DNA from: Methanobacteriota archaeon
Lineage (GTDB): Archaea; JAADCQ01; Methanopyri; Methanopyrales; Methanopyraceae
Direction: 5' to 3'
NCBI GenBank assembly: GCA_027064305.1
Contig: JAMOPY010000040.1
Span: forward strand, 1-56,564
DNA: 56,564 bases
Each line of letters opens with the position of its first letter. Position 1 is the first letter of the stretch. A model generated the notes under the pieces. It was not told where the DNA came from. It did not search any database and saw only the letters and a list, made by a program, of their open reading frames with translations. Both the position numbers and the translations under genes were made by a program. Positions 1-56,564 of this stretch are shown here, one piece after another.

Positions 1-188
1 AGGTCCGCGGCCCTGGCGAGGGCGTCCAGGACCGCCAGCTCCTCCGCGACCCGCCTGGTGAGCCCGAACCCGGTCCCCCGACCCCCGGCCACCCGGCACC
101 GGCACAGGTACCCGCGCACCCTCTCCACGGCGCCCCGGGAGATCCTAAACGGGCGGCGCAGCTCCAGCCTCACGGGCCTGACCCTCAA
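1..188 (-). CDS. Enolase-superfamily protein (possible dipeptide epimerase), 5' part only
   Basis: Only the first ~62 codons lie in the window; the gene runs off the left edge. The reading frame begins at a TTG (188) or a GTG (173) and encodes a basic N-terminus containing PFRISRGAVE and then AGGRGTGFGL. This pattern is typical of the N-terminal capping domain of muconate-lactonizing and dipeptide-epimerase enzymes ('PFRIARG...GxGYGE'). No catalytic residue is visible because the barrel domain lies outside the window. It is divergent from the membrane-protein gene at 203, with only ~15-30 bp between the possible starts. The family assignment rests on this short segment and is tentative. Confidence 0.45.
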   Translation of the reverse strand, partial: MRVRPVRLELRRPFRISRGAVERVRGYLCRCRVAGGRGTGFGLTRRVAEELAVLDALARAAD

Positions 189-202
189 CCTCCCAACCCC
201 GG

Positions 203-988
203 GTGGTCGGGTTGCGGGACGTGCTCTGGGGGACGTTGGAGGCGATCGCGGTGATCGGGGCGGGTCACCTGCTGGCCCACGGGCTGGGCGCGGCCTCCTC
301 CCGGGTCGTGGGGCCCGTGCCGCTGGTGGTGCTGGGCGCGATCAATCCCCACGCGGCGCTCGCGGCGGCGCGCGAGGTGGGGCTCCGGGGGACCCGGCTC
401 CTGGTGGCGAAGCTCTCCTTCAACTCGCTCCCGTACCTGGCCTCCGTCTGGTGCACCTCGCTGGCGCTTCTGGGCCGGGAGGTGGGCGTCCCGTACGCCG
501 TGACGCTGACCCTGGTCGACGCGACCGAGACGCTGATCGGGGCGCTCGCGCTGCGCGGGATCCGAGTCGAGCCGCCGCGTCACCGGTCGTGGAGGGGCGC
601 GCTCCGGGCCGCGCTGCGGTCGACCGCCCGGGCGACCGTGTTCCTGGTTCCCGGGGTGGTGGCCGGGACGCTGCTGGCCCGCTGGGCGTCCGGGTGGCTC
701 GCTCACGGGACCGTGCTGGGTGCGTTCCTGGTGAACCCGGTGGCGGGGTGCTCCGTGCTGTCCGGGCTGCTGGGTGGGGGAGGGGTAAGCCCGGCGGAGG
801 CGTACCGGGCCGCCGTGACCGGTGCCGCGGTGGCGTACGTGGGGAGGTTCCTGCGCAGCTGCGGGCCCGTCACGGTGGCCGTCGCCGGGCCGGCGGAGGG
901 GGCCTGGCTCTCCGCCGCCACCACGCTCGCGGACGTGATCCTGGTGCTGGCGTACGGGGCGTTGGTGGGGAGGCTCGCCTTCGGTTAG
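203..988 (+). CDS. Polytopic membrane protein, possibly nucleoside-recognition (Gate) family
   Basis: A 261-aa hydrophobic protein with about six predicted membrane segments. Small-residue-rich helices carry the motifs VLGAINPHAAL near residue 45 and FLVNPVAGCSVLSG near residue 180. Two related halves, each with a conserved N-P in a helix, recall the Gate/nucleoside-recognition membrane proteins found in many methanogens; no substrate can be inferred. GTG at 203 is used as the start; GTG 221 is an alternative. A weak TATA-like CCTAAACGG lies near 143-152. The TAG stop overlaps the complement of the fen stop codon (TTAG at 985-988), so the two convergent genes share bases. Confidence 0.6.
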   Translation: MVGLRDVLWGTLEAIAVIGAGHLLAHGLGAASSRVVGPVPLVVLGAINPHAALAAAREVGLRGTRLLVAKLSFNSLPYLASVWCTSLALLGREVGVPYAVTLTLVDATETLIGALALRGIRVEPPRHRSWRGALRAALRSTARATVFLVPGVVAGTLLARWASGWLAHGTVLGAFLVNPVAGCSVLSGLLGGGGVSPAEAYRAAVTGAAVAYVGRFLRSCGPVTVAVAGPAEGAWLSAATTLADVILVLAYGALVGRLAFG

Positions 989-2031
989 AAGAACGCGTCC
1001 AGCGTCTCTTGCTTGCCCTTCCGCTCCAGCTCCCTCACGGCCTTCTTCAGCCGGTCGACCGCGCGTCGGACGCGGTCCTCGGAGAAATCGCGCTCCTTGA
1101 CCAGAAACTCGACGATCCCCTCCTCGTCCGGCTCCTCCCACTCGAGCTCGTAGTCGTCCGTGACCTCCGGCTCCAGGAACAGCGAGCGGATCTCCTCGGG
1201 GTCGGCGGGCAGGTGGCGCTCGATCTTGGGCCAGAGCTCGGTGTCCCTGAGCCCGTCCAGGGACCCGTACCGCCGGATCAGCTTGAGCGCCTGCTTGGGT
1301 CCTATCCCGGGGACCCCGTCGGGGTTGTAGTCCGTGCCCAGCAGGATGGCGAGGTCCACCAGCTGCTCCCGGGACTCCAGCCCCAGCTGGTCGAGCACGT
1401 CCTCCAGCCTCAGGAGCTCCGGTTTCACCTCGATGATCTCGCCGGTGTGCGGGTGCCTTCGTTGGCCCACGATCGTGAGGTTCCTCACGAGCCGCGGGGA
1501 CCCGAACAGGAGCGAGTCGTAGTCCTGGCTGCCGGCCGCCCACACGTCCCCTCGCCGCGCCATGTGCGCGCACTGGGCCTCGCCCTCGGACGGGGCCTGC
1601 ACCCAGGGGATGCCCATCAGGTCGAGCAGCCGCTTCGCGTCCTCGATCAGCTCGTCGCTGAGCCGCACGACCTGCCGGGCGTACTTCTCCCGCTCCTCCG
1701 GGGTCGAGGCCCGCTTCAGCCGTTCCTCCGCCTCCCGCTTCCGCTCCTCCCGCTCGCGCAGGGTTCGGCGCTTCAGCTCGGGTGGCTCCCCGTCGAACAC
1801 GTACACGGGCTTGATGCCCTCCTCCACCAGGTTCACCGTCCGGTACAGGAGCCCGTTCAGATGGCTGGTGATCCGGCCCTGAGAGTCCATGAGCGGGCGG
1901 CCGTCCTTCATGATCGTGGTCAGGAACTGGTACAGCGCGTTGAACGCGTCGATCGCGATCTCCCGGCCGGACAGGGCCTTCAGCTCCGTCTCCTCCGGCT
2001 CGATCAGCTCCCGCAGCTCCGACAGTCCCAC
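985..2031 (-). CDS. fen: Flap endonuclease 1
   Basis: 348 aa, the usual archaeal FEN-1 length. It cleaves 5' flaps during Okazaki-fragment maturation and repair. The N-terminal XPG domain shows IAIDAFNALYQFL and VYVFDGEPPELK with metal-binding Asp residues. The XPG-I domain shows APSEGEAQCA and GSQDYDSLLFG near residues 140-170, followed by the helix-hairpin-helix GTDYNPDGVPGIGPKQAL. The C-terminus QETLDAFF is a PCNA-binding PIP box. GTG 2031 is chosen because GAGGGG lies 7 bases upstream and the following MGLSEL matches family N-termini. A TATA-like TTAAAAG (minus strand) lies at 2064-2072. It is convergent with the preceding membrane gene. Confidence 0.96.
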   Translation of the reverse strand: MGLSELRELIEPEETELKALSGREIAIDAFNALYQFLTTIMKDGRPLMDSQGRITSHLNGLLYRTVNLVEEGIKPVYVFDGEPPELKRRTLREREERKREAEERLKRASTPEEREKYARQVVRLSDELIEDAKRLLDLMGIPWVQAPSEGEAQCAHMARRGDVWAAGSQDYDSLLFGSPRLVRNLTIVGQRRHPHTGEIIEVKPELLRLEDVLDQLGLESREQLVDLAILLGTDYNPDGVPGIGPKQALKLIRRYGSLDGLRDTELWPKIERHLPADPEEIRSLFLEPEVTDDYELEWEEPDEEGIVEFLVKERDFSEDRVRRAVDRLKKAVRELERKGKQETLDAFF

Positions 2032-2063
2032 GGTTGGCCCCTCAACGGAGTGACCGGCCCGCA

Positions 2064-2073
2064 CTTTTAACCC
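2064..2073 (-). promoter_or_regulatory. Probable TATA box of fen
   Basis: The minus strand reads GGGTTAAAAGTG about 35 bases upstream of the fen GTG, an A+T-rich island in G+C-rich surroundings. Transcription would start near 2042, giving a short leader that holds the GAGGGG ribosome-binding site. Confidence 0.5.
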
Positions 2074-2081
2074 GTGGGGCG

Positions 2082-2137
2082 TCGGGTAAGTCCGCCCTCG
2101 TCATCCCGAACCGGTCAGGACCGAGGGCGCTCCTCAT
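2082..2137 (-). ncRNA. C/D-box guide RNA overlapping the pyrK stop codon
   Basis: Read on the minus strand: C-like box ATGAGGA (2137-2131), 12-base guide, D' box CTGA (2118-2115), 10-base spacer, C' box ATGACGA (2104-2098), 12-base guide, D-like box CCGA (2085-2082). Both guides are exactly 12 bases, the standard spacing. The D guide GGGCGGACTTAC is complementary to TAAGTCCGCC at 12058-12067 of the 16S gene in this window (10 contiguous pairs). The D' guide target was not found here. The CTGA D' box contains the TGA stop of pyrK, so the RNA overlaps the coding end and is probably processed from the pyrD-pyrK transcript. C and D boxes are imperfect. Confidence 0.6.
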
Positions 2138-2924
2138 CCTCGGGCAGGCCGGACGCGCCCCGGCGGACCCGGCCGAACTCCGTGCCCTCCAGCTCCTCCG
2201 CCCAGAAGACCGGGCCGTCCCGGCAGACGAGGAGCCCCCGGCCCAGCGCGCACGACCCGCACACGCCCTCCCCGCACTTGACGTACCGCACCACGCTCAC
2301 CTGGCAGGGCACCCGGAACCTCCGGGCGAGCTCCACCACGCGGGCGAGCATGGCCTCCGGACCGCAGGCGTACACCGCGTCCACGCGACCGTCCCGCAGC
2401 AGCCCCTCGAGCACGTCCGTCGGGTACCCCTTCCGCCCCGCGCTCCCGTCCTCCGTCGTCAGGTAAAACTCGTCCGAAAACCGCTCCAGCTCGCGGCGCC
2501 TGGGCAGGCGATCCCGGTGCGGGCCGCCCAGGATCCCGTGGACCCGGATCCCGCGCTCCCGCAGCCACCGGGCCAGGGGCACCAGCGGCGCGACCCCGGT
2601 CCCGCCGGCCACGACCGCGGCCCGACGCCCCACCGGTTCGAACGGTCGTCCGTAGGGGCCCCGCACCCACACCCAGTCCCCGGGCCGGAGCCGGGCGCAC
2701 CGCCTCGTGAACGGTCCCACCACCTCCACGGTTAGCACGAGCTCCCGCTCGTCGCCCCCGGAGAACGCCATCGGTTTCTCGTCCACGCCCGGGATTCCCA
2801 GCATCAGGAACTGCCCGGGGAGCCACCTCACCTCCTCCTCCGGCTCGAGCCGCAGCACGCGCGTGCGCTCGCACTCCCGCCGGTTCTCCACGACCCGGGC
2901 CGGCACCGGGTTCACCCGACCCAC
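2115..2924 (-). CDS. pyrK: Dihydroorotate dehydrogenase electron-transfer subunit
   Basis: About 269 aa. This FAD and [2Fe-2S] subunit passes electrons from PyrD to a soluble acceptor in pyrimidine synthesis. The N-terminal ferredoxin-reductase-like domain has the flavin segment LPGQFLMLGIPG followed by KPMAFSGG. The NAD-domain glycine stretch VVAGGTGVAPLVPLA lies near residue 105. The C-terminal cluster motif is YVKCGEGVCGSCALG...LVCRDGP, with four cysteines. It follows pyrD directly: GTG 2924 overlaps the pyrD end by 13 bases. GTG 2914, overlapping the pyrD stop as GTGA, is an equally reasonable start. A C/D RNA overlaps its 3' end. Confidence 0.92.
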   Translation of the reverse strand: MGRVNPVPARVVENRRECERTRVLRLEPEEEVRWLPGQFLMLGIPGVDEKPMAFSGGDERELVLTVEVVGPFTRRCARLRPGDWVWVRGPYGRPFEPVGRRAAVVAGGTGVAPLVPLARWLRERGIRVHGILGGPHRDRLPRRRELERFSDEFYLTTEDGSAGRKGYPTDVLEGLLRDGRVDAVYACGPEAMLARVVELARRFRVPCQVSVVRYVKCGEGVCGSCALGRGLLVCRDGPVFWAEELEGTEFGRVRRGASGLPEDEERPRS

Positions 2925-3868
2925 CCCAACCGCCGCAGCCGCTCCTCGTACTCCGGAAGCGCCGCCCCGATCACCTCCTCAAAGTCACCGTACCCCAGGT
3001 CCCGGAGCGCCCGCTCGGCCTCCCGCGCGATCTCCGAGAAGGAGCGGTCCCGGGCGGCCGTGGCGACCTGCACGGCCCGGGCCCCCGCCATCAGGAACTC
3101 GAGCACGTCCTCGCCCGAGCGCACGCCGCCGACGCCGAGGATCTCCACCTCGTCGCCCAGCTCCAGGGCCAGGTCGGCCACGACCCGGAGGGCCACCGGC
3201 TTGAGGGCCGGACCGGAGAGTCCTCCCACGCCGGCCCCCAGGAGCGGGCTCGCGGTGCGCAGGTCGATCCGCAGGCACGGGCCCAGGGTGTTGACCGCCG
3301 TGAGCGCGTCCGCCCCCGCGTCCACGGCCGCCGCGGCCACCTCCAGTAGGGTGCGGCGGTCCACGTTCGGGGTTAGCTTGACGGAAACCGGGCCGTCGAA
3401 CGCGCCGACCACCGCCTCCACGATCTCCCCCACGAGCTCCGGGTCCGTGCCCAGCTCGGCCCCCATCCCCCGCCCCGCGTGCGGGCACGAGACGTTGACC
3501 TCCAGCCCGTCGACCTCCCCGCGGAGCCCCCTAGCCAGCCGCTCGAACCCCTCCGGGTCCTCCGCGGCGATGCTGGCGTACAGGGGCACGTCGTACCGCT
3601 CCCGGAAGGCGCGGAGCTCGCGCCGCATCCCCTCCAGCCCGGGGTTGGGCAGCCCCATCGCGTTGAGCGCGTACCCCTCGTCATCGAACGTCAGAAAGGC
3701 GGGGCCGGGATGGCCGTCGCGCGGCTCCTCGGTGATCGTCTTGGTGAACACGGCGGACGCGCCGCGCGTCACGGCGCTCTCCAGGCCGGGAAGGTGGGCG
3801 GCGAGGGCGCCGGAGGCGCAGGCCACCGGGTGCCTCCACTCGCGCCCCAGCACCCGCACGCGGCTCAC
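2912..3868 (-). CDS. pyrD: Dihydroorotate dehydrogenase, catalytic subunit
   Basis: 318 aa, class 1B type. FMN enzyme oxidising dihydroorotate to orotate, using PyrK as electron partner. Family landmarks are ASGALAAH near residue 18, the substrate loop NAMGLPNPG near 70, the catalytic Cys in VNVSCPHAGRGMG near 148, VKLTPNVD near 183, and the FMN-phosphate loop ILGVGGVRSGEDVLEF near 265. The GTG start at 3868 overlaps the stop of the upstream DUF47 gene as GTGA, and its stop overlaps pyrK. This suggests pit-DUF47-pyrD-pyrK are co-transcribed. Confidence 0.94.
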   Translation of the reverse strand: MSRVRVLGREWRHPVACASGALAAHLPGLESAVTRGASAVFTKTITEEPRDGHPGPAFLTFDDEGYALNAMGLPNPGLEGMRRELRAFRERYDVPLYASIAAEDPEGFERLARGLRGEVDGLEVNVSCPHAGRGMGAELGTDPELVGEIVEAVVGAFDGPVSVKLTPNVDRRTLLEVAAAAVDAGADALTAVNTLGPCLRIDLRTASPLLGAGVGGLSGPALKPVALRVVADLALELGDEVEILGVGGVRSGEDVLEFLMAGARAVQVATAARDRSFSEIAREAERALRDLGYGDFEEVIGAALPEYEERLRRLGWVG

Positions 3869-4473
3869 CCGAGGAACCGAACCTTGATCCGACTCACCCC
3901 GTCCAGCGCCCGGTCCATGTCGGTCAGCGCCCGCTCGATCTCCAGCACCAACGGGGCCACGTCCCCACCCAACCCCTCCTCCGACAGCAGCGAGCGGAGC
4001 TCCGTCCTTACCTTTTCCTCCTCCTCCCGCACCTCCTCCGCGCGCTTCGCGGCCTCCTCCACGTCCTCCTCCAGCTTTTCCACCGCCTCCCGGAGCCCGG
4101 AGGCCAGCTTCGCGATCATCTCCGCGACCCGGTCGATCCTCTCCCGCTGCTCCTCGCTGAGCTCGTCGTAGCTCCCTATCAGGAGCGAGACCACGCTGAG
4201 CAGCGCCTCCGCCGCGCGTCGAACGTTCTCCGCGATGTAGTTCAGGTCCTCCCGGACGACCGGGACCATGGGACCGCTCTCCATCTCCTCCTCGACGCGG
4301 TCCCGGAGCTCGGTCACCTCCTCGCTCAGGGACTCCTGCCGCTCCTCCAGGTCCTTACTGGGCCCGTCACCCAGCGCGTCGTGGACGAGGGAGCACGCCT
4401 CGATCATCGCGTCCAGCTCCTCGAGCAGCACGGTCAGGGCCCGCTCCGCGGGGCGGGTGCTCGGGCGGAGCAT
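3865..4473 (-). CDS. DUF47 / PhoU-like phosphate-transport regulator
   Basis: 202 aa, almost entirely alpha-helical and highly charged, with long Glu/Lys/Arg coiled-coil stretches at residues 45-75 and 120-180. This matches DUF47 proteins, PhoU relatives that accompany Pit permeases and are thought to modulate them. ATG 4473 is the first start after the stop of the permease gene (4479-4481) and the two genes are adjacent, supporting a functional pair. The reading frame extends far upstream across the permease gene, but that extension is a shadow. The stop overlaps the pyrD start. Confidence 0.85.
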   Translation of the reverse strand: MLRPSTRPAERALTVLLEELDAMIEACSLVHDALGDGPSKDLEERQESLSEEVTELRDRVEEEMESGPMVPVVREDLNYIAENVRRAAEALLSVVSLLIGSYDELSEEQRERIDRVAEMIAKLASGLREAVEKLEEDVEEAAKRAEEVREEEEKVRTELRSLLSEEGLGGDVAPLVLEIERALTDMDRALDGVSRIKVRFLG

Positions 4474-4478
4474 CAAGC

Positions 4479-5444
4479 TCAGACCGCCCCTTTGGCCAGG
4501 AGGTATAGGCGAGCGAGCGCGAAGGCCATGAGGAACGCCCCGACGGGGCTCGCGACCCAGGTTATGAGAATCTTCCTGACCGTGTACAGGTTCAACTCTC
4601 CCTGAGACAGCCCCACCCCGATGACCGCGCCCGAGGTCGTCTCGTTGATCGAGATCGGGAGGCCGAACTCCGAGGCGCCGTGGGTCACCATCGCGGCGGA
4701 GAGCTGGGCGGAGAAGGCCGTAATCGGGTCGAGCTTGGTGATCTTGCGCCCCACGGTCTCGATCACGCGGGAGCCGGCCGTCAGGGCGCCCAGGGAGATC
4801 ATGACGCCGCCGATCACGGACGCCGTTCGGACGTCCAGCACCCCCGCCATCACGAGCGGGGCGACCGCGTTGGCCGCGTTGTTCGCCCCGATGGAGTACG
4901 CCACGTAACAGCCGGAGACCATGAGGAACAGCCTCATCATGCGCTCCAGCTCGCCCAGCGAGCGCCGCCTGGAGCGCAGCTCCCTGCGCAGCCACCGCGA
5001 GATCACGTACGCGGGCGCGGCGGCGATCGTGGGCGCGACCAGCCAGCTCACGGCGATCTCGGAGAGCTTGTCCCAGTTCACGGGGAGCCCGAGGGCGTAC
5101 CCCGTCCCGGCGATGGCGCCCACGGTGGCCTGGGTGGTGGAGATCGGTACGCCGAGCATGACCGCCACGTGGCACCAGACGGCCGCGACGAACACGGTCG
5201 CGCCCGCCAGGACGGGGTCCAGGTGGGCCTGGACCACGCCCTTACCCAGCGTCTTGACGACCTTGTGCCCCTCCAGCACGGCGCCCGCGGTCGTGAACAC
5301 GGCGATCAGGAGGACGGCCCGCCGGATCGTGAGCACGCCGGCCCCTACCGCCGATCCCATCGCGGCGCCCGCGTCGTCCGCCCCGATCGTCCAGCCCATG
5401 TACAGGGACGGGATCGCCACCGCCAGGAGGTCGAGAAGGCTCAC
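4479..5444 (-). CDS. Inorganic phosphate permease, PiT family
   Basis: 321 aa integral membrane protein that co-transports phosphate with a cation. It carries the two PD001131-like signature repeats characteristic of PiT carriers: GADDAGAAMGSAVGAGVLT in the N-terminal half and GANNAANAVAPLVMAGVLD in the C-terminal half, each followed by a glycine-rich helix. About ten hydrophobic segments are visible. GTG 5444 is the start, with GGGGTG upstream. The 5' flank, 5465-5666, is occupied by three C/D RNAs on the same strand, so the permease may be transcribed through or from within that RNA cluster. Confidence 0.9.
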   Translation of the reverse strand: MSLLDLLAVAIPSLYMGWTIGADDAGAAMGSAVGAGVLTIRRAVLLIAVFTTAGAVLEGHKVVKTLGKGVVQAHLDPVLAGATVFVAAVWCHVAVMLGVPISTTQATVGAIAGTGYALGLPVNWDKLSEIAVSWLVAPTIAAAPAYVISRWLRRELRSRRRSLGELERMMRLFLMVSGCYVAYSIGANNAANAVAPLVMAGVLDVRTASVIGGVMISLGALTAGSRVIETVGRKITKLDPITAFSAQLSAAMVTHGASEFGLPISINETTSGAVIGVGLSQGELNLYTVRKILITWVASPVGAFLMAFALARLYLLAKGAV

Positions 5445-5464
5445 ACTCGCACCCCGTGGCTCCC

Positions 5465-5516
5465 TCGGCTCGGCTCTCCGTCGTCATACCTCGGACTGGG
5501 GCTGCCTCCTCATCGG
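5465..5516 (-). ncRNA. C/D-box guide RNA (third of the flpA-pit cluster)
   Basis: Minus strand: C-like box CCGATGA (5516-5510), 15-base guide, D' CCGA (5494-5491), 3-base spacer, C' ATGACGA (5487-5481), 12-base guide, D CCGA (5468-5465). The D' guide ends GCAGCCCCAGT, antisense to a segment resembling the conserved 23S ACUGGGGC sequence. The D guide CGGAGAGCCGAG would pair with a sequence resembling the conserved 23S UCGGCUCU segment near the peptidyl-transferase centre. Boxes are degenerate, but the layout repeats that of its two neighbours. The 23S targets are recalled from conserved sequence and are not checkable here. Confidence 0.55.
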
Positions 5517-5526
5517 GCCCCTCCTT

Positions 5527-5575
5527 TCACGGGGGACCGCCTCATCACGGTGTCAGGAGGGGTGAATCCAGTCAT
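5527..5575 (-). ncRNA. C/D-box guide RNA targeting 16S rRNA
   Basis: Minus strand: C-like ATGACTG (5575-5569), 12-base guide, D' CTGA (5556-5553), 4-base spacer, C' GTGATGA (5548-5542), 11-base guide, D-like GTGA (5530-5527). The D guide GGCGGTCCCCC is the exact complement of GGGGGACCGCC in the 16S gene of this window (within 11890-11903). The D' guide GATTCACCCCTC pairs over nine bases with AGGGGTGAA of the same 16S region (11872-11880). Two guides aimed at neighbouring sites is typical for archaeal C/D RNAs. A TATA-like CTTTTTATA lies ~23 bases upstream, so this RNA may have its own promoter. Confidence 0.75.
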
Positions 5576-5592
5576 CGGGACCCGGCTCCCAC

Positions 5593-5602
5593 GTATAAAA
5601 AG
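5593..5602 (-). promoter_or_regulatory. TATA box for the downstream C/D RNA (and possibly pit)
   Basis: The minus strand reads CTTTTTATACG between two C/D RNAs. Its centre is 22-26 bases upstream of the C box at 5575, the standard archaeal TATA-to-start distance. Confidence 0.55.
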
Positions 5603-5613
5603 TGGACGGTGGC

Positions 5614-5666
5614 TCAGAGCGGGAGTAACTCGTCATCCGCGCGTCGGCTAGCGAAACGCTCATCAC
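5614..5666 (-). ncRNA. C/D-box guide RNA in the 3' UTR of flpA, probable 23S guide
   Basis: Minus strand: perfect C box GTGATGA (5666-5660), 12-base guide, D' CCGA (5647-5644), 7-base spacer, C' ATGACGA (5636-5630), 12-base guide, perfect D box CTGA (5617-5614). The guides are antisense to CTAGCGAAACGC and AGCGGGAGTAAC. The second is identical to the highly conserved archaeal 23S segment GCGGGAGUAAC, and the first resembles the UAGCGAAA segment a short distance downstream in the same 23S helix region. The C box starts 12 bases after the fibrillarin stop codon, so this guide sits in the 3' UTR of the mRNA for its own RNP proteins. Confidence 0.8.
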
Positions 5667-5678
5667 GGTCGGGCCGGG

Positions 5679-6377
5679 TTACCCCTGGTACTCCGCCACG
5701 ATGCCCACGTGATCGCGCTCGTACGGCTCCAGGTCGATGACCTCCAGGATCTCGAAGCCCCGCTCCTCCAGCTTCCGCTCCTCCTCCCGGAACACTTCCT
5801 CCGGCTCCTTCGTCACGTCGATCGAACGGGCCTTGACCGCCACGATGATGACGCCGCCCGGCTTCAGGAACGCCTCCGCGTTGTCCGCCACGACCTCCGC
5901 CTGCTTCGGCTGCGCGATGTCCTGGTAGATCACGTCCACCTGCTCCACGATCTCCGCGTACTCGTGCGGCTTGGTCGCGTCGCCCAGGATCGGGACCATG
6001 TTCGGCCGCTTCTCGCACACCGGGATCAGCTCCTGCATCATTCGCGACGCGAACTCCACGCAGTACTCGATCCCCTCCTCCCTGATGATGTCCGACACGT
6101 GCGAGGGCGTCGTACCCGCCGCCGCGCCCAGGTAGAGGACCTTGCTCCCCTCCTCGAACGGGAAGTGCTCCATCCCGTTCATGATCATCGCGGCCAGCTT
6201 GCTCCGGTTGGGCTCCCACACTCGGTACTCCGTCCCGTCCTGCTTGACCAACCGCTCCCCGTACACCTGATGACCGGGCACCAGGTTCTCCGTCGCGGGC
6301 TTCCGCGTCCCGTCCTCGAAGATCGCCCAGTACACGCCCTCAAACTCCTCGTGCGGCTCGATCTCGATCTCCACCAT
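5679..6377 (-). CDS. flpA: Fibrillarin-like rRNA/tRNA 2'-O-methyltransferase
   Basis: 232 aa. SAM-dependent catalytic subunit of the archaeal C/D-box RNP that 2'-O-methylates rRNA and tRNA at guide-selected sites. The N-terminal half contains EGVYWAIFEDG and the fibrillarin segment VWEPNRSKLAAMI near residue 55. The SAM-binding loop is VLYLGAAAGTTPSHVSDI near 85; VEFASRMM near 112 and VDVIYQDIAQP near 150 follow, then FLKPGGVIIVAVKARSID. ATG 6377 gives the standard N-terminus. It follows nop5 by ~43 bases on the same strand, and three C/D guide RNAs lie immediately downstream. Confidence 0.97.
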   Translation of the reverse strand: MVEIEIEPHEEFEGVYWAIFEDGTRKPATENLVPGHQVYGERLVKQDGTEYRVWEPNRSKLAAMIMNGMEHFPFEEGSKVLYLGAAAGTTPSHVSDIIREEGIEYCVEFASRMMQELIPVCEKRPNMVPILGDATKPHEYAEIVEQVDVIYQDIAQPKQAEVVADNAEAFLKPGGVIIVAVKARSIDVTKEPEEVFREEERKLEERGFEILEVIDLEPYERDHVGIVAEYQG

Positions 6378-6420
6378 CCGGCCCCACCCCCGTGGACCGT
6401 GGGGTTAGGAGGGGAAAAAT

Positions 6421-7695
6421 TCAGCGCCGGCGGGAGCGACGCCTCCGATCCCGACGCGAGCGCCGGGGCGAGCGCCGCCGCCGACCCCCGCGACGACCAC
6501 CGCGACGACCGCGCGGCGGCCGACCGCGCCCGCGCCGCTTCGGCGGCCGCGGGTACTTCTCCTTGATCTCCTTCACCCGCTGCTCCAGCTGCCGCTTCAG
6601 CTCGTCGCCCCGGTACTCGCCCGAGTACGCGTCGATCCGCGCCGCGATCGCCAGCTTGCCCGCCAGCGCCCGCGCGATCTTACCCCGCTGCCACCACGGG
6701 CTCCGGTGAATGAGCGGGTGCTGGAAGATCACCCCGTGCTTCGGCGGCTTCGTGCCCTTCGTCAGGTGCCGGAACAGCGCCTTCTCCGCGCCCAGCAGCT
6801 GGATCGTGCTCGCCGGCAGCCGCGCCATCTCCTTCAGCCCGCCGGCCAGCGCGATCAGCCGCGCCCCGATCAGCGGGCCCACCAGCGCCTTGATGTTCGG
6901 GGCCACGTCGTCCATCGACTCGTCGATGTACTCCGCCGTCTTCCGCCGGATCTCGTACAGCTCCCGCGCGATCTCCGCCACCCGCTGCACGGCCCGCAGG
7001 TCCTTCTCGTCCATCTCCGCCCCCATCGAGTCCTTCGCCGCCTCCTCCAGCTTCTCCGCCAGGTGGTCCGGGAAGTCCGGCAGCACCTCCTTGATCCGCT
7101 CCTTCGTGAAGTTGTCCCGGTGCCCCAGCTCCGCCACCAACGTCACGAAGTCATCGTGTTTCTTCACGATCTTGTTGATCTCCGGGAAGTGGATCCCGTA
7201 CCACTCCCGCACCCGATCCGTCAGGATGTTCAGGATCCGGTCGATGTCGTCGATCGTGTTGATCGCCTGGATGATCATCTGGTCCCGCTCCTCGACCGTC
7301 TCCCGCACCTTCCGCTTCGACAGCTTGATCCCGACCTCGTACGCCAGCTCCGCGAACTCCTCCTCCGACCCGACCACGCCCGCCTCCACGGCCAGCTCCC
7401 GCGCCCGCTCCCGCAGGATCTCGCCCGCCACGTTCGGAAACTCCACGATCAGCTCGCCGTCCACCACCTCCTCCAGCCGCTGCCGGTCCGCCTTCGTCCC
7501 CTCGAAGTTGATCGTGTCCGCCTCCAACCGGGAGAGCAGCTTCTCCTCCTCCTCCAACACCTCTCCGCGCTCCTTCCGGATCAACCGCTCCACGATCTCG
7601 TCCGGGTCCGACGGGAACGGCTCGCTGTCGATCAGGTTCCCCTCCTCATCGAACGCGTACACGCCCGTGATGTTCTCGGCCACGTACACGCCCAA
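6421..7695 (-). CDS. C/D-box RNP scaffold protein Nop5 (Nop56/58)
   Basis: 424 aa. Nop5 bridges fibrillarin to L7Ae and the guide RNA. The N-terminal fibrillarin-binding domain starts MGVYVAENITGVYAFDEEGN. The coiled-coil segment spans about residues 125-245. The Nop domain carries GPLIGARLIALAGGLKEMARLP, the conserved GAEKALFRHL near residue 305, and KHGVIFQHPLI. The last ~35 residues are a tail of nearly pure Arg/Pro/Gly/Ser, typical of the basic tails in this family and likely RNA-binding. TTG 7695 is chosen because GGGGTG lies upstream. It forms an operon with flpA. Confidence 0.96.
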   Translation of the reverse strand: MGVYVAENITGVYAFDEEGNLIDSEPFPSDPDEIVERLIRKERGEVLEEEEKLLSRLEADTINFEGTKADRQRLEEVVDGELIVEFPNVAGEILRERARELAVEAGVVGSEEEFAELAYEVGIKLSKRKVRETVEERDQMIIQAINTIDDIDRILNILTDRVREWYGIHFPEINKIVKKHDDFVTLVAELGHRDNFTKERIKEVLPDFPDHLAEKLEEAAKDSMGAEMDEKDLRAVQRVAEIARELYEIRRKTAEYIDESMDDVAPNIKALVGPLIGARLIALAGGLKEMARLPASTIQLLGAEKALFRHLTKGTKPPKHGVIFQHPLIHRSPWWQRGKIARALAGKLAIAARIDAYSGEYRGDELKRQLEQRVKEIKEKYPRPPKRRGRGRPPRGRRGGRRGGRRRRSPRRSRRDRRRRSRRR

Positions 7696-7823
7696 CGCGC
7701 CCGCACCCCCTCGATCATCGACCCCTCACCGCCGAGGGCCCGCGACACCTCAGAAAAACCCTCGTTTCCCATTCCCGCGCGGCGCGCGCCCACCCACGCT
7801 CCCGAGTTATTTGAACCCTTTTC
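7696..7823 (-). promoter_or_regulatory. Leader/promoter region of nop5-flpA
   Basis: 128 bases between the mptG-like stop and the nop5 start. On the minus strand an A+T-rich stretch GGGTTCAAATAACTC lies at 7806-7820 and could be the TATA element, with transcription starting ~90 bases before nop5. A CTGA and a CGATGATC occur in the leader but do not form a C/D RNA with correct spacing. Confidence 0.35.
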
Positions 7824-8834
7824 TCACCCGCGCACCTCGAACCCCTCGTTCCGCGGCTCCGACACGATCACCTCGCCCCCCACCCCCCGCTCCCTCAGGA
7901 ACCGCTCCAACTCCCGCGCCACGCCGCCCGCCGACGCCGAGTCGCACACCGCGTACACCGTCGGACCGAACGAGCTCAACCCCGCCCCGTACGCGCCCGC
8001 CTCCCGCGCCACCTCCATCAACTCCCGCACCACCGCGTCCTGCAGCCCCACCTCCACCCGCTTGAACCCCAACCCCTGCACCTCATCCACCGCCCGACCG
8101 AACGCCTCCGCGTCACCCTCCGCCACCGCCGGCAGCATCACCATCAGCACCAACCGACACACCCGCTCCACCTCCCGCGCCGGCACCGGGCAGTACCGCC
8201 GGAAGATGTCCACCTCCTCCTCCCCGTGCGCCCCCCGCCGAACCTCCGGGATCGCCAGCACGAACCGCCAGTCCCCCGGCACCTCCAACCGCGCCACCAC
8301 CGGCGCCGGCGGCACCTCCCCCGACGCCGCCGACGGCTTGAACCCCTCCTTACCCCCCGGACCGAACCGGTGCCCCCCATCCACGATGAACCCACCACCC
8401 TCGAACGCCGCCACCCCGATCCCCGACGTCCCACCGCGACCCAGCAGGTCCGCCAGCCCCCGCACGTCGTAATCCTCCACCCCGAACGCCTCCAACACGC
8501 CCACCGCCACCGACAACGTCGCCTGCGTCCCCGAGCCCAACCCCACGTGCTCCGGGTACGACCGCCGCACCACCACCCGCACCCCGCCCTCCAGCCCGAA
8601 CCCCTCCAACACCGCCCGCGCCGCCCGCTCCGCCTTCACCGCCACCTCCCCCTCACCCTCCACCGTCACCCCCTCCTCCGCCCGCTCCACCTCGAACTCC
8701 ATCCACGGCCGCTCCAACGTCACCCCCACGCTCCCGTCCACCCGACCCAACCCACCGTGCAGGTCGATCAGCGTCACGTGCAGCCGCGAGACCGACCGCA
8801 CCACGACCAAGACCCGGGCACCCCTCACCCCCAC
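7824..8834 (-). CDS. Beta-ribofuranosylaminobenzene 5'-phosphate synthase (methanopterin synthesis)
   Basis: 336 aa GHMP-kinase-fold enzyme. The family condenses p-aminobenzoate or a hydroxybenzoate relative with PRPP, the committed step of methanopterin synthesis. Landmarks are SRLHVTLIDLHGGLGRVDGSVG near the N-terminus, VVVRRSYPEHVGLGSGTQATL near residue 90 (the GHMP Gly/Ser loop), RGGTSGIGVAAFEGGGFIVDGG near 135, and a C-terminal GLSSFGPTVYAV. Length is normal for the family. Several in-frame GTG codons near the N-terminus (8834, 8828, ~8808) leave the exact start uncertain. The coding strand is strikingly G-rich. An A+T-rich element near 8850 may be its promoter. Confidence 0.88.
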   Translation of the reverse strand: MGVRGARVLVVVRSVSRLHVTLIDLHGGLGRVDGSVGVTLERPWMEFEVERAEEGVTVEGEGEVAVKAERAARAVLEGFGLEGGVRVVVRRSYPEHVGLGSGTQATLSVAVGVLEAFGVEDYDVRGLADLLGRGGTSGIGVAAFEGGGFIVDGGHRFGPGGKEGFKPSAASGEVPPAPVVARLEVPGDWRFVLAIPEVRRGAHGEEEVDIFRRYCPVPAREVERVCRLVLMVMLPAVAEGDAEAFGRAVDEVQGLGFKRVEVGLQDAVVRELMEVAREAGAYGAGLSSFGPTVYAVCDSASAGGVARELERFLRERGVGGEVIVSEPRNEGFEVRG

Positions 8835-8940
8835 CCAAGGGAAAGCGTAAAACCGCTGCGACCCGGTCGGGGGCCGTGGAGGCCGATCATCGGGAACCCC
8901 CTCACCCCCGGACTAGCTCCCCATCCCGGGGCCCACCCAC

Positions 8941-9492
8941 TTGCACGCGCTCGAGCGCGTCCTACGGCTCCTCCAGGACCTCGAATCCCACCTCGAGGGC
9001 GCCGCCGACCTCCCCGAGCCCGAGCCCATCGCCCGCTTCGCCCTCCAGCGCACCACCCCCCACGACCTCCGCCTCTGCACCGCCATCGTCGAGACCGAAC
9101 TCGAGCTCTGGGAGGACTCCGGCCTCCACGTCCGCCCCGCCCTCCACCCCTACGTCGCCGAACGCCTCGGCGCGTACACCCTCGACGACCGCCTCATCGG
9201 CCGCCTCCTCGACTACCCCGACTGCTGCATCGAACACTTCCTCCAGGGCCGCACCCACTACGACCACGACCCACCCACCACCGTCGTCCTCACCGAGGGC
9301 TTCGTCCCCTGCCGGGCCACCTGCGACCCCGCCCGCCGCGCCCACCTCCTCGAGACCACCGACGACCCCACCCCCTACCGCGAGCTCGAGCGCGAGCTCG
9401 AACAAGCCCTCCACCGCCTCGGCGCCCCCACCTACCACTCCGCCTACCAAGGCTTCTACGAGATCCACCGCCCGGGCGGGCCCCACCCATGA
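8941..9492 (+). CDS. DUF483 family protein
   Basis: 183 aa, function unknown. The conserved core reads YPDCCIEHFLQG near residue 95 and TEGFVPCRATCDPA near 120; the Cys/His arrangement suggests a metal site. DUF483 proteins are widespread in methanogens and other Euryarchaeota. TTG 8941 is the only in-frame start before the conserved region. The stop overlaps the ATG of the KaiC-like gene (ATGA at 9489-9492), so the two are translationally coupled. Codon use is extremely C-ending: the plus strand here is almost purine-poor. Confidence 0.72.
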   Translation: MHALERVLRLLQDLESHLEGAADLPEPEPIARFALQRTTPHDLRLCTAIVETELELWEDSGLHVRPALHPYVAERLGAYTLDDRLIGRLLDYPDCCIEHFLQGRTHYDHDPPTTVVLTEGFVPCRATCDPARRAHLLETTDDPTPYRELERELEQALHRLGAPTYHSAYQGFYEIHRPGGPHP

Positions 9493-10322
9493 AACGCTTC
9501 AAAACCCACGTCCCCGGCCTCGACGACCTCATCGGCGGCGGACTCCCCCACCGCGGCGTCACCCTCCTCCTCGGACCCCCCGGCACCCCCCGCCAACTCC
9601 TCCTCGAGAACGTCCTCTGGAACGCCCTCGAACGCGACCACCGCGTCCTCCTCCTCACCACCGGCACCAGCCCCCACGAACTCCTCCGCCGCGCCGAGGA
9701 GTACGGCCACGACCTCCGCGAACCCCACCAACGCGGCGACCTCACCATCCTCAACGCCTTCAGCATCCGCGCCGGCGTCTACCACCGCACCCTCGGCGAG
9801 ATCGTCCAGGACCTCAACCCACACCGCCTCCGCGACCAACTCCTACAACACGACCACGACCTCCTCCTCATCGACCTCCTCCAACCCATCCACCGCGACG
9901 ACCCCGACCGCTACCTCCACACCCTCACCACCCTCAAGATCGTCGCCCTCGAACGCGACACCACCATCCTCGCCGGCTGCACCTCCGACCTCGCCCAACA
10001 CCACGCCGACCTCCCCGACACCCTCCTCCGCACCGACGCCCACGAACTCCACGGCGCCCTCACCTACAGCCTCCTCCCCCTCACCACCCAACCACCCCAC
10101 CTCCCCAAGTACCGCGCCCCCCTCACCCTCCTCGACGACGGCACCGTCCTCGTCCACCACGACAAGATCCTCGACCCCCACACCGGCGACATCCGCGACG
10201 CCGACGACCACATCGACCGCACCTTCCACGTCCCCCAAGACGTCGCCCGCGACGCCACCGAGGACTCCGACGTCCTCGAAGACCTCGACCAACTCCTCCG
10301 CGAACTCGACGAAGAGGGATGA
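9489..10322 (+). CDS. KaiC/RecA-fold protein with degenerate Walker A
   Basis: 277 aa with the KaiC-like start HVPGLDDLIGGGLPHRGVTLL followed by LLGPPGTPRQ. A functional P-loop would read GxxGxGK(S/T); here Pro-Arg-Gln replaces the Gly-Lys-Ser/Thr end, so the invariant lysine is missing. Walker B survives as LLLIDLLQP near residue 130. The C-terminal third is rich in Asp and ends in an acidic coil. It could be a non-hydrolysing KaiC paralogue or scaffold. ATG 9489 overlaps the DUF483 stop. A candidate C/D RNA begins in its stop codon. It is convergent with the LAGLIDADG remnant. Confidence 0.75.
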   Translation: MKRFKTHVPGLDDLIGGGLPHRGVTLLLGPPGTPRQLLLENVLWNALERDHRVLLLTTGTSPHELLRRAEEYGHDLREPHQRGDLTILNAFSIRAGVYHRTLGEIVQDLNPHRLRDQLLQHDHDLLLIDLLQPIHRDDPDRYLHTLTTLKIVALERDTTILAGCTSDLAQHHADLPDTLLRTDAHELHGALTYSLLPLTTQPPHLPKYRAPLTLLDDGTVLVHHDKILDPHTGDIRDADDHIDRTFHVPQDVARDATEDSDVLEDLDQLLRELDEEG

Positions 10323-10376
10323 CGACACGGCCACGGGAGGCGACCACACCGGGATGACCGCAACCCGCCCACCCGA
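10319..10376 (+). ncRNA. Candidate C/D-box guide RNA at the 3' end of the KaiC-like gene
   Basis: C box ATGACGA (10319-10325, containing the TGA stop of the gene), 12-base guide, no clear D' box, C'-like ATGACCG (10354-10360), 12-base guide CAACCCGCCCAC, D-like CCGA (10373-10376). Both guide lengths fit, but two of the four boxes are poor and no target is found in the 16S of this window. It is kept because the downstream neighbour is a convincing C/D RNA with the same layout. Confidence 0.35.
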
Positions 10377-10381
10377 CCGCA

Positions 10382-10391
10382 CCCATTAAAC
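10382..10391 (+). promoter_or_regulatory. TATA box of the 10427 guide RNA
   Basis: CCCATTAAAC is an isolated A+T-rich element; transcription would start near 10412, ~15 bases before the C box at 10427. Confidence 0.45.
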
Positions 10392-10426
10392 CCCGAAAGC
10401 CGGCACCATCCCCGGGGGCGGCCGGG

Positions 10427-10486
10427 ATGACGCGGGGATTAGCCCCAGCTTGAGCCACCCGCGATGATAGGTCCCGAGGGTGCCGA
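10427..10486 (+). ncRNA. C/D-box guide RNA with two 16S targets
   Basis: C-like ATGACGC (10427-10433), guide GGGGATTAGCCCCA, D'-like TTGA (10450-10453), 10-base spacer, C' ATGATAG (10464-10470), 12-base guide GTCCCGAGGGTG, D CCGA (10483-10486). The first guide is complementary over ~14 bases to TGGGGCTAATCCCC in the 16S gene (11358-11371). The second pairs over 11 bases with ACCCTCGGGAC (11327-11337). Two guides hitting sites ~30 nt apart in the same rRNA domain is strong evidence despite imperfect boxes. A TATA element lies upstream and a palindromic terminator begins 22 bases downstream. Confidence 0.75.
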
Positions 10487-10507
10487 CCGGCCGCCCGACC
10501 GCGACAA

Positions 10508-10528
10508 TCGTTACGAAGAACGTAACGA
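10508..10528 (+). terminator. Palindromic terminator, ATCGTTACGA family (copy 1)
   Basis: TCGTTACG, loop AAGAA, CGTAACGA: a perfect 8-bp inverted repeat, A+T-rich against its surroundings. It lies 22 bases after the D box of the guide RNA and between convergent transcripts (the LAGLIDADG remnant ends at 10575). Confidence 0.6.
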
Positions 10529-10574
10529 CAACCGGGATGACGACTGCCCGCGAAGGGGAGGCCCACCCGATGAC

Positions 10575-10963
10575 CTACCCACCCTTGACCGACCACGCCT
10601 CCCGCACCCGCTCCAACCCCTCCCGCGACCCGTGCACGCCCGCCTCCAACAGCTCCAACACCCTCCCCAACCGCTCCAACGCGCCCCGCTTCACCACCAC
10701 CCTACCCACCATCAGATCCACGAACCGACGCAGGTCCTCCCGACGGTAGATCTCGAGGTACCACACGCCGTCGCGCCGACGGTACAGGTGCCCCATCCCG
10801 AGCGTCTCACGGATCTCCTCGAGCACCCCCCCCGCTCCTTCTGCACGAAGACCACCTTGGTGGAAACCCGGTAACCCGCCCGGTACCGCCCATCCCGCAC
10901 GAACCGGACCACCACCGACCCCTCACCGTCGAAGAAACCCGCCACGTAGTCCAGCGAGACCAA
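10575..10963 (-). pseudogene. LAGLIDADG homing-endonuclease-like gene split by a frameshift
   Basis: Two overlapping frames together make one ~129-aa protein. The first (TTG 10963) encodes LDYVAGFFDGEGSV, a LAGLIDADG helix, followed by a beta-rich segment ending STKVVFVQKERG. The second frame resumes with LEEIRETLGMGHLYRRRDG and VWYLEIYRREDLRRFVDLM, the standard continuation, ending near 10575. The break coincides with a run of eight C on the plus strand (10826-10833); one more C, or two fewer, restores the frame. It may be a genuine slippage mutation, programmed slippage or a sequencing artefact. It has its own TATA (10998-11007) and lies directly upstream of, and divergent from, the 16S rRNA gene, with no intron nearby. 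Confidence 0.7.
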
Positions 10964-10997
10964 GCGACCGCACCCCCACCGCCCGCGCGCCCACCCC

Positions 10998-11007
10998 CGA
11001 TAAACCC
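10998..11007 (-). promoter_or_regulatory. Probable TATA box of the LAGLIDADG gene
   Basis: The minus strand reads GGGTTTATCG ~40 bases before the TTG start. It is only ~30 bases from the divergent rRNA promoter. Confidence 0.35.
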
Positions 11008-11030
11008 CGCGATCCCGCCCCGAACCGTAC

Positions 11031-11046
11031 CGAAATCTTCATATAG
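11031..11046 (+). promoter_or_regulatory. 16S rRNA promoter (BRE + TATA)
   Basis: CGAAATCTTCATATAG combines a BRE-like CGAAA with a TATA-like TTCATATA, the strongest archaeal promoter match in this intergenic region. It predicts transcription from about 11066-11070, ~140 bases before the mature 16S. Confidence 0.7.
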
Positions 11047-11142
11047 AACGACCTTACCGCCCCCGACGGACGCGAGGGAGAGCCCCCCGATGGGGCCCCG
11101 GGCAACCCCGGGGGGAACCACCCCCGGGGCCCCGGGGCCGAC

Positions 11143-11179
11143 GCAAGCCCGCCCCCCGGGGCCGTGACGGCCCCGCCGC
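11143..11179 (+). other. 5' strand of the 16S rRNA processing stem
   Basis: Bases 11143-11161 (GCAAGCCCGCCCCCCGGGG) and 11171-11179 (CCCCGCCGC) are exactly complementary to 12758-12776 and 12740-12748 after the 16S gene. They are separated by a 9 x 9 internal loop. This is the expected pre-16S processing stem; the internal loop is in the place of the bulge-helix-bulge cut by archaeal splicing endonuclease. A perfect 4-bp central helix cannot be drawn (3 pairs plus G-A). Confidence 0.7.
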
Positions 11180-11208
11180 GGACCCAAATCCTTGCGGCCG
11201 CCACCCTA

Positions 11209-12724
<1,516 letters not shown>

Positions 12725-12739
12725 AGCGGAGGGGATGAT

Positions 12740-12776
12740 GCGGCGGGGCAACGACAGCCCCGGGGGGCGGGCTTGC
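12740..12776 (+). other. 3' strand of the 16S rRNA processing stem
   Basis: Partner of 11143-11179: 9 bp, a CAACGACAG internal-loop strand (12749-12757), then 19 bp. It places pre-16S cleavage ~25-30 bases after the mature 3' end. Confidence 0.7.
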
Positions 12777-12804
12777 GCGGGGGGCGATGACCTCCTTCCG
12801 AGAA

Positions 12805-12825
12805 TCGTTACGAGTTCCTTAACGA
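12805..12825 (+). terminator. Palindromic element, ATCGTTACGA family (copy 2, degenerate)
   Basis: TCGTTA CGAGTTCCT TAACGA: the outer six bases pair perfectly and the left half-site is intact. It lies ~80 bases after the mature 16S end and ~30 bases after the processing stem, before the first trailer C/D RNA. Confidence 0.45.
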
Positions 12826-12832
12826 ATCGGGC

Positions 12833-12886
12833 GTGATGAATCACTCCCCTGCTGAGGGCGCCGCTGATGACTTTTCCTCCGACTGA
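12833..12886 (+). ncRNA. C/D-box guide RNA downstream of 16S, probable 23S guide
   Basis: All four boxes are perfect: C GTGATGA (12833-12839), 12-base guide, D' CTGA (12852-12855), 8-base spacer, C' CTGATGA (12864-12870), 12-base guide, D CTGA (12883-12886). The D' guide ATCACTCCCCTG is antisense to AGGGGAGTGA, which matches the conserved 23S GAGGGGAGUGAAA segment. The D guide CTTTTCCTCCGA is antisense to CGGAGGAAAAG, resembling the conserved 23S GAGGAAAAGAAA segment; both are in domain I. The target assignments rest on remembered conserved 23S sequence. Confidence 0.88.
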
Positions 12887-12894
12887 GCGCCGGG

Positions 12895-12949
12895 ATGATC
12901 GCAGTCCCGCAGGCGTACCGCGCCGGATGACGAGCCCTTTTAGGGGTGA
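12895..12949 (+). ncRNA. C/D-box guide RNA targeting 16S rRNA
   Basis: C-like ATGATCG (12895-12901), guide containing AGTCCCGCAG (12903-12912), degenerate D', C' ATGACGA (12927-12933), 12-base guide GCCCTTTTAGGG, D-like GTGA (12946-12949). The first guide pairs over 10 bases with CTGCGGGACT at ~11826 of the 16S gene. The second pairs over ~11 bases (one G-U) with CCTAAAGGGGC at 11750-11760. D' is not recognisable. A palindromic terminator begins 12 bases downstream. Confidence 0.62.
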
Positions 12950-12960
12950 CCGCCCCGGGC

Positions 12961-12986
12961 CAATCGTTACGGATTTCATAACGTTG
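12961..12986 (+). terminator. Palindromic terminator, ATCGTTACGA family (copy 3)
   Basis: The left half CAATCGTTA pairs with TAACGTTG around GGATTTCA, with one bulged T. It lies 12 bases after the D box of the preceding guide RNA. Confidence 0.5.
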
Positions 12987-13044
12987 GATCGCCGGGTTAA
13001 TGGGCGGGGGTGCCGGGCCCGGGTCGGGGCGTCCGGCCTTGTCC

Positions 13045-13488
13045 ATGGTGGACGTGACGGGGAAGCGGGAGCAGGTGCGCATCGCGGAGGCTCGCGGGTT
13101 CCTGAGGCTGTCGGAGGAGGGTGTGGAGGCGCTGAGGAGGCGGGAGTCGCACCCGGAGGGGAAGGGTGACCCGATCGAGGCGGCGAGGTTGGCGGCGATG
13201 CTGGCGGTCAAGCGGACGCCGGAGCTGGTTCCGCACTGTCATCCGGTGCGGATTACGGGGGTCGACGTGGACGTGGAGGTGAAGGAGGATGGAGCGGAGA
13301 TGACGGTGCGGGTGAAGTCGGTGGGTCGGACGGGGGTGGAGATGGACGCGCTCACGGGGTTGGTGGTGGGGTTGGTCACGCTCTGGGACATGGTGAAGTA
13401 CGCGGAGAAGGATGAGGAGGGGCGGTACCCGCACACGAGGATCGAGGACGTGCGGGTGGTGAGGAAGGTCAAGAGGGACGTCGGGTGA
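13045..13488 (+). CDS. moaC: Molybdenum cofactor biosynthesis protein C
   Basis: 147 aa. Cyclic pyranopterin monophosphate synthase, acting with MoaA on GTP. Starts MVDVTGKREQVRIA. The conserved segments AAMLAVKRTPELVPHCHPV (with the HCHP motif), VEMDALTGL and LWDMVKYAEKDEEG (K and D of the active site) are present. ATG 13045 matches the family N-terminus; a TTG two codons upstream (13039) is possible. It is divergent-neighbour to the 16S trailer RNAs, with a weak TATA GGTTAATGG near 12993. Molybdopterin or tungstopterin is needed for formylmethanofuran dehydrogenase. Confidence 0.95.
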   Translation: MVDVTGKREQVRIAEARGFLRLSEEGVEALRRRESHPEGKGDPIEAARLAAMLAVKRTPELVPHCHPVRITGVDVDVEVKEDGAEMTVRVKSVGRTGVEMDALTGLVVGLVTLWDMVKYAEKDEEGRYPHTRIEDVRVVRKVKRDVG

Positions 13489-13513
13489 GTGGTTTTTCCG
13501 CCCGCCTCGTCGC

Positions 13514-14035
13514 CTAGGCCTTGCCTTGGGCGTGGGCGACGGCGTGGGGTAGTAGTTCGAGGAGGAGTTCGGCGCCGAGTTCGGCGGCGTGGGGGGAGCC
13601 GGGGAGGCAGGCGACGGGGGTTTGGTTCACGACGTACATCTCGGCGCGGGTGAGGGCGGCGTGGGCGCCGATCTCCTTCTCGGAGTGGCGGCGGAAGAGC
13701 TCGCCGAAGCCGGGGAGGCGTTTGTCGGCGATGCGTTCGAGGGCTTCGATGGTGGTGTCGGTGGGGGTGATGCCGGTGCCGCCGGTGGTGATGATGGCGT
13801 GGGCGCGTTCGGTGAGCCATTTGACGGCGCCGGTGATCATGTCGGGCTGGTCGGGGGTGAGGAGTCGGTAGCGGACCTCGTGGCCGGCTTCTTCGAGCTT
13901 TCGTTGGAGGGTGTCGCCGGAGGGGTCGTCGGGGTCGTCGCCGCGGGCGGCCTGTTCGAACTTGCTGGTGCTGATGGTGATGATGGCGAGGTGGAGGGTC
14001 TCGGGGGCGTGTTGTAGGTGTTCGTGGAGGGTCAG
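13514..14035 (-). CDS. moaB: MoaB/MogA-type molybdopterin adenylyltransferase
   Basis: ~173 aa. Adenylates molybdopterin before metal insertion. Landmarks are LAIITISTSKFEQ, DTLQRKLEEAGHEV, AIITTGGTGITPTDTTIEAL (the MPT-binding GGTG loop), the segment around residue 120 (GELFRRHSEKEIG), and VACLPGSPHAAELG. No ATG, GTG or TTG exists in frame ahead of the conserved region. The family N-terminus (LHEHLQHAPETLHLAII) begins right after a CTG at 14035, which has GGGGG ~10 bases upstream, so a CTG start is proposed. The frame is open far upstream across the antiporter gene, but that part is shadow. Confidence 0.85.
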   Translation of the reverse strand: MTLHEHLQHAPETLHLAIITISTSKFEQAARGDDPDDPSGDTLQRKLEEAGHEVRYRLLTPDQPDMITGAVKWLTERAHAIITTGGTGITPTDTTIEALERIADKRLPGFGELFRRHSEKEIGAHAALTRAEMYVVNQTPVACLPGSPHAAELGAELLLELLPHAVAHAQGKA

Positions 14036-14061
14036 GGTGGGGTCCCCCGTTGGTCTCGGGG

Positions 14062-15333
14062 TTAGCGTGTTCGTAGGAGGCGTTTGGCGAGGGGTTGGGC
14101 CCAGGTGGCTTCGAGGATGACGCTGAGGAGGATGGTGAGGAAGGTGGCGACGAGGATGGTGCCGGCGAGGGCGTGTGGGGGCATTTGTCGGGTGATGTGG
14201 GGTGGGAGTAGGTGGGGGTGGGTGGTGATCTTGGTGTAGACGGTGCCGACGAGGGCGGCGGGGACGACGCCGCGGGGGCCTTCGAGGGCCAGGTAGAGGC
14301 GCTCTTTCAGGGTGAGGGGTTCCTTGGGGGGCAGGTAGGTGCCGGCGAGGACGCCGAGGGGTCGGGCGAGGAAGATGTTGCCGAGGGCGCAGAGGAGTCC
14401 GCCGAGCCAGTATCGTTTCAGGAGTGGGAGGCTGACGCAGGCGCCGAGGGTGGTGAAGACGATGATGCGGACGACGGTGGAGAGTTCCTCCATGAAGCCT
14501 TTGAGGAATTGGAGGTCCTCTCGGAGGTGCTCGTGTTCGGTGAGTCGGTTGCCGATGTACATGCCCAGGATGGCCACGGCCATGAATCCGCTCAGTTCGT
14601 ACCCGGTGAGGTGGGGTATGGTTTCCTCGCAGAGGTACCAGGTGGCGAGGGCGGCGCCGAGGGTGATGGGGACGACGTACTCCTTGAAGGGTTCTCGGGC
14701 GAGGAGTTGTTCGAGTGCGGCGCCCGCGATCGCGCCGGCGGCGGCGCCGCCGGCGGCGAGGGAGAGGAAGAGGGCGATGGGGTTGTGGTGGGCTCCGATG
14801 CCGATGGTGGAGAGGGAGGTCTTGGTGAGTACGACGCCGAGTGGGTCGTTGAACACGCTCTCGGCGATGAGGGTGGTGGAGATCTCGGCGGGTAGGTCGA
14901 GCTTGGTGAAGACGGGGATGAGGGTGGCGGGGTCGGTGGCGCACGTGATGGCCCCGTAGAGGAAGCCGATGGGGCTGAGGGGGTTCACGTGGAAGGCGAG
15001 GTTGAAGATGAGGGAGGAGAGGGCGGCCGTGATGAGGAGGGTGATGAGGTCGAGCTTGGCGACGAGGGTGGCGACGCGGCGGAGGACGTCGATGCTGATC
15101 TCGAAGCCGCCGTCGAGGAGGATGATGATGAGTCCGACGGTGCCTAGGAAGGGGAAGATTTGCTGGGCGTGTTCGGGTCGGATGATGCCGGTGAGGGGAC
15201 CGAGGAGGAATCCGAGGAGGAGTAGGAAGGGGATGTCGGGGAGTCGGGCTTCCTCGGAGAGTCGGGCGACGATGGCGCCGAGGGTGAGTAGTAGGGCGGT
15301 GTAGCCGAGGAGGGTGAAGAACCCGAACTTCGT
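14062..15333 (-). CDS. Kef/CPA-type cation:proton antiporter
   Basis: ~423 aa, with about 12 membrane helices. The N-terminal part contains LPDIPFLLLLGFLLGPLTG, LIIILLDGGFEIS and later ATDPATLIPVF, the CPA1-type motif with the Asp of the ion-binding site; ESVFNDPLGVVL follows. Regulatory RCK domains are absent. The conserved N-terminus extends ~115 codons upstream of the first GTG (14988). In that extension no ATG, GTG or TTG occurs in frame. The likeliest start is ACG at 15333 (ACG AAG TTC) with GGGGGGA 7 bases upstream. Confidence 0.82.
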   Translation of the reverse strand, partial: TKFGFFTLLGYTALLLTLGAIVARLSEEARLPDIPFLLLLGFLLGPLTGIIRPEHAQQIFPFLGTVGLIIILLDGGFEISIDVLRRVATLVAKLDLITLLITAALSSLIFNLAFHVNPLSPIGFLYGAITCATDPATLIPVFTKLDLPAEISTTLIAESVFNDPLGVVLTKTSLSTIGIGAHHNPIALFLSLAAGGAAAGAIAGAALEQLLAREPFKEYVVPITLGAALATWYLCEETIPHLTGYELSGFMAVAILGMYIGNRLTEHEHLREDLQFLKGFMEELSTVVRIIVFTTLGACVSLPLLKRYWLGGLLCALGNIFLARPLGVLAGTYLPPKEPLTLKERLYLALEGPRGVVPAALVGTVYTKITTHPHLLPPHITRQMPPHALAGTILVATFLTILLSVILEATWAQPLAKRLLRTR

Positions 15334-15352
15334 CGGTGCTCCCCCCGCCGTT

Positions 15353-15916
15353 TTAGGCCTTGGTGCACAGTTTGGCGAAGTTCTTCAGGATGTCGGGGCC
15401 GTACTCGGTGTATTTGAGCTCGGGATGGAACTGGACGCCGTAGAGTGGGAGTTCACGGTGGCGCATGGCCTCGACCTCGCACTTGTCGGAGCGGGCGGTG
15501 ACGAGGAACTCGTCCGGGACCTCCTTGACCTCGTCGCGGTGTGAGGTCCAGGCGGTGATGCGGTCGGGGAGTCCCTCGAAGATGCCCTCGTGGTCGAGGA
15601 TTTCGATCTCGGTGCGGGCGTAGTCTTCGCGGCCGGCGGCCCAGTCGACCCGGCCGCCGAAGACCTCGGCCATGAGCTGATGGCCGAGGCAGATGCCGAG
15701 GATGGGGAGCTCGCCGGCGAGTTCTTCGATGATCTGGGGGGAGTTGCCGGCGCGGTCGCGGGAGGGGCCGCCGCTGATGATGACGCCGTCGGCGCGGCGG
15801 CGGATGTCGTCGGGGTCGGTGGTGTTGGGGACGATCTCGGCGGGGATGTTGAGGTAGTCGTAGTTCTTGCGGATGAGGTGGACGTACTGGCCGTGGTTGT
15901 CGACGATGAGGATCAA
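15353..15916 (-). CDS. guaAA: GMP synthase glutamine amidotransferase subunit A
   Basis: 187 aa. Class-I amidotransferase that supplies ammonia to the separate ATP-pyrophosphatase subunit, the usual split arrangement of archaea. The nucleophile is in GICLGHQLMAEVFGG near residue 77; the catalytic His-Glu is in LYGVQFHPELKYTEYG. VIISGGPSRDRAG is the substrate loop. TTG 15916 gives MILIVDNHGQYVHLI, the family N-terminus. It is adjacent to the GltB-like gene on the same strand. Subunit B is not in the window. Confidence 0.95.
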   Translation of the reverse strand: MILIVDNHGQYVHLIRKNYDYLNIPAEIVPNTTDPDDIRRRADGVIISGGPSRDRAGNSPQIIEELAGELPILGICLGHQLMAEVFGGRVDWAAGREDYARTEIEILDHEGIFEGLPDRITAWTSHRDEVKEVPDEFLVTARSDKCEVEAMRHRELPLYGVQFHPELKYTEYGPDILKNFAKLCTKA

Positions 15917-15931
15917 GCGGGGGTGGGTCCC

Positions 15932-17158
15932 CTAGGCGAGTTCGACGTCGGAGCCGGCCATCTTGACGCCGGTGATGCGGGCGACGTCCTCGGAGAGGGC
16001 GCGGAGGTCCTCCTTCTCGAGGTTGTGCACGTCGGTCTTGCCGGCGAGTTGGGCGAGCATCTTACACTCCTCGGTGATGACCTTGAGGTAGTTGGCGACG
16101 CGTTCGGCGGCCTCGTCGACGTCGAGGTTCTTGCGGAGTTCGGGGTCCTGGGTGCAGATGCCCTTGGGGCACTTGCCGGTGTGGCACTGCATGCAGGCGG
16201 TGCAGCCCATGGCGATGAGGACGCCGGTGCAGACGTACACGGCGTCGGCGCCGAGGGCGAGGGCCTTGGCCACGTCGGCCCCGTCGCGGATGCCGCCGGA
16301 GATGATGATATCGACCTCGTCGCGGAGTCCGAGCTCGTTGAGGGCCTCGACGGCCTGGACGAGGGCTGCGATGGTGGGGATGCCGGCGTTCTCGGTGGCG
16401 ATCTCGGGGGAGGCGCCGGTCCCGCCCTGCATGCCGTCGATCGCGATGATGTCGGCGCCGGCCTTGGCCGCGATCTTGACGTCCTCCTTGACGCGGCCGG
16501 GGCTGTACTTGACGATGATCGGGACCTTCCAGTCGGTGATCTCGCGGAGCTGCTCGATTTTCATCTTGAGGTCCTCAGGCCCGACGATGTCCATGTGCCG
16601 GGCCGGGGAGAGCGCGTCGGTGCCCTCGGGGATGCCGCGGATCTCCGCGATCTCCTTGGTCACCTTTTCGCCCATGAGGTGGCCGCCCATGCCGGGCTTG
16701 GCGCCCTGTCCGATCTTGATCTCGATCGCGTCCGCGGCGTTGAGGTACTCGGCGGACACGCCGAAGCGGCCGGACGCGTACTGGGCGATGAGCCACTCGG
16801 CCTCCTCGCGCTCCTCGGGGAGCATGCCGCCCTCGCCGGTGTTGGTCGCGGTCCCGACCTTGGCGGTGCCTCGGGCGACCGCGATCTTGGCCTCCCGGCT
16901 CAGGGCGCCGAAGGACATCGCGCCGACGAGGACGGGCGTGTCCAGCTTGAGGGGCCGCTCGGCGAACCGGTCCCCGAGCACGGTCTTGGTCCGGCACGGC
17001 TCCCGGTACTTGTCGATGGGCGGGCGGGAGACCTGGGCGGGTACGATGACCAGGTCGTCGAAGTGCGGGACCTTGCGGCTCGTGCCGAACCCTCGGACCA
17101 CGTACTGCCCGGTCTCGGCCTTCTGCTGGATCTCCTTCACGTGGTCACGCCACCACAC
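15932..17158 (-). CDS. Archaeal glutamate synthase-like FMN protein (GltB central domain)
   Basis: 408 aa. Contains the FMN barrel of glutamate synthase: VLVGAMSFGALSREAK, GTATNTGEGGMLPEE, EIKIGQGAKPGMGGHL, IDGMQGGTGASP and IIISGGIRDGADVAKALALGADAV. A cysteine motif CTACMQCHTGKCPKGIC near residue 330 would hold the [3Fe-4S] cluster. There is no N-terminal amidotransferase or ferredoxin domain in this polypeptide, as in the split archaeal enzymes. GTG 17158 is the start. A TATA-like GTTTAAAAC (minus) lies at 17208-17216. It could supply glutamate or a related reductive amination; the partner subunits are not nearby. Confidence 0.88.
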   Translation of the reverse strand: MWWRDHVKEIQQKAETGQYVVRGFGTSRKVPHFDDLVIVPAQVSRPPIDKYREPCRTKTVLGDRFAERPLKLDTPVLVGAMSFGALSREAKIAVARGTAKVGTATNTGEGGMLPEEREEAEWLIAQYASGRFGVSAEYLNAADAIEIKIGQGAKPGMGGHLMGEKVTKEIAEIRGIPEGTDALSPARHMDIVGPEDLKMKIEQLREITDWKVPIIVKYSPGRVKEDVKIAAKAGADIIAIDGMQGGTGASPEIATENAGIPTIAALVQAVEALNELGLRDEVDIIISGGIRDGADVAKALALGADAVYVCTGVLIAMGCTACMQCHTGKCPKGICTQDPELRKNLDVDEAAERVANYLKVITEECKMLAQLAGKTDVHNLEKEDLRALSEDVARITGVKMAGSDVELA

Positions 17159-17206
17159 CCGCGGCCGCCCCCGGGGAGCGTTCCGCGTTCACCCGGGGGG
17201 AGGGTG

Positions 17207-17216
17207 TTTTAAACCG
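17207..17216 (-). promoter_or_regulatory. Probable TATA box of the GltB-like gene
   Basis: Minus strand GGTTTAAAAC, ~50 bases upstream of GTG 17158, in the divergent spacer shared with tRNA-Arg. Confidence 0.45.
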
Positions 17217-17271
17217 GTCGGGAGTCCTCGGGCCGGGGAGGAGCGCCCCGCGGGCCCGATCGCGACCACAG

Positions 17272-17280
17272 GTTTTTTAA
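17272..17280 (+). promoter_or_regulatory. TATA box of tRNA-Arg
   Basis: GTTTTTTAA ends 32 bases before the tRNA 5' end, giving a start a few bases upstream of the mature tRNA. Confidence 0.6.
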
Positions 17281-17311
17281 GTCCGGTCCGGAGGGGGCGG
17301 GACCGGGGGGA

Positions 17312-17388
17312 GGCCCCGCAGTCTAGCCTGGATAGGACGCGGGCCTGCGGAGCCCGTAGCCCGGGTTCAAATCCCGGCGGGGCCACCA
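17312..17388 (+). tRNA. tRNA-Arg(GCG), CCA encoded, C at position 8
   Basis: 77 nt including CCA. Acceptor GGCCCCG pairs with CGGGGCC, discriminator A. D arm GTCT...GGAC. Anticodon stem 17340-17344/17352-17356 with loop CTGCGGA (17345-17351), anticodon GCG reading CGC. T arm CCGGG-TTCAAAT-CCCGG. Position 8 is C (17319) rather than the near-universal T. Methanopyrus is known to encode C8 in most of its tRNAs and to edit it to U with the deaminase CDAT8, so this base identifies the lineage. A palindromic terminator begins 9 bases downstream. Confidence 0.96.
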
Positions 17389-17396
17389 GTCGGCGC

Positions 17397-17419
17397 ATCG
17401 TTACGATTATCGTAACTAT
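17397..17419 (+). terminator. Palindromic terminator, ATCGTTACGA family (copy 4)
   Basis: ATCGTTACGAT, T, ATCGTAACTAT: an 8-bp perfect inner stem (17400-17407 with 17409-17416), followed by TTTT. It sits 9 bases after the tRNA and overlaps the stop codon of the convergent rimI gene, so it may serve both strands. Confidence 0.7.
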
Positions 17420-17895
17420 TTTCGCAGCCGCTTGACCATGATGACGGCCGTCTCCCCGTCCTGGTAGTACCCCGGTTCCCGCCGCTCCACCCGGTACCCC
17501 AGCCGCTCGTAGAACCGGCGCGCGGGGAAGTTGGACTCCCGCACCTCCAGCCGCACCACGTCGCACCCGCGCTCCCGGATCCGGCGCTCCGCCTCCCGCA
17601 TGAGGATCGTGCCGATCCCGCACCGCCGGTGCTCCGGGTGTACGGCGATGGAGACGATGTGACCCTCGTTCAGCCACCTCCGGACCTCGAAGATGACGTA
17701 CCCGACCACGCGCCCGTGCACCTCCGCCACCAGGAAACCCTCCGGGTTGTTGGACAGGGTGTACAGGAAGACGTAGGTGGGGTAGGGGGACTTCGGGAAC
17801 GCCAGCTCCTCGATCTCGGTGATCTCGGGGATGTCCCGCCGGTGCGCCCGGCGCACCCGGACGCGACGTCCCCGGCGGTCCACGTACTCGATCAC
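17416..17895 (-). CDS. GNAT N-acetyltransferase, RimI-like
   Basis: ~159 aa. Probably an N-terminal protein acetyltransferase. GNAT fold motifs: VRRAHRRDIPEITEIEELAF (motif C/D), GYVIFEV, VHPEHRRCGIGTILMREAE (acetyl-CoA loop with R/QxxGxG/A) and VRESNFPARRFYERLGYR. GTG 17895 overlaps the archaemetzincin stop as GTGA. The reading frame extends to 18021, but the extension lies inside the upstream gene and is Pro/Arg-rich shadow; ATG 17922 is an alternative. Last gene of a three-gene run. Confidence 0.88.
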   Translation of the reverse strand: MIEYVDRRGRRVRVRRAHRRDIPEITEIEELAFPKSPYPTYVFLYTLSNNPEGFLVAEVHGRVVGYVIFEVRRWLNEGHIVSIAVHPEHRRCGIGTILMREAERRIRERGCDVVRLEVRESNFPARRFYERLGYRVERREPGYYQDGETAVIMVKRLRK

Positions 17896-18470
17896 TCCTT
17901 CCGGCAACGCTCCAACCACCATCGGCGCACGCGCTTCAGCAGGGTCTGGGCGCATCGGTCGCAGAAGTTCGGGGACTTCCGGTCCACGTGCATCACGGTG
18001 CTGGAAAAGCTCATCACGCACCGGGGATCGTCGCAGTGCTCCAGGCCGAAGGTGTGGCCGAGCTCGTGCGTGACCTCCTTCACGACCCGTTCCAGGTAGC
18101 GGTCTCGATCCTCGTCCAGCAGCCGGGCCACCGAGACCACGGCCTCACGGCCGTTCACTCGGGCCAGCCCGAAGATGAAGTTCAGCCCGGGCTCGTACAG
18201 GTCCTCGCGCGTGAGCCCTACGATCCGGTGGCACCGTCCGTCCACCTCGGTGAGCCGCTCGAGCAGGGCCTTCCCGAGGTACTGGCCGCGCGCCTCGGAG
18301 TACGCGTCCTCGGGCAGGCTCGCCCTGAGCTCCCGGATCTCCAGGGGCCCGAGGTACCGTCGAAGGTGCCGGGACAGCCGGTCCCGGATCTCGGGGAACC
18401 TCGGGATCGGTTCCCCCATCTCCACGAGCCCGAGGATCAGCCGGGACGTCCCGCCCCCGGTCATCTCCAC
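17892..18470 (-). CDS. amzA: Archaemetzincin zinc metalloprotease
   Basis: 192 aa, the usual length. The metzincin zinc site is HELGHTFGLEHCDDPRC, followed by CVMSFSSTV and SPNFCDRC. This gives the archaemetzincin-specific HExxHxxGxxH plus four-cysteine second zinc site. No signal peptide. Physiological substrates are unknown for the family. GTG 18470 or ATG 18464 may be the start; the former follows the stop of the upstream small membrane protein directly. Confidence 0.95.
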   Translation of the reverse strand: MEMTGGGTSRLILGLVEMGEPIPRFPEIRDRLSRHLRRYLGPLEIRELRASLPEDAYSEARGQYLGKALLERLTEVDGRCHRIVGLTREDLYEPGLNFIFGLARVNGREAVVSVARLLDEDRDRYLERVVKEVTHELGHTFGLEHCDDPRCVMSFSSTVMHVDRKSPNFCDRCAQTLLKRVRRWWLERCRKE

Positions 18471-18695
18471 TCACCTCACGCGGCAGGTTAACACGACGGT
18501 GCCGACCATTAGGAGGAGGAAGCCCGCGAGCCCCATCACCCGGTCCCCTCCCCGGCGGGCGCAGATGATCACGTCGAGGGCTCCGACGAGGAGGGAGAGC
18601 ACTCCGAGGGGCCAGACGGGCCCGCCGAGGAGGGCGACGGCGAGCGCCGCGAGGAGGAGGATCGCGGAGATCCGGGCGATCCGGTTGAGGTCCAC
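18471..18695 (-). CDS. Small membrane protein, unknown function
   Basis: 74 aa with two or three hydrophobic segments: ISAILLLAALAVALLGG, VLSLLVGALDVII and MGLAGFLLLMVGTVVL, separated by the basic turn CARRGGDRV. No recognisable family. GTG 18695 is preceded by GGGGGAGG. The upstream extension of the frame covers the palindrome and part of the 5S gene, so it is not coding. It is directly followed by amzA. Confidence 0.6.
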   Translation of the reverse strand: MDLNRIARISAILLLAALAVALLGGPVWPLGVLSLLVGALDVIICARRGGDRVMGLAGFLLLMVGTVVLTCRVR

Positions 18696-18707
18696 CCGGC
18701 CTCCCCC

Positions 18708-18730
18708 ATCGTTACGATTATCATAACGAT
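18708..18730 (-). terminator. Palindromic terminator, ATCGTTACGA family (copy 5, near-perfect)
   Basis: ATCGTTACGAT, T, ATCATAACGAT: an 11-bp stem with one G-T or mismatch. It lies ~11 bases after the 3' end of the 5S gene (minus strand), preceded by GAAAA. Confidence 0.72.
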
Positions 18731-18740
18731 TTTCGGGGTG

Positions 18741-18870
18741 GACGGCGGCGGCATCCCGGGCTTCCCGCGCCCTCTCGGAGCGCAGTACCACCCGGGACGC
18801 GGCCGGGCTTAACTTCCGGGTTCGAGATGTGGCCCGGGTGTGGCCCCGGCCGCTGTGGCCGCCGCCGTCC
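18741..18870 (-). rRNA. 5S ribosomal RNA, isolated
   Basis: On the minus strand, helix I is formed by GACGGCGGCGG at the 5' end and CCGCCGCCGTC at the 3' end. Between them lie the 5S hallmarks: GGCCACAGCGGCC, CACACCCGGGCCACATC, TCGAACCCGGAAGTTAAGCC (loop B/C region) and GGGTGGTACTGC before GGGAAGCCCGGGATGCC. About 130 nt; ends are set from helix I and could shift by 1-3 bases. A BRE/TATA (GAAAACTATAAG) is centred 26 bases upstream. No 23S or 16S gene adjoins it: neighbours are tatD (upstream) and a small membrane protein (downstream). Confidence 0.93.
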
Positions 18871-18890
18871 CCGCGCGTCCAACCCCGCCT

Positions 18891-18903
18891 ACTTATAGTT
18901 TTC
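18891..18903 (-). promoter_or_regulatory. 5S rRNA promoter
   Basis: The minus strand reads GAAAACTATAAGT, a BRE plus TATA whose centre is ~26 bases before the 5S 5' end. It overlaps the sequence just after the tatD stop codon. Confidence 0.7.
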
Positions 18904-18907
18904 TCCC

Positions 18908-19678
18908 TCAGCGGTCGTAGAACTCCAGGGCGTTCTCGGCCGTGGTCTCCACGACCCTGCCGACCGGCTCCCCCTTCACCTCGGCCACGAGCTCCACGAT
19001 CCGCCAGACGTTCGCGGGCTCGTTCCGCCTCCCCCGCTCGGGCGAGAGGTACGGGCTGTCCGTCTCGGTCAGGGCGCGGTCCAGCGGCACGGACTCAAGC
19101 AGCCGTCGGGTGCGGTCGGTTGGGCCGCGGATGACGTGGATGGTGGAGAGGGAGACGTAGTGTCCCTCCTCCGCGATCCGCCGGGCGAGCTCCGGCGGGC
19201 CGTCGTAGCAGTGGAACATGGCGGTCACGTCGTGCTCCCTCAGGATCCGGAAGGCGTCCTCCTCCGCCTCCCGGGCGTGGATCACGACCGGCTTGTCGAG
19301 CTCCTCGGCGAGCCGGAGGAACCGCTCGAAGACCTCGCGCATGCGCTCGCGCTCCTTGGACCGTTTCACGTAGTGATAGTCCAGTCCGATCTCGCCGATC
19401 GCCGCCAGCTCGTCCGCGTGTTCCCGGATGAGTCGGACGATCTCGTCGATGGCCCGGTCCTGCATTCGGGGGGCCCGGGGCGGGTGCAGGCCGATCGTGG
19501 GGAACACGAAGCCCTCGAACCGGCGGGCCAGCTCGAGGGTGCGCCGGGCGGTGCCGGGGGTGACCCCGCAGTCGTACACGCGCAGGACCCGCTCCCGGGC
19601 GCGTTCGACGACCTCGTCCACGTCCCTCCGGAAGTGGTCGAAGCAGAGGTGGCAGTGGGCGTCCACGGGCCGGTTCAA
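18908..19678 (-). CDS. TatD-family metal-dependent hydrolase/deoxyribonuclease
   Basis: 256 aa. The TIM-barrel metal ligands are visible in order: VDAHCHL (HxH), TIGLHPP, AIGEIGLDYHY (Glu ligand), PVVIHAREAEEDA (His), FHCYDG (His) and TETDSPYL (Asp). This gives all six expected ligands. TTG 19678 or the GTG a few codons later may start it. It is transcribed away from ilvH, with a C/D RNA candidate in the spacer. Confidence 0.92.
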   Translation of the reverse strand: MNRPVDAHCHLCFDHFRRDVDEVVERARERVLRVYDCGVTPGTARRTLELARRFEGFVFPTIGLHPPRAPRMQDRAIDEIVRLIREHADELAAIGEIGLDYHYVKRSKERERMREVFERFLRLAEELDKPVVIHAREAEEDAFRILREHDVTAMFHCYDGPPELARRIAEEGHYVSLSTIHVIRGPTDRTRRLLESVPLDRALTETDSPYLSPERGRRNEPANVWRIVELVAEVKGEPVGRVVETTAENALEFYDR

Positions 19679-19693
19679 GCCGGGAGCCCCCGG

Positions 19694-19746
19694 TCAGCGA
19701 AAGGGCTGGCTCCTCATCGGCCTCGGGTAGGGAGGGCCTGCATCAT
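19694..19746 (-). ncRNA. Candidate C/D-box guide RNA upstream of tatD
   Basis: Minus strand: C-like ATGATGC (19746-19740), 13-base guide, D' CCGA (19726-19723), 2-base spacer, C' CCGATGA (19720-19714), 16-base guide, perfect D CTGA (19697-19694). The box variants match those of the flpA-pit cluster. No convincing target in the 16S of this window. Its central D'-C' module (15 bases) recurs exactly in the thrS leader at ~22205-22219. Confidence 0.45.
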
Positions 19747-19808
19747 CCCGAGGCGCGGGGTGTTACCCAGAAAAGCCCCTTCGGTGCGCGCACCCGGGGG
19801 CCGTCGTC

Positions 19809-20297
19809 ATGGAGGATGGTGAGAAGCGGCGGATCCTGTCGGTGCTCGTGCGGGATCGTCCGGGGGTCATGCAGCGGGTCTCCGGCCTGTTCCGGCGGCG
19901 AGGGTTCAACATCGACTCGATCGCGGAGGGACCGTCGGAGCGGGAGGGGCTGGCGCGGATGACGCTCACGGTGCGCGGGGACGAGCGGACCATCGAGCAG
20001 GTCGTGAAGCAGCTTAACAAGCTTGTCGACGTGATCAAGGTCTCGGAGCTGGACCCGGAGCGCACGGTGGAGCGGCAGCTGGCGCTGGTGAAAATTAAGA
20101 CGAGGGACCGGGCGAGGGCGGCCGAGCTGGCGCGGGCGGCGGGCGCCGAGGTGGTGGACGTGGGGCGCGAGACGATCACGGTGGAGATCGTGGGAGAGCC
20201 GCGGGACGTGGAGTCGCTCCTGGAGCTCATGAACGACATCGGCAGCGTCGTGGAGATCGCGAGAACCGGGATCGTGGCGATGGAGCGGGAGTCCTGA
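19809..20297 (+). CDS. ilvH: Acetolactate synthase small (regulatory) subunit
   Basis: 162 aa. The N-terminal ACT domain (ILSVLVRDRPGVMQRVSGLFRRRGFNI) binds the feedback inhibitor valine. The C-terminal domain (ERQLALVKI, AAGAEVVDVGRETITVEI, VEIARTGIVAMERE) activates IlvB. Length and motif order are standard. ATG 19809 is the start. The large subunit ilvB is not adjacent but ~10 kb away at 30454, on the other strand. It is convergent with thrS, with only 2 bases between stops. Confidence 0.96.
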   Translation: MEDGEKRRILSVLVRDRPGVMQRVSGLFRRRGFNIDSIAEGPSEREGLARMTLTVRGDERTIEQVVKQLNKLVDVIKVSELDPERTVERQLALVKIKTRDRARAAELARAAGAEVVDVGRETITVEIVGEPRDVESLLELMNDIGSVVEIARTGIVAMERES

Positions 20298-20299
20298 GC

Positions 20300-22174
20300 T
20301 CAGCGTCCGAACCGCGGCCGCTCGCTGAGCCGCATCGGCGCGGTCAGCGGCACCCGCGGCTTGCCCTCCGTCTCCCGCTCGAGCCGCTCGACGAGCTCCT
20401 CGAGCGTCATCTCCACCCGCTTCTGCTCCTTGAGCGTTGACTCCTCCCGGATCGTCACCGACAGCGTGCCCTTCTCCACCTCCTCCTCTCCGATAACCAC
20501 CACGTAGGGTACCCACTCCTTGCCCGCGTCCCTGATCTTCCTGCCCACCGGCTCGTCCCGGTCGTCCAGATCGACCCGGAACCCCTCCTCCCGCAGCCGC
20601 TCGGCCACCTTCTCCGCCTCGTCCAGCACCTTCTCGGACACCGGGATCACCCGCACCTGCACGGGGGACAGCCAGGTCGGCAGCGTGGGCAGCCGACCCT
20701 CCCGTTCGAACCGCTTCTGCTGGTGCTCGAGCAGCGCGCAGATCACCCGCTCCAGGCTGCCGGTGGGTGAACAGTGCAGGATCACCGGGTGCCGCTCCTC
20801 CCCGGACTCGTCCGCGAACGTGATGTCGAACCGCTCCCCGCTCTCCACGTCGATCTGCACGGTCGGGTTCTCGATGGGCCGGCCCAGGCTGTCGATGAAC
20901 GCGAAGTCCACCTTGCACTCCCAGTAGTGCTTCCGCTCGGAGAGCACCTCCACGAGGATTGGCTTGGAGTCCCCGTACACCTCCTCCACGGCCTCGGCCA
21001 GCCCCTCGAGCACCTCGGGTCGCTCGTCCAGGAAGTCCTCCGTGACCCGCAGCACGACCTCGTACTCCAGCCCCAGCTCCCGCCCCACCTCCAGGCACAG
21101 CCTCGCCTGCTCCAGGAACTCCTCCACCGCCTGGTCCATGTCGGCGCACACCGTGTGCAGGTCCGGCATCGTGAACGCCCGCAGTCGCTTCAGCCCGACC
21201 ACCTCGCCGCTCTGCTCCAGCCGGAAGCTCTGCGACAGCTCGTACACCTTGAACGGCAGGTGCCGTCGGCTCAGCGTCGTGTCGGCGAGCAGCCGGAACG
21301 CCCCGAAGCAGGCCGCGTACCGGAGCATCAGCGCCCGGTTGCCCGCCCGCAGCCGGTACTGCCGCTCGCCGAACCGGTCCGCGTGCTCCCGGATCGCCTC
21401 CTCGCCCAGGTCGTACATAACCGGCGTCTCCACCACCGCCGCGCCCATCCCCGCCATCAGGTCCTCCACGTACTCCGCCAGGCACCGTCGGATCACGTGC
21501 CCGTACGGGTACCAGCGCACGTGACCCACGTCCGCCGCCGGCTCGTGATCGCAGATCCCCTTCTCCCGCATCAACCGCACGTGGGCCGGCTCCTCCCCGC
21601 CCGACTCCCGCTCCTCGCCCAGCTCGTGCAGCACCAGCCGTCGGAAGTCCTCGGGGCACTCCGACAGGTCCACCTCCTCCACGTCCCTCAGCTCACCGTC
21701 CACGTACACCATGAACGACGACTCGACCTCCCGCTCCTCCCCCGCCTCGGCCGCCTCCGGGGTGACCGTGCGGGACAGCTCCGAGAGCGGGTGCCCCTTG
21801 CAGGCCAGCCGGAACGCCTTGTACCAGCCGAAGGGGGCGCGCACCACCTCGTACCCACGCTCCCGCAGGAGCTCCTCCATCCTCCTCAGCACCTCGACGG
21901 CCACGTCCGGGGAGGCCAGATCCTCCGCGAGGTGCGCGTACGGGTACAGGACGATCCGATCCACCTTCAGCTCGCCGGCGACGTCCTCCACCTCCCGCAC
22001 GGCCGCCTCGGCGACCGCCTCCGGGTCCTCCTCGTCGACCTCCTGCACCGCCGCGAACACGACCAGGCAGTCCTCCACCTCCGCCTCCTTCGTCGGCGGC
22101 TCCTCCTCCGCGATCCCGGTCCTCTGCCGCGCCTCGAACGCCATCTCGTCCGCGTGAATGAGCAGCATCCTCAC
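20300..22174 (-). CDS. thrS: Threonyl-tRNA synthetase, archaeal type
   Basis: 624 aa. The N-terminal ~145 residues (MRMLLIHADEMAFE...) form the archaea-specific, D-Tyr-deacylase-like editing domain that removes Ser from tRNA-Thr. The class II catalytic core shows motif 2 in KVYELSQSFRLEQSGEVVGLKRLRAFTMPDLHT and motif 3 in ILHCSPTGSLERVICALLE. The anticodon-binding domain is the C-terminal ~110 residues (VRVIPVSEKVLDEAEKVAERL, DRDEPVGRKIRDAGKEWVPY). The start is GTG or ATG at 22174. A TATA-like GTTTTTAAG (minus) at 22279-22288 gives an ~80-base leader. Confidence 0.96.
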   Translation of the reverse strand: MRMLLIHADEMAFEARQRTGIAEEEPPTKEAEVEDCLVVFAAVQEVDEEDPEAVAEAAVREVEDVAGELKVDRIVLYPYAHLAEDLASPDVAVEVLRRMEELLRERGYEVVRAPFGWYKAFRLACKGHPLSELSRTVTPEAAEAGEEREVESSFMVYVDGELRDVEEVDLSECPEDFRRLVLHELGEERESGGEEPAHVRLMREKGICDHEPAADVGHVRWYPYGHVIRRCLAEYVEDLMAGMGAAVVETPVMYDLGEEAIREHADRFGERQYRLRAGNRALMLRYAACFGAFRLLADTTLSRRHLPFKVYELSQSFRLEQSGEVVGLKRLRAFTMPDLHTVCADMDQAVEEFLEQARLCLEVGRELGLEYEVVLRVTEDFLDERPEVLEGLAEAVEEVYGDSKPILVEVLSERKHYWECKVDFAFIDSLGRPIENPTVQIDVESGERFDITFADESGEERHPVILHCSPTGSLERVICALLEHQQKRFEREGRLPTLPTWLSPVQVRVIPVSEKVLDEAEKVAERLREEGFRVDLDDRDEPVGRKIRDAGKEWVPYVVVIGEEEVEKGTLSVTIREESTLKEQKRVEMTLEELVERLERETEGKPRVPLTAPMRLSERPRFGR

Positions 22175-22288
22175 CCGGCGAGCCCCGGGCCGGGTCCCCG
22201 ACCCCAGCTGATAGCATCATCGGCCTCGGGTGCAGAAAGGAAACGCCAACGTTCACGGACGTGACCGACGGGCGCGCCCGCTTAAAAA
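22175..22288 (-). promoter_or_regulatory. thrS promoter and leader
   Basis: The minus strand has GGTTTTTAAGC (22278-22288) and then ~80 bases before thrS. The leader contains CCCGAGGCCGATGA, identical to the D'-C' module of the 19694 candidate RNA, but without a proper C box, so I do not call a guide RNA. Confidence 0.4.
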
Positions 22289-22360
22289 CCGTTCCATCCT
22301 GGTCGAACGCGATCCACGCTTAACCGGAGCGCGCGATGCACCGTGCGGGGTGCCCAACTC

Positions 22361-22702
22361 ATGTCCAGGCAGCCCGGAGAACCCGCCCGGGACGAGGAGG
22401 AGAAGGGCCTCATCGCCGTGAAGTACGCCCGGGAGATGCTGGGTGACGAGTACGCGGACCTCGTGGAGAAGATGCACGAGCTCGTCTGGAAGGAGTCCCC
22501 CTTGGACCCCAAGACGACGCACCTGATCGCGCTCGCCCTGGCCGCGGCGTCCGGGGACGACCGTCGGGTGGAGCTGATCGCCGAGACGGCCAAGAACGTC
22601 GCGGACGTGACGGACGAGGAGATCGCCGCCACGCTGGCCCTCGTGGCGTGGGTGGAGGGCGTGTCCAAGTCGACTAGGGCCTGGGGCGTTCTTCGTCGCT
22701 AG
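22361..22702 (+). CDS. Carboxymuconolactone decarboxylase (CMD/AhpD) family protein
   Basis: ~113 aa with the helical CMD core: VKYAREMLGDEYADLVEKMHELVWKES, LDPKTTHLIALALAAASGDDRRVELIAETAKN, TDEEIAATLALVAWVEGVS. The AhpD-type CxxC redox pair is absent, since the family position reads ASGDDR. It is therefore not a typical alkylhydroperoxidase and its reaction is unknown. ATG 22361 has GGGGTG upstream; GTG/ATG codons to 22343 are possible. Its last 29 bases overlap the 3' end of the convergent msvR-like gene. A redox-regulator neighbour hints at a stress role. Confidence 0.72.
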   Translation: MSRQPGEPARDEEEKGLIAVKYAREMLGDEYADLVEKMHELVWKESPLDPKTTHLIALALAAASGDDRRVELIAETAKNVADVTDEEIAATLALVAWVEGVSKSTRAWGVLRR

Positions 22703-23411
22703 CGGGCTCCGCCACGAACACGCATCGGCCCGCCCCCTCACCGCAGCACTCCACCTCCCGGGCCCGGTACCGCCTGCCCCGGAGCTCCGACAGGAACCCG
22801 GCGATGATCCCGGCCTCCAGGGGACACGCGGGACCGTACGGCAGGTCCGAGCACTCGCGGCACCCCTCGATCTCCACGATCACTCGGTCTCCGTCCCTCC
22901 GCACCCTCACGTCGTCCGCTATGGGGCTCAGGTACTCCTCCAGCCTACCCTCGTCCCCGCCCTTCCGAGCCAGCCGGCGGCCGATCTCCCTCCCGATCTC
23001 GTACAGGACCTCCTGAGCGTCGATCCCCAGCGACTCGATCACCGACCGGTAGGCGGCCGAGATCGCGAGCAGGATCGAGGTCCTCGGGTCCCTCCCCCGC
23101 TCCAACGCCCTGGCCACGTACTTCACGGCGTCATCCAGCCGGGGACCCGACACGGTGACCGGGCGACCTGCCAACCCGTAGTAGCGTCGCGGCCTCGGCA
23201 CGCCCCGCTCCTCCCGCACGACGCGGACCAGCCCGGCCCGCTCCAGCTCCTTCAGGTGGTGGTGCACCGTCGACTTGGACATGCCCAGCTCCCGGGCCAG
23301 GTCGGACAGCGTCATCGGTCCACGCTCTCGGAGCAGCTCCAGGATCCGGCGCCGAGACTCGCTGTTCAAGGCCCGGGCCATATCTTCTGGAACGTTAACT
23401 AAAAGCCTCAT
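22674..23411 (-). CDS. MsvR-like ArsR-type regulator with V4R sensor domain
   Basis: 245 aa. The N-terminal winged helix resembles ArsR (residues ~10-85: ALNSESRRRILELLRERG, TLSDLARELGMSKSTVHHHLKELERAGLV). The C-terminal V4R domain carries Cys-rich GCRECSDLPYGPACPLEAG and CCGEGAGRCVF. This architecture is that of MsvR, the methanogen-specific V4R redox regulator. ATG 23411 follows GGGGGT; the frame extends to 23468 without support. A probable TATA (CAAATTAGA, minus) lies at 23469-23478. Likely senses redox state through the cysteines; candidate targets are the TTCGA-N6-TCGAA sites at cooS and rubrerythrin (inference). Confidence 0.85.
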   Translation of the reverse strand: MRLLVNVPEDMARALNSESRRRILELLRERGPMTLSDLARELGMSKSTVHHHLKELERAGLVRVVREERGVPRPRRYYGLAGRPVTVSGPRLDDAVKYVARALERGRDPRTSILLAISAAYRSVIESLGIDAQEVLYEIGREIGRRLARKGGDEGRLEEYLSPIADDVRVRRDGDRVIVEIEGCRECSDLPYGPACPLEAGIIAGFLSELRGRRYRAREVECCGEGAGRCVFVAEPASDEERPRP

Positions 23412-23515
23412 GCTGAGACCCCCCGCTGGGCCGTCCCGCTCCCGGGATCGCCGGTGTTCGATGCTCATCTAATTTGCCCGGTTGGGTGCCCGGGTGAGTT
23501 GGGGAGGAGGGGGCG

Positions 23516-23977
23516 TTACCCCTCCTCCCGAATGATGACCCGGCAGTGGCTGCGCTCTATGGGATCATGCTCCAGCTTCACGTCGTCCCGACCCATCGCC
23601 CTGAGCACTTCCTCCATGGTCGTCACGAACGGGCACACGTTGTACCCGAACACCGCCTCGCGCAGCTTCGGATGCCGCTCCACGAACTCCTCCACCAGGT
23701 CCCGGGTGCAGATCTTGCAACCCTTGATCTCCACCACCGTCCCCGAGTCCTCCTCGGTCACCTCGGGGTCCGCGCCCAGCAGGCTCTCCGCGGCCTCCCG
23801 AATCAGGTCGACGGGGTCGTACTCCTCCATCTCCCGATGCTCCCGAAGCAGGGCCCGGGCGGCGTTGCGGCACACGGACCGCCTCAGGGCCGGGGCCCGG
23901 TTACCCAGCAGCTCCGCGGAGGTCACCACGTACGAGTACATGAACGCGCGCAGGAAGTCCCGGGGACCGATCTCCAT
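23516..23977 (-). CDS. V4R-like cysteine protein without DNA-binding domain
   Basis: ~153 aa. The N-terminal helical part (IGPRDFLRAFMYSYVVTSAELLG) is followed by VVEIKGCKICTRDLVEEFV, FGYNVCPFVTTMEEVL and IERSHCRVII. The spacing GCxxC...CPF...HC parallels the V4R domain of the upstream regulator. It may be a small-molecule or redox sensor or a sequestering partner. ATG 23977 fits; the frame extends to 24064 through a non-conserved stretch. It is downstream of the FrhB-like gene on the same strand but has an A+T-rich element (CATTTTTTTACC, minus, ~24013-24024), so it may be separately transcribed. Confidence 0.6.
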   Translation of the reverse strand: MEIGPRDFLRAFMYSYVVTSAELLGNRAPALRRSVCRNAARALLREHREMEEYDPVDLIREAAESLLGADPEVTEEDSGTVVEIKGCKICTRDLVEEFVERHPKLREAVFGYNVCPFVTTMEEVLRAMGRDDVKLEHDPIERSHCRVIIREEG

Positions 23978-24024
23978 CCCGACTTCCCCTGCGGGGGAAC
24001 GGGGCCGGGTGGTAAAAAAATGGA

Positions 24025-24936
24025 TCACGGGCCCGAGGGGTGGTAGGGGCGCCACGTCGCGCACCGGGAGTCGCGCACCCGCTCCCGCTTGTCCCGGGCC
24101 AGCCGCTCCAGCACCTTCGGATCGCCCTCACTCACCTCCCGGGTCTCCAGCCTCCCGGCGTCCACGGCGGACTGCAGGATCTCCTCGCCCCGGTCGGTGC
24201 GCGTCAGCACGACGTTCCAACCGTCCGGGGCGCCCGTGGATCCGACGCTCACGTCCGCGTCCTCGGCCGTCAGGTCGGCGCAGAAGTGGCACGCCTCGTT
24301 AGCGTACCGGCTCAGCCGCGAGACGGGCACCGTCCGCTCCTCGCCGTCCTCGGTGACCACGGTGAACTTGCCCGCCGTGATGTCCATGCGTTCCACCCGT
24401 GAGGGGTCGACCCCGAGCTCCTCGCGCAGCAGGCGTTGCAGGTTCTCGTACTCCAGGTTCTCGGAGCAGAAGATGCCCACGAGCAGTCGAACGCGCTCCG
24501 CGACGTCGGCCACCCCGTGCGCGTACCGCTCCGCCTTCCGCACGGCGGTGACCTGGCACGGCGTGCCGACCAGGGCGACGGACTCGTGGGCGCTCACGGC
24601 CTCCTCGAGCAGGCTCACGTTCGGTGAGATGGCGTACTTCGAGCCCGCCGCCTCGAGCAGCTCCTCCGGGCTCGTGACGACGGTGGGCTCGGGCTTCCAC
24701 GGGTCGGACCCGGTCGTCGCCACGATCGCGGCCTCGACGAGCCCCTCCTCGAGCGCGTGGGTGAGGAGGGCGGTGGTGACTCCGCCGTCCTGGCCGGCCT
24801 CGCGGACGCGCTCGTCCGTGGCCCGGGCCAGGTACGCGCTCCGGTACGGTCCCACGAGCTCGGGGTCGAGCTCCTCACCGCCGTCGCGCCGGCTCCTGCC
24901 GAGTACCTTCCGCAGCAGACCGCGCACGGGTTTCAC
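24025..24936 (-). CDS. FrhB-like F420-binding iron-sulfur flavoprotein
   Basis: 303 aa. FrhB-type subunits bind FAD, an Fe-S cluster and F420 and carry out hydride transfer to F420. Landmarks are GQDGGVTTALLTHALEEGLVE near residue 47, LVGTPCQVTAVRKAERYA, GIFCSENLEY, the Lys-containing DITAGKFTV, and ANEACHFCADLTAEDADVSVGSTGAPDGW. GTG 24936 is the start. Last gene of the cooS-frhA-frhG-frhB-like operon; it identifies F420 as the probable electron acceptor of the complex. Confidence 0.88.
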   Translation of the reverse strand: MKPVRGLLRKVLGRSRRDGGEELDPELVGPYRSAYLARATDERVREAGQDGGVTTALLTHALEEGLVEAAIVATTGSDPWKPEPTVVTSPEELLEAAGSKYAISPNVSLLEEAVSAHESVALVGTPCQVTAVRKAERYAHGVADVAERVRLLVGIFCSENLEYENLQRLLREELGVDPSRVERMDITAGKFTVVTEDGEERTVPVSRLSRYANEACHFCADLTAEDADVSVGSTGAPDGWNVVLTRTDRGEEILQSAVDAGRLETREVSEGDPKVLERLARDKRERVRDSRCATWRPYHPSGP

Positions 24937-24943
24937 CCCCCGG

Positions 24944-25660
24944 CTACGGCCGGAACGATCTCGGACAGACGACGAAGCACGTGCCGCATCGAATGCATCG
25001 TTCCTGACGGACCTCGGGCTTCTCGTCGAGCTCGATGGCCCGCGCCGGGCACGCGGCGGCGCACGTGCCGCAGCCCACGCAGAACAGGTCCCTCTCGATG
25101 ACGTCCAGGTCGCAGCCCAGGCACAGGTCCTTGTTGGACGTCAGCAGGACGTCCTCCACCTCCAGCTCCGGGCCGCGGACGGGCGCGGGCAGGTCCGGGG
25201 CCAGCCCGTGGAAGTCCCCGGACAGGACCCGGTACGGCTCGAGTCGGTCCTCGTCGCCCTCCTCCAGCGCCCGGAGGAAGGCGGCGATGGCGTCCTCGGT
25301 GGGCGGGCAGCCCGGGATCGCGTAGTCCGTGCCGGCGAACTTGGCGGCCGGGAACACCGTGAAGTGGTACCGGGCGGGCTCCCGCATGCCGATCGCGTGC
25401 CGGGCGAAGCCCCCGGTGGCGGCGCAGGAGCCCAGCGTCACGACCGTGTCGGCCGAGGTCACCGCCCGCTCGAGCCGCTCCTGGGCCTCCGCGTCCTCGA
25501 AGTCCACGGCGCCCTCCACGAACAGGACGTCCACGTCGGGCACTTCCCCGTCGTCCGTCAGGCTCGACCAGGCCAGCTCGTGACCCGTCCTCCGGCAGGC
25601 GAGCTCCAGGTTCTCCGCGCAGGACCCGCAGGACATGAGGGAGAGCAGGGCCACCCTCAC
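24944..25660 (-). CDS. FrhG-like small subunit with two ferredoxin-type clusters
   Basis: 238 aa. The N-terminal half is a NiFe-hydrogenase small-subunit domain: SLMSCGSCAENLELA, VTLGSCAATGGFARHA and IPGCPPTEDAI supply the proximal-cluster cysteines. The C-terminal half carries CLGCDLDVI and two ferredoxin motifs, CVGCGTCAAACP and CIRCGTCFVVCP, enough for two [4Fe-4S] clusters. So the wire between the large subunit and FrhB is intact. GTG 25660. It lies between the FrhA-like and FrhB-like genes, spaced by 7-12 bases. Confidence 0.9.
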   Translation of the reverse strand: MRVALLSLMSCGSCAENLELACRRTGHELAWSSLTDDGEVPDVDVLFVEGAVDFEDAEAQERLERAVTSADTVVTLGSCAATGGFARHAIGMREPARYHFTVFPAAKFAGTDYAIPGCPPTEDAIAAFLRALEEGDEDRLEPYRVLSGDFHGLAPDLPAPVRGPELEVEDVLLTSNKDLCLGCDLDVIERDLFCVGCGTCAAACPARAIELDEKPEVRQERCIRCGTCFVVCPRSFRP

Positions 25661-25672
25661 GGTGCGAACCCC

Positions 25673-26770
25673 CTAGTGCGTGAGGCACCGTCCGGACAGT
25701 CCGAGCGGGCGCAGGGCCGTCTCCACCTGCTCGACCTCCAGCCCGGTCAGCAGGTCGCCCGCGAGGGCCACCTTGAAGTTGGAAGGCGTGATCATCTCGG
25801 CCCAGTCCACGCGGCCGTTCCGGAGCCGCAGTCGGACGATCAGGGTCCCCTCAGGGGCCTCCACCGCGGCCGTCCCCTCGCCGGAGCCGGCCTCCGCCTC
25901 GGCGCGGAACTCGCCGGTCGCGTCCAGGCTCGAGGCGGTGTCCGCGATCCGGTCCAGCAGCTCCGTGAGCTCCTCGGCCCGGGCCACGTGGTGGTCGGCT
26001 GGGTGCTCCGCGCCTCCCCGCCGCGCGGCGGGTCCGACCAGCGCGGGCTCGCCGTCGTACCGGGCCACGTGGTTGGTGGCCAGGCTCCTCGTGGTCCTCA
26101 TACGGTAGAACTCCGAGGGGGGTAGGACCTCGATCCTGTCGGGGTCCACCTCGCCCGTGTACGTGTCCGAGACGCTCAGCTCGGTCGGCCGGATCCGGGA
26201 CTCCACGCTCACCTCCTCCCGGAGCTCGTCCGCGGCCGACTCCACCCGGTCCCGGAGCCCCTCCGCCGCCTCGGCCGCGTCCTTGGCCACGCTCTCGAGG
26301 CGCTCCACCGGCAGCCGCTCGAGCTCCAGCCCGCCCACGGTCACGGCCGGCGGGTGGTGGGGCTTGCCGCCCACCATCCTCAGGAGCTCTCGGGCCGCGC
26401 GGACGACCTCGTGGGCCTCCTCCGCCGCGCCCGGGACGGCGGAGGCCAGCGTCCGGGCGTGGGCGCGGACCACGTTGGCCATGTTCAGCAGCTCGCGGGC
26501 CCGCCTCGCGTCGTCCGGCACGCTCACGTTCAGGGCGTCCTCGGCCGCCTCCGCCACGGCCAGTCCGGCGCTGGCGTCGCAGCCGCGGCACACCCGCTCG
26601 GCGGCCACGATGGCGAACTCCACGGGCTTCTCCAGGACCAGCGTCTCCCAGGAGAGGGGGACGGTCGTGGAGCACACCTCGGCGTTCACGATCCGGCCGT
26701 CGGAGACCTCCGCCACGGCCCGCAGCTCGCCCGGCTCCCCGGTTTTGACCGTGAGGGTTTTCACCTCCAT
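25673..26770 (-). CDS. FrhA-like large subunit with an altered Ni-Fe site
   Basis: 365 aa, somewhat shorter than F420-reducing hydrogenase alpha subunits. The N-terminal ligand motif, normally RxCGxCxxxH, reads RVCRGCDAS: both Cys are kept, but Gly and His are lost. The C-terminal motif, normally DPCxxCxxH, reads GLSGRCLTH: the Asp-Pro and the first Cys are gone and Ser takes the Cys position. With a Ni ligand missing it is unlikely to activate H2 and probably works as an electron-transfer scaffold, as NuoD/FpoD do. ATG 26770; the frame further upstream is shadow. It lies directly downstream of the CO dehydrogenase gene. Confidence 0.8.
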   Translation of the reverse strand: MEVKTLTVKTGEPGELRAVAEVSDGRIVNAEVCSTTVPLSWETLVLEKPVEFAIVAAERVCRGCDASAGLAVAEAAEDALNVSVPDDARRARELLNMANVVRAHARTLASAVPGAAEEAHEVVRAARELLRMVGGKPHHPPAVTVGGLELERLPVERLESVAKDAAEAAEGLRDRVESAADELREEVSVESRIRPTELSVSDTYTGEVDPDRIEVLPPSEFYRMRTTRSLATNHVARYDGEPALVGPAARRGGAEHPADHHVARAEELTELLDRIADTASSLDATGEFRAEAEAGSGEGTAAVEAPEGTLIVRLRLRNGRVDWAEMITPSNFKVALAGDLLTGLEVEQVETALRPLGLSGRCLTH

Positions 26771-26805
26771 GCCCACCACCGTCCCGGAAAACGGGTTGGG
26801 AGGAA

Positions 26806-28719
26806 TCAGATACCCAGGCGCTTCCGCTTCTCCTCGATCTTGTCGGCCAGGATCTCGGCGGCCTTCTCCATGTCCGTCTCGATGATCAGCTCGCCTCCGG
26901 TGAGATCCGGCAGGTCCTCGGTCAGCGTCTTCGTGACCACCTCGCTGCCGGTCACGGGCGGGACCGGGCTCACGTGCAGCGTGAGTCCCAGCGCCAGGGC
27001 CGAGGACGCGTCCGCCAGCGCCTGTTCCTCGAGCCACTGCGGCGCGCTCGCGACGGCCGGGACGTCCGGGATGTCGATCTCTTCGCCGGTCTGCTCCCGG
27101 AGGATCTCGGCGATCTCGAAGACCAGGTGCTCGATCTTACCGATCGCGAGGCACGGTCCGTAGTGGAGCACGGGCGGAATGCCCAGGTCCTCGCAGACCT
27201 GTCGGAGGTTCTCACCGGCGAGCTCGGCCGCCTCGGGGTTGAACAGGCCGGCGTTGGCCAGGGCGCCGTTCACGCAGCCGGCGCCGAGGACGAGGATGTC
27301 CCGCTTGATCATCTCCTTGGCCAGCGTGGCGGCCGGCACGTTGTGCCCACCGCTGGCCAGGTTCGTGCAGCCCACGATCGCGCAGACGCCGCGGATGGTG
27401 CCCTCCTGGATCAGCTTGAGCACGTTCTCCCAGCCGACCGCCTCCTCGATGGAGAAGTAGCCGAAGCCCACCACGTTCTCGTGCCGGTGCTCGGGCTCCA
27501 GGATCTTGTCCTCGTGCTTCGAGCGGCGCTCCTTGAACGCCTCGATGGCCCGCCTCACGGCCTCCTCGGCCACCTCCTCCGCGCGCTCCGGGTCCCACAG
27601 GATCAGCTCCGCGCCCCACACCTTGGCCACGTCGTCCACGGCGACCAGCTTGACGTCCAGCTTCTCCCCGTAGAACTTCAGGCCCGGGAACGTGCAGTTG
27701 AACTCGCTCACGATCGCGTCCACGAGGCCCGTCGCGGCCAGGGCCTCCGTCGTGAAGTTGTTGCCCGCGAAGCCCGCGTACGTGTCCGGCAGGTGCTCCG
27801 CGCGCGCCTCGAAGTCGTCACCGACGCACGTCGCCCCGATGATCCGGATCCCCTTGGCCCCGGCCTTCTTGGCCTCCTCCTCCAGCCGCTCGGCGGCGTC
27901 CGTGAGGTACTTCTGCAGGGACATCTGGTGCCCGGTGACCATGATGTTCACGTAGTCCGGGTCCAGGATGCCCGGGCCGCCCTCCGTCTTCGTGATCCGC
28001 GGGCTCCCGAAGAGGATGTCGTTGATCGTTTCCACGCCGAACAGGGAGACCGGGCCCGTGATCAGGCCCAGCCGGAGCACGTGCAGGAGCATGTCCTCCG
28101 GGTCCGAGTTCAGGTTCGTGCTCGTCTTCACCAGCGCGTCGTGAATCTCGGCCTTGGCGCCGCCCGGGATCAGCCCCATCTCCTCGTACATCTCGACCCG
28201 CCAGTCCGGCACGACGGCCTTGAACACCTCCGACTCCTCGTACCGGGGCCGGTAGATGTCCTCCAGGATGAAGTCCGCGATCTCCTCCGCCACGTCCTCG
28301 GGCTTGCCCGAGGCGTCTAGCCCGTACACCTCCGCCGCGTGCCGCAGGGCCTCCTCGTCCGCGACCTCGTACGGGGAGTCCTCGTCCGCCACGGACTTCA
28401 GGGCCCGCGCCGCGTTCTCCAGGCAGTGCACGTAGCACGCGGCGCCCGCGGCCACGTGCCGGAGGAAGTTGCGCGCCACGATCACGTCCGCCGTGGCGCC
28501 GCACACGCCGCGCGGCGTCTTCTCCGTGATCCGACAGGGACCGTTCGAGCAGATGTTGCACCACACGCCCTGCTTACCGTACGGGCACTTCGGGAACTGC
28601 ACCGGCCACCGGATGTGCGGGGTCTCGATCTCCGGGATCTCCTCGTTCAGCCGCTTCGCGTGCTCAACCAGCTCGCGGACGACCTCGTCCGTGTACGGGC
28701 ACCGCTCCTCCTCCGACAT
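26806..28719 (-). CDS. Monofunctional Ni-Fe CO dehydrogenase catalytic subunit (CooS-like)
   Basis: 637 aa, standard CooS length. It oxidises CO to CO2 at a Ni-Fe-S C-cluster. Candidate ligands and landmarks are VHCLENAARA (His), EFNCTFPG, VGCTNLASGGHN, LGAGCVNGALANAGLF and VLHYGPCLAIGK. The N-terminal B-cluster motif is WCNICSNGPCR. The family's adjacent D-cluster cysteine (GVCCR...) is replaced by Trp, leaving one D-cluster Cys (KCPYG). ATG 28719 has GGGGGAT upstream; the frame to 28797 runs through the promoter. First gene of an operon with FrhA/G/B-like subunits; no CdhB-E genes nearby, so it is not part of an ACDS complex here. Confidence 0.92.
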   Translation of the reverse strand: MSEEERCPYTDEVVRELVEHAKRLNEEIPEIETPHIRWPVQFPKCPYGKQGVWCNICSNGPCRITEKTPRGVCGATADVIVARNFLRHVAAGAACYVHCLENAARALKSVADEDSPYEVADEEALRHAAEVYGLDASGKPEDVAEEIADFILEDIYRPRYEESEVFKAVVPDWRVEMYEEMGLIPGGAKAEIHDALVKTSTNLNSDPEDMLLHVLRLGLITGPVSLFGVETINDILFGSPRITKTEGGPGILDPDYVNIMVTGHQMSLQKYLTDAAERLEEEAKKAGAKGIRIIGATCVGDDFEARAEHLPDTYAGFAGNNFTTEALAATGLVDAIVSEFNCTFPGLKFYGEKLDVKLVAVDDVAKVWGAELILWDPERAEEVAEEAVRRAIEAFKERRSKHEDKILEPEHRHENVVGFGYFSIEEAVGWENVLKLIQEGTIRGVCAIVGCTNLASGGHNVPAATLAKEMIKRDILVLGAGCVNGALANAGLFNPEAAELAGENLRQVCEDLGIPPVLHYGPCLAIGKIEHLVFEIAEILREQTGEEIDIPDVPAVASAPQWLEEQALADASSALALGLTLHVSPVPPVTGSEVVTKTLTEDLPDLTGGELIIETDMEKAAEILADKIEEKRKRLGI

Positions 28720-28745
28720 GGAGATCCCCCGAGGCTCGGGGTATG

Positions 28746-28801
28746 TTCGACCCGTATCGAACAGGGGGCCCGCCAATATAAATTTTTCGAACACCATCGA
28801 A
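28746..28801 (-). promoter_or_regulatory. cooS operon promoter with two TTCGA-N6-TCGAA operators
   Basis: The minus-strand TATA region reads AAATTTATATTGG (28773-28785). Operator-like inverted repeats TTCGA-N6-TCGAA lie on both sides: 28786-28801 abutting the BRE side and 28746-28761 at the predicted transcription start (~28753). That arrangement suggests repression by blocking TBP/TFB and the start site. The same 16-bp repeat occurs upstream of rubrerythrin. Confidence 0.7.
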
Positions 28802-28846
28802 CGGCCGAATCCACTACACTACCGTTAAGGTGGAGTACAACCAACG

Positions 28847-29617
28847 TTACTTATCGGTCGCGGTCCGGCCCTCACCGAGCGCCCGCTCCAGCGCCCGGAG
28901 CGCCGCCCGGATGTGCAGCCGGGCCCCCACGTGCAGCGGGGTGTCACCCAGCCTCTCGTCCACCTCCATCGACGCCGTGCACGGGAAGGAGTGATGCGCC
29001 TCGAACGCCGCCTCCCTCACCGCCTCCGGCTCCGCGTCCACGCCCACCAGCCTCCGGGCCACGAACCACGTGCACCCGCACGGGGCCGACCGGATCACGC
29101 CGGCCCCCACCACGACCCCGCCCTCCACCCTCAGGGACAGTCGAGGGCGCCCGATCCGCCCCCTCTCGCAGAACCGCTCGGTCACGGGGCCGGGCGGCTC
29201 CAGGTCGCACCCCGGTCGGGCGATGGTGAGCTCCACCCCGGCCCCCTCGCAGGCCTCCCTCAGCCGATCCTCCGTCCACGGGTCGATCCAGTCGGGCGCC
29301 TCGACGGGAACGATCAGGGCCCGGATCTCGTACCGCTCCGGCAGCTCCATCAGCAGGTCGGGGTGCAGCCGGACCGCCAGCAGCACGTCGACCCGGGGCA
29401 GCTCGGGCAGGTACTCGTCCGGATCCTCGAGCATCTCGGGCAGCTCTTCGGGCCCGGGGAGCCGCTCCGCGGTGACCAGGTCGTCGAGCAGGGAGTACTC
29501 CCCGTACTTGCACCCGTCGCACGCGGATCCGCAGGCGCGGCAGTGACCGGGCTCGTTCACCAGGTTGGAGATCACCCTCTCCCCGAACGGGTGGGAGTAG
29601 AGGACGGCGAAGCGCAC
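28847..29617 (-). CDS. DUF166 family protein
   Basis: ~256 aa. Starts VRFAVLYSHPFGERV; contains CRACGSACDGCKYGEYSLL near residue 27 (four Cys), DLEPPGPVTERFCERGRIGRP, RSAPCGCTWFVARRLVG and AHHSFPCTASMEVD. DUF166 proteins occur in methanogens and have sometimes been called thymidylate synthase-like without good support; the Cys clusters suggest metal or Fe-S binding. GTG 29617 is preferred because GGGGTGA lies five bases upstream; longer starts to 29683 would run into the palindrome. Confidence 0.72.
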   Translation of the reverse strand: MRFAVLYSHPFGERVISNLVNEPGHCRACGSACDGCKYGEYSLLDDLVTAERLPGPEELPEMLEDPDEYLPELPRVDVLLAVRLHPDLLMELPERYEIRALIVPVEAPDWIDPWTEDRLREACEGAGVELTIARPGCDLEPPGPVTERFCERGRIGRPRLSLRVEGGVVVGAGVIRSAPCGCTWFVARRLVGVDAEPEAVREAAFEAHHSFPCTASMEVDERLGDTPLHVGARLHIRAALRALERALGEGRTATDK

Positions 29618-29666
29618 CCCTCTCACCCCGGGGTTCGGCCTCACGATCCTTCCGCCGCCCCGGATT

Positions 29667-29689
29667 ATCGTTTTGATAATCATAACGAT
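29667..29689 (-). terminator. Palindromic element, ATCGTTACGA family (copy 6)
   Basis: ATCGTTTTGAT, A, ATCATAACGAT: stem of 11 with one T-T mismatch. It lies 24 bases after the rubrerythrin stop (minus strand) and ~50 bases before the DUF166 start. Confidence 0.65.
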
Positions 29690-29712
29690 TCGCCCGGTGG
29701 GGGGGAAGGGGC

Positions 29713-30099
29713 CTACTCCTTCAGCCGCTCCAGGGCCGCCTCCAGCATCTTCTTGTGGTGCTTCTCGTCGTAGGCCGTGGCCTTCAGGATGGTGATCACC
29801 TCGTCGTCCAGCTCGTCGGAGTGGTGGTCCGCCTCGTCCATCCTCGTCTCGTGGGCGTTCTGCTCGCCCTCGATCATCTCCTCCATCTTCTCGATCAGCC
29901 CGTCCAGGCTGTTCTCCACCTTACCGGCGATCAGCGCCGCGGCGGCCGCGTGCCGGGCCTCGTCCATGGCGATCTGCTCCAGTAGGTCGGCCACGTCCGG
30001 GTAGCCCTGCTCCCGCGCGACGATGGCCATGGCCATGTAGATGCCCACCTCGGTGGTCTCACCCTTGAACCACTCCTCCAGGTACTTCTCGAACTCCAT
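29713..30099 (-). CDS. Rubrerythrin-like diiron protein, ferritin-like domain only
   Basis: 128 aa. Four-helix bundle with the diiron ligands: GETTEVGIYMAMA (Glu), DEARHAAAAALIAG (ExxRH), the Glu in MIEGEQNAHE, and AYDEKHHKKMLE (ExxH). The C-terminal rubredoxin domain of classical rubrerythrin is absent, so electrons must come from a separate rubredoxin. Probably reduces peroxide. ATG 30099. The promoter carries the same operator as the CO dehydrogenase operon. Confidence 0.92.
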   Translation of the reverse strand: MEFEKYLEEWFKGETTEVGIYMAMAIVAREQGYPDVADLLEQIAMDEARHAAAAALIAGKVENSLDGLIEKMEEMIEGEQNAHETRMDEADHHSDELDDEVITILKATAYDEKHHKKMLEAALERLKE

Positions 30100-30135
30100 G
30101 CTCGGTCCACCCCCAGGCCCGGGGCCGGGCCCTCC

Positions 30136-30163
30136 CTTTTAAACTTTTTCGAATTTGATCGAA
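30136..30163 (-). promoter_or_regulatory. Rubrerythrin promoter with a TTCGA-N6-TCGAA operator
   Basis: The minus-strand TATA GTTTAAAAGG (30136-30145) is immediately preceded upstream by TTCGA-N6-TCGAA (30148-30163), the same repeat and spacing found twice at the cooS promoter. Confidence 0.65.
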
Positions 30164-30281
30164 CATTGCCGTGCCCGGTTCGTGAACCAGGGTCCCGATT
30201 CGGGAACCCGGGTGCCCGGTTTTAACGCGTCTTCTTTTTTACCGACCCGAAAGTACCGGGGGAAGGAGGGGGTGCCCCCCG

Positions 30282-30413
30282 ATGGGCCTCGGGCACGTGC
30301 TCTGGGCCCTGGTCGGCTCGGACCGGGAGGAGGGCGAGTCGGAGGAGGAGATGCCCGAGATGTGCTCGGCCCTGCTGGTCCCGCGGGTGATCGAGTCGGA
30401 GGCCCGGGTCTAG
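30282..30413 (+). CDS. Small acidic protein, 43 aa, unknown
   Basis: ATG 30282 to TAG 30413. The product starts MGLGHVLWALVGSDREEGE, continues with an acidic SEEEMPEMC stretch and ends in VIESEARV. Support for a real gene: a GGAGGGGG ribosome-binding site ~9 bases upstream, a T-rich TATA-like CTTTTTTACC near 30234-30243, and a hairpin plus T-tract terminator right after the stop. No family recognised. It could instead be a non-coding transcript. Convergent with ilvB. Confidence 0.45.
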   Translation: MGLGHVLWALVGSDREEGESEEEMPEMCSALLVPRVIESEARV

Positions 30414-30441
30414 GCCCGGGCCCCTTCTTTTTCCTTTTTTC
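30401..30441 (+). terminator. Hairpin plus T-tract terminator
   Basis: GGCCCGGG (30401-30408) pairs with CCCGGGCC (30415-30422) around TCTAGG, followed by TTCTTTTTCCTTTTTT (to 30440). The stem overlaps the small ORF stop codon. The T-tract orientation fits plus-strand termination, not ilvB. Confidence 0.6.
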
Positions 30442-30453
30442 CTCGCCGGCCCG

Positions 30454-32142
30454 TCACTCCTCGCCCAGGATGTCGCGGAGCTCGCCCCCGGGCGGCACCA
30501 TGGGGATGATCTCGTCCGGGTCGACGAGGACGTCCACCACGACGGTGCCCGGGGCCTCCAGCGCCTCTTCCACGGCCGATTCCAGGTCCGAAGGGTCGTC
30601 GACCAGGATCCCGGTCGCCCCGTACGACTCGGTCAGCTGCACGATGTCCGTGCGCTCGTCGAGCTTGGACTCGGACAGTCGCTCGTCGTAGAACAGGCGC
30701 TGCCACTGGGCGACCATGCCGAGCAGGCGGTTGTCCATGACGAACACCTTCACCTCGATGTCGTTGTCCACGGCCGTGGCCAGCTCCTGCGCGGTCATCA
30801 GGAAGCCGCCGTCCCCGACCACGGCGATCACGGTTTTCTCGGGCGCGGCCACCTTGGCCCCGATCGCGGCCGGTAGCCCGAAGCCCATGGTGCCCAGGCC
30901 GCCGGAGGAGATGAACTGTCGGGGCTCCTCGACGGGGAAGTACCGGGCCATCCACATCTGGTTCTGTCCCACGTCGGTGACGACGATGAAGTCCCGGTCT
31001 CGGAGCGCCTCGTGCAGGACGCGGACGAGCTCCTTCGGGTGCACGCGCTCCCCGGACTCGGTGGGCTCCGGTGGCAGCTCCACCTCGCGCTTGAGCTCCC
31101 GGATCCGGTCGCCCCAGCGCGTTCGGTCCCGGAGGCCCTTTCGGCGCTTCAGCTCCTTGATCAGGTCGCGCAGGACGAGCTTGGCGTCGCCCACGATGGG
31201 GACGTCCGCGGGCACGTTCTTGCCGATCTCGGCCGGGTCGATGTCGACGTGGATGATCTTGGCGTCCGGGGCGAACCCGGAGGGATCGCCGGTGGTGCGG
31301 TCGGAGAAGCGGCAGCCGACGGCGAGGAGCACGTCGCACTCGGTGAGGGCGTAGTTCGCGGCCTTGGTCCCGTGCATGCCGGCCATGCCGAGGGCCAGCG
31401 GGTGGTCCTCCGGGAACGCGCCCTTGCCCATCAGGGTGGTGGCGACGGGGGCGCCCAGGAGCTCCGCGAGCTCCACCAGCTCGCGGGTCGCGTTGGAGAG
31501 GACGCATCCGCCGCCCGCGAGGATGACGGGCCGCTCCGCCTCGGCCAGCAGCTCGGCCGCCCGCCGGATCTGACGCGGGTGCCCCCGCTTGACCACCTTC
31601 AGCCCCTCCACCTCGACCCGACGCGGGATCTCGGCCTCCGTCTCCGCCTCCTGCACGTCCTTGGGCACGTCGATGTGCACGGGCCCCGGGCGGCCCGCGG
31701 TCGCGACCTTGAACGCCTCGCGCACGACCTTGGGGACCTCCTCGGGCCGCCGGATCTGGTAGTTGTGCTTCGTGATCGGCATGAACACGCCCACGGCGTC
31801 GACCTCCTGGAACGCGTCCCGGCCGACCATCTCCGTGGGCACCTGGCCCGTGATCGCGATCACGGGGGAGGAGTCCATGTACGCCGTCGCGATCCCGGTC
31901 ACCAGGTTCGTGGCGCCCGGCCCGGACGTGGCCATGCAGACCCCCGGCTCACCCTTCACCCGCGCGTACCCGTCCGCCGCGTGGGCCGCGCCCTGCTCGT
32001 GCCGGACGAGCACGTGCTCGATGGCGACCTCGTCGTAGATCTCGTCGTACACGGGCAGGATGGCGCCGCCCGGGTACCCGAAGATGTGCCGCACACCCTC
32101 CTCCTTCAGGCACTCCACGAGCAGCCGGGCGCCCGTGGGCAA
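30454..32142 (-). CDS. ilvB: Acetolactate synthase large subunit
   Basis: ~562 aa ThDP/FAD enzyme, first committed step of branched-chain amino acid synthesis. N-terminal ThDP-pyrimidine domain: VRHIFGYPGGAILPVYDE, RHEQGAAHAADGYAR. Middle FAD domain: LAGGGCVLSNATREL, GDAKLVLRDL. C-terminal ThDP-diphosphate motif: AVVGDGGFLMTAQELATAVDNDI. TTG 32142 has GGAGG seven bases upstream; GTG 32151 overlapping the pyrC end is an alternative. The regulatory subunit ilvH is elsewhere in the window (19809). It ends an apparent ligase-HAD-pyrC-ilvB run. Confidence 0.96.
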   Translation of the reverse strand: MPTGARLLVECLKEEGVRHIFGYPGGAILPVYDEIYDEVAIEHVLVRHEQGAAHAADGYARVKGEPGVCMATSGPGATNLVTGIATAYMDSSPVIAITGQVPTEMVGRDAFQEVDAVGVFMPITKHNYQIRRPEEVPKVVREAFKVATAGRPGPVHIDVPKDVQEAETEAEIPRRVEVEGLKVVKRGHPRQIRRAAELLAEAERPVILAGGGCVLSNATRELVELAELLGAPVATTLMGKGAFPEDHPLALGMAGMHGTKAANYALTECDVLLAVGCRFSDRTTGDPSGFAPDAKIIHVDIDPAEIGKNVPADVPIVGDAKLVLRDLIKELKRRKGLRDRTRWGDRIRELKREVELPPEPTESGERVHPKELVRVLHEALRDRDFIVVTDVGQNQMWMARYFPVEEPRQFISSGGLGTMGFGLPAAIGAKVAAPEKTVIAVVGDGGFLMTAQELATAVDNDIEVKVFVMDNRLLGMVAQWQRLFYDERLSESKLDERTDIVQLTESYGATGILVDDPSDLESAVEEALEAPGTVVVDVLVDPDEIIPMVPPGGELRDILGEE

Positions 32143-32143
32143 C

Positions 32144-33415
32144 TCACCCACCCTCCACGAGCACGGGTTCACCGACCCTCCGGGACTCCTCCAGGTCGTA
32201 CACGCGATCCTCCAGGATGAGCCGCGTGGGTCGCCCGTACATCCGGAGCCCGTCGTAGGGGAACTTCCGGTCCTCCTCCATGAGTCTCTCGGCGCTCACC
32301 CGGAACTCCCGGGTCTCCACCACCGCGATCCGGGCCCGCCGGCCGGGGGCCACCTCCCCCAGGTCCTCGCGACCCAGGATCCGGGCCGGGTTCCGGGTGA
32401 TCATGTCCACGGCCCGCCGCAGCGACACCCCGTACCGGCGGTGCAGCGTGAGCGCCGCCGGCAGCAGCAGTCCCCCGGAGGAAACCCCGGAGGGCGCCTC
32501 CTCGAACCGATCCACCCGGGGGTGCGGCGCGTGATCGGTGGCCAGCACGTCCACCCGACCCCGCCGCACCCGCTCCAGCAGCCCGAGCCGTTGCCGCCGG
32601 CCCCGGATCGGCGGGTTCACCTTCAGCGTCGGGTCCCGCGCGTCCACCCTCAGCGTGTCGAAGAATAGGTGGTGCGGGGTCACCTCCACGGTCATTCCGG
32701 CCCGCCGGGCCAGGTCCACGGACTCGGGCAGCGTGGCGTGGCACACGTGCGCCCGACCGCCGACGGCCGAGACCGCCCCCGCCAGCAGCCCCACCGCGGT
32801 CGCCTCCGCCTCCGGGGGACGGTTCAGGTGATGGTCCAGTAGATCGCTCGCCCCGTCCTCGGACACCAGCTCCCCCAGCTCCGCGTGGAAGAGCACCGGC
32901 GCGTCGCCCGCGGCCCGTAGGATCCCGGGCACCTCCGACGGCTCGATGACCGGGGCGTCGGTGGACGGGGCCAGGAAGGCCTCCCCGAGGACGGGCGCCC
33001 CGGCGCTCACCAGCTCTCGCACGTTACCCTTGTCCCTCACGGCCCCGGACACGATGACCTCGATCAGGGCCCTGCGCCGGGCTCGTCTCTCCTTCTCCCG
33101 GAACGTCTCCGCGTCGACCGGGGCGGGCCGGGTGTTGGGCATGTCCACGGCGGTGGCCACGCCGCCGAGCAGCAGGCGCAGGGTCTCCGTCCGGAAGTCG
33201 AAGTCGTAGTCCGGGTGCGGGTCCCGGCAGTGCACGTGCAGGTCGATGGGCGCCGGCAGCGCCACCTCTCCCTCCCGCAGCCGGATCCTCCGGTCCACCT
33301 CCTCGCTGATCGAGCGGGAGACCCGCACGATCCACCCGTTCTCGACCAGCACCTTGGCCTCGACGATCCGACCCCGCCGGTAGACGCGCCCCTCGAGCAG
33401 CAGCCTCATGGTCAT
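32144..33415 (-). CDS. pyrC: Dihydroorotase
   Basis: 423 aa. Zinc amidohydrolase, third step of pyrimidine synthesis. Metal ligands: LPAPIDLHVHCRDPH (HxH), LFHAELGELV, RAHVCHATLPESV, VTPHHLFFD and VDVLATDHAPHP (catalytic Asp). The second metal-bridging residue often seen as Lys is not obvious in the segment VLFHAEL, so the exact metal site type is left open. ATG 33415 overlaps the stop of the HAD gene by one base. Complements pyrD-pyrK in the same window. Confidence 0.92.
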   Translation of the reverse strand: MTMRLLLEGRVYRRGRIVEAKVLVENGWIVRVSRSISEEVDRRIRLREGEVALPAPIDLHVHCRDPHPDYDFDFRTETLRLLLGGVATAVDMPNTRPAPVDAETFREKERRARRRALIEVIVSGAVRDKGNVRELVSAGAPVLGEAFLAPSTDAPVIEPSEVPGILRAAGDAPVLFHAELGELVSEDGASDLLDHHLNRPPEAEATAVGLLAGAVSAVGGRAHVCHATLPESVDLARRAGMTVEVTPHHLFFDTLRVDARDPTLKVNPPIRGRRQRLGLLERVRRGRVDVLATDHAPHPRVDRFEEAPSGVSSGGLLLPAALTLHRRYGVSLRRAVDMITRNPARILGREDLGEVAPGRRARIAVVETREFRVSAERLMEEDRKFPYDGLRMYGRPTRLILEDRVYDLEESRRVGEPVLVEGG

Positions 33416-33891
33416 CAACACCTCAGGGTGGCCTTGAGCGCGTTGGGGTTCAGGAGGAGGTTGAGCGCGTCCTCGGGCCGGGTCACCACCACGTCCGCGG
33501 CGAGAAGGGTGCCGGTGTAGGCCCCCTCGGGACCGAGGACGCAGACGCCCAGGGCCGCGTGGCGCAGCATCAGCTCGTCGTTCGCTCCGTTGCCCACGGC
33601 CGCGCACCGTTCGGGCCCCAGCTCCAGCACGACCTCGCCCTTCCGCCGCCGCTCGTCGCCCGACACCCGCTCCACGCGCACGGAGTCCGATAGCCCGTGC
33701 CGCTCCAGCTCCCGATCCACGGTACCGTACGTATCGGCCGACAGCACCCTGACGTCCACCCGCTCGGCCAGCTCGCGCAGGAGGCGCGCCACCTCCTCGC
33801 TCAGCCGCCCTCCCGCGGCCAACGTCCCGTTGTAGTCCAGCAGCACGTGCTCCACGGTCAGCGTGCCGCGGCCCGGCACCTCCACCCGCAC
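33415..33891 (-). CDS. HAD-superfamily hydrolase (soluble P-type-ATPase-like)
   Basis: 158 aa. HAD motif I appears as LLDYNGTLAAGG (the family's second Asp is Asn), motif II as VRVLSADTYGT, and motif III/IV as KGEVVLELGPERCAAVGNGANDELML. Resembles the P-domain of P-type ATPases standing alone, a family common in methanogens with unknown substrate. GTG 33891 abuts the stop of the RNA ligase gene. Confidence 0.82.
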   Translation of the reverse strand: MRVEVPGRGTLTVEHVLLDYNGTLAAGGRLSEEVARLLRELAERVDVRVLSADTYGTVDRELERHGLSDSVRVERVSGDERRRKGEVVLELGPERCAAVGNGANDELMLRHAALGVCVLGPEGAYTGTLLAADVVVTRPEDALNLLLNPNALKATLRC

Positions 33892-35055
33892 CTACAGCAC
33901 CCCCTCTCGGAGGAGCTGGCGCAGCTTGTCCTCGGTCCGAACGTACCTTTTCCTCAGCACCGCGCGGACCCTCCCGTCCTCGTCCCGGTCCACCACCTCG
34001 ACCGAGTGGGTGCCCCCGGTGAGCCGCTTGACGAACTCCTCGTACCGTCGGTACCATCGCATCGAGGCGAAGGTGAGCGGGACCTCCTCCACGGCCCCCT
34101 CCCCGCGCCTCGCCCGCTCCAGCGCGCGGCGGAGGCCCTCCACGATGGCGCGCCCCACGTCCTCCGCCCGGCGCCTCAACTCCTCCTCGTCCTCCTCCCA
34201 CTCGAAGGACTGGAAGCCCTCCCGAATGGTGCGCGTCAGCACGAAGTCCCGGCCCAGGTCGAACGCGAACGTGAACGCCCACTCCAGCTCCTCCACGTGC
34301 GCGGCGTGCGTGGTGTACTTCAGCGGCCCCAGCCGCCGCTCCGGGTCCTTGATCACCACCCCCTCCCGGCCCTCCCGATCCAGCCTCCGGATGATGCGCG
34401 GGATCTCCTCCACCGCCTCGTCGACGCTGAACTCGCCGAAGCACCGAACGCGGCTCAGCCCGTACTCGTCCACGGCTTCCCTCTCCCTGAACGACCAGAA
34501 CCGCCCGTCCAGGTCGCGAACGTCGAACACGAAGAGCCCGACGTCCGGCGCCTCCGGGTACTCCTTCGACACGTACGGGTTCTCCCGCCCCACGAACTCC
34601 GCGCAGACCACGGCGTCCGGGTGATCCTCGAAGAACGCGCGCAGCGCCTCGCCGTACCGCTCCCGGACGCGGTGCGTGGTGTACGGGCAGATCAGCCCGC
34701 CCCGGGTCGCGGCGTAGATCTCGCCCTCCACCTCGAACACGCGCACGTTGTGCCCGTTCATCTTCTCTTCCACGATCACGCGGCCCTCCTCGCCGAACCG
34801 GTGCCGCAGCGCGGGCTCCAGCAGCAGGGCGCGCTCGATCTTCGGGAATCCGCGGACGACCAGGTCGTGCTCGGGCACGACGATCGTCCCGCGCTCGTGG
34901 CCCGAGAAGTCCCGGACGAGCCGGTAGTACTCGAAGTCCGGAAACGACAACCGCACGCGCCGGATCGTGCCCCGCTTCAGCGCCTCCCGGACCTTCCACT
35001 CCTCCGCCCCGAGCAGCTCCGACAGGTAATTAACGCCTTCCTCCGACCCGCTCAC
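33892..35055 (-). CDS. ATP-dependent RNA ligase, archaeal Rnl3 type
   Basis: 387 aa. The nucleotidyltransferase motif I is VEEKMNGHNVRVF with the adenylated Lys. Motif Ia/III is CAEFVGRENPYV and LFVFDVRD, motif IV EGVVIKDP, and motif V GPLKYTT. The C-terminal ~150 residues are the helical dimerisation domain of the Pab1020/MthRnl family. It can circularise RNA, interesting given the circular C/D RNAs reported in Methanopyrus. GTG 35055. Divergent from the large membrane protein, 31 bases away. Confidence 0.92.
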   Translation of the reverse strand: MSGSEEGVNYLSELLGAEEWKVREALKRGTIRRVRLSFPDFEYYRLVRDFSGHERGTIVVPEHDLVVRGFPKIERALLLEPALRHRFGEEGRVIVEEKMNGHNVRVFEVEGEIYAATRGGLICPYTTHRVRERYGEALRAFFEDHPDAVVCAEFVGRENPYVSKEYPEAPDVGLFVFDVRDLDGRFWSFREREAVDEYGLSRVRCFGEFSVDEAVEEIPRIIRRLDREGREGVVIKDPERRLGPLKYTTHAAHVEELEWAFTFAFDLGRDFVLTRTIREGFQSFEWEEDEEELRRRAEDVGRAIVEGLRRALERARRGEGAVEEVPLTFASMRWYRRYEEFVKRLTGGTHSVEVVDRDEDGRVRAVLRKRYVRTEDKLRQLLREGVL

Positions 35056-35086
35056 GGTCCCACCCCGGGCGCGGGGCGCTGGGGTC

Positions 35087-37291
35087 GTGGAGCGTAGGGA
35101 CGCGGTTCTGGCGCTCCTAACTTTCTTGCTCGGGGCGGGGATCGCGTCCCCCGCCCTGAACTACGGTTGGAACTGGTTCCCGAGCGGGGCCGACGCGCGG
35201 GGCCACATGACCAAGGTCTGGATGCTCGAGCGACTGTGGTCGCTCGGGGATCGTCCCTATCCACCGTGGTCCGACTACTGGTACTGCGGGTATCCTTTCC
35301 TGTGGTACTACCCGCCCCTCTCCTACTTCGTCCCCGCCCTGATGAGCCGCGCCACGGGGGCCGACGTGCTCACGGCGTGGAAGGTCTGGACCGTCCTCGC
35401 GTACGCGCTGGCGGGGCCCACCGTCTACGCGACGGCCCGACTCTTCGGGGCGGGACCGGCGTCCGCGTTCCTTGCGGCCTTCCTGTACCAGACCTCGTAC
35501 AACCACCTGGAGATCACGTTCACCGAGGGTCGCATTCCCACCGTCGCGGCCGTGGCCCTGTACGCGCTGGTTCCGGGACTCCTCGTCGCGCTGTACGACC
35601 CGCGCCGGGACCGGCGCAGGCTCGCCGGCCTTCTCGCCCTACTCCTCGCGCTGACGCTGCTCACGCACCACAGCACCGGTCTGGCCGCCCTGGCCCTGTG
35701 CCTCGCGTACGCGCTCCTGCGACTCCTTCACGCGACCGCCCAGGCGCTCCGGGGTCGGCTCGCGGTCCCGGACCTCCTGCCCGACCTGCCGGGCCACTTC
35801 TGGTCCCTCACGGCCGTGGTCCTCGCGCTGATGATCGCCGCCTGGTGGCTTTACCCCGCCCTGCACTACCGGACGTACCTGTATACGACCAAGCCCCGCT
35901 GGTGGGTGCACATGTCCTCGGTTCACGACCCGCTCGACCTCTTCGTGCCCGGGTACTGGAAGACGCGCTACGCCAAGTACGTCGGGGCCGCCCAGTTCTT
36001 CCTGGGCTGGGCGGGACTACTCCTGGCGGTCCGGCGCCGGTCCCGCGCCTTCCTGCCTTTCGCCGCGCTGCTCCCGTTGGCCGTCTTCCTCTCCTTCGGG
36101 CTCGTGCTGCAGCGGGAGATGGAGGCGATCGGGTTCGAGCCCAAGTGGTTCCTGATGTTCTCGACCCCGGTGCTGTGCGCGTTCGGGGGGCTGGCGGTCG
36201 AGCGGCTCCGGGCCGCCGTGAGCCCGCGCCGGCTCGCCCCGGTGCTGGCCCTGCTCTGCTGCGGGTGCCTCTGCGACGCGGCCCTGGGCCTCTACCACGC
36301 GGACCGTCCCGTGCACTACACCCGGTCCGAGCTGGCCGCGCTGCTGTGGGTGAAGGGGCACGCGGGCCCGTGGGACCGGGTGGCCGTGGTGGGGTACCGG
36401 GCGATGTGGGGGATGTCCCCGTACCTGACGGGGAGGCCGGCCGTGTTCGGCTGGTTCCGTGAGGGTACGACGATCCGGGACGTGATCGTTCAGTACCAGC
36501 GCTCCTTCAAGCGGAGGGAGGTGCACCGCGCGCTGTTCATCGGTCGGGTGCTGGGGACCCGCTACCTGGTGCTCAGCGCCCGCAAGCCGTACGCCCGGGA
36601 GTGCATGCGCGAGCTGCGGAGGCTGGGGCTGCGGCCCGTGCGGGACTACCGGTGGGTGCGGGTGTACGAGTTCCGCGTCCCGATGGGGTACGAGCTGGAC
36701 GGGGTGAAGTCGGTCTTCCTGGGCAACAAGTACCGGTACATGAGGTTGTGCAGGCTGGCCCGGTTCGACCCGAGGGTGGTGCCGGCCTACGCCTTCACCC
36801 GGAGCGTGCGGTGTCGGCTGGTTCGGGAGGCGCGCCCGGAGGTGGTCGTGATGGATCGGGCGCCCACGCCGGAGCAGGTGCGGGAGCTGCGGAGGTTGGG
36901 GGTGCGGAGGGTCCTGGTGATGACGTACGGGCCGGGCCGGGTGGAGACGGTGGAGGGGGTGCCGGTCCGTTACCTGCGTCCGCTGGAGATCGTCCGGGAG
37001 CTACCCCGCCGGCACCTGCGCCCGGTCGCCGTGCGCCTGGGGCACGCGCGGGTGTGGGTGGGGGGTCGGGGACTCGTGTGGGTGAAGGTGCCGTACTTCC
37101 CGTGCTGGCGGCCGGTCCGGGGGGAGCGGTTGGGTGGTATCGACAACATGTTGCTGATCCGAACGCCGGGGCCGACGGTGGTAGCGTTCCGGTGGAGGCC
37201 GTCCGGGTGGGTGTGTTCGGTCTCGGTAGCGGGGTTGGGGGTGTCGCTGCTGTTGGTGGCCCGGCGTCGGTCCGGTTCCCGATTGTTTTGA
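35087..37291 (+). CDS. Large membrane protein, GT-C glycosyltransferase-like
   Basis: 734 aa. About 10-12 membrane helices in the first ~430 residues and a soluble C-terminal region closing with one more helix. Near the N-terminus SGADARGHMTKVWMLERL and DYWYCGYPFLWYYPPLSYFVPALM resemble the acidic first loop of GT-C enzymes and the related '6-pyruvoyl-tetrahydropterin synthase-related' membrane proteins. Probably transfers sugars from a polyprenyl carrier to surface polymers; the acceptor is unknown. The coding strand changes from C-rich in the first half to G-rich in the last third. The stop lies inside a palindromic terminator. Confidence 0.65.
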   Translation: MERRDAVLALLTFLLGAGIASPALNYGWNWFPSGADARGHMTKVWMLERLWSLGDRPYPPWSDYWYCGYPFLWYYPPLSYFVPALMSRATGADVLTAWKVWTVLAYALAGPTVYATARLFGAGPASAFLAAFLYQTSYNHLEITFTEGRIPTVAAVALYALVPGLLVALYDPRRDRRRLAGLLALLLALTLLTHHSTGLAALALCLAYALLRLLHATAQALRGRLAVPDLLPDLPGHFWSLTAVVLALMIAAWWLYPALHYRTYLYTTKPRWWVHMSSVHDPLDLFVPGYWKTRYAKYVGAAQFFLGWAGLLLAVRRRSRAFLPFAALLPLAVFLSFGLVLQREMEAIGFEPKWFLMFSTPVLCAFGGLAVERLRAAVSPRRLAPVLALLCCGCLCDAALGLYHADRPVHYTRSELAALLWVKGHAGPWDRVAVVGYRAMWGMSPYLTGRPAVFGWFREGTTIRDVIVQYQRSFKRREVHRALFIGRVLGTRYLVLSARKPYARECMRELRRLGLRPVRDYRWVRVYEFRVPMGYELDGVKSVFLGNKYRYMRLCRLARFDPRVVPAYAFTRSVRCRLVREARPEVVVMDRAPTPEQVRELRRLGVRRVLVMTYGPGRVETVEGVPVRYLRPLEIVRELPRRHLRPVAVRLGHARVWVGGRGLVWVKVPYFPCWRPVRGERLGGIDNMLLIRTPGPTVVAFRWRPSGWVCSVSVAGLGVSLLLVARRRSGSRLF

Positions 37292-37304
37292 GTCTCGTAA
37301 CGAT
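37282..37304 (+). terminator. Palindromic terminator, ATCGTTACGA family (copy 7)
   Basis: ATTGTTTTGAG, T, CTCGTAACGAT: 11-bp stem with wobble pairs and one mismatch; the right half-site is canonical. It spans the TGA stop of the membrane-protein gene (37289-37291) between two convergent genes. Confidence 0.55.
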
Positions 37305-37317
37305 ACGCCGGGCGGGC

Positions 37318-38184
37318 TCAGAGACGCTCGGCGATGGCGTGCACGACGTCGCGCTCGGTGATGATGCCGACGAGCTCGCCCCCCTCCACGACGACCAGGC
37401 TGCCGACGTTGGCCCCGCGCATGGTGAGCACCGCCTCCTCGGCGTCGGTCTCGGGCTCGACGGTGATCACGTCCTCCGTCATGATGGACTCCACGGGCTC
37501 GCTCAGGACGTCCTCCACGCGGTCGGCGGCCCGGCCCTCGGTGGCCTGGGAGGAGACGTGGTGCAGCACGTCCGTCATGGTGACGATCCCCTGCAGCCGG
37601 CCCCCCTTCACCACGGGTAGCCGCCGGAACCCGCGCCGGAGCATGGTCCTCACGGCCTCCAGGATGGTGGTGCCCGGCTCGACGGTCTCGGGGTCCGGCG
37701 TCATGAGGTCCTCCACGCGCTCGTCCTCGAGCACCCGGTACAGGTCCATCGCGACGTCGCGCTCGGTGATGATGCCGACGAGGCGGTCGCGGTCCTCGAC
37801 GACGGGGAGGGCGCCCACGTCGAGCTCGAACATCGTGCGGACGGCCTTGCGGACGGTGTCGTACGGGGTGACGACGTACACGTCGGTCGTCATGATCGAG
37901 CGGGCGGGCTCGTGCAGGCCGAGGAGGAAGTTCCCGTCGTACCGTCGGTCGAGCAGCTCGCGCCGCTCCCCGGCGAGGTAATCGAGAACGTCGCGCCCGG
38001 TGACGAGCCCCACCAGGGACTCCCGCTCGGGCTCGATGATGGGGAGGCGGCGGAACCCGTACCGGGTCATCGTGTCGATGAGTCCCTTCACGGTCACCGT
38101 GGGCGGCACCGCGACGACGCGGGTCGTCGCGAGCCGCATGACGGAGGTCTCCGGGAGCCCGGAGGGCCCGGCCAGCACGGTCAC
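37318..38184 (-). CDS. Four-CBS-domain protein
   Basis: ~288 aa composed of four CBS repeats: VVAVPPTVTVKGLIDTM...GLVTGRDVL; YVVTPYDTVRKAV...GIITERDVAMDL; ETVEPGTTILEAV...GIVTMTDVL; ITVEPETDAEEAV...GIITERDVVHAI. Two Bateman modules would bind adenine nucleotides or related ligands. No effector domain. GTG 38184 overlaps the next gene's stop as GTGA; GTG 38178 has better ribosome-binding spacing. Pairs with the CBS protein upstream. Confidence 0.9.
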   Translation of the reverse strand: MTVLAGPSGLPETSVMRLATTRVVAVPPTVTVKGLIDTMTRYGFRRLPIIEPERESLVGLVTGRDVLDYLAGERRELLDRRYDGNFLLGLHEPARSIMTTDVYVVTPYDTVRKAVRTMFELDVGALPVVEDRDRLVGIITERDVAMDLYRVLEDERVEDLMTPDPETVEPGTTILEAVRTMLRRGFRRLPVVKGGRLQGIVTMTDVLHHVSSQATEGRAADRVEDVLSEPVESIMTEDVITVEPETDAEEAVLTMRGANVGSLVVVEGGELVGIITERDVVHAIAERL

Positions 38185-38822
38185 TCCTCCTCCAGCTCGC
38201 TCTCGTCGATCTCCCGGCCCAGGATCTCCTCGTAGCACTCCGGGCAGACCCACATCCCGTCCACGAAGCGCAGCTCCTCCGAGTACGTCTCGCAGAGGTC
38301 GCACACGCCCTCGACCGTCTCCTCCACCTCCTCCGCCTCGCGCAGCTCCTCCTTGAACCGCTCCATCTCCTCCTCGATCGTCCGCAGGATGTGCGGCTCC
38401 ACGCGGAGGATGTCCTGCATGGTCACGATGCCCACGAGCCGGCCCTCCTCGTCCACGATCGGCAGCCGCCGGATCCCCTTATCCACCATGATCTCCACGG
38501 CCTCGTTCACGTCCACGTCCTCGTTGACCGTGATCACGGGCGAGGACATGATCTCCCGGGCGACCACCTCGTCCGGCCGGAGCCCGCGCGAGACGACCTT
38601 GATGACCAGGTCCCGCTCGGTCACGATCCCGATCGGCCGCTCCTCCTCGTCCACGATCACGACGCTGCCGATCCCGTGCTCCCGCATCTTGTAGGCCAGC
38701 TCCTCCGCGGTCTCGTTCTCCCCGCCCGTGACCACCCTGCGCTGGGCGATCTCTCCCACCGTGACGCTCCGCGCCAACGCCCCGATCCCCCGGACACCCC
38801 GCGCCCGCTCCAGGTATATCAC
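38181..38822 (-). CDS. CBS-pair protein with C-terminal zinc ribbon
   Basis: ~213 aa. One Bateman module (VTVGEIAQRRVVTGG...GIVTERDLVIKV; PVITVNEDVDVNEAV...GIVTMQDIL), a charged helix ERFKEELREAEEVEE, then a zinc ribbon CDLC...CPEC and an acidic tail. GTG 38822 is chosen because upstream codons fall in the promoter region. Divergent from mer: the shared 130-base spacer might couple an energy-sensing protein to a methanogenesis gene. Confidence 0.88.
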   Translation of the reverse strand: MIYLERARGVRGIGALARSVTVGEIAQRRVVTGGENETAEELAYKMREHGIGSVVIVDEEERPIGIVTERDLVIKVVSRGLRPDEVVAREIMSSPVITVNEDVDVNEAVEIMVDKGIRRLPIVDEEGRLVGIVTMQDILRVEPHILRTIEEEMERFKEELREAEEVEETVEGVCDLCETYSEELRFVDGMWVCPECYEEILGREIDESELEEE

Positions 38823-38908
38823 CACCGGGAGCCGCGAGTGAACCGAGACGCTACTCGCCCCGAGGATGAAAACGGATAACTGCGATTCGCCCCGCGCCGC
38901 CGTCCTCC

Positions 38909-38919
38909 CGTATATAAAC
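38909..38919 (+). promoter_or_regulatory. mer promoter (TATA)
   Basis: CGTATATAAAC, a strong TATA box 34-44 bases before the mer ATG; predicted start ~38940, leaving a short leader. Confidence 0.7.
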
Positions 38920-38952
38920 CGGGCGGGGGACGGATCCCCCGGGGTAGCCCGC

Positions 38953-40008
38953 ATGGCGGAGAAGGAGGTCTCGTTCGGGATCGAGCTGCTGCCGGACGAC
39001 AAGCCCACGAAGATCGCTCACCTGATCAAGGTGGCCGAGGACAACGGCTTCGAGTACGCGTGGATCTGCGACCACTACAACAACTACTCGTATATGGGCG
39101 TGCTGACCCTGGCGGCGGTGATCACGAGCAACATCCGGCTCGGGCCCGGAATCACGAACCCGTACACCCGACACCCGCTGGTCACGGCCAGCAACATCGC
39201 CACCCTGGACTGGATCTCCGGCGGCCGCGCCGTGATCGGCATGGGCCCGGGCGACAAGGCCACGTTCGAGAAGATGGGCATCCCCTTCCCGTGCAAGGTC
39301 CCGATCTGGAACTTCGAGAGCGAGGACGAGGTGGGCCCGGCGACCGCGATCCGCGAGGCCAAGGAGGTCATCTACGAGTACCTGAAGGGCGGGCCCGTCG
39401 AGTACGAGGGCGACTACGTGAAGACCGGGACCGCGGACGTGAACGCGCGCTCCATCCAGGGCGACAAGATCCCGTTCTACATGGGCGCCCAGGGCCCGAT
39501 CATGCTGAAGACCGCCGGTGAGATCGCGGACGGCGTGCTGGTGAACGCGTCCCACCCGAAGGACTTCGAGGAGGCCATCCCGCACATCGAGGAGGGAGCC
39601 AAGGAGGCGGACCGGAGCCTGGACGAGATCGACGTCGCCGCGTACACGTGCTTCTCCATCGACAAGGACGCGGACAAGGCCATCGAGGAGACGAAGATCG
39701 TCGTCGCGTTCATCGTCATGGGCGCGCCGGACGTCGTCCTGGAGCGGCACGACATCGACAAGGAGAAGGCCGAGCAGATCGCCGAGGCGATCGGCAAGGG
39801 CGACTTCGGCAAGGCCGTCAGCCTCGTCGACGAGGACATGATCGAGGCGTTCTCCATCGCCGGCGACCCGGACACGGTCGTCGACAAGATCGAGGAGCTG
39901 CTCAAGACCGGCGTGACGCAGGTGGTCGTCGGCTCACCGATCGGCCCGGACAAGGAGAAGGCCATCGAGCTCGTCGGCGAGGAGGTCATCCCGCACTTCA
40001 AGGAGTAG
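38953..40008 (+). CDS. mer: F420-dependent methylenetetrahydromethanopterin reductase
   Basis: 351 aa. Reduces methylene-H4MPT to methyl-H4MPT with F420H2 in the CO2-to-methane pathway. Bacterial luciferase-like barrel: VSFGIELLPDDKPTKIA, NGFEYAWICDHYNNYSYM, the conserved bulge region LGPGITNPYTRHPLV, MGPGDKATFEKMGI, IPFYMGAQGPIMLKTAGE and VVVGSPIGPDKEKAIELV. The sequence is acidic, as expected for Methanopyrus cytoplasmic enzymes. ATG 38953 gives the mature N-terminus; upstream codons lie over the TATA box. Confidence 0.98.
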   Translation: MAEKEVSFGIELLPDDKPTKIAHLIKVAEDNGFEYAWICDHYNNYSYMGVLTLAAVITSNIRLGPGITNPYTRHPLVTASNIATLDWISGGRAVIGMGPGDKATFEKMGIPFPCKVPIWNFESEDEVGPATAIREAKEVIYEYLKGGPVEYEGDYVKTGTADVNARSIQGDKIPFYMGAQGPIMLKTAGEIADGVLVNASHPKDFEEAIPHIEEGAKEADRSLDEIDVAAYTCFSIDKDADKAIEETKIVVAFIVMGAPDVVLERHDIDKEKAEQIAEAIGKGDFGKAVSLVDEDMIEAFSIAGDPDTVVDKIEELLKTGVTQVVVGSPIGPDKEKAIELVGEEVIPHFKE

Positions 40009-40054
40009 CCCCCTCCACGCCCCCACCCCCTACTTCCATTCGACCTACTTCTAC

Positions 40055-40072
40055 TCGAAAAAATACAAAGAT
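40055..40072 (+). promoter_or_regulatory. Probable promoter of the ASCH gene
   Basis: CGAAAAAATACAAAG looks like BRE plus TATA, ~45-55 bases before GTG 40113. Confidence 0.5.
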
Positions 40073-40112
40073 CCCGGAGCAGGCGGTCACCGCGGGCCAC
40101 CGCGGCTTGCCC

Positions 40113-40556
40113 GTGTGGATGTCCGTGAAGCCCCGGTACGCCGACCTAATTCTGGACGGGCTGAAGACGGTCGAGGTGCGCCGGTGGCTGCCCACCACCA
40201 TCGCGAACGAGGACACGTGCGTGGTGTACGCCTCCAGCCCCACCAAGGCGGTCCTGGGCGAGGTCCGGATTGAAGGGATCCGCCGGGTGCGCGTGGACGA
40301 CAACCTGGACGAGCTCGCCGCCGCGGCCCGAGCGTCCCCCAGGGAGCTCCGGGAGTACCTCGACGGCAGGGACCACGCCTACCTGATCGAGCTCTCCAAC
40401 CCCAGGCGGTACCCGGAGCCGGTCCCGCTGCGGGAGCTGAAGCGGATCGTCCGGCGCGAGCTGGACCGCGAGTTCCACCCCAACCCGCTGTTCCGGATCG
40501 ACTACGAGCTGCTCAACGCGGTTCGCTCCGCCGCCGGCCTCCGCGTCTCGCTTTGA
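40113..40556 (+). CDS. ASCH-domain protein
   Basis: ~147 aa. The ASCH fold (PUA-like beta barrel, RNA-binding) is recognised from MSVKPRYADLILDGLKTVEVRRW, AVLGEVRIEGIRRV and HAYLIELSNPRRYPEPVPL. Some ASCH proteins cleave or bind RNA or act on modified nucleosides; this one has no further domain. GTG 40113 or ATG 40119. The last 44 bases overlap the convergent Cys-rich gene. Confidence 0.82.
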   Translation: MWMSVKPRYADLILDGLKTVEVRRWLPTTIANEDTCVVYASSPTKAVLGEVRIEGIRRVRVDDNLDELAAAARASPRELREYLDGRDHAYLIELSNPRRYPEPVPLRELKRIVRRELDREFHPNPLFRIDYELLNAVRSAAGLRVSL

Positions 40557-40905
40557 TCAGCTCGAGCACCCGCCGCTTCTCCTCCTCGTCCTCCTCCAAC
40601 CGCTCGGCACCCCTCAGGATGCTCCCCTCGCCCACCCTCCTTACCTCGCGCAGCAGCAGCCTCGCCACCTCCTCCCGATGCACCAGGTCGCAGTTCTGGC
40701 AGCCCCACACCCGGGACCCGTTTCGGGACCGCACCCACTCACCCAGGTCCTCGTCCAGGCACGGGTACAGCGGGCAGAAGCACCAGGTGCAGTCCTGCCC
40801 CTCGAAGTGGCACGGGTAGTACTCGCAGTCCCTCCTCGGGCCGAGCGGCTCGCGCACGTCCTCCTCGTCCAGCCGCTCGAAGTACTCCCGGGCCATGGGG
40901 TGCAC
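40513..40905 (-). CDS. Cysteine-rich small-domain protein
   Basis: ~130 aa. The core CEYYPCHFEGQDCTWCFC followed by PLYPCLDEDLG and VWGCQNCDLVHR defines the 'cysteine-rich small domain' (eight Cys), probably zinc-binding, sometimes found near cobalamin genes. The C-terminus is a charged helix. GTG 40905 has GGGGGA seven bases upstream; ATG 40896 is the alternative. It overlaps the 3' end of the ASCH gene. A bidirectional A+T element GGTAATATC lies at 40928-40937. Confidence 0.75.
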   Translation of the reverse strand: MHPMAREYFERLDEEDVREPLGPRRDCEYYPCHFEGQDCTWCFCPLYPCLDEDLGEWVRSRNGSRVWGCQNCDLVHREEVARLLLREVRRVGEGSILRGAERLEEDEEEKRRVLELIKARRGGRRRSEPR

Positions 40906-40925
40906 GCGGCGCTCCCCCGATCGAC

Positions 40926-40938
40926 ACGGTAATATCTC
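40926..40938 (+). promoter_or_regulatory. TATA element shared by uspA-like and Cys-rich genes
   Basis: CGGTAATATCTCG lies ~35 bases before the uspA TTG (plus) and ~25 bases before GTG 40905 (minus); it could serve either strand. Confidence 0.4.
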
Positions 40939-40968
40939 GATCCGCAGCCGGGGTCGGGGGGATCCGAC

Positions 40969-41403
40969 TTGTTCAAAACGATCATGATCCCGACCGACGG
41001 GTCCGAGAACTCGAAGCGGGCGGCCGAGGTGGGGATCCGGCTCGCGAAGGAGTTCGACGCCAAGATCGTCGCCGTGCACGTGATCCCGCTCTGGAGCCCG
41101 CTGGGCACGAAACCCTCCTACGAGCTGCCCGAGGAGCTCGTGGAGGAGGCGGAGAGGGTGGTGAACGAGGTCTGCGAGATGGCCGAGGAGGAGGGGGTGG
41201 AGGCGGAGCCGGTCGTCGTGGAGTCCCCGTCCATCGTCCAGGGGATCGTGGAGGAGGCGCAGGACCGGGACGTGGACCTAATCGTGATGGGGACGCGGGG
41301 CCTGACCGGGGTGAAGGGATTCGTGCTGGGCAGCACGACGAAGGGGGTCATCGCCCGGGCCCCGTGCCCGGTGCTGGCCGTGCCTCCGGAGGAGTCGGAG
41401 TGA
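40969..41403 (+). CDS. Universal stress protein, UspA family, ATP-binding type
   Basis: 144 aa. Begins MFKTIMIPTDGSENSKRAAE; the ATP-binding signature is MGTRGLTGVKGFVLGSTTKGVI (GxxG-x9-GS), so it belongs to the nucleotide-binding class. TTG 40969 has GGGGGGA upstream. Convergent with the ABC-GNAT gene, with stops adjacent. Confidence 0.93.
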   Translation: MFKTIMIPTDGSENSKRAAEVGIRLAKEFDAKIVAVHVIPLWSPLGTKPSYELPEELVEEAERVVNEVCEMAEEEGVEAEPVVVESPSIVQGIVEEAQDRDVDLIVMGTRGLTGVKGFVLGSTTKGVIARAPCPVLAVPPEESE

Positions 41404-43194
41404 TCAGCCCCCTCGCTCCTCCACCCCCACCAGCCCGTACCCCACGTACACGAGCTTGTCCGGGGCGAGCGCGTCGATCACCTCCGACCGGTGCGTGATG
41501 ATGATCGCCGTGATCCCCAGCTCCCGGCACATCTCGGAGAAGCTGCGCGCCACCCGCATCGACGTCTTCGGGTCCAGGTGCGAGCAGAACTCGTCGATCA
41601 CGATCAGGTTCGCGCCCTCCGCGATCATCCGGGCCAGCCGGACCCGCTCCTTCTGACCCGGGGACAGGCGCTCGTAGGGGCTGCGGTACAGGACCGCGTC
41701 CGAGATCCCCGACCGGTTGAGGATCTCCACGGCCAGGTGCACGTCGCCCGTGACGGACACCAGGTCCTCGATGATGGTCACGCCCGGGTTGATGTCCGGC
41801 TCCACCTCACCCGGGATCATCGCCGCCAGCCGGGTGTTGTCGGGGAGCTCCACCCTCCCCTTGTCCGGCCGGTACATCTCCTCGACGAGCTCGCGCACGA
41901 CCTCCTCCGGCGTGGTGCCCATCGAGTAGAGGGCCCGCGACACGATGGGCGAGGAGAGCTTCCGGAGCAGCTCCCGCCGGATGGACTCCAGGAACTCATC
42001 GTGCGCGCCCATGATCATGCGTACGAGCGTCGTCTTGCCCGCCCCGCTGGGCCCCACGATCACCGCCAGCTCGCCCGGCTCCACCTCGAGGTTCACGTCC
42101 TGCAGCGCGTACTGCTGGATGCGCCGGTGCAGGACGCCGAACGCCTCCAACAGCTCCACGATCTCCCGGGGCAGCCCCTTCACGTCCAGCTCGGCCGTGA
42201 ACATCTTGTGCAGGCCCTTGACCCGGATTGGCCCCTCCAGCGGCTCCACCTCGAGCCGCTTCAGCCGGGATCGGTACAGCCGGCCCCCGTGCCGGCGCGC
42301 CAGCCGGTCCGACCGTAGGAACTCGGCGATCGCGCGCTTGGCCTCCCGCGTGAGCGGTTTCACCAGGTACGGCCGGCCCGAGCCCGTGTCCCAGAGGTAG
42401 ATGAAGCCGACGCTCTCGAAGATGGGGTGGTACCGGGCCATCTGCGCGATCACCTCGATCAGGTGCTTCTCCGCCTTCATCTCCGGCACGCGCGCCTCCC
42501 GGACCCACTCCACCGCCGCCCGGACCGCCGTGCGCCCGATCCCGTCCGCCCGGTACTCGGGGTGCACGACCACCCGGGCGATCCGCGCCGCGCGCGTGTC
42601 GCACCGGTGCAGGATCTCCTCCAGCGTCTTGCCCCGCTCCGGCTCGAACGTGGGGTGGAACCAGTCCTCGGAGAACACCTTCTCCCGGATGTTCCGCTCC
42701 ACGTCCCCGTCCAGCCGCCGGTTCAGCTTCGGGATGGGCGGGTCCACGCGCACGTACGCGACGATGTCCGGCTCGTACTCCTCCCCGTTGACCAGCTCCA
42801 GCACCATGAAGCGGGACGCGGGCAGCGAGCCCCGGATCGCCCGCAGCTCAACCCGCTCGGACCCGCACTTGGGGCACTCCTCCGGGCGGACGTTGGAGCG
42901 GATGACCTTCCCGCACTCCCGGCACGCCCAGATCGCCACCACGTCCTTCTCCGAGGCGTAGTGGTACTGCTCCAGGCTGACGATGTACTCGAAGTCCTCC
43001 CGGTAGATCGCCTCCCGGGCCCGGAGCTCGTACCGGTAGATCTCCCGGCCCAGCACGTCCGTGCGCTCCACGGTCAGCTCGGTCTCGAACGGGGGCCAGA
43101 CGCGCACCCACTCGCCCTCGTACTCCCGCTCCACGACCACGTCGTCCTCCTCGAGCGCGTCCACCTCCTCCCCCTCGGCGCCCCGGACGCGCAC
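41404..43194 (-). CDS. Acetyltransferase-ABC ATPase fusion (COG2401-like)
   Basis: At least 596 aa. From the N-terminus: a beta-rich segment; a zinc ribbon CRECGKVIRSN...CPKCG near residue 95; a GNAT domain (ARVVVHPEYRADGIGRTAV) around 230-330; then an ABC ATPase with Walker A GPSGAGKTT, signature LSPGQKERVRLARM, Walker B LIVIDEF and switch His ITHRSE. No membrane partner, so it probably acts on RNA or protein rather than transport. The conserved sequence continues upstream to ~43300 without ATG, GTG or TTG, so the true start may be a rarer codon. GTG 43194 is the first canonical start. Confidence 0.82.
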   Translation of the reverse strand: MRVRGAEGEEVDALEEDDVVVEREYEGEWVRVWPPFETELTVERTDVLGREIYRYELRAREAIYREDFEYIVSLEQYHYASEKDVVAIWACRECGKVIRSNVRPEECPKCGSERVELRAIRGSLPASRFMVLELVNGEEYEPDIVAYVRVDPPIPKLNRRLDGDVERNIREKVFSEDWFHPTFEPERGKTLEEILHRCDTRAARIARVVVHPEYRADGIGRTAVRAAVEWVREARVPEMKAEKHLIEVIAQMARYHPIFESVGFIYLWDTGSGRPYLVKPLTREAKRAIAEFLRSDRLARRHGGRLYRSRLKRLEVEPLEGPIRVKGLHKMFTAELDVKGLPREIVELLEAFGVLHRRIQQYALQDVNLEVEPGELAVIVGPSGAGKTTLVRMIMGAHDEFLESIRRELLRKLSSPIVSRALYSMGTTPEEVVRELVEEMYRPDKGRVELPDNTRLAAMIPGEVEPDINPGVTIIEDLVSVTGDVHLAVEILNRSGISDAVLYRSPYERLSPGQKERVRLARMIAEGANLIVIDEFCSHLDPKTSMRVARSFSEMCRELGITAIIITHRSEVIDALAPDKLVYVGYGLVGVEERGG

Positions 43195-43290
43195 CCTCGT
43201 GCCCCGGGTCAGCCAGCCGGCGATCGTGCCGGGCAGGCGCAGGGTGACCCGCTCGCCCTCCTCCGTCTCGAGGACGACCCGACCCTCCCA

Positions 43291-43303
43291 GTAGTTTAAT
43301 CGC
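43291..43303. promoter_or_regulatory. Divergent TATA element between trmJ-like and ABC-GNAT genes
   Basis: TAGTTTAATCG on plus, CGATTAAACTA on minus: the only A+T-rich block between the genes. On plus it predicts a start ~43320 and the GGAGGT at 43354. On minus it predicts a start ~43271, which would leave the extended ABC-GNAT N-terminus untranscribed. Confidence 0.5.
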
Positions 43304-43366
43304 CGGCGCTTGAAGTCGTTCCTGACGGTACCAACGATCAAGGACGGCACCCCGGAGGTAGCGGGC

Positions 43367-44089
43367 TTGGAGATCCGGGTGGTCCTGGTCGAGCCCAAGT
43401 ACGATGGGAACGTGGGCCACGTGGCCCGGGTGATGAAGAACTTCGGGGTGAAGGAGCTTTTCCTCGTCCGACCCCGGGCCGAGCTCGGTGAGGTCTCGAT
43501 CGCCCGGGCGATGCACGCGGTGGACGTGCTGGAGCGCGCCCGGATCGTGAGCACGCTGGAGGAGGCCCTCGAGGACGTGGAGGCCGCCGTGGCCACCACC
43601 GCCGTGCTCGGCTCGACCCCCGCCCGGAACCCGCTGACCCCCTGGGAGGCCCGAGAGCAGCTCGCCGACCACGGGAAGGTCGCGCTGGTCTTCGGACCCG
43701 AGGACCGGGGCCTCCGCACGTGGGAGATCGAACTGTGCGACGCGACCGTGTTCATCCCCACCAGCGAGGAGTACCGCTCGATGAACCTGTCCCACGCCGT
43801 GGCCGTGCTCCTGTACGAGCTCACGAAGGACGAGCACGTGCCGGAGCGCTACGGCCGACCCGCGACCAAGCGGGAGAAGGAGGTGCTCGTGGGCGCGCTC
43901 GATCGGCTCATGCGCGCCCTCGGGATCGATGAGGTGCGTCGGGGGAACGTGCGAACGACGTTCCGTCGCTTCCTGGCCCGGGCCCGCTGCACCGACAAGG
44001 AGGTGAAGGCCCTGCTGTGGATCCTGGAGAAGGCCCGAAGGAGGGTGGAGGGGTACTCCCGCTCCGGCGACCCGGGGGGAGACCCGTGA
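43367..44089 (+). CDS. SPOUT RNA methyltransferase, TrmJ-like
   Basis: ~240 aa. IRVVLVEPKYDGNVGHVARVMKNFG is the N-terminal SPOUT motif 1 and VALVFGPEDRGL is motif 2. Motif 3 is FIPTSEEYRSMNLSHAVAVLLYEL, together the trefoil-knot SAM site of TrmJ/SpoU enzymes that 2'-O-methylate tRNA position 32. The C-terminus is a helical extension. TTG 43367 has an ideal GGAGGT seven bases upstream; the frame extends to 43310 across the promoter. Its stop overlaps the DUF1512 GTG. Confidence 0.9.
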   Translation: MEIRVVLVEPKYDGNVGHVARVMKNFGVKELFLVRPRAELGEVSIARAMHAVDVLERARIVSTLEEALEDVEAAVATTAVLGSTPARNPLTPWEAREQLADHGKVALVFGPEDRGLRTWEIELCDATVFIPTSEEYRSMNLSHAVAVLLYELTKDEHVPERYGRPATKREKEVLVGALDRLMRALGIDEVRRGNVRTTFRRFLARARCTDKEVKALLWILEKARRRVEGYSRSGDPGGDP

Positions 44090-45183
44090 ACGTGGACTCC
44101 TCGATCCTCACGAACCTGATCTACATCATCCTCTCGTTCCTGGTGTTCTGGATCCTGGCGCAGCTCTACTACCGGTGGCTGCTCGTTCGGAGGATCCAGG
44201 GGGAGATCGACGAGATCTCCCGGATCGACGAGCGGGTCCAGGAGATCGTCGTCTCCCGGGCCCGGTGCGACCGGGACGAGGCCCGGACCATCGTCAAGCG
44301 CGCCGCGAACATGTTCATCGTGCAGCCCGTGCAGCTCGACCCGCACGGGATCATCGAGCGGCTGGAGAACCTCGTGGAGCGCAGCGAGGACAAGCTCCGT
44401 TCCTACGCCCGGATCCTGACCGGGAAGCGGAAGGGCGCGGACGTGGACAACATGAGCAAGGCCCTCAGCTGCGTGCTCACCATCCACGCCCTCACCCAGT
44501 ACCTCCGGCACCTCCTCCTCTCGGCCAAGAAGACGAACAACCTGCAGCTCCTCCTGCTCCTCACCATGGTCCTGCCCGAGCTCAAGCAGTACATCAAGAG
44601 CAACTACGAGGGCGCCAAGGCCTTTCTCGACTGCGTCCCCATCGGCGACAGCGTCGGCCCCATGGTCGCCGCCCGATTGATCGGGGACGCCGAGACGCGG
44701 GAGATCGAGCGGGACACCGTGGCGGCGGAGCGCGAGTACAAGGGGCGCCGCCTGGTCATCGTCAAGGCGAACGGCCCGGGCGGTAACCTGGGTCGACTGG
44801 GCCGCGCGGTCCGTCGGCTGGTGCGGGAGTACGGGGACGTGGCCAAGATCATCACCATCGACGCCGCCCTGAAGCTGGAGGGCGAGCGGACGGGGAAGGT
44901 GAGCGAGGGCGTGGGCGTCGCGATGGGCGACCCGGGGCACGAGAGCTACAAAATCGAGCAGATCGCCGCGGAAGAGGGGATCGACCTCGACGCGGTCGCG
45001 ATCAAGATGAGCGCGACCGAGGCCGTCACCCCGATGCCGAAGCCCGTGGTCGACGCCGTGGAGGAGGCCGCGAAGCGCGCGCTCCGGCTCGCCGAGGAGG
45101 CCCCCGAGGGCTCCACCGTCATCATCGTGGGCGTGGGGAACACCGTCGGCGTCCCGAACAACCGACCGTACACCGGGGGGTGA
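44086..45183 (+). CDS. DUF1512 membrane-anchored protein
   Basis: ~365 aa. One N-terminal membrane helix (IYIILSFLVFWILAQLYY), a helical region, then a glycine-rich C-terminal domain with VIVKANGPGGNLGRLG, GEGVGVAMGDPGHESYKIE and VIIVGVGNTVGVPNN. Found in methanogens and other Euryarchaeota, function unknown. GTG 44086 overlaps the TrmJ-like stop as GTGA, and its own stop overlaps the nmd3 ribosome-binding site. Its fixed place in an RNA-modification and ribosome-biogenesis operon suggests a role linked to RNA or ribosomes at the membrane (inference). Confidence 0.85.
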   Translation: MNVDSSILTNLIYIILSFLVFWILAQLYYRWLLVRRIQGEIDEISRIDERVQEIVVSRARCDRDEARTIVKRAANMFIVQPVQLDPHGIIERLENLVERSEDKLRSYARILTGKRKGADVDNMSKALSCVLTIHALTQYLRHLLLSAKKTNNLQLLLLLTMVLPELKQYIKSNYEGAKAFLDCVPIGDSVGPMVAARLIGDAETREIERDTVAAEREYKGRRLVIVKANGPGGNLGRLGRAVRRLVREYGDVAKIITIDAALKLEGERTGKVSEGVGVAMGDPGHESYKIEQIAAEEGIDLDAVAIKMSATEAVTPMPKPVVDAVEEAAKRALRLAEEAPEGSTVIIVGVGNTVGVPNNRPYTGG

Positions 45184-45190
45184 GCGCCGG

Positions 45191-46258
45191 CTGATCTGCC
45201 ACCGGTGCGGGCGCGAGGCGACCACGCTCATCGAGGGGCTGTGCCCCGAGTGCTTCCTCGAGGAGCACCCGATGATCCGGGTGCCGGAGGACCTGGAGGT
45301 GCGGGTCTGCGCCCAGTGCCTCAGCCGTCACACCGGGCTCCGCTGGGAGCACCCGCCCGGGGACGCGGAGGACGTCGAGTCCCTGCTCATCGAGTACGCC
45401 CTCCGCGCCCTGGAGGACGAGATGCGGGTCCTTCAGGGGGCCCGGGTGGACGTCCGGCCCCTGGAGGTCAAGGGCGAGCCGGGCGGCCCCGGCTCCCGCG
45501 TGCAGGTCGCGTTCCTGGTCGAGGGCGAGTGGGAGGTGGAGGGGGAGCGACTCCGCCGGGAGTATCACCTTAAGGTCCCGGTCACGTTCACCCTCTGCCA
45601 CCGGTGCATGAAGTACCGGTCCGGGTTCTACGAGGCCATCCTGCAGGTGCGCTCCTTCCGCGGCGGGCTCACGGAGTCCGAGCGGAAGGAGCTGGAGGAG
45701 TTCGTGACGCGGTCCGCGGAGTCCCTGCTCAAGCGCGACCCGATGGCCTTCATCTCGGACGTGAAGCACCGGGACGAGGGCATCGACTTCTACCTCGGCT
45801 CGACCAGCGCCGCCCGGAAGCTGGCCCGACGCCTCGTCGACCGGTTCGGCGGGACCGTGCGGGAGTCCCACGAGCTGGTCGGCGTCGACAAGGACACGGG
45901 CAAGCGGCGCTACCGCACGTCCATCTCCGTGCGGCTCCCACACCTCCGGCCCGGGGACGTGATCGAGCTCGAGGGCGCCCCGTACGAGGTCACGGGCGTG
46001 GGCGAGCGCTGCACCCTCCGCCGCCTGACGGACGGGACCCGGGTCCGCCGGGACTGGGAGGAGCTCGCGGAGGCCCGGCGCCTCAAGCCCGAGCCTGCCA
46101 TCGTCGTGAACACCGACCCGCCCCAGGTCGTGCTGGAGCGCACGGGCGAGACCCTCGACTGCTTCGACACCGGGGCCCTCGACGGGTTAGAAATAGGGCG
46201 GCGGGTGACGGTCGTCGTCCTGGACGAGGGCGCCGTGGTCCTACCCGAGGAGGACTGA
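45191..46258 (+). CDS. NMD3-family protein, proposed CTG start
   Basis: ~355 aa. Archaeal homologue of the 60S export adaptor NMD3. The N-terminal zinc ribbons are ICHRCGREATTLIEGLCPECF and VRVCAQCLSR...CHRCMKYRSGF, followed by VGVDKDTGKRRYRTSISVRLP and an OB-like C-terminus. The first canonical start (ATG 45272) would delete the first zinc ribbon. A CTG at 45191 begins exactly at the family N-terminus, with GGGGTGA seven bases upstream. Part of the trmJ-DUF1512-nmd3-tyrS run. Confidence 0.88.
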   Translation: MICHRCGREATTLIEGLCPECFLEEHPMIRVPEDLEVRVCAQCLSRHTGLRWEHPPGDAEDVESLLIEYALRALEDEMRVLQGARVDVRPLEVKGEPGGPGSRVQVAFLVEGEWEVEGERLRREYHLKVPVTFTLCHRCMKYRSGFYEAILQVRSFRGGLTESERKELEEFVTRSAESLLKRDPMAFISDVKHRDEGIDFYLGSTSAARKLARRLVDRFGGTVRESHELVGVDKDTGKRRYRTSISVRLPHLRPGDVIELEGAPYEVTGVGERCTLRRLTDGTRVRRDWEELAEARRLKPEPAIVVNTDPPQVVLERTGETLDCFDTGALDGLEIGRRVTVVVLDEGAVVLPEED

Positions 46259-46271
46259 CGGGGGGCGCGCC

Positions 46272-47243
46272 ATGGCGGAGGACGCCTGGGAGCTCGTCAC
46301 GCGCAACGCCGTCGAGATCGTCACGGAGGAGGAGCTCCGCCGGATACTCGAGGAGAAGGACGAGCCCGTCGCCTACGTCGGGTTCGAGCCCTCGGGCGAC
46401 ATCCACCTCGGGCACAAGCTCGTGATCGACAAGATGGTGGACCTCCAGCGGGCCGGGTTTCGGGTGATCATCCTGCTCGCCGACCTGCACGCGTACCTGA
46501 ACGAGAAGGGCTCCCTCGAGGAGGTGCGGGAGCTGGCCGAGTACAACAAGCGCTGCTTCACGGCCCTCGGCCTCGACCCCAAGCGCACGGAGTTCGTCCT
46601 CGGCTCCGAGTTCCAGCTCGAGGAGGACTACGCCCTCGACGTGTACCGCATGGCCCGCCACACGACCATGCGCCGCGCCCGCCGGAGCATGGACATGATC
46701 GCCCGCCGCGAGGAGAACCCACCCGTCTCCCAGGCCGTCTACCCGCTCATGCAGGCGCTCGACATCGTGCACCTCAACGTGGACCTCGCCGTGGGCGGCC
46801 TCGAGCAGCGGAAGATCCACATGCTCGCCCGGGACGTCCTGCCCAAGCTCGGCTACGACGCCCCCACCTGCCTGCACACCCCCATCATCCACGGGCTCGA
46901 CGGCGAGGAGAAGATGTCCTCGAGCAAGGGGAACTACATCGCCGTGAACGACGACCCCGAGACCATCCGCGAGAAGCTCCGGCGGGCCTACTGCCCGGCG
47001 GGCGAGGCCGAGGGCAACCCCGTCCTCGAGATCTACCGGTACTTCATCTTCCGCGAGTACGACGAGGTCACGATCGAGCGCCCCGAGAAGTACGGCGGGG
47101 ACGTGACCTACACCAGCTACGAGGAGCTCGAGCGCGACTTCGTCAACGAGGACCTCCACCCGCTCGACCTCAAGGAGAACGCCGCCCGGTACCTCGCCGA
47201 GATCCTCGAACCCGTGCGCAAGGCCGTGGGCACCCCCTCCTGA
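46272..47243 (+). CDS. tyrS: Tyrosyl-tRNA synthetase, archaeal type
   Basis: 323 aa. Class I signature [14 protein letters not shown] (HIGH-like), tyrosine pocket [11 protein letters not shown] and [25 protein letters not shown], and KMSSSKG near residue 215. Short archaeal/eukaryotic form without a C-terminal S4 domain. ATG 46272, 13 bases after the nmd3 stop. The coding strand is C-rich in third positions. Confidence 0.96.
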
Positions 47244-47258
47244 CGGGGGCCCACCCCC

Positions 47259-47564
47259 TCGCGCCTCCGCGGCCGGCTCCTCCTCCGCGACCTGCCCCCG
47301 CCCCTCCGCGACGGTCCCCTCTGGGAGGGCGGACCCCGCGGCTTCCGCGCCCGCGCCCGCGTCGACGCGGACCGCGTGGAACTCACCTTCCGGGCCCGGA
47401 GCCCGGCCAAGGCCGCGTCGGGACTGGACGCGGTGCTCGCCTGCGTCCGCGTTTCCGAGGAACTACTTAACCTGGTACGGGAACGATCGGCCCGGGGTGA
47501 TCCCGGTGGGCAAGCGCATCGACGACGAGACCCTGAAGAAGATCCGGCTGCCCAAGGAGGGTGA
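47259..47564 (+). CDS. Pcc1/KEOPS-subunit-like protein, start uncertain
   Basis: ~100 aa in the open frame immediately after tyrS. The sequence [15 protein letters not shown]..., then [43 protein letters not shown], fits the two-strand-plus-helix Pcc1 fold, including the C-terminal helix pattern 'LRATLNDLLRxLxVAEEV'. KEOPS makes t6A in tRNA. No ATG, GTG or TTG occurs before GTG 47376, which would remove half the fold, so the real start is unknown (CTG 47292 is possible but late). The 3' end overlaps aIF1A by 68 bases out of frame. Confidence 0.5.
47462..47472 (+). promoter_or_regulatory. Internal promoter of aIF1A
   Basis: ACTACTTAACC lies 25-35 bases before the aIF1A GTG; the predicted start (~47492) would make an almost leaderless mRNA. 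Confidence 0.45.
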
Positions 47565-47841
47565 GATCTTCGGCGTCGTGGAGAAGATGCTCGGGGACGA
47601 CCGCGTCCAGGTCCGGTGCGTGGACGGGAAGACCCGGATCGCCCGCATCCCGGGCAAGATGCGCAAGCGCGTCTGGATCCGCGAGGGCGACGTCGTCCTC
47701 GTCAAACCCTGGGACTTCCAGCCGGAGCGCGCCGACGTCACCTGGCGGTACACCCGGGTCCAGGTGGACTGGCTCAAGCGCAAGGGCAAGCTGGACGAGC
47801 GGGTCATCAAGCTCCTCGAGGAGATCATCCCCGGCGGCTAA
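47497..47841 (+). CDS. eif1A: Translation initiation factor 1A
   Basis: 114 aa. OB-fold S1-like core: [60 protein letters not shown], followed by the C-terminal helix. Promotes initiator tRNA binding and start-site selection on the small subunit. GTG 47497 (GTG ATC CCG GTG) fits the family length. Followed closely by rio1. Confidence 0.96.
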
Positions 47842-47862
47842 CCCCGACCGGGAGGCGCCCCG

Positions 47863-48651
47863 TTGGCCGAGGACAAGTACTTCTCCGCCATCGAACGGGT
47901 CGACGTCGAGCCCCAGAAGGTGAAGCGCCTGGAGAAGACCCTCGAGGACCTCAAGGTCGAGGAGGAGGTCTTCGACCAGTACACCCTGATGACCCTCTAC
48001 GAGCTCTCCCGACGCGGCTACCTTGACGGGCTGATGGGCTTCGTCAAGACCGGGAAGGAGGCGAACGTCGCCCGGGGCGTCCGCGGCGACGAGCTCGTCG
48101 CCGTCAAGCTCTACCGCGTCGCCACCAGCGACTTCCGACGCATGTGGCGCTACATCCGGGGCGACCCCCGCTTCCACCGGATCGGGCGCAAGCGCCACCA
48201 GATCGTCTACGCCTGGGCCGAGAAGGAGTTCAAGAACCTCGCCCGCGCGTACGAGGCCGGCGTCCGCTGCCCCGAGCCCATCGCCCACATGAACAACGTC
48301 CTGATCATGGAGTTCATCGGCGACGACGAGGGCAACCCCTACCCCCTGATCAAGGACTACCCGCCCGAGGATGAGGAGACCGCGGAGGAGGTCTTCTGGG
48401 GCATCCTCGAGGACTACCGGCGCATGTACCGCCGGGCCGAGCTCGTGCACGGGGACCTCAGCGAGTACAACATCCTGTACGGGGGCGACGGAGACTACCG
48501 CATCATCGACTTCTCCCAGGGCGTCCTCCTCGACCACCCCCTGGCCGAGGAGCTCCTCCTCCGCGACATCCGCAACGTGACCAACTTCTTCACCCGACTC
48601 GGGGTCGACACGCCCCCCATCGACGAGCTCGTGGAGGAGATCCGGGGGTGA
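47863..48651 (+). CDS. rio1: Rio1 atypical serine kinase
   Basis: 262 aa. RIO kinase motifs: the P-loop-like KTGKEANVARG, the VAVKLYR lysine, the catalytic loop LVHGDLSEYNILY and metal-binding IIDFSQGVLLDHP. Involved in late small-subunit maturation. TTG 47863 has GGGAGG upstream. Its stop overlaps the dim2 GTG (GTGA), so rio1 and dim2, both small-subunit maturation factors, are translationally coupled. Confidence 0.96.
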   Translation: MAEDKYFSAIERVDVEPQKVKRLEKTLEDLKVEEEVFDQYTLMTLYELSRRGYLDGLMGFVKTGKEANVARGVRGDELVAVKLYRVATSDFRRMWRYIRGDPRFHRIGRKRHQIVYAWAEKEFKNLARAYEAGVRCPEPIAHMNNVLIMEFIGDDEGNPYPLIKDYPPEDEETAEEVFWGILEDYRRMYRRAELVHGDLSEYNILYGGDGDYRIIDFSQGVLLDHPLAEELLLRDIRNVTNFFTRLGVDTPPIDELVEEIRG

Positions 48652-49301
48652 GCTCCGTGGCCGAGGAACCCCACGAGGAGGCGCCCGAGGGCGAACCCGA
48701 GCTGGCCGAGGAGTTCTACGAGCGGGTGGAGCGCGTCAAGATCCCCAAGGACCGGATCGGCGTGCTCATCGGCCGGAACGGCGAGACGAAGCGGTACATC
48801 GAGCGCAAGACCGGCGTCGAGCTGCGCATCGACAGCAAGACCGGGGAGGTGGAGATCCGACCGACCAAGCGCGTGAAGGACCCGCTCGACCTGCTCAAGG
48901 CCAAGGAGTGCGTGCTCGCCATCGGCCGCGGCTTCTCGCCCGAGCGCGCGTTCCGCCTCCTCCGGGAGGACGACGCCAGCCTCGAGATCATCAACCTGTA
49001 CGAGCTCGTCGGCCGCAATCCCAAGGCCCTCGAGCGACAGCGGGCCCGCATCATCGGCCGAGAGGGCCGCACCCGCGAGCTCATCGAGGAGCTCAGCGGG
49101 GCCGACGTCTCCATCCGAGGCAAAACCGTCGCCCTCATCGGCAAGCCCCGAGAGCTCGAGATCGCCCGCAAGGCCATCGAGATGCTCGCCTCCGGCGCCC
49201 CCCACGGCCGCGTGTACCGATACCTCGAGAGCGAGCGCCGCCGCATGAAGCGCGAGAAGCTGCGACTCTGGAAGGACTCCGAGCCCCCCGAGCTCCTCTG
49301 A
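48648..49301 (+). CDS. KH-domain RNA-binding protein Dim2/Pno1-like
   Basis: 217 aa. Two KH domains: VKIPKDRIGVLIGRNGETKRYIERKTGVELRID (residues ~30-65) and ARIIGREGRTRELIEELSGADVSIRGKTVALIG (~130-165), each with a GxxG loop (GRNG, GREG). Dim2 binds near the 3' end of pre-16S/18S rRNA. GTG 48648 overlaps the rio1 stop. Confidence 0.94.
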   Translation: MSSVAEEPHEEAPEGEPELAEEFYERVERVKIPKDRIGVLIGRNGETKRYIERKTGVELRIDSKTGEVEIRPTKRVKDPLDLLKAKECVLAIGRGFSPERAFRLLREDDASLEIINLYELVGRNPKALERQRARIIGREGRTRELIEELSGADVSIRGKTVALIGKPRELEIARKAIEMLASGAPHGRVYRYLESERRRMKREKLRLWKDSEPPELL

Positions 49302-49314
49302 CCGGGGCGCCACC

Positions 49315-50352
49315 ATGACCGCCCTTGACCGACTCCGCTCACTCGCCCGCCGCGTCCTCCGCTGCCTCGAGCACGACGAGCCCCTCGAGGTGCCCAAGCG
49401 CACCACCTCCAACATCCGGTACGACCCCGAACGGCGCGTGTACACCCTCGGCGACGACGCGTACCGACGCCGCCCGAACACCCTCCGCGGCGCCAAGAAA
49501 CTCGCCCAGATGATGAGCGTCGCCGCCTTCGCCAAGGAGCTCGTCGAGACCGGCCGCTCCGCCACCCTCCGCGAGCTGTACTACACGAGCGAGGGCTGGG
49601 ACCTCCCCTTCAAGGACCAGCGCGAGAGCGACGCCATCGTCGAGGACCTCGAGGCCGTCCTCGGGCTCAAGCGCGAGGAGTTCGGCATCTGGCCCGAGGA
49701 GGACGGGGCCGCCGTCTACGGCGACCTCCTCGTCGAGGAGGACGGGGTCAAGATCCACGCCGAGCGGGCCGGCATCAGCGGCTACAACATCCCACCCAAC
49801 GTGGACGCCGTCGAGCTCCTCGACTGCGGGGCCGAGCGCGTCATCGCCGTCGAGACCATGGGCATGTACCGACGCCTCGTTCAGGAGCGCGCCCACGAGA
49901 AGCTCGACGCCCTCATCGTCGGACTCAAAGGACAGGCCGCCCGAGCCACCCGCCGCCTCCTCCGCCGCCTCAACGAGGAGCTCGACCTCCCCGTGTACGT
50001 GTTCACCGACGGCGATCCCTACGGCTGGCACATATACATGGTCATCCGGAGCGGGAGCGCCAAGGCCGCCCACCTGAACCACGAGCTCGCCTGCCCCGAC
50101 GCCAAGTTCATCGGCGTCACCGCCACCGACATCGTCGAGTACGACCTCCCCACCGAACCCCTCACCGAGGCCGACCGCAAGCGCATCGAAGAGCTGAAAC
50201 GGGACCCCCGCTACGACAGCGAGTTCTGGCGGCGCGAGCTGGACCTCCTCGCCCGACTGGGCAAGAAGGCCGAGCAGCAGGCCTTCGCCAAGTACTCCCT
50301 CGACTACGTGGTCGAGGAGTACCTCCCGACCAAGCTGGAGGAGCTCGAGTGA
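49315..50352 (+). CDS. top6A: DNA topoisomerase VI subunit A
   Basis: 345 aa, Spo11 relative that makes the transient double-strand break. The catalytic tyrosine is in ATLRELYYTSEGW near residue 85-90; the Toprim domain shows VIAVETMGMYRRL (Glu) and VYVFTDGDPYGWHIYMV (DxD). ATG 49315. Subunit B is not in the window, although many archaea encode the two together. Coding strand strongly C-rich. Followed by a palindromic terminator. Confidence 0.96.
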   Translation: MTALDRLRSLARRVLRCLEHDEPLEVPKRTTSNIRYDPERRVYTLGDDAYRRRPNTLRGAKKLAQMMSVAAFAKELVETGRSATLRELYYTSEGWDLPFKDQRESDAIVEDLEAVLGLKREEFGIWPEEDGAAVYGDLLVEEDGVKIHAERAGISGYNIPPNVDAVELLDCGAERVIAVETMGMYRRLVQERAHEKLDALIVGLKGQAARATRRLLRRLNEELDLPVYVFTDGDPYGWHIYMVIRSGSAKAAHLNHELACPDAKFIGVTATDIVEYDLPTEPLTEADRKRIEELKRDPRYDSEFWRRELDLLARLGKKAEQQAFAKYSLDYVVEEYLPTKLEELE

Positions 50353-50365
50353 CCGCGCCCCTGGG

Positions 50366-50389
50366 AAACGTTGCAACGACCGTAACGAT
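50366..50389 (+). terminator. Palindromic element, ATCGTTACGA family (copy 8, degenerate)
   Basis: The right half-site CGTAACGAT is canonical; the left side is CGTTGCAACG, itself a 10-bp palindrome. It lies 14 bases after the top6A stop and before the convergent toroid gene. Confidence 0.45.
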
Positions 50390-50408
50390 AGGCCCGGGGT
50401 GAGGGGGC

Positions 50409-51602
50409 CTAACCCGACCGGCGCCGAGGCAACGGCGGCACCACCGGGATCACCGGAAGCCCGTGCCTCCCACCCCGCTCGCCACCACCGGACGGCCGAC
50501 CGGACGGAGAGCCCGACGGCACCCGCTCCAACCACGCCGCCAACGCCGCCAGGCACCACCCCGTGGAGTACGCCCGACAGGCCACCTCCTGCGGCTTGCT
50601 CGGATCGTCCATCGACGGCCAGAACCACGACCCGTCCGGATCCTGACTCTTGGTGCTCAGCAGGAACTCCACGGCCCGTTTGACTCGATCGTCGAGCGGG
50701 TCCATCCCCGTCTTCATCAGGGCGAAGAGCACCCGAGCCGTCTTGTGCGGGCAGGGCGCCGCCGTCCCGTTCGGACCGTACACCGGGTCGTTCACCGAGG
50801 CGTGCGCCGCGAACGCCCCATCCTTCCGCTGGAACCCCAGCAACCCCTGCTGCAGCTTCGGCACGAAGCCCCGGTAGTAGCGATCCCCGGAGTAGTAGAA
50901 CGCCAGCAAGTCCCACGCGGTGAAGTCGATCTTGACCCCCTGCGAGATCAGGCCGCCCAGCGGGGACTTCGTCAGGACCCCCTCGATCCACCTCAACCCC
51001 TTCTTCACGTGCGGATCATCGGGCCCGTACTTGCCGGACCACTCCGCCAGCCAGACCACGATCGGCGTGCACCGGTACGGATCCTGCCAGGACCCCGGCC
51101 CGAACCCGCGCCACGACCCGTCGTCCCCCTGCAGGCTCATCAGCCGCTCCAGCGCCTCCGACACGTACCGATCCACCCCGTGCTTCCGGGCCACGTCCGG
51201 GAACCGCTTCTCCACCGCGATCAGCCCCATGAGCGCGTGAACGGTGTACATCCCCAGCCAGTCCTCGTGCGAGGTCTGCCCCGGGTAATCCCAGAACATC
51301 CTCCGATTCGGGTCCCAGCACCTCAGGATGTACGAAACGCCCCGATCCACGGCCTCCCGGATCCTCGGCCTCAGATCCTGCGGCGCCCGATCGTAGAACT
51401 CGGACAGTCCGAGCAGCACCACTCCCGTGTCCATGCTCGAGGACCGGTTGGTCCCCTCGTACAACCACCCACCGTCCGGCCGCTGATGCTCCACCAACCA
51501 CCGCGCCGCCTTCACGCACCGATCCTGCACCCGACCAACCAAGTCCGCCTGAACGGGCGCGGCCAGCAGCGCCAGACCGAGGAGGATCGCCACCCACCTC
51601 AT
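50409..51602 (-). CDS. Exported alpha/alpha-toroid protein (prenyltransferase/squalene-oxidase repeat; transcobalamin-like fold)
   Basis: ~397 aa. Signal peptide MRWVAILLGLALLAAPVQA. The body has repeats of the QxxDGSW type: EHQRPDGGWLYEG, LMSLQGDDGSWRGF, LLGFQRKDGAFAAH, LLSTKSQDPDGSWFW, which build an alpha/alpha toroid as in terpene cyclases and in transcobalamin/intrinsic factor. The cyclase catalytic DxDD motif is not evident, so ligand binding is more likely than cyclisation (inference). The C-terminus is a Ser/Gly linker and LPVIPVVPPLPRRR. ATG 51602; GTG 51611 is also possible. Next to an exported CobN-like gene. Confidence 0.78.
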   Translation of the reverse strand: MRWVAILLGLALLAAPVQADLVGRVQDRCVKAARWLVEHQRPDGGWLYEGTNRSSSMDTGVVLLGLSEFYDRAPQDLRPRIREAVDRGVSYILRCWDPNRRMFWDYPGQTSHEDWLGMYTVHALMGLIAVEKRFPDVARKHGVDRYVSEALERLMSLQGDDGSWRGFGPGSWQDPYRCTPIVVWLAEWSGKYGPDDPHVKKGLRWIEGVLTKSPLGGLISQGVKIDFTAWDLLAFYYSGDRYYRGFVPKLQQGLLGFQRKDGAFAAHASVNDPVYGPNGTAAPCPHKTARVLFALMKTGMDPLDDRVKRAVEFLLSTKSQDPDGSWFWPSMDDPSKPQEVACRAYSTGWCLAALAAWLERVPSGSPSGRPSGGGERGGRHGLPVIPVVPPLPRRRSG

Positions 51603-51649
51603 CCGGCCCACCCCCAGCCGGAAGAAGGGGTGGTGGGAACGGGGCGAGC

Positions 51650-53059
51650 CTAGCGTCGCCGACCGAGCGCGGCCAGGAGGGCCAGCAGCGCGATCACCGG
51701 GCTCACCGGACTACCACTCTTACCACCCTGCTGCCGACCTCCCTGGCCGCCCGGCTGACTGGTCCGCTGCTGACCCTGGGCCGCACCGCCCGAGCCCACC
51801 TTCTGCTCCAGCCGACTGACCTTCTGCTGCAGCGCCCGCACCTCGTCGAACAGCCGCCCCACCGCCCAGTCCTTCACCGCCGGCGCGCACTCGATCGGGT
51901 TGGACTCCAGGCGGGCCTTCGTGACCCCCACGTCCGCCCACGCGTTCAGCCGGTCCAGCACGGACTCGAGGTCCTTCACCGCCTTCTGGATCTCGTCACG
52001 CGCCAGCTTTGCGTCCTCGGCCGCGGGCGGGAAGAAGTGACCGTACTGGTGCACGTACTCCTCGTACTCTTTCCACACTTTCTCAATGCTGAACAGCACC
52101 GCGAACGCCAGCGCCTCCTCCGGCAACGGCTGTCCGTAGACATCCTTACCCTGCCTGAACAGCTCGATCACCTTCTTCACTTCGTCCTTGGTGAAGCCGC
52201 CCGGGTGCGGCTGGTACTGACCGCCCTCCAGGTACGTCTCGACGAAGTTGTCGCCCAGGCCGAAGTGCTTCGCCTCCTTGTCGATGAGCTGGATCACGCG
52301 GTCCGGCATCAGCTGGCTGTCGCCGAAGACCGCGTTGATCAAGTCCCTCTTGATGGCGTTCGCCACGTCCTCGGGCGTCTCGCACTTGCTGAGGTCCAGC
52401 GTAATGGCGGACTGGTTGCCGTACACGTTGGCCGGGATCGTCACGCTCCCGAGGTTCTCGGCTACGCGCGCGGCCTTGTTCACCTCGTTGAAGATCGCCC
52501 GCCAGTTCCCGGACACGACCAGCCCCAGCACCGCCAGCGTCCGGGATGCGATGGCCGTCTTCAGGTCATCGGAGCCCTTGTGCTGCTCCCACGCGTCCCA
52601 CGTCTCACCCACCTTCTCCACGGCTCCCTCCCACGCGTGCGTCTCCTCGTGCACCTTCAGCGCCCACCGGGCCGGCTCCTGCGCCAGGTCGACCACGGTG
52701 CTGACGCGCTTGAACCAGTCCTTCCCCAGCTCGCCGATCCCGTAGATCAGCGCCCGGAAGTCGCCCGGGCCCACCTCCACCCACGAGCCGGACTCCGCGA
52801 CGTCGGTCCCCTGGAACGCCGCCTGGATCGCGTTCCTGTCGTCCTTGAACGCCATGTACGGGTACGCCGTGGGGATCACCTTCAGCCCGCACGGTGGCTG
52901 GAAGCCGCCGATGGTGTTGAGCGCCTCCCGGAGCTTGCCCCCGTACTCCTCGATCTTGGCGGCGTCCAGGTAGGCCTGTCGGTAGTCCTGCAGGGAGGCC
53001 GCGGCGGGGGCGCCGGCCAGGGCCAGCGCTCCAATCAGGGTGAGCAGCGCTAATCTCAC
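51650..53059 (-). CDS. Exported coiled-coil protein with C-terminal membrane anchor
   Basis: 469 aa, no recognised family. Signal peptide LALLTLIGALALAGAPAAA, a helical body with ETHAWEGAVEKVGETW near residue 140, and long heptad-like helices around residues 330-425 (DEIQKAVKDLESVLDRL; LFDEVRALQQKVSRLEQKV). A Gln/Gly/Ser-rich linker (~425-447) leads to SPVSPVIALLALLAALGRRR, a short hydrophobic segment with a triple-Arg end resembling archaeal surface-anchoring tails. GTG 53059, GGGGGAT upstream. Divergent from the CobN-like gene and adjacent to the toroid gene. Confidence 0.65.
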   Translation of the reverse strand: MRLALLTLIGALALAGAPAAASLQDYRQAYLDAAKIEEYGGKLREALNTIGGFQPPCGLKVIPTAYPYMAFKDDRNAIQAAFQGTDVAESGSWVEVGPGDFRALIYGIGELGKDWFKRVSTVVDLAQEPARWALKVHEETHAWEGAVEKVGETWDAWEQHKGSDDLKTAIASRTLAVLGLVVSGNWRAIFNEVNKAARVAENLGSVTIPANVYGNQSAITLDLSKCETPEDVANAIKRDLINAVFGDSQLMPDRVIQLIDKEAKHFGLGDNFVETYLEGGQYQPHPGGFTKDEVKKVIELFRQGKDVYGQPLPEEALAFAVLFSIEKVWKEYEEYVHQYGHFFPPAAEDAKLARDEIQKAVKDLESVLDRLNAWADVGVTKARLESNPIECAPAVKDWAVGRLFDEVRALQQKVSRLEQKVGSGGAAQGQQRTSQPGGQGGRQQGGKSGSPVSPVIALLALLAALGRRR

Positions 53060-53141
53060 TTAGAGCAATCCCCCGTGGCACGTTGGTAGTACTTTCCGGC
53101 CCGGAGTTGTTACCGATGAGTACCAAAAAGGTTTCGGGAAT

Positions 53142-53153
53142 GACCTTTATCGG
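53142..53153 (+). promoter_or_regulatory. Promoter of the CobN-like gene
   Basis: GACCTTTATCGG is a TATA-like element; the predicted start (~53174) is followed by GGGGGAG and GTG 53197. Confidence 0.5.
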
Positions 53154-53196
53154 GCCACCCGGGTCCCCGGTGCGATCCCCGGGGGAGACCGGGATC

Positions 53197-56100
53197 GTGC
53201 CGATCCCGCTCGTTCTTCTCCTGCTGACGGTGTCGATCCAGCCCGCGGGGGCCGCGGGCGCGCAACCGCTGCAGTTCCACGAGCCGGACGCGGGCGTGCC
53301 GCCGGGGGAGTACTGGGCGGACCCCTTGGGTCACCCCACCCCGTCCTTCTTCCGGGAGGTCGTGCTGCCGGACTCGAGGGGCCTGCTCGTCACCCCGCCA
53401 ACCCGGCTGGCGGGCCGCCCCTATCCGGAGAACGAGGCCCTGGTGGGGAGGCTCGAGGCGCGCTGGCGGGGGCTGGCGGGGAGGCCCAACCGGGAGAAGG
53501 TCGTGGCCCTGGTCTACTACAACTGGCCCCCGGGCCGGGAGTCCGTCACCGCCGATGGGCTGGACGTGTTCGGCTCGCTCGTTAACATCCTGGCCAATCT
53601 CAAGGCCGCGGGCTACGACGTGAGGACGCCCTGGGACCGGGAGCTGCTGGAGATCGCCCGGCTCGAGCGGGCTGGCCGGTGGGACGAGGCGGCCCGGCTG
53701 GTGAGGAGGCTCGAGGCCGAGCTCGCCCGGCTGGTCTGGCGGTACGGGATCAACGTGGGCTGGTGGAGCGGGGAGCGGCTGCGTCGGATGTACGAGGGTC
53801 GGGCCTACCTCGCGCTCATCCCCGTCGACGCGTACCGTCGGTGGTACGAGCGGCTGCCCGAGGTGGATCGGCTGTACGTGGAGGACGGTCTGCCCGGGCT
53901 CCTCTACGGGTACGCCCGGCTGCTGAGACCGCCGCTGGGCGGGCGGGAGCTGGAGTCGCTGAGGCGAGACCTGGAGGCGCTGCTGGCGGAGGCGCGGCGG
54001 CTGCTGTCGTCCGTGGGGCCGGTCGGGGTCGGTTCCGGCGATCCTAGGGAGCTCCAGGCCGCCCGGGAGGGGGCGCTGAGGGAGCTCTCCCGGCTGGCGG
54101 AGGCGGTGTTGGAGTACGCCTCGGGGCGCCTGGGCGCGTCGGAGCTCCGCCGGGCGTTCGAGCGGGCGTTGGAGGCGGGCCGGCGGCTGGAGCGGCTGCT
54201 GGGGTACCGCACGGGCCTGTTCGGGTGGGGGCCGCCGCCCGGGGACGTGATGGTCGTGGACGGGTACTTCGTGGTCCCGGGGCTGAGGTTCGGGAAGGTG
54301 CTGCTGGTGCCTCAGCCCCCGCGCGGCTGGCTCTGGGGCTCGCTGGAGTCGTCGGTCGCGTACCACTCGCTGCTGCTCCCGCCGCCGCACCACTACCTGG
54401 CCGTGTACCTGTGGCTGAAGCGGACGGTCGACGTCGTCGTGCACGTGGGCACGCACGGGACGCTGGAGTGGCTGCCGCTGCGTCGGACGCTCCCCTCGCA
54501 CGTGGACTTCCCGACGGTGCTGCTCGGGGACGTTCCGCACGTGTACCTATGGTGCGTGACGAGTGGGGAGCTGCTGAACGTCAAGTGGAGGACGAGCGCG
54601 GTGGTGATCGGGCACCTGCCGCCGCCCCCGGAGACGGCGACCGAGTTCTACCTGCGGACGCTCGTGGAGGCGCTGCACGAGTGCTTCCACTGGTTCCAGT
54701 CCGGCAGCCCGGGGCTCGCGGAGCGGTTGCGTCCGCTCATCCTGGAGGCGCTCCGCGTCACCCGGCTGTACGAGTGGATGGGTCTCTCCTGGGAGGACGT
54801 GGTCCGGATGGCGGGGACGGAGCGGGGCTTCGAGCGGCTGGTGGACCGGCTGCACCTCTACCTGCACGCGATGCAGGCCCACGGTGAGCGCCCGGTGCCG
54901 GCGAGCCTGGCGCGCTCGCTGCACGTGTACGGGCTGGTCACCTCGGACGAGGCGCGCGCCTACGTGCGCGCCGTCCTCTTCCGAGAGTTCCTGAGGCGGG
55001 AGCTCGAGCGCCGCGGGCTGAGCCTCGACGAGCTGGATCGGATGCTCCGGGGCCACCCCGACCGGGCCCTCCGGCTCCTGAACGAGCTCTGGGGCGAGTG
55101 GGACCGGCTGGTGTCCCACCCGGGGGAGCTGCGGTCCCTTTACCCCGACCTCTACCGGGAGGCGGAGCGGATCCGGCGGCTCGTGATCGAGTCCGCCCGG
55201 CTCGAGATCGAGAGTCTGCTGAGCGCGCTCTCCGGGCGCCGGATCCCGGTGGGGCCCCCGGGCGACCCCACCCTGGACCCCTCCGTGCTGCCCACGGGGC
55301 GCCTGCTGTACGCCCTGGACCCGAACGCGCTCCCGTCCGAGGCCGCCTGGAGGGCGACCGAGGGGTTGCGGCCGCCTCAACGACCCACCCTGTTCCTGCT
55401 CTCCGCCACGGACCTGATCAACGACCGCGGCGTCTCCCTGGCCTACCTGATGAGGAGCTCGGGCCTGGTGAGGCTCGCCGAGGGGTACGGGCTCACGGGC
55501 TCCCCGGTCTACGCCCCGGTCCTCGTCTGCCAGGGTCTGGAGTCCGTCTTCGCCCGGTGCACCCCGGGCCTCGCGCTGCTCAAGGCGCACCTGGCGTGCG
55601 TCCTTAGGGCCTCGGAGCGGTGCCCACCGTCGGAGCTGGAGCGGCTCCTGGAGCGGCTGCGGGGCGGGTGCCGGGACCCGGAACTCCGGGCCGCGCTCTC
55701 GAGGATCCACGTCGACCCGGGCCTGCTCCGCCGGGGTCTGGAGGCGCTGCGGCGGTGGTACGAGTCCCTCCCGGTCCGGGTGCTCGAGCTCCCGGACTTC
55801 CGACCGGACCCGAGCTGGTACGAGGCGTGGGCGGTGAAGTTCCTGTACGGGGTGCAGGTGGAGGGATTGCCGGTGGAGGAGGCCGCCCGACGCGCCGCCG
55901 CGGCCCTGTACGGGCCGGCCGACTACACGACGGGGGTGCGGGCGCTCGCCGAGCGGCTGGAGCCCCGCGAGTGGGACCTCTTCGTGGCCTCGCTGCCCGC
56001 CAAGCTGGGCCGGATCCTGCTGCCCGAGGGTCCCGTCTCGGACCCCGGGATGTTCGAGCTGGAGCTCCTGCTGGTCGACCAGCTCGTGAAGGCGGAGACC

Positions 56101-56564
56101 GACCGCATCTGGGGGGCCCTGGCGGAGGACGTCCTGGAGTTCGGCGTCGCCTGCCTCGCCCTCTCCCGGGCCGTGCGCGGCGCGTGCCTCGACCTGCTGC
56201 TCCTGGACCCGACCACCCGGGAGCTGACCCCGTTCCACGCGGAACTGCTGCGCGAGTTCCACTCGCTGTTCCTCGACCGGGACTGGATCCTCTCGCTGAG
56301 CACCCCGGGCCAGGCCGCCGCGCTCTTCGAGCGGGTGTCGAGGCTGCTGGGCCTGATCGCCGCGCTGAGCCCCGTCATCGAGTCCCCGGGCACCCCGGTG
56401 GAGGAGGCGCTCGCGGGCGCCCTGGGGCAGCTCCTGTACGAGGTCACCCACCGGTTGGTGCTCGACCGCGAGGTGGCCCGGCACCTGGAGCGGATCAACC
56501 CGTACGCGCTGGAGGCGATCACCGCCCGGGTCTTCCACCTGTACTACCGGGCCGGGGAGGCCCT
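53197..56564 (+). CDS. Exported CobN-like chelatase subunit, 3' end outside the window
   Basis: Open over 1120 codons to the window end with no stop. A signal peptide (MPIPLVLLLLTVSIQPAGA) is followed by a CobN/BchH-type body. The early segment VALVYYNWPPG...VFGSLVNILANLKAAGYDV corresponds to the CobN 'LDVFxSLxxILxxLKxxGY' region. VVVHVGTHGTLEWLP near residue 420 corresponds to the family's HFGTHGTxEWLPG. Classical CobN is cytoplasmic and inserts cobalt; an exported form cannot use cytosolic ATPase partners. GTG 53197 has GGGGGAG nine bases upstream; in-frame GTG 53170 and ATG 53116 precede it but fall in the promoter. Confidence 0.82.
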   Translation, partial: MPIPLVLLLLTVSIQPAGAAGAQPLQFHEPDAGVPPGEYWADPLGHPTPSFFREVVLPDSRGLLVTPPTRLAGRPYPENEALVGRLEARWRGLAGRPNREKVVALVYYNWPPGRESVTADGLDVFGSLVNILANLKAAGYDVRTPWDRELLEIARLERAGRWDEAARLVRRLEAELARLVWRYGINVGWWSGERLRRMYEGRAYLALIPVDAYRRWYERLPEVDRLYVEDGLPGLLYGYARLLRPPLGGRELESLRRDLEALLAEARRLLSSVGPVGVGSGDPRELQAAREGALRELSRLAEAVLEYASGRLGASELRRAFERALEAGRRLERLLGYRTGLFGWGPPPGDVMVVDGYFVVPGLRFGKVLLVPQPPRGWLWGSLESSVAYHSLLLPPPHHYLAVYLWLKRTVDVVVHVGTHGTLEWLPLRRTLPSHVDFPTVLLGDVPHVYLWCVTSGELLNVKWRTSAVVIGHLPPPPETATEFYLRTLVEALHECFHWFQSGSPGLAERLRPLILEALRVTRLYEWMGLSWEDVVRMAGTERGFERLVDRLHLYLHAMQAHGERPVPASLARSLHVYGLVTSDEARAYVRAVLFREFLRRELERRGLSLDELDRMLRGHPDRALRLLNELWGEWDRLVSHPGELRSLYPDLYREAERIRRLVIESARLEIESLLSALSGRRIPVGPPGDPTLDPSVLPTGRLLYALDPNALPSEAAWRATEGLRPPQRPTLFLLSATDLINDRGVSLAYLMRSSGLVRLAEGYGLTGSPVYAPVLVCQGLESVFARCTPGLALLKAHLACVLRASERCPPSELERLLERLRGGCRDPELRAALSRIHVDPGLLRRGLEALRRWYESLPVRVLELPDFRPDPSWYEAWAVKFLYGVQVEGLPVEEAARRAAAALYGPADYTTGVRALAERLEPREWDLFVASLPAKLGRILLPEGPVSDPGMFELELLLVDQLVKAETDRIWGALAEDVLEFGVACLALSRAVRGACLDLLLLDPTTRELTPFHAELLREFHSLFLDRDWILSLSTPGQAAALFERVSRLLGLIAALSPVIESPGTPVEEALAGALGQLLYEVTHRLVLDREVARHLERINPYALEAITARVFHLYYRAGEA

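Follow-up and report, generated by a model that had tools for sequence, protein, structure and literature searches.

The window analysed here, 56,564 nucleotides long, covers positions 1 to 56,564 of contig JAMOPY010000040.1 from an archaeon of the Methanopyraceae. On its minus strand four genes for a Ni-CODH (cooS) and for relatives of the F420-hydrogenase subunits FrhA, FrhG and FrhB (frhA', frhG' and frhB') follow each other with intergenic gaps of 35, 12 and 7 bases according to the ORF coordinates, so that the one-strand operon with gaps of 7-35 bases described in the original prediction is real. The operon and its surroundings are listed in the table.

Table. Features of the cooS-frhA'-frhG'-frhB' locus (positions in the window)
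Feature	Position	Strand	Product or sequence	Remarks
cooS	28719-26806	minus	637 aa, Ni-CODH, assigned to clade C-3	ORF, profile match, motif table
frhA' (FrhA-like)	26770-25673	minus	365 aa, NiFe-hydrogenase large-subunit relative	
frhG' (FrhG-like)	25660-24944	minus	238 aa, small subunit	
frhB' (FrhB-like)	24936-24025	minus	303 aa, FAD/F420 module	
Upstream operator-like site	28784-28801	minus	TTCGATGGTGTTCGAAAA	abuts TATA-like element of cooS promoter
TATA-like element			TTTATATT	cooS promoter; adjoins site 28784-28801
Second operator-like site	28744-28761	minus	TTCGATACGGGTCGAACA	downstream of cooS TATA-like element
Operator-like site	30146-30163	minus	TTCGATCAAATTCGAAAA	rubrerythrin promoter
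Rubrerythrin-family gene	29713-30099	minus	PF02915 match	promoter site in common with cooS
DUF166 gene	28847-29683	minus		upstream of cooS
Small cysteine-containing protein	23516-24064	minus		directly downstream of frhB'; start codon uncertain
HTH + V4R regulator, MsvR-like	22674-23468	minus		downstream of operon
CMD/AhpD-family gene	22343-22702	plus		weaker operator-like site directly upstream, 22291-22308

CooS matched the family profile CO_DH_cata with 732 bits (cut-off 478) and FrhB' the FrhB subfamily PRK09325 with 334 bits (cut-off 269). FrhG' and FrhA' scored 146 and 114 bits against equivalog cut-offs of 245.5 and 392.5, respectively, and are therefore divergent members of their families. 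The same gene order, which the original prediction had proposed to look for elsewhere, does recur: FrhA' is present in all five Methanopyrus genomes examined with identical operon order, and the cooS-frhA'-frhG'-frhB' operon was also found in 12 Methanocaldococcus-type genomes. Both groups of hosts are deep-sea heat-loving methanogens. Among 36 Methanococci-type genomes searched, a clear FrhA' (E < 1e-60) occurs in exactly the 12 genomes that have this CooS and in one exception (G102), where FrhA' is fused to FrhG' and CooS is absent at the threshold used; the Frh part is thus able to persist without CODH. A chance gene order is ruled out by its being fixed in two lineages. In phylogenetic trees a single group separate from canonical Frh is recovered for each of FrhA', FrhG' and FrhB', with 98-100% support; a single clade of Frh-linked CooS was neither rejected (p-AU 0.24) nor demonstrated. 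The dN/dS values show signs of purifying selection, CooS being the slowest-changing of the four subunits (0.04-0.16, compared to 0.10-0.25 for FrhG', 0.13-0.39 for FrhB' and 0.21-0.43 for FrhA'). Values below 0.45 together with preserved lengths rule out pseudogene decay. A search of the literature for the locus numbers MJ0725-MJ0728 returned nothing.

All C-cluster ligands are present in the window CooS (H264, C298, C342, C451, C482 and C523), and they are intact in 17/17 operon CooS. In the same 17 proteins the acid-base His/Lys of CODH is replaced by Y96/Q566, and in the D-cluster C45 is kept while the second Cys is changed to W53 (Tyr in Methanocaldococcus). The C-cluster His with five Cys, Tyr/Gln instead of the acid-base pair and a single D-cluster Cys together characterize structural group C-3 in the Ni-CODH motif table of Inoue et al. 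2019, and by these motifs the operon CooS is a clade C-3 CODH. A hybrid-cluster protein of the CooS-V type was ruled out: the CODH fold and a possible stress role are shared with hybrid cluster proteins and with Carboxydothermus CooS-V (PMC9311411), but in CooS-V a Glu replaces the C-cluster Cys295, whose equivalent C298 is kept here. Since the acid-base pair is replaced and a D-cluster Cys is lost, fast CO oxidation is doubtful; with both acid-base residues gone the enzyme may turn over CO very slowly or not at all. Single-Cys D-clusters have been reported previously in clade C archaea, and a purified clade C CooS shows CO:ferredoxin activity (PMC8683389). The function of clade C CODHs is so far not agreed upon, regulatory or redox-modulatory roles having been proposed by Bohm and Land. 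Two clade relatives without Frh genes, which adjoin cytochrome bd oxidase genes (G011) and hdrC-hdrB (G207), keep the D-cluster Cys, whereas the operon CooS does not. Among the clade relatives seen this loss is confined to the operon CooS, which fits a rerouted electron exit.

Of its four metal cysteines the window FrhA' has kept C61, C64 and C362. The fourth ligand position, that of the L2 Cys/Sec, is Ser359, where the canonical FrhA encoded elsewhere in the same genome carries an intact selenocysteine, and the His of the L1 motif is changed to Ala68. In Methanocaldococcus FrhA' the second Cys of the Ni-Fe site is replaced by Asn or Thr, and the four-cysteine site is broken in all 17 relatives read. 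The predicted loss of Ni ligands is thus real but narrower than claimed. The protein ends exactly at CLTH, lacking the maturation extension, whereas canonical FrhA continues beyond CATH/CAAH; frhD is absent from the operon, where the gap of only 12 bases between frhA' and frhG' leaves no room for it. An AlphaFold model of FrhA' from two sequences was discarded (mean pLDDT 47). As judged from these residues, FrhA' is unable to bind a normal Ni-Fe centre. With the ligands and the C-terminal extension lost, the complex would not be a hydrogenase despite its name in the literature, in agreement with the predicted function without hydrogen.

The electron wiring appears complete. FrhG' keeps 12/12 cluster cysteines (C11, C14, C79, C118 and eight ferredoxin-domain Cys between 194 and 232) and FrhB' keeps 4/4 (C127, C157, C216 and C219), and this holds for the Methanopyrus and Methanocaldococcus-type lineages alike. 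The cluster cysteines of FrhG' and, with predicted F420 binding, the cluster/FAD/F420 module of FrhB' match those of Frh, in line with the original prediction.

Two sites at cooS and one at rubrerythrin correspond to the published MsvR motif (TTCGN7-9CGAA), which forms the core of an extended site, TTCGATN5TCGAAAA, newly described here. Genome-wide (1.2 Mb) the extended site has three matches, all at the promoters of cooS and the adjacent rubrerythrin gene; over five Methanopyrus genomes 12 of 15 matches fall into the cooS/rubrerythrin locus, compared to 0 for a control pattern. The form TTCGN8CGAA is perfect at the rubrerythrin promoter in 5/5 Methanopyrus genomes and at the cooS promoter in 2/5, with one mismatch in the rest. 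Specificity for this locus holds only for the extended form, as TTCGN8CGAA alone is unspecific genome-wide, nearly all sites inspected in two genomes (G001 and G000) lying within ORFs. The core motif was absent from the Methanocaldococcus cooS promoters inspected; MsvR-type control is therefore claimed for Methanopyrus only. From the motif we infer that an MsvR-like protein may control the operon. The HTH + V4R protein reached 102 bits against an MsvR equivalog cut-off of 220, and in M. acetivorans the motif by itself is insufficient for MsvR binding.

Operon neighbourhoods in Methanocaldococcus contain rubrerythrin, FprA (F420H2-oxidase-like) and hybrid cluster protein (HCP). DUF166 recurs in Methanocaldococcus, where four loci have it close to clade C-3 cooS, and in G011, where it immediately precedes the related cooS. 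The small cysteine-containing protein is conserved in all Methanopyrus genomes examined and gave no match in a family profile search. The promoter sites and the neighbouring rubrerythrin, AhpD/CMD and MsvR-like genes point to redox stress, and the sites suggest that the operon is induced along with oxygen-stress genes and not for ordinary CO metabolism. The original prediction had the product feeding mer. A Mer-like gene (luciferase-family match) does lie within the window, near 38.9-40.0 kb, but it is outside the operon, 14 kb and many genes away from frhB', and the context points to redox stress instead.

The association of cooS with F420-hydrogenase genes in archaeal clade C Ni-CODHs has been published (Diender et al. 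2015, PMC4652020; marine CODH survey 2026, PMC13240472), and one genome (G103) carries these four genes in identical order. In those papers the partner was treated as a hydrogenase or its role was left open; here we add the loss of the Ni-Fe site, the genus Methanopyrus and a stress-type promoter site. CO-dependent F420 reduction has been measured for the crystallized CODH alpha-epsilon-zeta complex of Ca. Ethanoperedens thermophilum, which likewise couples a CODH to an FrhB-type F420 reductase (PMC11493965). That complex has a CdhA-type core, a reductase with a fused ferredoxin domain and a catabolic role; the window operon has a CooS-type core and an FrhB' without ferredoxin domain. FrhA- and FrhG-like subunits are absent from the Ethanoperedens complex. 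With this precedent and the published association, the operon is less novel than the original prediction held. Frh itself (4omf, 3zfs) shares the A, G and B homologues, the complete cluster chain and the FAD/F420 module, but the predicted complex of the window adds CooS and lacks the Ni-Fe site, the maturation extension and frhD. In Elp (PMC12350162) an F420 wiring module is combined with an FdhA-like subunit lacking its catalytic domain. The principle of a former catalytic subunit without cofactor site and a reused F420 module is common to both, although Elp is formate dehydrogenase-derived and Hdr-coupled.

Our preferred reading, held at about even odds, is that of the operon as a low-turnover, redox-stress-regulated CO:F420 oxidoreductase with a hydrogenase-derived relay. 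The four products would form one soluble complex in which the clade C-3 CODH exchanges electrons with F420 and FrhA' serves as a scaffold no longer activating H2. From CooS the electrons would enter FrhG', perhaps by way of a metal site held by the FrhA' cysteines that remain, and the three [4Fe-4S] clusters of FrhG' would pass them on to FrhB' with its [4Fe-4S]/FAD/F420 module. Presumably slow and running from CO to F420, the overall reaction would most likely be CO + H2O + F420 -> CO2 + F420H2; induced within a redox-stress response, F420H2 or CO removal may protect the cell together with rubrerythrin. We counted in favour the intact C-cluster ligands and FrhG'/FrhB' cysteines, the separate Frh' groups, low dN/dS, co-occurrence of CooS and FrhA', the D-cluster contrast with G011 and G207, the published precedents and the locus specificity of the extended site, and against it the acid-base loss, the incomplete D-cluster and the CooS-free G102 fusion. 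Of the originally proposed route from CO through the Frh-like scaffold to F420, the F420 wiring stands, but efficient CO oxidation should not be assumed.

A stress regulon would suit an F420H2-driven reductase equally well. Electrons would then flow in the opposite direction, from F420H2 via FrhB'/FrhG' to the CODH-type cluster, reducing NO, hydroxylamine, peroxide or O2. The promoter site shared with rubrerythrin, the rubrerythrin, FprA and HCP neighbours in Methanocaldococcus, the cytochrome bd genes beside the G011 CooS, the lost acid-base residues and the capability of CODH scaffolds for hydroxylamine reduction are consistent with such a detoxifying enzyme; the retention of every C-cluster ligand including C298, unlike in CooS-V, argues against it and leads one to expect a Ni-Fe-S cluster instead of a hybrid one. 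We know of no such reductase activity for a clade C CODH and consider this direction possible but less probable. With the same reserve, the operon might represent a new stress-enzyme type, an F420-linked CODH-scaffold oxidoreductase whose three-Cys relay in FrhA' replaces Ni-Fe and takes over the lost D-cluster exit, possibly passing electrons from F420H2 to NO, hydroxylamine or O2 instead of oxidizing CO.

The lost catalytic residues, the nearby regulator gene and the proposal of Bohm and Land would also agree with CooS acting as a low-turnover CO/redox sensor or switch, its redox state set by the Frh-like part from the F420 pool, yet three extra redox subunits with complete cluster chains exceed the needs of a sensor and the slow change of CooS is as expected for an active site, so we regard this as unlikely. 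Similarly unlikely is a shared operon of separate enzymes, e.g. FrhA'G'B' as F420:ferredoxin or thiol redox module and CooS with another carrier: the G102 fusion and the hdrC-hdrB genes next to the G207 CooS speak for it, but co-occurrence is otherwise strict with fixed order across two distant lineages, and among clade relatives seen only the Frh-linked CooS lost the D-cluster Cys. A true CODH-hydrogenase that makes H2 out of CO, the published suggestion for the operon of M. jannaschii (PMC4652020), is highly improbable despite the homology of FrhA' to FrhA. The four Ni-Fe cysteines are complete in none of the members read, the L1 His is also missing in Methanopyrus, the C-terminal extension is absent and an intact selenocysteine FrhA exists in the same genome; the ligand loss contradicts a genuine CO:H2 hydrogenase.

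The combination of a "hydrogenase" without hydrogen site, intact F420 wiring and a promoter site shared with rubrerythrin suggests a function open to testing, in which a CODH cluster would carry out F420-linked redox-stress chemistry. Since M. jannaschii is cultivable, a functional test is practical. After Elp, this would be the second instance in which a methanogen has recruited a catalytically dead subunit into its F420 wiring.

The four genes of the operon (Table) encode CooS, a Ni-CODH of clade C-3, and FrhA', FrhG' and FrhB', relatives of subunits of the F420-reducing [NiFe]-hydrogenase (Frh). Family profiles concur with the four originally proposed gene names, although FrhA' and FrhG' score far under the equivalog cut-offs. 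The predicted one-strand layout was confirmed, with gaps of 35 (cooS/frhA'), 12 (frhA'/frhG') and 7 bases (frhG'/frhB'). A TATA-like element, TTTATATT, is located about 60 bases upstream of cooS, and a run of seven T comes after the frhB' stop codon. The host is a Methanopyrus-type archaeon (assembly 1.21 Mb, 50 contigs, 89% complete). Directly after frhB' a small Cys-containing protein is encoded, which is conserved across all Methanopyrus, is V4R-like by eye and has no match in Pfam or NCBIfam. Archaeal 16S and 5S rRNA genes lie on opposite strands of the window with no 23S match listed within it, which suggests that the rRNA genes are not linked or that the region has been rearranged.

Coordinates of the operon genes and of other features in the window
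Feature	Position	Strand	Basis
cooS	28719-26806	minus	ORF + family profile
frhA'	26770-25673	minus	ORF + family profile
frhG'	25660-24944	minus	ORF + family profile
frhB'	24936-24025	minus	ORF + family profile
small Cys-containing protein	23516-24064		
DUF166 gene	28847-29683	minus	
16S rRNA	11209-12725	plus	
5S rRNA	18743-18866	minus	

The canonical selenocysteine FrhA of the same genome carries RICGIC..H, then DIUASCAAH plus an extension. In Methanopyrus FrhA' Ser359 replaces Sec, Ala68 replaces His and the C-terminus reads CLTH. The predicted loss of Ni ligands thus holds for one Cys/Sec position and the His, while three cysteines (C61, C64, C362) persist. Methanocaldococcus FrhA' has lost a different Cys, the second of L1, and retained the other three. 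None of the members read has all four ligands, and judged by these residues FrhA' is predicted to be dead as a hydrogenase subunit. It may be speculated that the remaining three cysteines in each lineage form another metal site. FrhG' retains 12 of 12 cluster cysteines, as had been claimed, and FrhB' four of four, so that the electron chain past FrhA' is predicted to be intact. A C-terminal Cys of FrhB' (C292), Lys in canonical FrhB, is kept in both lineages and is a possible contact or extra ligand.

CooS has the full set of C-cluster ligands, but Tyr96 and Gln566 stand in place of the acid-base His and Lys. The second D-cluster Cys is replaced by Trp53 (Tyr in Methanocaldococcus). This residue pattern exactly matches structural group C-3, described from Methanocaldococcus and Methanotorris (Inoue et al.). 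D-cluster loss accompanies Frh-type partners, since both cysteines are kept in G011 and G207, two relatives in the clade that have no Frh genes; the loss is probably a single event and the link is therefore statistically weak. The G011 locus (L064, 4532-9771) runs from a DUF166 gene directly into a clade C-type cooS, whose D-cluster is intact, and on to two genes of the cytochrome bd oxidase subunit I family, a further hint that these CODHs are linked to oxygen or redox processes. In G207 (L121, 7006-10276) the cooS, also of clade C type, shows the same Tyr/Gln exchange, has an intact D-cluster and is directly preceded by hdrC-hdrB-like genes.

FrhA' was found in all five genomes of the host phylum. 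The search for the operon order in other genomes, suggested with the original prediction, recovered it in Methanocaldococcus-type genomes outside this phylum, G103 among them; the contigs of G107 and G110 stop short of the last genes. CooS (~58% identity) is present in 12 of the 36 genomes of the Methanocaldococcus-type phylum, all 12 with FrhA' (E < 1e-100). The sole further clear FrhA' among the 36 belongs to G102, which has no CooS at the threshold used; there FrhA' forms a fusion with an N-terminal segment of FrhG'. This fusion (L120, 9309-10496) comprises the proximal-cluster part of FrhG' and no ferredoxin domain; neither FrhB' nor CooS is encoded nearby. In the trees of FrhA', FrhG' and FrhB', the proteins from the two lineages form a group apart from canonical Frh in every case (98–100% support, long branches), and a single origin of CooS was not rejected by a tree test. 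Values of dN/dS (0.04–0.16 for CooS, 0.10–0.43 for the others) argue that the genes are maintained.

TTCGN8CGAA, within the published motif of the regulator MsvR (TTCGN7-9CGAA), has three occurrences in the window of 56.5 kb, where 0.66 would be expected: two sites flank the cooS TATA-like element and one lies at the rubrerythrin promoter. The extended site TTCGATN5TCGAAAA (≤1 mismatch) has three matches in the whole host genome, all at this locus, and two in Methanopyrus G004, which lie at the promoters of rubrerythrin and cooS. In the five genomes together, 12 of the 15 matches fall within this ~10 kb locus and a reversed control pattern gave none; the pattern was picked once the sites here were known from each of the five genomes, so these counts are no blind test and show that it is nearly missing from the remainder of each genome. 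Of the 12, two (G001, G002) are located within DUF166 and could be incidental. A CMD/AhpD-family gene carries a weaker copy, and an MsvR-like HTH-V4R gene lies downstream of the operon. The motif is not seen at the cooS promoters of Methanocaldococcus, where neighbors of the operon often include rubrerythrin, FprA, archaeoflavoprotein, NikR-like and HCP genes. TatD-like and DUF166 genes occur near the cooS operon in several genomes of both groups.

Electron transfer from CO (-520 mV) to F420 is downhill, the reverse direction is not. Because of this, and because the intact C-cluster ligands favor CO chemistry, the best single reading, to which we give an even chance, is that the complex would transfer electrons from CO to F420 with a low turnover and would serve under redox stress. 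The same wiring might instead run backwards, from F420H2 to an oxidant, which we consider rather unlikely. CO activity of clade C CODHs is regarded as low or uncertain; one purified member had CO:ferredoxin activity 15x below CODH/ACS of the same organism, and 231x below with methyl viologen (PMC8683389).

The association of cooS with Frh-type genes is itself not new. It was described by Diender et al. 2015 (PMC4652020), who took the partner as a hydrogenase, and in a 2026 marine CODH survey (PMC13240472), which names the partners as F420-reducing hydrogenases and leaves their role open. For Ca. Ethanoperedens it is established that a CODH carrying an FrhB-like subunit reduces F420 with CO (PMC11493965). 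Within the literature searched, four points appear new: no member read retains the Ni-Fe site, Methanopyrus has the operon, D-cluster loss is tied to Frh-like partners, and cooS and rubrerythrin have a stress-type promoter site in common.
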